Of a stretch of 22,300 bases of DNA, positions 1-22,300 are shown piece by piece. The position numbers and the translations under genes were made by a program. Positions within the stretch are counted from its first letter, which is position 1. Every line of letters begins with the position of its first letter. Origin of the DNA: a virus; the IMG/VR virus record IMGVR_UViG_3300042879_005354, positions 1 through 22,300 of that record; one strand, given 5' to 3'. The notes under the pieces are model-generated. The model did not search any database, was not told where the DNA came from, and saw only the letters and a program-made list of their open reading frames with translations.

Positions 1-766
1 GCTGTGCATTTTTGGCGGTTGTGTCTCCATATCGGCTGCGGATTTTGTTATATTCGTCATCGTTTTTTACTTTTCCGTAATATTTGGCAATCATTGCACA
101 TGTGGAGGAGAAACATTCCCGGTACCCTGTTTGCGATTGATTATCAAGTTGGTATTCATACGGGACGGTTAAGATTTTATTTTGTGTTGGCTCCGGCTTA
201 ATGGGCTCACTTGTCTTGGTTTCTCGGTCCATGATTTGAATGAGCTTTTTGCTGTAGTCGGGATCCGTTGCATACCCTTCTTTTACCAATAGCTCAGCGC
301 ATTCATTTCTGCTTGTGGCACGATTAACGCCTTTGTATTTACCAAAGTCTTTGTACCAACGATCAACTAAATAACAAACACAGGAATAAAGATCAGGAAA
401 ATCAATGAAACCGTCTTTGATGGTGATCCATTTTCCGTTTATGAATTCTTGGGTGTTGACGCTGGTTCCAGACCCTTTTAAACCAAAGAAATTATTTACT
501 CCTGAGGTGTGTTTGCCCCAGCTGCTTTCTAGTGCCCACTGGGCCGCAACACATTCTGGGTATTTGGCCCCGGCTTCTTTGGCGGCACTGATCAAACCTT
601 CCCATGTGTTGGGATACGGTTGCGTAGTGGCTTGTTCGTTTCTGTATTGTTTGGCGAACTCGGCCAGTGTGTTTGGCGGTGTGTTTTGCTCAAGCCAATC
701 CCAGGCTTTTAATTGATGTGGTAGTTCGTTATAGTATCTTGCCGCATCTTTTAAACGTATTGTCAT
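1..766 (-). CDS. Glucosaminidase + C39-like peptidase wall hydrolase (3' end cut by window)
   Basis: Open from ATG at 766 to the left edge without a stop, giving 255 visible residues; the C-terminus lies outside the window. Residues about 55-180 resemble the FlgJ-type endo-beta-N-acetylglucosaminidase fold: AAQWALESSWG (about 74-84) holds the usual catalytic Glu (E80), followed by NNFFGLKG, the standard second motif of this family. A Pro/Glu/Lys-rich linker (about 184-198) leads into a second domain whose RECFSSTCAMIAKYYG matches the start of peptidase C39-like domains, where the first Cys is the nucleophile. The protein probably cuts host peptidoglycan glycan strands and cross-links or peptides, either as an endolysin or as a virion-bound hydrolase. 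It lies just downstream of the two propeller-repeat genes on the same strand. Glucosaminidase is well supported; activity of the C39-like part is inferred because its His/Asp region is not visible. Confidence 0.85.
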   Translation of the reverse strand, partial: MTIRLKDAARYYNELPHQLKAWDWLEQNTPPNTLAEFAKQYRNEQATTQPYPNTWEGLISAAKEAGAKYPECVAAQWALESSWGKHTSGVNNFFGLKGSGTSVNTQEFINGKWITIKDGFIDFPDLYSCVCYLVDRWYKDFGKYKGVNRATSRNECAELLVKEGYATDPDYSKKLIQIMDRETKTSEPIKPEPTQNKILTVPYEYQLDNQSQTGYRECFSSTCAMIAKYYGKVKNDDEYNKIRSRYGDTTAKNAQ

Positions 767-783
767 TTTAGATGCCTCGTTGT

Positions 784-3276
784 TTACGTTAGATAATATT
801 GATAAACAGCTGGGACAACAGTTGCAGAAGAAGTACTATCAACAATGTATAAAATACTGCCGTAATATCCAACGCAGACTCCAGCAGAACTGGTTGTTTG
901 CAAAAGAACGCTCAATGACTTACTTTCGTATGCTGCAGTACTTATATCCCATGCAGTAGAACATGAGTATTGATAAACGGTATCGTTTATATTTCCAACA
1001 ATATAAAACTTGGTGCCGTCATCTTTAAAAAATAATCCTAATGGAGTAGTTTCTTGTGTTGCAACACTAAATGATTTACTGTCATACGATGCTGTACTTA
1101 CATCCCATGCAGTGGAACATGAGTATTGATATATGGTATCGTTTGCAACGCCAACAATATAAAACTTAGTGCCGTCATCTTTGAAAAATAATCCACTTGG
1201 ATTAGTTTCTTGCGTTGTAACACTGAATGATTTATTGTCATATGATGCCGTACTTACATCCCATGCCGTAGAACAAGAGTATTGATATACAGTATCGGTT
1301 GCGTTGCCGACTATATAAAATTTAGTGCCATCGTCTTTAAAAAATGCTCCATTTGGAGTAGTGTCTTGCAAGCCAACCCGTGCCCTAGCAAAAGCGCCAC
1401 TAGCTGTTTTATTAAAGAAAGCTGTGGTTACATCCCAGGGATTGCTGCAGTCGTATTGAAAAACTGAATCATTTGCGTTACCAGTAACATAAAAACGCGT
1501 GCCATCTGGTTTAAATGTAATATCTTGTGGAGATGTGTCTTGCAACGCCGCATTCATATTTTTAGCAGTAAAGCCAGCGTTTACGATATCCCAGGCTAGG
1601 GGAAGGTCATACTGCCAAACGGTATCGTTTGTTTGACCAACAATATATAACCTTGTGCCATCAGATTTAAACGCCAATCCATGCCCAGTAACTTCTTGTG
1701 CACTAACACTAAATGACTTGCTGTCATACGATGCAGTACTTACATCCCATGCTGTAGAACATGAGTATTGATAAATGGCGTCCGATGTAAAACCTAACAT
1801 GTAAAATGTAGTGCCATCATTTTTGAAAACTACTGAACTTGAACTTCCATCTTGTCCACCAACACTAAATGACTTGCTGTCATACGATGCAGTACTTACA
1901 TCCCATGCGGTAGAACATGAGTATTGATAAATGGCATCAGTTGTGTTGCCAATTACATAAAACTTAGTGCCGTCAGGTTTAAAGAATAATCCTGTTGGAG
2001 TACTTTCTTGCGTATTAACACTGAATGATTTATTGTCATACGATGCAGTACTGATATCCCATGCAGTAGAACATGCGTACTGAAAAACCGAATCACTTGT
2101 AGTTCCAACAATATAAAACTTAGTGCCATCATCTTTGAAAAATAATGCTTGCGGATTTGTTTCTTGTGTTTGGACACTAAATGATTTACTGTCATACGAT
2201 GCAGTACTGACATCCCACGCAGTAGAACATGAGTATTGATAGACGGTATCGTTTGTTTGTCCAACAATATAAAACTTGGTCCCATCATCCTTAAAATGCA
2301 CATCGGTTGAAAGACCTTCTTGTCCACCAATATAAAACCCACTTCCCGCTTGGTTGTTTGTGCTTACATCCCAAGCTGTAGATAAAGTGAATTCATAGAC
2401 CCTGTTATTGGTAGTACCAATTACATATAACTTGGTGCCATCAGATTTAAAACAAAGGCCTGTTGGTGTGCCTTCAAATAAAACCCTGCAGAGTTTACTA
2501 TCGTAAGACCCAGTGCTTACATCCCATGCTGTAGAACATGAGTATTGATAGACGGTATCGGTTGCACTGCCTATAATATAAAACTTAGTGCCATCATCCT
2601 TAAAAAATAATCCCTGTGGACTAGTTTCTTGCGTTGCAACACTAAACGATTTACTGTCATACGATGCAGTACTCACATCCCATGCAGTGGAACAGGAGTA
2701 TTGATATACGGTATCGTTTGTAGTGCCGACAATATAAAACTTAGTACCGTCATCTTTGAAAAATAATCCATTTGGCCCAGTCTCTTGCGCATTAATACTA
2801 AATGATTTACTGTCATAAGATGCTGTACTTACATCCCATGCTGTATAACAAGAATATTGATAGACGGTATCGTTGGTACTGCCAATAATATAAAACTTAG
2901 TACCGTCATCTTTGAAAAATAATCCATTTGGATTACTTTCTTGCGTATTAACACTGAATGACTTGCTATCATACGATGCAGTACTTACATCCCATGCAGT
3001 AGAACAAGAGTATTGATAGATGGTATCGTTTGTAGTGCCAACAGTATAAAACTTAGTTCCATCAGTACTGAATTGAACGTCTTGAAAAGCAGTTTCTGAT
3101 AATCCAAGCGGCCATTGCTTATTCGTGTAATACCCCTTGTCCACTTCCCAGGGTAGTCCAGTCCACTCGCCATCCCGGGTGAATTGCCCTTGGTCATAAA
3201 TCTCCCACATCCCAGGTTTACCCGAGGAGATTTGGCCGTAACCAACAGGTTTTTTACCGATGTAATTACCTTTCAT
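784..3276 (-). CDS. Propeller-repeat tail fibre/receptor-binding-like protein A
   Basis: 830 residues from ATG at 3276, with an A/G-rich leader (AAGGA) just upstream. The first 65 residues are unique and contain PGMWEIYDQGQF, similar to the short 'G-W-S/E-L/I-x-x-Q' stretch that many phage fibre proteins carry ahead of their repeats. The rest is 14 full repeats of about 52 residues plus a degraded last one. The core pattern is LFFKDDGTKFYIVG, then NDTVYQYSCSTAWDVSTA, then SYDSKSFSV. DGTKFY-x-x-G and VYQY look like the strands of beta-propeller blades. Repeats 5, 10 and 11 diverge and break the array into blocks. No signal peptide is seen. I infer a virion-surface adhesion protein from neighbouring fibre and hydrolase genes. 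It shares its repeat with the next gene upstream, from which it is separated by 15 nt. An enzymatic role cannot be excluded. Confidence 0.8.
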   Translation of the reverse strand: MKGNYIGKKPVGYGQISSGKPGMWEIYDQGQFTRDGEWTGLPWEVDKGYYTNKQWPLGLSETAFQDVQFSTDGTKFYTVGTTNDTIYQYSCSTAWDVSTASYDSKSFSVNTQESNPNGLFFKDDGTKFYIIGSTNDTVYQYSCYTAWDVSTASYDSKSFSINAQETGPNGLFFKDDGTKFYIVGTTNDTVYQYSCSTAWDVSTASYDSKSFSVATQETSPQGLFFKDDGTKFYIIGSATDTVYQYSCSTAWDVSTGSYDSKLCRVLFEGTPTGLCFKSDGTKLYVIGTTNNRVYEFTLSTAWDVSTNNQAGSGFYIGGQEGLSTDVHFKDDGTKFYIVGQTNDTVYQYSCSTAWDVSTASYDSKSFSVQTQETNPQALFFKDDGTKFYIVGTTSDSVFQYACSTAWDISTASYDNKSFSVNTQESTPTGLFFKPDGTKFYVIGNTTDAIYQYSCSTAWDVSTASYDSKSFSVGGQDGSSSSVVFKNDGTTFYMLGFTSDAIYQYSCSTAWDVSTASYDSKSFSVSAQEVTGHGLAFKSDGTRLYIVGQTNDTVWQYDLPLAWDIVNAGFTAKNMNAALQDTSPQDITFKPDGTRFYVTGNANDSVFQYDCSNPWDVTTAFFNKTASGAFARARVGLQDTTPNGAFFKDDGTKFYIVGNATDTVYQYSCSTAWDVSTASYDNKSFSVTTQETNPSGLFFKDDGTKFYIVGVANDTIYQYSCSTAWDVSTASYDSKSFSVATQETTPLGLFFKDDGTKFYIVGNINDTVYQYSCSTAWDISTAAYESKSLSVLLQTTSSAGVCVGYYGSILYIVDSTSSATVVPAVYQYYLT
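790..3081 (-). repeat. 156-bp coding repeat array A (14 full units and a degraded end)
   Basis: The unit is 156 bp (52 codons) on the minus strand and is conserved at DNA level. Recurrent words on the plus strand include GTAGAACATGAGTATTGATA and TCATACGATGCAGTACT. Most units are 52 residues; unit 4 is shorter and unit 11 is longer. The same unit builds the array in the neighbouring gene, so the two arrays are homologous and can recombine. Confidence 0.9.
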
Positions 3277-3291
3277 CTTTTTATTTTTTCC

Positions 3292-4977
3292 TTATTCTAA
3301 TAGAAGAGAGTATTGATAAACCGTATCAAATCCTGTGCCTACAATATAAAACTTGGTGCCGTCAGATTTAAAAAATAAAGTTTGTGGAGCATTTTCTTGC
3401 GTATTAACACTGAATGACTTGCTATCATATGATGCAGTACTTACATCCCATGCGGTAGAACAAGAGTATTGATAAACGGTATCGTTTGTAATACCAACAA
3501 TATAAAATTTAGTGCCGTCATCTTTAAAAAATATACCAGTTGGGGCATTGTCCTGTGTTACAACACTGAATGACTTACTGTCATACGATGCAGTACTTAT
3601 GTCCCATGCCGTAGAACAAGAGTATTGATAGACTGTATCGTTTGTATTACCAACAATATAAAATTTAGTCCCGTCATCTTTAAAAAATATACCAGTTGGG
3701 GCATTGTCCTGTGTTACAACACTGAATGACTTACTGTCATACGATGCAGTACTTATGTCCCATGCCGTAGAACAAGAGTATTGATATACGGTATCGTTTG
3801 TATTACCAATGATATAGAACTTAGTGCCATCAGATTTAAAAAACAATCCTGTTGGATTAGTTTCTTGCGTTGTAACACTGAATGATTTACTGTCATACGA
3901 TGCTGTGCTTACATCCCATGCTGTAGAACATGAGTATTGATATACTGTATCGTTTGTGGCTCCAACAATATAAAATTTGGTGCCATCAGTTTTAAAAGTA
4001 AGATCTTGAGGAGAACCATCTTGTCCACCCACATAGAAATAAGCGGCATAAGCCGTACTAACATCCCAGGGAGTTAATAGAGAGTATTCAAGTACGGTAT
4101 CGTTTGTATTACCAATGATATAGAACTTAGTGCCATCTGATTTAAAAAACAGTCCTCCAGGACTAGTTTCCTGTGTTCCAACACTAAATGATTTACTGTC
4201 ATACGATGCAGTACTTACATCCCATGCGGTAGAACAAGAGTATTGATAGACGGTATCGTTTGTAGTGCCGACAATATAAAACTTAGTGCCGTCATCTTTG
4301 AAAAATAATCCGGTTGGAGTAGTTTCTTGCGTTGTAACACTAAATGACTTACTGTCATACGATGCAGTACTCACATCCCATGCAGTGGAACATGAGTATT
4401 GATATATGGTATCGCTTCCGCTGCCAATAATATAAAACTTAGTACCGTCATCTTTGAAAAATAATCCAGTTGGCCCAGACTCTTGCGCATTAACACTAAA
4501 TGATTTACTGTCATAAGATGCTGTACTTACATCCCATGCAGTAGAACAAGAGTATTGATATATGGCATCGCTTCCGCTGCCAAGGATATAAAACGTAGTA
4601 CCATCTGATTTAAAAAACAATCCTGTTGGATTAGTTTCTTGCGTTGTAACACTGAATGATTTACTGTCATAAGATGCAGTGTTGATATCCCATGCAGTAG
4701 AACAGGAGTATTGATAGACGGTATCGTTTGTGCTGCCAACAATATAAAATTTAGTACCGTCTGATTTAAAAAACACGTCAGTAGAAGTTGTCTCTTGGTC
4801 AGCAATGCTGAATATTGGAAAATCAGATCGTGCACCGGCCAGCCCCCACGGCTGCGGCCATGCGGTATCAATAATCCGATCAACTTGCTGTTGAAGTCTC
4901 CAGACGCCAGACCACTGTGTGCCCTTCCGAGGCGGACGTGCGCCTGCGTATCCCGCTTCGAATGTTTCTAAGGACAT
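3292..4977 (-). CDS. Propeller-repeat tail fibre/receptor-binding-like protein B
   Basis: 561 residues from ATG at 4977. The first 67 residues are unrelated to protein A and contain SGVWRLQQQVDRI, again of the 'GVW-x-L-x-x-Q' type found near the start of phage fibre proteins; this is probably the virion attachment end. Nine full copies of the 52-residue repeat follow, plus a tenth that stops after VYQYSLLLE. Unit 5 is the divergent, shorter one (AYAAYFYVGGQDG). Units 7-9 are nearly identical at DNA level, pointing to very recent duplication. The protein ends within a blade-like unit, so the last blade may be completed elsewhere, as in velcro-closed propellers; this is inference. It sits 15 nt upstream of gene A on the same strand. 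Role inferred as host recognition; enzyme function unknown. Confidence 0.8.
   Translation of the reverse strand: MSLETFEAGYAGARPPRKGTQWSGVWRLQQQVDRIIDTAWPQPWGLAGARSDFPIFSIADQETTSTDVFFKSDGTKFYIVGSTNDTVYQYSCSTAWDINTASYDSKSFSVTTQETNPTGLFFKSDGTTFYILGSGSDAIYQYSCSTAWDVSTASYDSKSFSVNAQESGPTGLFFKDDGTKFYIIGSGSDTIYQYSCSTAWDVSTASYDSKSFSVTTQETTPTGLFFKDDGTKFYIVGTTNDTVYQYSCSTAWDVSTASYDSKSFSVGTQETSPGGLFFKSDGTKFYIIGNTNDTVLEYSLLTPWDVSTAYAAYFYVGGQDGSPQDLTFKTDGTKFYIVGATNDTVYQYSCSTAWDVSTASYDSKSFSVTTQETNPTGLFFKSDGTKFYIIGNTNDTVYQYSCSTAWDISTASYDSKSFSVVTQDNAPTGIFFKDDGTKFYIVGNTNDTVYQYSCSTAWDISTASYDSKSFSVVTQDNAPTGIFFKDDGTKFYIVGITNDTVYQYSCSTAWDVSTASYDSKSFSVNTQENAPQTLFFKSDGTKFYIVGTGFDTVYQYSLLLE
3295..4776 (-). repeat. 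156-bp coding repeat array B (9 full units plus a partial one)
   Basis: Same 156-bp unit as array A. Plus-strand positions 3515-3630 and 3671-3786 are identical over 116 bp, exactly 156 bp apart, which marks a recent unit duplication. The divergent unit encoded around 4010-4110 interrupts an otherwise uniform array. Confidence 0.9.
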
Positions 4978-4984
4978 TTATAGA

Positions 4985-5320
4985 TCAAGTAATTTCCAGG
5001 ACGGATGTGACCACATGAATACCACTTGCTGCACCTGCTGTAGCACGCAGCTTTTGGCCAGAAGTTAACACAACCTTGTTGGGGATCAGCTCCAGAGTTG
5101 CACCAGCGGGAATTGTGATTTGCTTGGCGATGCTTGCAACCAAAGTATTGCTGCTATTTGTAACGTCCAGGTTGTAAGTGATGGCTACAGTTCCTGTCAC
5201 GTTAGCGGCCAGGGAGGACAACACAACGGTCCGGGCGCCTGACGAAGTGGGCACCTGATAAACATCAGTGATGCCAGTCGTTGTTAGCTGTACACCACTA
5301 TTTGTAAACGCTTCAGGCAT
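4985..5320 (-). CDS. Small beta-rich virion-type protein
   Basis: 111 residues from ATG at 5320, preceded by an A/G-rich leader and an AT-rich TAATAT box about 22 nt upstream. It begins MPEAFTNSGVQLTTTGITDVYQVP and is rich in Thr, Val, Ser and Ala, with alternating hydrophobic strands and a closing SVLEI pattern. This layout (MPE-x-F start, tests of a 'VYQ-P' strand, 'ITIPAGATLEL' strand, C-terminal 'SVLEIT') matches a class of small single-domain structural proteins I recall from marine and cyanobacterial phages, usually annotated hypothetical or virion structural. No catalytic motif, signal peptide or membrane segment is visible. It is 7 nt upstream of repeat protein B on the same strand. 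The structural role is inferred from composition and place. Confidence 0.65.
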   Translation of the reverse strand: MPEAFTNSGVQLTTTGITDVYQVPTSSGARTVVLSSLAANVTGTVAITYNLDVTNSSNTLVASIAKQITIPAGATLELIPNKVVLTSGQKLRATAGAASGIHVVTSVLEIT

Positions 5321-5344
5321 TTTAGGATCTACTTTTCTTTTATA

Positions 5345-5692
5345 TTAGCACTTACCTAATGCAATAGAAAGTGCAGTACTTGTGAGTGTTTGCCAAACAG
5401 TTTGCGTACCGCTGCTGTACGTGATCGATGCACCTGCCCACGGGGCTCCAGAAGCCAAAACATACAATCCATAAGGACTAATGGCGCCGCCCCCGCTGAT
5501 CACGGTGACATTCCCACTGGTTTTATAGGTACCTCCAGAGATGGCACCTGTTGTTGAAATATTGTTTGTTGTCGGATCAATCAAGCCTGTTGCAATGGCA
5601 TAGTTACCGCTGCTTGCAATGCCTGAAACTTCAAGCGTTACGTCAGAAGATGCGCCTGCAAACGTAATGAAATCAACTTTTAATGTTGTCAT
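5345..5692 (-). CDS. Small virion-type protein, tandem paralogue 1
   Basis: 115 residues from ATG at 5692, one base after the stop of its upstream paralogue. Both proteins carry the same central block: DPTTNNISTTGAISGG, then YKTSGNVTVISGGG, then ISPYGLY (about residues 38-76). Their N- and C-termini differ, so the pair arose by gene duplication followed by divergence of the ends. Ser/Thr/Gly-rich, beta-strand-like composition with no enzyme motif, signal peptide or membrane helix. Lying between the long fibre gene and the propeller-repeat genes, it is probably a fibre accessory or a short tail-tip component. I do not recognise a named family. Confidence 0.65.
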   Translation of the reverse strand: MTTLKVDFITFAGASSDVTLEVSGIASSGNYAIATGLIDPTTNNISTTGAISGGTYKTSGNVTVISGGGAISPYGLYVLASGAPWAGASITYSSGTQTVWQTLTSTALSIALGKC

Positions 5693-5693
5693 T

Positions 5694-6038
5694 TCAGTTC
5701 AAGGCAATAGTTTTTGCAGTGGTAAGTGTTGTGGGCTCCGTCCAGGACGTTGTTCCGTCTGCGTTTGTCCTAAGCACTTGTCCAGATACGCCAGTGATCG
5801 TAGGAAAGGAATATAGACCGTAGGGACGAATATCTCCTGAACCGCTGATAACAGTTACGTTGCCACTGACTTTATAAACACTTCCGGAGATAACGCCTGT
5901 TGTTGAAATGTTTTTTGTAACAGGATCAAAAACACTAACGGTACTGGCAACGTTGTAAATACCAGAAACTAAAACCGTAGTTTCTCCGGTAATTGTTGTG
6001 TATGCCAGCGTATCGACTTTGGCTGTTCCGTATGACAT
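5694..6038 (-). CDS. Small virion-type protein, tandem paralogue 2
   Basis: 114 residues from ATG at 6038. The central block DPVTKNISTTGVISGS, YKVSGNVTVISGSG, IRPYGLY parallels the next gene downstream. After it comes GQVLRTNADGTTSWTEP, a short motif common in phage tail fibres, where 'GQVL-x-x-x-x-DG-x-x-x-W' recurs between fibre repeats. This supports a tail-fibre or tail-associated role and hints that the central block is a fibre-like domain. A TATAAT box 18 nt upstream of the start may drive it and the downstream genes. Function is otherwise unknown. Confidence 0.65.
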   Translation of the reverse strand: MSYGTAKVDTLAYTTITGETTVLVSGIYNVASTVSVFDPVTKNISTTGVISGSVYKVSGNVTVISGSGDIRPYGLYSFPTITGVSGQVLRTNADGTTSWTEPTTLTTAKTIALN

Positions 6039-6056
6039 TGTGTTCTTTTATTTTTT

Positions 6057-6062
6057 ATTATA
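6057..6062 (-). promoter_or_regulatory. TATAAT box upstream of paralogue 2
   Basis: Exact TATAAT on the minus strand, 18 nt before the start codon at 6038, in the AT-rich gap after the long fibre gene. No convincing -35 element is visible at 16-18 nt, so this may be a phage-specific or weak sigma-70 type promoter. Similar boxes lie before two other minus-strand genes. Confidence 0.3.
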
Positions 6063-6066
6063 ACGT

Positions 6067-8352
6067 CTACACAATGCGCCAATAACTACCTGAAGGCACA
6101 ACAACTGTGACGCCTGAATCAATAGACACAGGACCAGCAGATAGTCCGTTGTAGCCGCTGCCAATTGTCACACCGCTATTAATTGCTATTTTATTTTCAA
6201 AGATTAAAGACTGAAGAGCACCACCAAATAATCCACTGCCGCTAACCTGAATACTACCTGTTGTTGTTTGGGTGAAGTTAGCGAATGTAATATTACCAGT
6301 CGTTGCATTAATCGTTGTAACGTTAATCGTTTGACCGGTGATGGTTGCCCCGGAAAGATTGGTAAAGATACCGGTAACACCGGTAACTCCACCTGCGCTT
6401 AAATAATTACCAGTGATTGTTCCACCCGAGATGTTTTGGGCTTCTACTCGTGTGGAACCAGTGATGTAATTGAAAGTAGCGGCTTCTCCAAATACAAATT
6501 CACCCGATAACGCATCAGTGAAAACACCGGTGCAACCAGTTATTCTGGTGAACAGACCGGTGGCGCCTGTAATTGTTGCGCCAGAAACTCGTGTAGTAAA
6601 GACGCCACTGACGCCGGTGATATTACTAAAAGCAGCGTTTGTACCAGTGATTAAAGCACCTGAAAGCTGTGTTGTAAAAACACCTGATGCACCGGTGATA
6701 TTTGCAAACTGGCCAATATCCCCAGTTACAACAGCTCCAGATAAAGTGTTTGTGAATGTCCCAGAGATTCCGGTGAGCGCTTGAAACTGTCCTGTAACAC
6801 CGGTAATTAAAGCACCCGATAGTTGAGATGTAAATGTACCAGTGGTAGCCGTAAATGCTTCAAAAAGACCAGTTACGCCTGTGATCGTGGTACCGGAAAC
6901 CCGGGTAAAGTTACCAGAAACAAAGTTTCCTGTTGTTGCATTAACCGTAGATCCGGTTATTGTTGCTCCACTTAATGTTGTTGTAAAAACACCTGTAACG
7001 GCAGTAAGTCTTGTGAAGTTTCCAGAAGCGCCTGTAATTGTTGCACCGGAAATAGATGTTGCGCCATAAATCTCGTTGCCGTTTAACTCTCCAAATATCC
7101 CGGTAATTCCTGTGATTGTACCGCCGGAAACAGTACCGCTAACAACAAGGTTGGTTGAGATGGTACCACTACCGCTAATCAATAGGTTTCCGGCAGCTGT
7201 AATGTCGCCAGTTGTACTGATTGCTGGAATAGTAAGAGTGTTTGTAAAAACACCTGTCAACGCTTCAATGCGTTGGAATAAACCACTAACACCCGTAATT
7301 GTTGCACCGGAAAGTCTTGCGGTATAAATACCAGTTGCACCAGTAATTGTCGTAAACCTTCCTGTATCTCCCGTTAGGACACTGCCGGATAATTGTGTTG
7401 TAAAGACGCCAGAAACACCTGTAATATTTGAAAACTGACCTGCGTCTCCGGTAATTGTTGAGCCAGAAACACTAGTGGTAAAAGTTGCGCCAGAGCCTGT
7501 GATGGTTCTAAATAAACCGGTAGTACCTGTGACGGTTAGACCAGATACCCTAGTTGTGAATGTGCCGGAAACACCGGTTAAGTTTGCAAATAAACCAGTA
7601 GATCCAGTGACTGTTAAACCTGAAACTTGCGTTGTAAAAATACCTGAAACGCCAGTTACTTGACCAAATAAACCGGTGGCACCTGTAACAGTTAAACCAG
7701 ATACTCTGGTTGTAAATACCCCGGATACACCAGTTAAGTTTGCAAATAAACCGGTGCTGCCTGTGACGGTAAGACCAGAGACTTGTGTTGTAAAAACACC
7801 GGATACACCGGTAATATTTGTCCCGCTAAGACTAGAAAATAAACCAGTGGCACCAGTGATTGTTTGTCCAGTAACAACGCTAAATAAGCCGGTTGTCCCC
7901 GTTACAGTTACACCGCTTACGCGAGTAAAATCACCTGTACCAACAGTTTCTGTGCCAACTGTTAAAGTTGTAATATTACCCGTGGATGCATTAAGGTTTA
8001 AACCGGCAAATGTATCACCGGTAAAAGTAACGCCACTTGTTGTGCCGCTAAGTACGGTGCCACTATTGACAACTAGGTAACTAAACGTACCTGTTTGTGT
8101 AACGTTAACATTCGCTAGGTTGAAAGCACCGCTAATGGACAGAGAGCCTTCAACAGTTAAAGACCCCGCAACCGTACCGCCAGTTAACTGAAGGTAATAA
8201 TTATTAAAATATTGTTTGGTATTTGTAAACGTTAATTTTTTATTTTTTAGTCCCGGATCAACTTCTGCAACATCTACGACCATGAGAAGGTCGTCGTCAT
8301 TGATATTTGACGAAGAAATTGCAGGAAGTTCTGTTATCCGCCTATTGGCCAC
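6067..8352 (-). CDS. Long repetitive tail-fibre protein
   Basis: 761 residues. The start is GTG at 8352; no in-frame ATG lies upstream, and the N-terminus MANRRITELPAISSSNINDD with DLLMVVDVAEVDP and LKNKKLTF is the usual N-terminal layout of phage tail-fibre attachment domains. From about residue 141 to 640 the protein is a long run of 13-residue half-units paired into 26-residue units, of the form VSGLTVTGATGLF followed by xxxTGVSGVFTTR. The regular Gly/Thr/Val pattern suggests a beta-solenoid or fibrous trimer. The last 120 residues are less regular and may be the tip. It is probably a host-receptor fibre. A hairpin carrying the likely ribosome-binding bases sits 14 nt upstream. Confidence 0.85.
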   Translation of the reverse strand: MANRRITELPAISSSNINDDDLLMVVDVAEVDPGLKNKKLTFTNTKQYFNNYYLQLTGGTVAGSLTVEGSLSISGAFNLANVNVTQTGTFSYLVVNSGTVLSGTTSGVTFTGDTFAGLNLNASTGNITTLTVGTETVGTGDFTRVSGVTVTGTTGLFSVVTGQTITGATGLFSSLSGTNITGVSGVFTTQVSGLTVTGSTGLFANLTGVSGVFTTRVSGLTVTGATGLFGQVTGVSGIFTTQVSGLTVTGSTGLFANLTGVSGTFTTRVSGLTVTGTTGLFRTITGSGATFTTSVSGSTITGDAGQFSNITGVSGVFTTQLSGSVLTGDTGRFTTITGATGIYTARLSGATITGVSGLFQRIEALTGVFTNTLTIPAISTTGDITAAGNLLISGSGTISTNLVVSGTVSGGTITGITGIFGELNGNEIYGATSISGATITGASGNFTRLTAVTGVFTTTLSGATITGSTVNATTGNFVSGNFTRVSGTTITGVTGLFEAFTATTGTFTSQLSGALITGVTGQFQALTGISGTFTNTLSGAVVTGDIGQFANITGASGVFTTQLSGALITGTNAAFSNITGVSGVFTTRVSGATITGATGLFTRITGCTGVFTDALSGEFVFGEAATFNYITGSTRVEAQNISGGTITGNYLSAGGVTGVTGIFTNLSGATITGQTINVTTINATTGNITFANFTQTTTGSIQVSGSGLFGGALQSLIFENKIAINSGVTIGSGYNGLSAGPVSIDSGVTVVVPSGSYWRIV
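6430..7932 (-). repeat. 78-bp (26-residue) fibre repeat array
   Basis: Thr/Gly/Ser/Val-rich units of 26 residues, each made of two similar 13-residue halves (VSGxTxTGxTGLF and xxxTGVSGVFTTx). Between about residues 188 and 270 units alternate between a TTQ and a TTR version, giving a 156-bp higher-order period. Toward the C-terminus units drift and spacers appear. Confidence 0.8.
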
Positions 8353-8366
8353 TACGCAAGCACAAA

Positions 8367-8388
8367 TCCTATAAATTGAATTATAGGA
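8367..8388 (-). promoter_or_regulatory. Perfect 8-bp-stem hairpin in leader of the long fibre gene
   Basis: Plus-strand TCCTATAA, a 6-base loop, then TTATAGGA. On the minus strand the 3' arm supplies AGGA, 14 nt before the GTG start at 8352, and the 5' arm contains TATAAT (8380-8385). It could be a translation-controlling hairpin, a weak terminator for the upstream small membrane-protein gene (few T residues follow), or simply a palindromic promoter box. The sequence alone does not decide. Confidence 0.45.
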
Positions 8389-8402
8389 GACCTGTGTTTA
8401 AG

Positions 8403-8723
8403 CTATTTAACTCGAATTTCAAGGCGCGGAATCATGTTTGATACGAAGTTCCAGCTGGCTTGAACACCTGTGACAAGACCGCAGGCAATGGCAAAGACAA
8501 GAATTAATTCGGCCACTGTTAAATTACGACGTACATACACTACTTTCGAGGGGGGTGCATACGGAACATTTCCTTGAGTCGCGCCAGGTTGGGACATGAC
8601 TTGTTGAATGGCCATTTCACGGGCACGGGCCTTCATGGCCTCCAAGGCTTGAGGTGTGATCTCATTAAAACCAGACATCGGCTGGGGGGCTGGCGGAGTG
8701 CTTGGCGAAACCTGTTCGTCCAT
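8403..8723 (-). CDS. Small single-pass membrane protein
   Basis: 106 residues from ATG at 8723; a TTG nine bases further upstream is in frame but the ATG is the better start. The first 20 residues are Pro-rich, then a charged helical stretch (about 22-43) and KVVYVRRNLTVAELILVFAIACGLVTGVQASW, in which the LTVAELIL to VQASW part is one membrane helix with positive residues (VRR) before it. This predicts the N-terminus in the cytoplasm and a short tail outside. Small one-helix phage proteins can be holins, spanins or membrane-linked accessory factors. A holin role is possible given wall hydrolases nearby, but a single helix and no family match leave it unproven. It diverges from the plus-strand operon beginning at 8776. 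Confidence 0.65.
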   Translation of the reverse strand: MDEQVSPSTPPAPQPMSGFNEITPQALEAMKARAREMAIQQVMSQPGATQGNVPYAPPSKVVYVRRNLTVAELILVFAIACGLVTGVQASWNFVSNMIPRLEIRVK

Positions 8724-8775
8724 GGGATGCAAAACATTTGAAAATACACTAGCATTTTAAAAAGTTTTGAAGAGA
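8724..8775. promoter_or_regulatory. Divergent promoter region between minus fibre block and plus DNA-metabolism block
   Basis: A 52-bp AT-rich gap separates start codons that point away from each other, so at least one promoter in each direction is expected within or near it. The segment contains TTGAAA on the plus strand and TAGTGTATTTT on the minus strand, but no clean -35/-10 pair. The helix-turn-helix product of the first plus gene is a candidate to bind here. Confidence 0.35.
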
Positions 8776-9189
8776 ATGGCTTACGGAATTCGGAAAGGAT
8801 TAGAAGATATTGCACGGGAACTCAAGGGGATCAAAAATATTTTGAGTTCGATGTGGAATGTTCAATATCAAAACGACGGCGCCAAGGCAATTAATCCAGA
8901 ACTGTTTGCAGATGAATATCTTTCAACAGAGGAATGCGCCCGTCGCCTGAATGTATCGGACCAAACAATTCGCAACTGGATCTCCATGGGGCGCAGCAAT
9001 CCTGAAAAGGGTTGGAAAGAAGGGATTCAATACGTCAACATCATGGTAGATCCCACCAAGAAGGCGGTGATTCGAATCCCTTGGAACGCGCTGATCCAAT
9101 CGTTTGCCAATAACCGCAAGGTCGGTTTAACCGATATGTATGGCCAGCCGAGCATGTATCAGCTGCACCGTGAGGCATTAAGGGAATAA
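8776..9189 (+). CDS. Helix-turn-helix DNA-binding protein
   Basis: 137 residues from ATG at 8776; an in-frame TTG nine bases upstream is an alternative. Residues about 48-72, EYLSTEECARRLNVSDQTIRNW, form a classical helix-turn-helix of the MerR/excisionase (HTH_17) sort: a 'STEEaA+-LnVS-qTIRnWi' pattern followed by a Gly-rich wing (PEKGWKEGIQYV). The N-terminal 30 residues look like an amphipathic helix (GLEDIARELKGIKNIL) suited to dimerisation. First gene of a plus-strand operon transcribed away from the fibre genes; its stop overlaps the next start as TAATG. Likely a transcription regulator or recombination directionality-type protein; the target is unknown. Confidence 0.75.
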   Translation: MAYGIRKGLEDIARELKGIKNILSSMWNVQYQNDGAKAINPELFADEYLSTEECARRLNVSDQTIRNWISMGRSNPEKGWKEGIQYVNIMVDPTKKAVIRIPWNALIQSFANNRKVGLTDMYGQPSMYQLHREALRE

Positions 9190-9647
9190 TGGCGCATCGT
9201 TTTAAAAACATTGACATTTCAGCGGTGACGCTTGAAAATCACCGGGAGCTTTTGCCGGAATCTCTGTCGCAACAACTTGCTATGTTCTTGCCTCCCGAAG
9301 GGTCCTTTGATGACGGCTGCTTGAGAAGATATTTGGAAAACCTTAAGAACTACGAAGAGGAGGATGCGAATCTTGGAATGACGCTAGCGAATCGTCTTCG
9401 GCTTGCGTTTCGAGATTTGAAGCCAGATACTATTTGCAGTAAATTCCCACAAGCGGAATTGCCGCTGAAAAGACGCTTGCGATGTGTAGCGGAATACTTG
9501 ATTCGATCCGGTGAATTTGACAAATTAAAAGACGAAAAAGGAAAACTAATTAAAAAACGTGGGAACTTAGGGAAATTAGTGGTAATCTACGAACCTCTCC
9601 CAAAACTTTTAGAATCGTTAGTCAAGCAGGGGTTGATTGAAAAATGA
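9189..9647 (+). CDS. Hypothetical protein, charged and helical
   Basis: 152 residues from ATG at 9189, overlapping the upstream stop by one base, so translation is probably coupled. The sequence is hydrophilic and mainly helical: ELLPESLSQQLAMFLPPEG near residue 20-37, a Lys/Arg-rich middle (PLKRRLRCVAEYLIRSGEF), and a C-terminal strand LVVIYEPLPKLLESLV. No signal peptide, membrane segment, metal-binding cluster or nucleotide-binding loop is seen. Its place between a helix-turn-helix gene and Dam-like/dCTP deaminase genes suggests an early DNA-related role. I do not recognise the family. Confidence 0.7.
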   Translation: MAHRFKNIDISAVTLENHRELLPESLSQQLAMFLPPEGSFDDGCLRRYLENLKNYEEEDANLGMTLANRLRLAFRDLKPDTICSKFPQAELPLKRRLRCVAEYLIRSGEFDKLKDEKGKLIKKRGNLGKLVVIYEPLPKLLESLVKQGLIEK

Positions 9648-10030
9648 ACAGACGCGAAAAACTTGTTGCTTCGGTCATCGGCCCTGATCTTGACAATACC
9701 AAAGCCAAGATGCTTGATGCCACCATTAAGTTAATTCTTGGCGACATGGGGCAGCAATACTTCAAGCTGTGGCAACTCGAAGGACCTGGCGTCATGGTCT
9801 TCCAGCCTGAAGACAAAGGGCGCTCAATGTTTTACTGGACACTCAAGGAAATCCATTCGGCCCAGGAAAGTTGTGAAAAAGAAAATAACGGTGATCTAGC
9901 CGAAAGCTTTCGACGCATTTTGGAAGCAGCACAAAAGATTGATCCGGAAGAAAAAGCTGGTTACGTCATTAATGATGCAGAAGGAATACGTTATTTTGAA
10001 ATTGATTACAACAAGACAACAGAAAAGTAA
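9644..10030 (+). CDS. Hypothetical protein
   Basis: 128 residues from ATG at 9644; the start overlaps the preceding stop as ATGA and its own stop overlaps the next start as TAATG, so it lies in a tightly coupled chain. Acidic and helical, with GPGVMVFQPEDKGRSMFYWTL in the middle and a C-terminal beta-like stretch EGIRYFEIDYN. There is no recognisable catalytic motif or transmembrane region. Context places it with early nucleotide/DNA-metabolism genes. Function unknown; the reading frame is well supported by both overlaps. Confidence 0.7.
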   Translation: MNRREKLVASVIGPDLDNTKAKMLDATIKLILGDMGQQYFKLWQLEGPGVMVFQPEDKGRSMFYWTLKEIHSAQESCEKENNGDLAESFRRILEAAQKIDPEEKAGYVINDAEGIRYFEIDYNKTTEK

Positions 10031-10620
10031 TGGGTCTTGCAAGCGTTTATAAAGGTCTAAATGAAGACCGCGAATGGATCAGCAATTACGATTTGATTGC
10101 ATCGGCGCATGAGCTGATGGGTGGCATCGAGCTTGACCCTGCAAGTTCCAAGGTTGCCAATGAACATGTCAATGCTGAAAAGTTCTATACACCTTTGGAC
10201 GATGGACTAAACGTTCAAGAGTGGTTTGGGAATGTGTACTTGTTTCCTCCCGCTGGCGCATATTTTTTTGACAAGAAGAATGAGCGATGGAAAAAAACTA
10301 GGGCTTCTTCTCCGTCTTTGTCCTCGTCCCATGCCGTATGGTTTCGTCGTCTCTACAAAGAATGGTTAAAGGGGGAAGTAAATCAAGGGCTTTATTTTAC
10401 CAACTGCCCTGACATGATTCGTTACGAACAGAAGATCTTTGATTTTCCTGTTTGCATCTTGCGTACTCCACCTATTTTGAATTGCAATTCAAGCACGGGA
10501 ATGACGCGGAAGCGGACTTGTACATCATTAGTTGTTTACCTTCAGCCCCAGGGAGATGCAAGTGCCGCAACTGAGAAATTTATCAAGATCTATTCTCCAA
10601 AAGGGCGTGTTTTAGTTTAG
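10030..10620 (+). CDS. Dam-family (DNA N6-adenine methyltransferase-like) protein with altered catalytic motif
   Basis: 196 residues from ATG at 10030. The N-terminal third follows the phage Dam family (PF05869-like): REWISNYDLIASAHELMGG, then IELDPASSKVAN (DPAS at 36-39), then EKFYTPLDDGL and EWFGNVYLF. Active members next carry an N/D-PP-Y/F/W motif that positions the adenine amino group; here residues 72-75 are FPPA. The following part (WFRRLYKEWLKGEVNQGLYFTN, then FDFPVCILRTPP) retains the family's helical and strand pattern. So the fold seems kept while the catalytic motif is lost or reshaped. It may have become a DNA-binding, antirestriction or structural variant, or use a non-canonical site. 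Encoded directly before dCTP deaminase (26-nt gap). The family is fairly sure, activity doubtful. Confidence 0.75.
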   Translation: MGLASVYKGLNEDREWISNYDLIASAHELMGGIELDPASSKVANEHVNAEKFYTPLDDGLNVQEWFGNVYLFPPAGAYFFDKKNERWKKTRASSPSLSSSHAVWFRRLYKEWLKGEVNQGLYFTNCPDMIRYEQKIFDFPVCILRTPPILNCNSSTGMTRKRTCTSLVVYLQPQGDASAATEKFIKIYSPKGRVLV

Positions 10621-10646
10621 ATTTAACACCTGACAATCCAAGACTT

Positions 10647-11234
10647 ATGTCTGTTCTGGCCGACTGGGAAATCAAGAAACTTGCGGAAGAAGAAGAGATG
10701 ATCTCTCCGTTTCAAGATCGTCTTATCAGTGAAAAAAACGGACAAAAGATCTTGAGCTATGGATTGAGTTCCTACGGCTATGACATTCGCTTGTCTCCCA
10801 AGCAATGCTTAATTTTTGGCAAGGTTCAATCCGGTGATTGTGACCCCAAGGATTTCGATAAGAACATCTTGAAGCCTGCCGAATTGCTGGAAGACGAGAA
10901 AGGCCAATATTTTTTACTGCCGCCATACGGCTATTGTTTGGGTGTGGCCCAAGAGCGATTGAAACTTCCGCGTGATGTAACCGTTGTTGCTGTCGGCAAG
11001 TCAACCTATGCTCGCTCTGGGATCCTGGTCAACATCACACCCGCCGAATCAGGCTGGGAAGGTTACTTGACTTTGGAAATCAGCAACTGCACCGGACTCT
11101 TTAATCGCATTTACGCTGACGAGGGGATTACACAATTGCTTTTCTATCGCGGAAACCCGTGTCATGTCACCTACCAAGATCGCAAAGGCAAGTATCAAAA
11201 CCAAGAAAAGCAAGTGGTGTTTTCTCGGGCTTAA
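10647..11234 (+). CDS. dcd: dCTP deaminase
   Basis: 195 residues from ATG at 10647, close to the usual length of about 190. It converts dCTP to dUTP, supplying dTMP synthesis for phage DNA replication, in the cytoplasm as a trimer. Diagnostic stretches are SYGLSSYGYDIRLSP (37-51), GKSTYARSGILVNITPAE (117-134) and GWEGYLTLEISNCTG (136-150). The Glu of TLE (E144) corresponds to the catalytic Glu of bacterial Dcd, and the GKSTYAR segment binds the triphosphate in the family. No separate thymidylate synthase or dUTPase appears in the window, so whether it is a bifunctional deaminase/dUTPase is open. Its stop TAA abuts the stop of the next, convergent gene with no spacer. Confidence 0.9.
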   Translation: MSVLADWEIKKLAEEEEMISPFQDRLISEKNGQKILSYGLSSYGYDIRLSPKQCLIFGKVQSGDCDPKDFDKNILKPAELLEDEKGQYFLLPPYGYCLGVAQERLKLPRDVTVVAVGKSTYARSGILVNITPAESGWEGYLTLEISNCTGLFNRIYADEGITQLLFYRGNPCHVTYQDRKGKYQNQEKQVVFSRA

Positions 11235-11609
11235 TTAACCAAACGGACGGCCAAATCTAGGTTGGGGCTTGTTGGCATAATTTGTGCCACCGCCCCTTCC
11301 GAAGCGATCACCTTGACTTGGTAGGGTGGTACCAGCGATTGAAGCTTCTGTCCTGGGCGTTTTGCCGCGAATGGTCGGCTCGTTGACTAAAGCTTGTTGG
11401 CGAAACTTACCAGCGCTTTTTGCGGCTCGCATGAATTTGGCAATACGACTTTGATCGTCATTGATGGGGGCAACATTTCCCCTTTGTTCAGGATCAACGC
11501 GACGCAAGTCGGTGTCGTAAGCCTGTTCAGGCCTTAAGTCAGATACCTCGGCTCCGGACGTACCAGAGAACTGCCGAGGATCATAGCGGGAGCTGTATAC
11601 ATCTGCCAT
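11235..11609 (-). CDS. Hypothetical protein, disordered and basic
   Basis: 124 residues from ATG at 11609, with a TATATA box about 21 nt upstream. Rich in Arg, Gly, Gln, Asp and Pro; SSRYDPRQFSGTSGAEVSD and the C-terminal GDRFGRGGGTN, PQPRFGRPFG look disordered, with one helical patch (QSRIAKFMRAAKSAGKFRQQAL, residues about 53-74). No domain recognised. Composition recalls small virion or scaffold-like proteins of phages. It is the only minus-strand gene between two plus-strand groups and its stop codon abuts the dcd stop. Confidence 0.6.
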   Translation of the reverse strand: MADVYSSRYDPRQFSGTSGAEVSDLRPEQAYDTDLRRVDPEQRGNVAPINDDQSRIAKFMRAAKSAGKFRQQALVNEPTIRGKTPRTEASIAGTTLPSQGDRFGRGGGTNYANKPQPRFGRPFG

Positions 11610-11648
11610 GTTAATATTGTAATTGAAGGTATATAAAACCTATATCCC

Positions 11649-11999
11649 ATGCACGGCGCTGCTGGTTTCTTAGATAGTTTTGTACAAGACGAAGTTCGTT
11701 GTCGTTGTCTGACAGAAGAGGACTTTGGTGCCCCTCTGGACAATGCAGAGAACGATGTTCCGTTGTACGATATGTACAACCGTGGATTAGCAGCATGCGA
11801 GCAGGGACTCGAGAGAACGAATCTGGCATTGGAGGGGATGGATCGGCCAGGGAAGACCGGTTATATTCCGAGCGTGGAAGAAGCGAGCCGGTATCCTGGG
11901 ACGCTGCCGATGCCGAAAGCAAAACTATTGGTTCTTCCTCCAGCGGATCAAACGAGCGAGGGCGCTCTGTCAGCGAAGCGCCGTGGTTTACTCCGGTAG
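11649..11999 (+). CDS. Hypothetical protein overlapping the DUF3310 frame
   Basis: 116 residues from ATG at 11649, 39 bp from the divergent start at 11609. Balanced, protein-like composition: LTEEDFGAPLDNAENDVPLYDMYNRG, ACEQGLERTNLALEGMDRP, GYIPSVEEASRYPGTL. No domain recognised. Its last 200 bp overlap, in another frame (-1), the reading frame that holds the DUF3310 domain. It may be an independent gene, or the N-terminal part of one DUF3310 protein joined by a -1 frameshift. I see no classic slippery heptamer in the overlap (closest run: GCAAAACTA near 11919), and a sequencing indel cannot be excluded. The last 20 residues look less protein-like than the rest, in line with a frame change near the end. 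Confidence 0.55.
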   Translation: MHGAAGFLDSFVQDEVRCRCLTEEDFGAPLDNAENDVPLYDMYNRGLAACEQGLERTNLALEGMDRPGKTGYIPSVEEASRYPGTLPMPKAKLLVLPPADQTSEGALSAKRRGLLR

Positions 12000-12277
12000 A
12001 AGAATCTGAGTGTAAAGACGGTGTTTGCCCGGTCCCCTGGCTGACAAAACCGATTATTCAAGAAGATGTCGTCAATCATCCTTCCCATTACACGGAAGGT
12101 GGTGTTGAGTGCATTGAAGCAATTGAAGCACAGTTAAGCCACGAAGAATATCGCGGTTATTTGAAGGGGTGTATTGCTAAGTATGTGTGGCGAGAGCGCC
12201 ATAAGGGCGGCTTGGAGTCCCTTAAAAAGGCAAGGTGGTACCTTGAGCGCCTTATTGAATTAGAAGAGCCTGGTTAG
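11795..12277 (+). CDS. DUF3310-domain protein
   Basis: The C-terminal 70 residues, from VVNHPSHYTEGGVECIEAIEAQ through GYLKGCIAKYVWRERHKGG to SLKKARWYLERLIELEE, match the DUF3310 family: VNHPxHY start, Y/W-x-x-G-CIxKYVWR-x-x-KGG core, LKKAxWYL end. In phages this domain occurs alone or attached to nucleotide-kinase-type proteins such as T7 gp1.7, so a link with nucleotide metabolism is plausible but unproven. The start is uncertain: the first in-frame ATG is at 11795 (160 residues), and an upstream TTG at 11699 is also open, but the first 80 residues are Ser/Gly/Arg/Glu-rich and look like an out-of-frame reading of the overlapping gene. A frameshift joining from that gene is the alternative. 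The stop overlaps the convergent nblA-like stop by four bases. Confidence 0.75.
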   Translation: MRAGTRENESGIGGDGSAREDRLYSERGRSEPVSWDAADAESKTIGSSSSGSNERGRSVSEAPWFTPVEESECKDGVCPVPWLTKPIIQEDVVNHPSHYTEGGVECIEAIEAQLSHEEYRGYLKGCIAKYVWRERHKGGLESLKKARWYLERLIELEEPG

Positions 12278-12570
12278 GCAACCTGAAACGGGTCGTCGTC
12301 TTCGTCTTCGTCGTAGTCAGCTGCGAAACAGGCGGCGGCCAGTTCGGCCAGCTCTAATTCCGTGGGAACATCCATGTCAAGTTGGATGTTTTCATCTGCC
12401 AGTATTTCTTTGACTGCTTGCCACTCAAGTAACCGCTGGTGATACAGGTTAAGCAGGGCAATTCTTAATTCGTCCCAGGTCATTTCCTCAGACTGGATTT
12501 CTGCTTTTCGCATGGCGAATTGCAGCTCTAAAGGAAGTTCAAACCCTCGTGCTTCGGCTGATCGCTCCAT
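12274..12570 (-). CDS. nblA: NblA-like phycobilisome degradation adaptor with acidic tail
   Basis: 98 residues from ATG at 12570, preceded by CAGG; an in-frame TTG at 12606 overlaps the lysozyme stop but the ATG is preferred. NblA is a small adaptor that brings phycobilisome rods to the ClpC protease, triggering antenna breakdown. Residues about 11-57 fit its pattern: LPLELQF (NblA: LSLEQQF), a helix AMRKAEIQSEEMT with the conserved Met-Ser/Thr turn, DELRIALLNLYHQ (NblA: QAxxFLxxLYxQ) and WQAVKEIL (NblA: xYxELL). Typical NblA ends there at about 60 residues. Here about 40 more follow, ending in the acidic run DYDEDEDDDP. The gene follows the lysozyme at 26 nt on the same strand. Main alternative: an unrelated two-helix protein with chance resemblance. 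Confidence 0.7.
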   Translation of the reverse strand: MERSAEARGFELPLELQFAMRKAEIQSEEMTWDELRIALLNLYHQRLLEWQAVKEILADENIQLDMDVPTELELAELAAACFAADYDEDEDDDPFQVA

Positions 12571-12596
12571 GGATGACCTGAGTCTATTCAATGATT

Positions 12597-13262
12597 CTAA
12601 TCCCAATCTTCAGTAGATAAAATAGAACGATGTTCGGAATTTAAATTCCAGGGGTCAGAAACGATGTCAAATTCGTTTGCAAACTCAGCCAGCAAATAAG
12701 GATTCACGTTTTTTTCCAATTTGCGAATAGCATTGACTTGCTTTTTGGATGCTGTGTAATTCCGAAATGCGGTCAATAAAACCTCTGTGGAACTCCAGGG
12801 GCAATCCTCTACTTCTGATAGGAATAACTCAACTTCTTCCCTGCGTCTGTCGATCAGCCCCCCAATGACACGATGGTCTTCATCAAAGATCCAGCGTGAC
12901 ATTTCCGCTGCAACACCATACCAATTCTCATTTGCAATGCAGTCGATCAGTTCGGAATACAAGAATGGTTGCCAACCGATGGAATGCACAAAAGAAACAA
13001 GTGCTTCTTTCATGGTTGGCTCTAAGATTAAATTAATTTTTTCTAAATCTTCGCTGATATTTTGTAGTTCATATTCCAGGTATTCCAACGCTTTCTCTTT
13101 GGTGCAACAGTGCCCTCTTAAAACGGGCGAACCGTCAGGGTAAAATTGGGTTCCATAACCAAACGTATAGGGCGCTCCTCCTGTTTTGGGGTCTGGATAC
13201 GCTTTTTCACTGAAACCTTCGTAATTGCGAATTAATTCAATTGCGCGAAAAAAAGATTTCAT
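12597..13262 (-). CDS. T4-type lysozyme (GH24 muramidase)
   Basis: 221 residues from ATG at 13262; an upstream in-frame TTG lies inside a hairpin and is unlikely. N-terminal IELIRNYEGFSEKAYPDP holds the catalytic Glu (E15) and Asp (D24), nine apart as in T4 lysozyme (E11, D20), and YTFGYGTQF supplies the usual Thr and the GYGT turn. The C-lobe contains ALVSFVHSIGW and GLIDRRREEVELFL, the standard 'GL-x-x-RR-x-x-E' end of the family. It cleaves the MurNAc-GlcNAc bond of peptidoglycan at lysis or entry. No signal peptide is visible, so export would need a holin. The last 80 residues extend beyond T4 lysozyme length and hold a Trp-rich part without known motif. First gene of a pair with nblA. 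Confidence 0.87.
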   Translation of the reverse strand: MKSFFRAIELIRNYEGFSEKAYPDPKTGGAPYTFGYGTQFYPDGSPVLRGHCCTKEKALEYLEYELQNISEDLEKINLILEPTMKEALVSFVHSIGWQPFLYSELIDCIANENWYGVAAEMSRWIFDEDHRVIGGLIDRRREEVELFLSEVEDCPWSSTEVLLTAFRNYTASKKQVNAIRKLEKNVNPYLLAEFANEFDIVSDPWNLNSEHRSILSTEDWD

Positions 13263-13284
13263 GGGGGTGACTATTATTACCCCC
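13263..13284 (-). promoter_or_regulatory. GC-rich hairpin abutting the lysozyme start codon
   Basis: Minus-strand GGGGGT, a 10-base loop, ACCCCC, ending immediately before the ATG at 13262. It would block ribosome access and includes the only G-rich stretch that could act as a ribosome-binding site. A TATGAT box lies just upstream (13286-13291, minus strand). Could control lysozyme translation, for example by delaying it, or be an operator. Transcription starting from that box would begin inside the hairpin, so promoter and hairpin cannot both be fully active in the simplest model. Confidence 0.4.
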
Positions 13285-13326
13285 AATCATACACAATTCT
13301 CAAGAACTCTAACGACTGTGTTTCGG

Positions 13327-13449
13327 TTAGCCCTGGCCACGATAAGCTTTTTTGCCAGGCTTTAGTTTAGTGTTTACAGAACGTCCTTGGCGAGTCTTCT
13401 TAGGCTTGGACTCAAGTTTGACTGAAGAGCTGCTCTTTGGTTTTGCCAT
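13327..13449 (-). CDS. Small basic protein, 40 residues
   Basis: Starts at ATG 13449 (MAKPKSSSSV), reads 40 codons, stops TAA at 13327-13329. Extremely rich in Lys/Arg/Ser/Gly: KLESKPKKTRQGRSVNT and a C-terminal KKAYRGQG. Very short basic proteins with KKTRQG near the middle and a YRGQG end occur, to my memory, in several cyanophage genomes as conserved hypotheticals; this match supports it as a real gene although nothing functional is known. The charge suits binding to nucleic acid or acidic virion parts. It lies between the lysozyme (64 nt away) and the next small basic protein (44 nt). Confidence 0.65.
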   Translation of the reverse strand: MAKPKSSSSVKLESKPKKTRQGRSVNTKLKPGKKAYRGQG

Positions 13450-13493
13450 GGTATTGAAATGTGGCTTGCGTATGCTACATCAAAAATTCGTTG

Positions 13494-13793
13494 TCACCAC
13501 TTTACACGATGAGACCAATATCTAGCCGACATGATGTCAGGGTTAGCGTCTTGGGCATTGTGGCGAGCGTAATAAGAACGCCTTCTCGCCTTGTCTTTCT
13601 CTGTTTTAGGGTTTTTGCCGGCGCCTTCCACGCCTTGCTGGCCGAATCGAATAATTTTTTCCTCCCCGCCCTTACAAGCTTTAACCACATGTGATTTTGT
13701 GGGGTGCCCAGGGGTGCGCTTGGGCTTGTTGCACGCCATCTTATCTTTTGCAAGCTTAGCTGCAGATGCTGCTTTTTTGCGTTTTTCAGACAT
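13494..13793 (-). CDS. Small basic conserved-type phage protein
   Basis: 99 residues from ATG at 13793, which overlaps the stop of the large upstream gene as TAATG. Lys/Arg-rich: SEKRKKAASAAKLAKDKM, CNKPKRTPGHPTKSHVVKAC, EEKIIRFGQQGVEGAG, and a C-terminal block with SYYARHNAQ and MSARYWSHRVKW. I recall this C-terminal layout (IRFGQQG, F/YxARH, MSAxYWxxKVKW) in many phages of marine and freshwater cyanobacteria, always hypothetical. No membrane segment and no zinc-binding layout beyond two Cys. Probably a nucleic-acid-associated or virion protein. It is transcribed with the 854-residue virion-type gene. Confidence 0.7.
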   Translation of the reverse strand: MSEKRKKAASAAKLAKDKMACNKPKRTPGHPTKSHVVKACKGGEEKIIRFGQQGVEGAGKNPKTEKDKARRRSYYARHNAQDANPDIMSARYWSHRVKW

Positions 13794-16357
13794 TAGAAAC
13801 CTTTGAACATTGAAGTAAATTCACCAAGAATTTGTTGACCAGATTTTGATTTCTGGTAACCTTCTTCTTCATCGTCTGTGCCTAATCCTAGTTTAAAGTA
13901 ACTATCCAAATCAGAGGAAGACGTTGTAGTTTTAGAGGTTGTCGTTGGTTTTGGCTCATCAAAAAAGCTTTCAATTGTACCAAGGGATGCAAAGGGATCA
14001 CTTAAGTCCAAGCCATAAGTTTTAAGCGCTTCGTTGGATCCAGCCTTTGTTAATAATGTTTGTTCTGATCGATCTAAATCAGGGAAAAACTTTTGGTAAA
14101 ACTCATCTTCTGTACCTTGGTAACCAGCACTTTGGAATGTTTTAAATAGTTCAGTTTGTGGTTTAGACATCTCATCTTTATAATCTTCCGGTCTTTCAAT
14201 ATATGTCAAACCAAGTATTTCTTGGGTGGGTTTTTGCCTTTTTTCGTTTAAGTATTTAATTTCAGATCTAATTTCTTCTGCCGTTCCAGTGCGGAGAGTG
14301 TTCTTAATATATTCTTTTAATTCTTCGACGGTTCCTTTGAAGTCTGTTAAACCATATCGTTTTAAAACTTCGTCCCATGTGCCTTTATCATTCGGATCTA
14401 AACCCGCAAGCATTTGGTCGGCAAATTCATCTGGTGTAATAAATTGACCAAAAACAGATCCTTGCTTTAAAGCCTCTTCTTTCAAGGCTGGAAGTATATC
14501 TTTATAAATTTGATCTGTAACTTTAGAGGAATTTAGAATGTCGTCAGCGGAATCGTAGCCTCTACTTTGACCTTTAACCTGGAAATGCATGCGAGCAAAT
14601 TGTTCTTTATTGTTTAAATCAATTCCAAATCGATATGCTTGCTGAGCCCAATAAGTATCTCCTTTTTTAGCTGTTTCCCAGTCTGAATTAACCGTGTTTG
14701 CTTGATCAGCGTACGCAGTTGCTTTTGCTGTGTTTCCAGAGGGATTAAAGTAGAACTCAGAGTTAAAATAACGATCCGGTGTTTTACTGATACTATCTAA
14801 GTATGCTTTAGAGCGCAAATCTGCAGTAAGCTTAGCAGCGTTTACAATATCTTGTGTTTGAAAGGGGTTTTGCTCTTCTTGGCGAACATCTAAATACTCA
14901 ACAAATTCATTCATTGAACGAGATTCATCAAAGCGCGGTTGAAGATATTTTTCAATAAATTCTTTAGCAAAATTTGCATCGATGTCGAGCATTTGCTGAA
15001 CTTCGCCTGTTGTATAACCAAGCTTTTGCGCCTTTGAGTATTTCTCCTTAAGCGTGCTATCAAACCATTGTTGCCAATTGTATGTTGCGTTATTTTGAAC
15101 GCCAGTGATTCCCCGGAGGTTTTTAAGCAATGATTCTTCAGCTTTACCTGCAGACGTAAAAGAGAGTACTCCCCCAACCCCACTATCACCAAGTATTGAA
15201 TCGGACAGTGTTTGATTAATATCCATGATTTCACTAAAGCCACTAAAGCCTCTCATCAAATCGAGCATTTGCTCTTTTTGTTTTGCTTTTGTAATTTCAG
15301 CAATAGTATCCTTCAAGACGTTTTGGGCTAAAGCGCCGAATTTTTTCACATCAACCTGCGCTTTCTCGCCAACTGCTTGATTGAGTGCATCTTCTAATTC
15401 TGTGATGCCATAACCGGCATTGGCGTTGTAGTTGAAAGAAATTTGTTTGTCTTCTGGTCTTTGGGAAAGGCGGAATAATGCGGCAAAATCATCCTTGTTA
15501 TTGACATCCAAATAATTCTTTTTTGCAAGGTCGTCCCAATAAGGGTCACCGTTTTTAGCTTTATTCCACTCTTCAGCAATCTTTGGAACGTTCAACAAGC
15601 GATCTGTTTGTGTTTGTGTGTCCACGCCTAATTGCAAGGCGCGAACAGCTTGAAGGTCTGCATCTGTTGGTTTTTTTTCTACATACGAAGTAGCAGCGGA
15701 AGTGGCTTCCGGAGCGTTGCCGCGCAACCCAGCTGCTTTGCCTTGAGTCGTGTAATGCTGAAGATAATATCCATTTTCGCCGTATCTTTCCGTAACGTCA
15801 ATATCGTCATTGGCGACCGCATTTTTCCACGCTTCTTCTACCTGCGGGTTTGTTTGTTTGTAATATTTAGGATCAAAAGCTCCATACAAAGGTTTAGCTC
15901 CCAGGTTTGTGTCCCAGGTTTGTAATTTTTCTGTCCTATAAAACGTTTTATACTGCTCTTCTAAATCTTTCTTTAACGCGGGATCAACGTTGCCGATGTT
16001 TATTAGTACCTGGCGTTGGATTGTGTAATCACCACCACGAGTTGAATTTGCAGTAGCAATAGTAGTGTCGTACGCTTGGTTTTTATATGTATTGGTTTGG
16101 TTAATTGCAGCGTTACTTGCGTTTTCTTTTCTATTTAATTCGTTAACACGAATATTATCGGGAAGGGGTGCGCTTCGTGTTTGATACTCGTCCCTTCCGA
16201 CGCAACTACCCCAAAAGTCCCTTACATCGCATCTATCACTAGTCTTAACAGAATAGTTATAAGACTCAGGATAATCAGTTTTTAAATTGGTGGGATTATC
16301 GGTTTTTTCGTATGTGACTTTCCACTTTCTGGAAGCAGGCTCGTAATAAATGCCCAT
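13793..16357 (-). CDS. Large virion-associated-type protein with triplicated motif
   Basis: 854 residues from ATG at 16357, overlapping the upstream stop as TAATG. Hydrophilic, helical and repeat-bearing. A motif of about 40 residues appears three times: from W177 (following DPKYYKQTNPQVEEA), W264 (AEEWNKAKNGDPYWDD...DVNNKDDFA) and W560 (SDWETAKKGDTYWAQQ...DLNNKEQFA). Copies 1 and 3 both end in a 'Q/KGK/Q-x-x-G-x-RG/YD' stretch. The first copy recalls the 'YY-x-x-NPxV' segments in bacterial surface proteins. The C-terminal 60 residues are Ser/Thr then acidic (DDEEEGYQ), probably disordered. No enzyme motif or signal peptide seen. Length, composition and neighbours point to an internal or tail virion protein; exact role unknown. 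Confidence 0.7.
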   Translation of the reverse strand: MGIYYEPASRKWKVTYEKTDNPTNLKTDYPESYNYSVKTSDRCDVRDFWGSCVGRDEYQTRSAPLPDNIRVNELNRKENASNAAINQTNTYKNQAYDTTIATANSTRGGDYTIQRQVLINIGNVDPALKKDLEEQYKTFYRTEKLQTWDTNLGAKPLYGAFDPKYYKQTNPQVEEAWKNAVANDDIDVTERYGENGYYLQHYTTQGKAAGLRGNAPEATSAATSYVEKKPTDADLQAVRALQLGVDTQTQTDRLLNVPKIAEEWNKAKNGDPYWDDLAKKNYLDVNNKDDFAALFRLSQRPEDKQISFNYNANAGYGITELEDALNQAVGEKAQVDVKKFGALAQNVLKDTIAEITKAKQKEQMLDLMRGFSGFSEIMDINQTLSDSILGDSGVGGVLSFTSAGKAEESLLKNLRGITGVQNNATYNWQQWFDSTLKEKYSKAQKLGYTTGEVQQMLDIDANFAKEFIEKYLQPRFDESRSMNEFVEYLDVRQEEQNPFQTQDIVNAAKLTADLRSKAYLDSISKTPDRYFNSEFYFNPSGNTAKATAYADQANTVNSDWETAKKGDTYWAQQAYRFGIDLNNKEQFARMHFQVKGQSRGYDSADDILNSSKVTDQIYKDILPALKEEALKQGSVFGQFITPDEFADQMLAGLDPNDKGTWDEVLKRYGLTDFKGTVEELKEYIKNTLRTGTAEEIRSEIKYLNEKRQKPTQEILGLTYIERPEDYKDEMSKPQTELFKTFQSAGYQGTEDEFYQKFFPDLDRSEQTLLTKAGSNEALKTYGLDLSDPFASLGTIESFFDEPKPTTTSKTTTSSSDLDSYFKLGLGTDDEEEGYQKSKSGQQILGEFTSMFKGF

Positions 16358-16824
16358 TATTTTTGAAGGGATTTTTCCCAGCTGTGTTTTTCTACAAGGT
16401 AAGTTTCAGTAAACTTACGGACTTCAATCATTTCATCATACCCTTGGGTTAACAAAGCCACCGCTGGATAGAGTTCATGTATTAACTCTCGGTAAACATG
16501 AGCATAAATGCGTTCAGTATTGGTGCCTTTGCAAAGGTGGTTGGCCTGTTGCCATGCGCACCAACCCAGTGTTTGAAACGGCTGTAGTGTTTTAATATTT
16601 TCTTGGTAAAACGGATTGCTCGGTATCCGAGTAAATAAAAGCTCGAAAACATCCATTAAGTCTTGGTTGTCATACCTTCGGTCTTGGTCGTAAACGTTAT
16701 CAATGATGCGACAACAGTAGCCAAGTTGTATTAAATAATCCAAAGCATCCTTGTTATTACCAGCTGCAAGCTGAGCCCCTTTCATTGCAGGGGCTGTATC
16801 AACAAGCCATTCAGCGAAGGACAT
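16357..16824 (-). CDS. Hypothetical helical protein
   Basis: 155 residues from ATG at 16824, joined to neighbours by TAATG overlaps on both sides. Mostly alpha-helical: AEWLVDTAPAMKGAQLAAG, ALDYLIQLGYCCRIIDNVYD, LMDVFELLFTRIP, WCAWQQANHLCKG, ERIYAHVYRELIHELYPAVALL. Rich in aromatic residues and several Cys (CC at 37-38) without a metal-site pattern. No membrane segment convincingly long. Translational coupling to the HNH gene upstream and the large virion-type gene downstream suggests joint late expression. Family not recognised. Confidence 0.65.
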   Translation of the reverse strand: MSFAEWLVDTAPAMKGAQLAAGNNKDALDYLIQLGYCCRIIDNVYDQDRRYDNQDLMDVFELLFTRIPSNPFYQENIKTLQPFQTLGWCAWQQANHLCKGTNTERIYAHVYRELIHELYPAVALLTQGYDEMIEVRKFTETYLVEKHSWEKSLQK

Positions 16825-17192
16825 TAACTAGCCGCTGTTATTGCGTTATCACACACAGTATACAAAAAAATGTCAATCACATCTTGTGACATCCAGGCTT
16901 TAATACGGGTGTACTTTTCTTCCGTGAAATAAGATTGTTGGCGATACCACTCTTCCATCTTCGCGCTTGCTTTATTTGTGTTACAACGACGACAAGCGGG
17001 GATCAAATTATTTCTATTGCTTGAGCCAGAACGAAAGCGGGGTATAATATGATCCAAGGACGTAGCTTCTTCTCCGCAATAACCACATTTGCAATCCCAG
17101 GCGTCGTAAATAGATTGTCGATAACGTTTCTTTGCTAGCTTTGGAGTTAATTCAATGAGCAGGGCGAGGGGATCCTGTTCACTATTGAACAT
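16824..17192 (-). CDS. HNH endonuclease
   Basis: 122 residues from ATG at 17192. The core CKCGYCGEEATSLDHIIPR (34-52), then NRNNLIPACRRCN (59-71) is a complete zinc-bearing HNH module: C36/C39 and C67/C70 hold the structural zinc, H48 is the general base, N62 and N71 complete the motif. HNH enzymes nick or cut DNA; in phages they act in packaging or as homing nucleases. N-terminal 30 residues (ELTPKLAKKRYRQSIYDAWDC) form a helical lead-in often seen in cyanobacterial and phage members. It is the first gene of a minus-strand run and is not inside another gene, so a homing role is possible but not shown. No terminase gene is adjacent in the window. Confidence 0.88.
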   Translation of the reverse strand: MFNSEQDPLALLIELTPKLAKKRYRQSIYDAWDCKCGYCGEEATSLDHIIPRFRSGSSNRNNLIPACRRCNTNKASAKMEEWYRQQSYFTEEKYTRIKAWMSQDVIDIFLYTVCDNAITAAS

Positions 17193-17329
17193 ACTCTTTG
17201 GTTGCCGTTATCTTATTTTAATTTCTCCTATCTTGTATCAAGAAGCAACATAAAGCCAAAAAATTTGTTAAGGCTCTTGACGCCTGCGTCTTTTTGGGTA
17301 CGGTGTATGAGTACGCGTTTTTCCGCGCC

Positions 17330-17545
17330 ATGACCAAAAATACTGGATGGGTCTCCGTCCAAAAGGCAGAAGAGCTCTTGGGGCTTGACCGCAAGACTCT
17401 CTTCAAGTACCGCGATGACGGCACCCTGAAGTTAGGGCCGCATTTCGCTGCCTTCCCGGAGACCCGTTCACGGGACAGCTATCGCTGGAACGTAACCGCC
17501 GTCAGAAAGCACCTGCAAAAACAGAAGATGCTTGCAGCCGCTTGA
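17330..17545 (+). CDS. Small helix-turn-helix protein (excisionase-like)
   Basis: 71 residues from ATG at 17330; the frame is open further upstream to 17222, with a TTG at 17294, so a longer form is possible. TGWVSVQKAEELLGLDRKTLFKYRDDGTLKLG is a helix-turn-helix of the MerR/excisionase style, followed by PHFAAFPETRSRDSYRWN as the wing and a closing Lys/Gln helix. Proteins of this layout are common in cyanobacteria and their phages. There is no clear ribosome-binding site before the ATG. A TTGACG at 17277-17282 with a poor -10 could be a promoter. The 3' end overlaps the convergent integrase-like gene by 44 bp, an arrangement suggestive of int/xis-type pairing, although these two face each other. 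Confidence 0.65.
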   Translation: MTKNTGWVSVQKAEELLGLDRKTLFKYRDDGTLKLGPHFAAFPETRSRDSYRWNVTAVRKHLQKQKMLAAA

Positions 17546-17921
17546 CAGGTTTGCAATTGGTTTTGCGTATGCGATAGGCCAGTAACAAATCAGTAATATT
17601 CAAACGAATTTGCTGATAAGAAATGGCCTTGTAAAGGGAAATTTCAAGGGGATTCCAGCAGCTCTGCAGATTGCGGGGCTGCTTTTTCTTTAATGAAAAC
17701 AAAATAACCCATTGCGGATGCAAAGGTTTAATAGGACGTTTTTTGGAAGAAATTAGAATTGTGGCGTCGGTCCCCCAAGAGAAGCCCATCAATTCTTCTG
17801 GCTTTAGACCATAGGTAGCAACCATGCCGTAGAGCCAAGCTACGTCTTTAGTTTTTGGATTGGAGATCAGCTGGAAGTACTCGTCCACAATCCGCTGATC
17901 CACTGGCGGTTGGTGAGTCAT
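17502..17921 (-). CDS. Degenerate tyrosine-integrase-like protein
   Basis: 139 residues from ATG at 17921. VDEYFQLISNPKTKDVAWLYGMVATYGLKPEEL matches the start of cyanobacterial tyrosine-recombinase catalytic domains ('NPKTxDVAWxYGxxATYGLRPHEL'), with Lys (K40) where the first catalytic Arg belongs. PIKPLHPQWVILFSL follows the usual 'PLxPEWVxxF' strand. LNITDLLLAYRIRK aligns with the 'PYDLRHAYAIR' box, with LL in place of RH. The protein stops about 20 residues later, before the GH box and nucleophilic Tyr. It cannot recombine DNA by the normal chemistry. It may be a dead regulator, a protein-interaction relic, or a decaying gene. The reading frame itself is intact. Alternative: the resemblance stems only from the two short boxes. 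Confidence 0.55.
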   Translation of the reverse strand: MTHQPPVDQRIVDEYFQLISNPKTKDVAWLYGMVATYGLKPEELMGFSWGTDATILISSKKRPIKPLHPQWVILFSLKKKQPRNLQSCWNPLEISLYKAISYQQIRLNITDLLLAYRIRKTNCKPVKRLQASSVFAGAF

Positions 17922-18029
17922 GACTATGACGAGTGGTTGACCGCACCATATAAATGCGCGGGGTCCACACGCAAGAGATAAAAGAAATCTTAATGAGTCT
18001 TAGGTGACTCCATTTAATTTTACAATATA

Positions 18030-18251
18030 TTAAGCTGGGTTGACACCGCTTGCAAAGGCTGCCCACGCAAGGCCGATTGCCTCCATGGTCGATAACTCCC
18101 CAGAAGCATAGGGAAGATGGACAACATCACCAACGTGATAAACAGTTGGAATACCTTCGTAAGAAACCGTACTGTCACCATAAATTCGCCCTGAGATTTG
18201 TTGCTCAGAATAAATAAAATTTGAATCAACAACGTCTCCAAATTCAGGCAT
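18030..18251 (-). CDS. Small hypothetical virion-type protein
   Basis: 73 residues from ATG at 18251, two bases after the stop of the large gene upstream. MPEFGDVVDSNFIYSEQQISGRIYGDSTVSYEGIPTVYHVGDVVHLPY reads as several beta-strands, followed by a short helix MEAIGLAWAAFASG. Weakly acidic, no Cys, no signal peptide. The tight spacing and composition suggest a small structural or accessory component made with the 520-residue protein. Not recognised. A 5-bp inverted repeat (GAGTC/GACTC) lies 20 nt beyond its stop, too weak to call a terminator. Confidence 0.6.
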   Translation of the reverse strand: MPEFGDVVDSNFIYSEQQISGRIYGDSTVSYEGIPTVYHVGDVVHLPYASGELSTMEAIGLAWAAFASGVNPA

Positions 18252-18253
18252 TG

Positions 18254-19816
18254 TTACACACTTGGCGTACCACCAGATGCTGGAACATATGTTTTGCCGT
18301 TCTTATCAATCATTGTAAAACCAGCCATTTTTACAAAATTAGAAGGAATGTTAAACAGTTTTTGCATCATAGGCATCATCATTGGTGCTTGGCAATTGTA
18401 AGGAGGAACGTCCATTGTTGACAAAGAACTTCGCTGTAAATTTGCCGCTCTGGCCTCTGTTTGATCCTTTTCTGTTTCATCAACTAATTTTTGTTCCCAA
18501 GCAGCCATGCTTTCGATTCCCACTGGAAAATCAGAGGGCTCGGGAGGGAACACACCTTCTTCATATTTCATTGCATAAATATGTTTGCAATAACGAATCT
18601 CGTCAAGCAGTGGCGTCCACGTATCAGTTAACGAGGTAATAACATTTCCTGAGCTCGAATAATCTTGGTAAGAAGGCATGCCTTCTGCCCTTGATCCAGG
18701 GAGAGAAGGGTTTGCTGTACTGCGTATATACATCGCACCAAAATCCCTAAAAACCCCTGCATTTTCCCTGGTGGCACCAGGCTTTGTTGAAGTTGTTGAA
18801 GTAACGGTTGGGGGCACGTTGTATTGTGGCGACGGCGAAATAATACGCATATCTCGATTTGTTTGTGCATTTGTCATTGCATTATTGTTTACCTGTCCAC
18901 TGACCGTCATTACCTCATATCTTCCTGGTTTTAGAGACGAAAGGCTAGTAAGTGGAAACTTGTCACGCAATGACTCTGAAACTTTGTTTAACGAGGTCAT
19001 AAACGCGTAGTCTCGACGCGTGAAATCCTGACAAGAACAACAATAACGCGTTCCCGTCATAAAGAAACGCCCTACGTTTGGAGGCCTGGTTGCAGGAGTA
19101 ACCAACGTGCGATCAGGTGTTGCTTCCACTGATCCTGCTTTGCGAAGTTTTAAAACTCCAGTAAAGGGATTCGTATCAACTAAAACTGCTTGAACATATC
19201 CATAACGTGTTTGCGTATTGGGGTCAATTGTGTCGCGAGTGACTGGAACGCCGCCTTGAGTGATGATTCTATCTTCTAAGATCTCGCCATTAATTGCTTT
19301 CAATCCACCTGGCACGCCTGGAATTGCAACGTAAAGCGGTGGGGGTAGTGGATTTGAAACACTCCAGCTTCCAGAAAGCCGTACATACCAATATTCTGAA
19401 TCTTCTGTAACAGAAGCAATGGAAGCGGTTACTCCAGAACTATCATTTACGTTGTCAAAACGTAGGCTGCCCGCAGTGCGAACCCCAGCCCAATGCATGC
19501 CAAATTCTTTATTGGTTGTTGGAAATCCTTTGAAAACACCCGGAATTTTCGGTGGGTTTCCAGTGGTTGAAGGGGTTCCGCTTGGCACGGGAACCGCATA
19601 CACAAAAGGATAATCGTAAGAATTATCATAAAAACAAGCAGTTGCTATCTCATAGCCACGTCGCCAACGTGACCATGCAGATTCACGATTAATCGTATAT
19701 AGGGAGTCGGGAACTGATCCTTTGGAAAATTCTGTAGTAATCGGCTTTACTGGCCGAGGATCAAATTTCTTTGCTTTTTGAAAATTGCCAAAAGAGCTTC
19801 CACTCTGTTTAGCCAT
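18254..19816 (-). CDS. Virion structural-type protein
   Basis: 520 residues from ATG at 19816, three bases after the upstream stop. The N-terminal region contains SWSVSNPLPPPLYVAIPGVPGG and several beta segments; the middle has RYCCSCQDFTRRDYAFM (258-274), a compact Cys cluster followed by basic residues that I have seen in large virion proteins of cyanophages. It resembles half of a SWIM-like zinc motif (CxC) but lacks the distal Cys/His. The C-terminal 90 residues are helical and Met/Pro-rich (PMMMPMMQKLFNIP). There is no signal peptide. Position beside other structural-type genes and its size argue for a tail or baseplate protein. Function not assignable. Confidence 0.7.
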   Translation of the reverse strand: MAKQSGSSFGNFQKAKKFDPRPVKPITTEFSKGSVPDSLYTINRESAWSRWRRGYEIATACFYDNSYDYPFVYAVPVPSGTPSTTGNPPKIPGVFKGFPTTNKEFGMHWAGVRTAGSLRFDNVNDSSGVTASIASVTEDSEYWYVRLSGSWSVSNPLPPPLYVAIPGVPGGLKAINGEILEDRIITQGGVPVTRDTIDPNTQTRYGYVQAVLVDTNPFTGVLKLRKAGSVEATPDRTLVTPATRPPNVGRFFMTGTRYCCSCQDFTRRDYAFMTSLNKVSESLRDKFPLTSLSSLKPGRYEVMTVSGQVNNNAMTNAQTNRDMRIISPSPQYNVPPTVTSTTSTKPGATRENAGVFRDFGAMYIRSTANPSLPGSRAEGMPSYQDYSSSGNVITSLTDTWTPLLDEIRYCKHIYAMKYEEGVFPPEPSDFPVGIESMAAWEQKLVDETEKDQTEARAANLQRSSLSTMDVPPYNCQAPMMMPMMQKLFNIPSNFVKMAGFTMIDKNGKTYVPASGGTPSV

Positions 19817-19819
19817 AAA

Positions 19820-20599
19820 TCAGAAGAATCCGCCTTGTGCGTAGATGTGTGTACCTGGGGTGTAGCCGGAAATATTGGGGCCATCCGGGAACACACCAAC
19901 GTAAATGCGATCACCACGCTCCAGATAGACGCCTTTGTTGCGTAAAGGAGCTGTCGTACCTAAACCTGTTGTGTTGCCTGCTTGTGGCATCGGATAGGCA
20001 AGTTGAGGCATGGCGTCTGCACAGTCAACTTGGCCGCTGTTCGCGGGAATTGTTTTGGAGAAAAGAACTCGGTAATCACCGCTGCCGGGGATTGGCGTGG
20101 TCGTGCCACGGGTGTGATAGAACACAAAGGTAACGGCGGGCTGATAGCCATAAGCGGCACCGTTGTAACTAAAGCCGCTAGTCGTACCACCGGAGAAAAT
20201 TAAAGAGGTATTAACACCTGTCAGCGTGCTTGCGCCGGTATACGTGTAATAACCATAGCCGCTCATCGCGGCTGTACCCAAAACGCCAGTGTGTTGAATA
20301 AAAACAAGCTGGCCGCTTGTCAGGGAAATGACAGTACCAGAAGTGCCAGAGCTAATGGTGTAATCTGCGTCGCGATATTTGTCATTACGGACAATGGTGA
20401 TGGAGTCAACCACGCCACCATTATTGTTGTCTTCGGCTAACTCGGCATCCATGTCCACGAGAATGGACGGAGCCTGACCACCTTGGACAAAGATGGTATT
20501 ACTTGTTGCGTTACCAACCGTTTGCGTTGTAATCCGCACGGAATCAAACAACGGCCGATCTACAAGAAGGGGTTGCTTGTTTGTGGATGTCGAGCTCAA
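19820..20599 (-). CDS. Beta-rich virion protein
   Basis: 259 residues. The only sensible start is TTG at 20599: the frame is closed by a TAA 24 nt upstream and no ATG or GTG lies between. MSSTSTNKQPLLVDRPLFDSVR at the start recalls a recurring N-terminus ('TNKQPLLxDRPL') in cyanophage structural proteins. The remainder is Gly/Thr/Ser/Tyr-rich with many short strands (YGYYTYTGASTLTG, VTFVFYHTRG) and a closing ERGDRIYVGVFPD, typical of a jelly-roll decoration or fibre-head protein. A TATAAT box 23 nt upstream may be its own promoter, which would suit a highly made virion protein. Capsid decoration or tail spike head cannot be told apart here. Confidence 0.7.
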   Translation of the reverse strand: MSSTSTNKQPLLVDRPLFDSVRITTQTVGNATSNTIFVQGGQAPSILVDMDAELAEDNNNGGVVDSITIVRNDKYRDADYTISSGTSGTVISLTSGQLVFIQHTGVLGTAAMSGYGYYTYTGASTLTGVNTSLIFSGGTTSGFSYNGAAYGYQPAVTFVFYHTRGTTTPIPGSGDYRVLFSKTIPANSGQVDCADAMPQLAYPMPQAGNTTGLGTTAPLRNKGVYLERGDRIYVGVFPDGPNISGYTPGTHIYAQGGFF

Positions 20600-20622
20600 A
20601 ATCTTTACCGCTGTTTTTAATA

Positions 20623-20628
20623 ATTATA
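20623..20628 (-). promoter_or_regulatory. TATAAT box upstream of the beta-rich virion gene
   Basis: Exact TATAAT on the minus strand in the 31-bp gap, 23 nt before the TTG start at 20599, preceded by GCC and followed by an AT-rich run. No clear -35. The CCTATAATT context is shared with the box in the leader of the long fibre gene. Confidence 0.3.
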
Positions 20629-20630
20629 GG

Positions 20631-20894
20631 CTATCTTGCTGATTGAGATGCTTGAAGAAATCCAAGAAAGTCTGCCGGCAACTGCATTGAAGAGTTAGCC
20701 AAAAATTCAGGATTGGCGTATAGATTACTAAACTCGCTCATGTATTTTCCAGCAACATCACTCTGGGGTTTAAATTTAAACCGCTTAGATAATTCGTAAG
20801 TTAACGCAGAAAAAGGCGACGCTTCTCCATAAGAAGAGCGCCGCACTTCACCTGGTAAATACCCTGCTTCTAAATAATCAGAAAACCTGGCCAT
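20631..20894 (-). CDS. Small hypothetical protein
   Basis: 87 residues from ATG at 20894, which overlaps the stop of the transglycosylase-like gene as TAATG. MARFSDYLEAGYLPGEVRRSSYG, FSALTYELSKRFKFKPQSDV and FLANSSMQLPADFLGFLQ give a mixed helical, aromatic-rich small protein; no metal or nucleotide motif, no membrane span. Coupled translation suggests it works with the neighbouring hydrolase or virion proteins. Family unknown. Confidence 0.6.
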   Translation of the reverse strand: MARFSDYLEAGYLPGEVRRSSYGEASPFSALTYELSKRFKFKPQSDVAGKYMSEFSNLYANPEFLANSSMQLPADFLGFLQASQSAR

Positions 20895-21541
20895 TATCGA
20901 ATGGTACCAAAGAGAGTCGGAATGGTTCCAAGAGCAGGTAAGACGCTATTCAGGGCTTCCTGAATAAAGAGCTGAGAAAGGTTTTTCTTTTGCTCAGAGC
21001 GCCCAAGGTTGGTACCAAGAATTGGAGCAAGTACTGACGAAACAGGAGGTGGTGGTGTCACAGGTGGTTGTGCTGCCACCGTTGATAACTCACCTGGAAT
21101 GTCTCCCAAAACTCGTTGTGCGTTTGCGTAAAGATCTCCGCCTTTTTTAAAGCGAGGAAGTGCGCTTTGCACTGAGGTTCCGAAAGCGTCCCTAGACGTT
21201 AAGGAAACGTTGGGATTGCCGCCAAGTACTGTGGCGTATGCTCGGCCAATACCCATGCCCGGTTTATAGCCACGATCTTGAAAGTATTGAAGGACTTTAG
21301 GCATCTGGCCAGCCCTGGTTTGAGGTCCTGTAATCCCATAGAGTTGCTGTTCGTTTTGTCCAAACTGAATCATGCCCTTATGGCGACCACCAGCACCACC
21401 AACAATGTTTGGGTCCATGTTGGGGCCGGATTCCAAGGAAAGAAACGCGCCAAATTCATAGGGATTCAAACCAAGTTGTTTGGCTCCACGAAAAATAGCA
21501 AGTCTTTCTTCTTCTGGAAGAATGCCAACTCTAGGTGCCAT
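20894..21541 (-). CDS. Lytic transglycosylase-like (SLT-type) protein
   Basis: 215 residues from ATG at 21541 (MAPRVG), chosen because that ATG overlaps the upstream stop as TAATG; an upstream TTG gives 22 extra residues with out-of-frame composition. NPYEFGAFLSLESGPNMDPN (26-45) has the catalytic Glu (E37) in the 'FxAxxxxESG' setting of soluble lytic transglycosylases and related goose-type folds, and GGRHKGMIQFGQNEQQLYG matches the 'xxxxxGLMQFxxxxxxxxG' second motif. The C-terminal 90 residues are Pro-rich then helical (PPVTPPPPVSS), likely a linker and virion-binding part. It probably cuts peptidoglycan at DNA entry as a virion-bound enzyme, since it sits among virion genes rather than near lysis genes. 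Activity is inferred. Confidence 0.7.
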   Translation of the reverse strand: MAPRVGILPEEERLAIFRGAKQLGLNPYEFGAFLSLESGPNMDPNIVGGAGGRHKGMIQFGQNEQQLYGITGPQTRAGQMPKVLQYFQDRGYKPGMGIGRAYATVLGGNPNVSLTSRDAFGTSVQSALPRFKKGGDLYANAQRVLGDIPGELSTVAAQPPVTPPPPVSSVLAPILGTNLGRSEQKKNLSQLFIQEALNSVLPALGTIPTLFGTIR

Positions 21542-22248
21542 TACAGATTCCCTCCTTTTAGACGCAACATCTCGCGGTAAGCAAGGCCCGGGTTGGCTTT
21601 CGCCCACTGCTGTAGGCTCTCGGGTGTCATGCCCGCCCCCGCACCTAAAGCTTGGAGTTCGCTCACCAGGTTTCCTTTCTGCATCATGCTCCTACCCAAT
21701 TGCTGCTGGCCCTCATAGAAGGCAGAAATAGGGACACTTGTAGGAGCAGCGTACTGCTGAGCAGCGTTAAGTACTTCCTGAGAGAGTGAGCGGTTAAGAA
21801 CATTTTCACGTTGTGCGGGAACACCGGCCCCGTTAGACATGACCCTGTTTCCAGTTAAAGGAGGTACAGGGGGTGTCAGTTGTCCGGCTTGCGGCCCACC
21901 AAAAAGACTTGCATTCAAGTCAGGGGCCGGAGGGACTGATCCTGGGGGAGCAGTACCCTCAAGATTGTACTGATAACGATAAGTTGCAGGCGCATACCTT
22001 CCATATTGCCCGGTCAATTCTCCTAGTTTTGTCATCCACTCACGAGATTTTGGCTGATCCTGTGGAGTGGATCCTTGAAGTTGAAGAAGCCCAAAGATTG
22101 AACCTGCTGTAGATGTTGGCGTAACCAAAGAAGGTGCCCAGCGGGGACCAGGGATTCTGGAGAATGTTGACGAAGGTTTTAAATACGGTTTAGCAGCTTG
22201 TCCTAAATTACGCAAAAGACTGCCAACGCTACCAAAAATATCAGCCAT
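21541..22248 (-). CDS. Hypothetical virion-type protein, Pro/Gln-rich
   Basis: 235 residues from ATG at 22248, joined to both neighbours by TAATG overlaps. N-terminal MADIFGSVGSLLRNLGQAAKPYLK is an amphipathic helix-like stretch; the middle (about 48-150) is low-complexity, rich in Gly, Pro, Gln and Tyr (YAPATYRYQYNLEGTAPPG, QLTPPVPPLTG); the C-terminal 60 residues are helical (SALYEGQQQLGRSMMQKGN-like, then PESLQQWAKANPGLAYREML). No enzyme motif. The arrangement resembles internal virion or ejected proteins that escort a transglycosylase, which is the next gene downstream. Ejection role is inference from context only. Confidence 0.6.
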   Translation of the reverse strand: MADIFGSVGSLLRNLGQAAKPYLKPSSTFSRIPGPRWAPSLVTPTSTAGSIFGLLQLQGSTPQDQPKSREWMTKLGELTGQYGRYAPATYRYQYNLEGTAPPGSVPPAPDLNASLFGGPQAGQLTPPVPPLTGNRVMSNGAGVPAQRENVLNRSLSQEVLNAAQQYAAPTSVPISAFYEGQQQLGRSMMQKGNLVSELQALGAGAGMTPESLQQWAKANPGLAYREMLRLKGGNL

Positions 22249-22300
22249 TATCTACAAACCTCACGTAAATAAATACGAGAGCCCACTGCAGTGTCAGCAG
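22248..22300 (-). CDS. C-terminal end of an upstream gene (cut by window)
   Basis: On the minus strand the frame reads ADTAVGSRIYLREVCR then stops at TAA (22248-22250), overlapping the next ATG by one base as TAATG. This junction type recurs at eight gene boundaries in the window, which supports the frame as real. Only 16 residues are visible, so nothing can be said of function. Confidence 0.6.
   Translation of the reverse strand, partial: ADTAVGSRIYLREVCR

Follow-up and report, generated by a model that had tools for sequence, protein, structure and literature searches.

The window analysed here, 22,300 nucleotides of the IMG/VR virus record IMGVR_UViG_3300042879_005354, encodes a small protein that is almost certainly a homolog of NblA. 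We put at about 70% the probability that this protein is a divergent Clp adaptor of the NblA family, directed against phycobilisomes and equipped with an added C-terminal arm; the phycobilisome role is inferred from the homology to NblA. According to published descriptions, NblA bridges ClpC and phycobiliproteins, leading to degradation of the antenna by the Clp protease (PMC4103541; PMC7966870). Phage-borne nblA is known as a trait of scattered phages, whereas the divergent, armed form described here appears to be fixed within a lineage, that of phages resembling Synechococcus phage S-EIV1.

The NblA-like gene and its homology to NblA

The sequence-only reading of this DNA had proposed an nblA-like frame at 12274-12570, which proves to be a real, conserved gene on the minus strand with precisely those limits (Table 1). 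A TTG at 12606 is a possible longer start, but the ATG codons of relatives align with the one at 12570, and many relatives have four extra codons ahead of the ATG so aligned. The NblA motif pattern reported in that reading is present as L12-P-L-E-L-Q-F18 (LxLExQF), M30-T31, L39-L-N-L-Y-H-Q45 (LxxLYxQ) and E55-I-L57, and the core that it delimited, residues 11-57, coincides with the limits of the Pfam alignment (NblA profile positions 1-47 of 50).

Table 1. Coordinates of the NblA-like gene, its parts and its neighbours in the window
Feature	Position	Strand	Remarks
NblA-like gene	12274..12570	-	98 aa, ATG at 12570 conserved, stop at 12274; sole Pfam match NblA
NblA core, residues 11-57, predicted helices 14-28 and 32-59	12400..12540	-	PF04485 placement; register of Nostoc NblA
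C-terminal arm, residues 59-98	12277..12396	-	Conserved E60, P69, E73, L74 and L77; predicted helix 71-83; acidic low-confidence tail
Phage lysozyme (endolysin)	12597..13262	-	Pfam Phage_lysozyme 2.6e-19; directly upstream of the NblA-like gene
Hairpin up to the lysozyme start codon	13262..13285	-	Covariation; preceded by TGTATGAT at 13293-13286
DUF3310-type gene, convergent	11699..12277	+	Pfam DUF3310 2.5e-18; stop overlaps the end of the NblA-like gene

At the relaxed thresholds named in the sequence-only reading, NblA (PF04485) is the only Pfam-A family matched by the window protein at E<=1 (E 0.0088). The score of 16.9-17.1 bits lies below the curated cut-off of 25 bits, and we therefore refer to the protein as NblA-like. 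Its only PDB match at E<=10 is likewise NblA (1ojh, E 0.023), and a profile of the phage family also finds 1ojh best (E 4.5e-4), with the NblA structure 3cs5 at 0.72; PDB matches of this profile to HRD1, the span of which includes the acidic tail, were set aside. When the whole 22.3-kb record was scanned with PF04485 at E<=10, a single place was found, 12400-12540 (E 9.6e-5). This threshold is loose, since matches also occur in four of 14 control genomes, although they exceed the cut-off only in Synechococcus elongatus. Nine records scanned in the same way have one match each, eight of them belonging to the S-EIV1-like lineage and including S-EIV1 itself (1.9e-6 to 8.8e-4) and the ninth being Ma-LMM01 (1.9e-14).

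All 29 proteins of our family alignment (A1) match NblA in Pfam at E<=1, and NblA ranks first in 27. Two of them exceed the 25-bit cut-off, one with 27.3 bits and 76% identity to the window protein (L009) and one with 26.5 bits (L103), while the other 27, including the window protein, fall below it. DUF4030 outscores NblA in two proteins (L016 and L054). Weak Pfam matches to PHF12_MRG_bd (17/29, best 0.019), TADA2A-like_3rd (7/29) and DUF4030 (4/29, best 0.0036) were judged to be due to chance.

In the reverse direction, the A1 profile was run at E<=0.01 against 292 whole genomes from the cyanobacterial phylum. It matches 29 places, distributed over 26 of these genomes, and comparison of coordinates showed that every one of the 29 overlaps a PF04485 match, that is, an nblA gene; PF04485 itself, at E<=0.001, has matches in 104 of the same genomes. 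Alignment of A1 with 36 NblAs, none of which is from the phage family, by hhalign gave 96.7% and is gapless over the 49 residues 10-58. On trimmed columns, at which 24 of the 36 NblAs are free of gaps, the profile-to-profile score is 50.9, compared with 21.2 for the best of 500 column shuffles; in an untrimmed version one of 200 shuffles scored very high, an artefact of shuffled gap columns. An NblA model reported 105 of 112 distinct family members, 104 of them above the best residue shuffle (9.2 bits), and found no match in the remaining seven, one of which is a fragment. Bits were used for this control because 173 of the 2240 residue shuffles reach E<=0.01 on the one-sequence scale. Pfam, the reciprocal genome search and the profile comparison thus bear out the homology on which the proposed NblA identity was based.

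Several other searches returned nothing, within the following limits. With the NblA model of NCBIfam, the window protein is not reached at E<=1, although the same model gives the recognised NblA of Ma-LMM01 only 14.4 bits against a cut-off of 100. At E<=1 the window protein matches none of the PHROGs families, and four relatives match families there only at chance level. The family profile at E<=10 has no match in the records of Ma-LMM01 or PaV-LD, although both carry nblA. A scan of genome contigs gave matches with the Nostoc NblA core and none with the Ma-LMM01 NblA; the Nostoc core as query found no phage record, and a plasmid search produced no match. There was also no match in 383 genomes of one small-genome family, a result that says nothing about hosts since this group may be non-photosynthetic. 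The PF04485 matches L259, L260 and L261, in genomes of 2.8-3.1 Mb, were flagged as containing internal stop codons, which may be a frame-counting effect or may represent decaying nblA.

Divergence from NblA and a conserved C-terminal arm

At the 20 positions where at least 75% of the 36 NblAs keep the same residue, the majority residue of the phage family is identical at 10, similar at three and different at seven. The seven include the position of Nostoc K53, which is mostly A, Q or E in the phage family; the position of Nostoc L51 is occupied by I, M or L. In Nostoc NblA, L51 and K53 are C-terminal residues for phycobiliprotein binding, for which K53 is important. All 36 NblAs compared have Glu in the N-terminal motif; the 112 distinct members have E at this position in 46%, H in 43% and Q in 11%, and the Phe of this motif is F in 56% and L in 43% of the phage family. 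The window protein carries LPLELQF, a putative form of the motif said to bind ClpC. Most of the NblAs end in HxWG soon after K53; this ending is absent from the phage proteins, which extend about 40 residues further.

Within the resulting arm, the stretch containing the conserved residues listed in Table 1 is strongly kept among the 112 distinct members. No match in either 292 or 388 genomes covers the arm (59-98) in full: in the 292-genome search profile position 60 is the limit, apart from one match that reads through stop codons and reaches 74, and in the 388-genome search the matches, at 102 places, reach position 65 at most. Purifying selection acts on the NblA-like gene. Of 406 pairs, 47 gave a usable dS in the core and 124 in residues 59-78, the values being mostly high, and the respective medians of dN/dS are about 0.08 and about 0.20. 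The arm probably replaces contacts that are made in NblA by K53 and the HxWG end, and together with the altered end of the second helix it may bind another antenna protein or may have exchanged the target altogether.

The AlphaFold2 model of the window protein (mean pLDDT 76.7) places the two core helices in the same register as those predicted for Nostoc NblA (9-22 and 27-55) once an alignment offset of 5 is allowed for. The core is thus predicted to form the helix-turn-helix of NblA, and not some other fold of the kind that would have counted against the sequence-only reading. A third helix is predicted within the arm and is followed by the low-confidence acidic tail. A Foldseek search of the PDB with this model listed no NblA, a negative that carries no weight because the model of true Nostoc NblA, used as a control, also misses NblA there. 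Foldseek against viral models gave nothing meaningful, and VIA-align, in which only four chains were compared, listed a single row that is not NblA.

Fixed linkage to lysozyme in the S-EIV1-like lineage

The closest named relative of the window protein is AHV82245.1 of Synechococcus phage S-EIV1 (KJ410740.1), with 55% identity over 82 residues, and S-EIV1 is the only match at E<=1 among 50,697 phage records. The cyanophage setting suggested from the sequence is therefore well founded. S-EIV1 was isolated from a high Arctic lake and infects Synechococcus, and from this host we infer that the host of the window phage contains phycobilisomes. AHV82245.1, annotated in its record as a "hypothetical protein", shares the arm, the acidic tail and the location between lysozyme and a convergent DUF3310-like gene, but differs from the window protein at the N-terminus and in the last residues.

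Three scans yielded further relatives: 355 in the first pass of IMG/VR (80 kept), 31 in the second scan (all kept) and at least 568 in the third (80 kept). In the window, 26 bases separate the lysozyme stop codon from the ATG of the NblA-like gene. In 108 of the 112 loci, the same strand carries lysozyme upstream at a distance of 30-121 bases; in the other four (L056, L066, L085 and L102) the contig starts too near the gene to show it. Downstream, a convergent DUF3310-type gene is found at a distance of 3-595 bases in all 112 loci. This gene marks the border to the set of genes on the other strand, so that the NblA-like gene ends a block read from one strand. As counting loci that were found through the NblA-like gene itself would introduce bias, lysozyme was also used as the query. 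This gave 43 loci, partly on the same contigs, and the NblA-like gene comes next in 41; in the other two the contig ends one base past the match, hence the gene is present in 41 of 41 testable cases. The NblA-like gene is therefore kept throughout the S-EIV1-like cyanophage contigs examined and is not a lone acquisition.

Other features were noted in the window. Upstream of lysozyme, 13327-13449 (-) contains a very basic frame of 40 codons, the last of which appear by eye to be conserved in relatives. The open-ended frame at 2-766 (-) resembles, by eye, a glucosaminidase with a cysteine-peptidase-like stretch after it, and is possibly a second wall enzyme besides lysozyme. Two long proteins encoded at 784-3276 and 3292-4977 (-) consist of numerous similar repeat units, each of about 50 residues (FFKDDGTKFYIVG...DTVYQYSCSTAWDVSTASYDSK), look propeller-like by eye and are perhaps tail or receptor-binding proteins, and the product of 6067-8352 (-) has a repeated unit of the TGVSGVFTTxLSGATITG type that is tail-fibre-like by eye. 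Outside the lysozyme block, on the opposite strand, a DNA methyltransferase-like protein (10030-10620, +; phrog_111, 3.6e-10) is encoded beside a dCTP deaminase-like protein (10647-11234, +; 4.4e-25).

A hairpin at the lysozyme start codon

A hairpin of ten pairs lies directly before the lysozyme ATG and ends at the start codon. Pairing holds in 98.9% of cells across 18 distinct sequences, with both sides altered in 19 cells, which was not equalled in any of 500 shuffles, and slid structures pair at 59.5% at most; across five hairpin measures, shuffles reach two (66/500 and 85/500) and never the other three. A pattern scan of IMG/VR located the hairpin on 69 contigs, and all 67 readable frames behind it encode the same lysozyme. 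The NblA-like family is next in 63 of the 64 hairpin contigs with sufficient room, the exception (L425) having a broken lysozyme frame and ending too soon. S-EIV1 and four other loci (L012, L016, L023 and L045) have a hairpin of different sequence at the same place, and no hairpin of this form is seen in the displayed members of a divergent subgroup (L296-L313).

The hairpin is probably the leader of a unit comprising lysozyme and the NblA-like gene, in which it might mask the start codon or form a cap at the 5' end of the transcript and thereby time lysis. The octamer TGTATGAT ahead of it resembles an extended -10 box, although the promoter scan did not list this site. Around the NblA-like gene, two promoter-like sites and one terminator-like site show no excess over shuffles, and no Rfam family exceeds the threshold in 11500-14200. 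The 26-base spacing and the conserved hairpin before lysozyme suggest that the two genes form one transcription unit, which would probably be expressed late.

Possible function and alternative explanations

In the scheme that we favour, lysozyme and the NblA-like gene are probably transcribed as one late unit and the NblA-like product would dimerise. Its N-terminal LPLELQF could then engage the ClpC unfoldase of the host while a phycobiliprotein or linker would be bound through the second helix together with the arm. Degradation of the phycobilisome by ClpCP would follow, releasing amino acids and lowering light absorption late in infection.

A different function for the same machinery is unlikely in our estimation but deserves consideration, namely that an NblA-derived Clp adaptor still recruits ClpC and uses the arm to deliver a target outside the phycobilisome, such as a regulator or defence protein of the host, or a protein of the phage that must be removed for lysis to be timed. 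Retention of the core despite the loss of K53 and the HxWG end, together with the gain of a conserved arm and the fixed pairing with lysozyme, is consistent with such a role, as is the presence of the gene in all testable contigs of the lineage, which is beyond expectation for an optional metabolic gene. However, nothing observed points to another target, the entire two-helix core is recognisably that of NblA, and remote NblAs of marine phages are reported to be active (PMC9602691). A related but tentative suggestion, which we regard as more doubtful than probable, is that NblA, at first an optional borrowed gene, has become a permanent component of the lysis unit across the whole S-EIV1-like lineage. 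Its product would be an NblA-type Clp adaptor whose recognition arm arose in the phage and which removes some other target, such as a phycoerythrin, a linker or a protein outside the antenna, with the start-codon hairpin coupling its timing to that of lysozyme.

Given the location after lysozyme at the end of a same-strand block, single Pfam scores that are mostly below the cut-off and the general abundance of helical hairpins, the protein might instead be a small structural or lysis-related phage protein that acquired an NblA-like hairpin by convergence and acts with lysozyme or in the virion. We consider this very improbable, since the reciprocal genome search at E<=0.01 retrieved nblA genes exclusively (29/29), two relatives score above the NblA cut-off, the profile score far exceeds that of all 500 shuffles, and the register is gapless with matching helices. 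Low scores and lost NblA positions would also be expected of a functionless, decayed remnant of NblA, but purifying selection, near-invariant residues in 112 distinct members and retention in every testable lineage contig make decay scarcely credible.

If the phycobilisome adaptor is active, dismantling of the antenna would be a built-in step of infection by S-EIV1-like phages, and the conserved arm would offer a handle on how Clp adaptors choose their targets. In an ocean survey the S-EIV1 group is given as 3.3% of cyanophage content, and the survey table for this group lists hli and ptoX but not nblA (PMC5332604). An 89-kb prophage reported in Synechococcus elongatus UTEX 3055 is described as most similar to S-EIV1 (PMC9239245), and work in a laboratory cyanobacterium may therefore be possible.

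Comparison with known NblA systems

Cyanobacterial NblA, described as a protein of about 60 residues (PMC7966870), shares with the phage family the helix-turn-helix core, the LxLExQF-like start, the M-S/T turn and the LY-x-Q motif (PF04485; 1ojh, 3cs5). It has neither the third helix nor the acidic tail, whereas the phage family lacks K53 and the HxWG end. Phage-borne nblA as such is already known, but the armed, lineage-kept and lysozyme-linked form is not named in the passages available from the literature, in which the set of Nadel 2019 is represented through citing papers only; nor do the passages dealing with S-EIV1 name an nblA in that phage. Marine cyanophages (the Nadel 2019 set, S-TIM5 and S-SCSM1) are reported to have nblA-like genes that are remote homologs (PMC9602691), and thus resemble the window gene in their remote, phage-borne homology to NblA. 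Neither PF04485 nor the family profile matches at E<=10 in S-TIM5 (JQ245707) or S-SCSM1 (MK867354), for both of which nblA is reported, or in the marine podoviruses Syn5 (EF372997) and P60 (AF338467). As PF04485 finds no match there, the reports for S-TIM5 and S-SCSM1 rest on a remoter homology than that of the family described here.

The NblAs of the freshwater cyanophages Ma-LMM01 and PaV-LD are also phage-borne homologs, but they exceed the Pfam cut-off (PF04485 E 1.9e-14 and 1.2e-12) and escape the profile of the phage family, whereas the window protein falls below that cut-off. In Ma-LMM01, nblA adjoins nrdA and encodes a product of 79 residues without a comparable arm. The Ma-LMM01 gene is described as being expressed early (PMC4103541), in contrast to the probably late expression of the gene in the window. 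Phage NblAs are reported to be expressed during infection and, when produced in cyanobacteria, to bring on a loss of phycobilin, and nblA from marine viral metagenomes is reported to be active in S. elongatus (PMC9602691).
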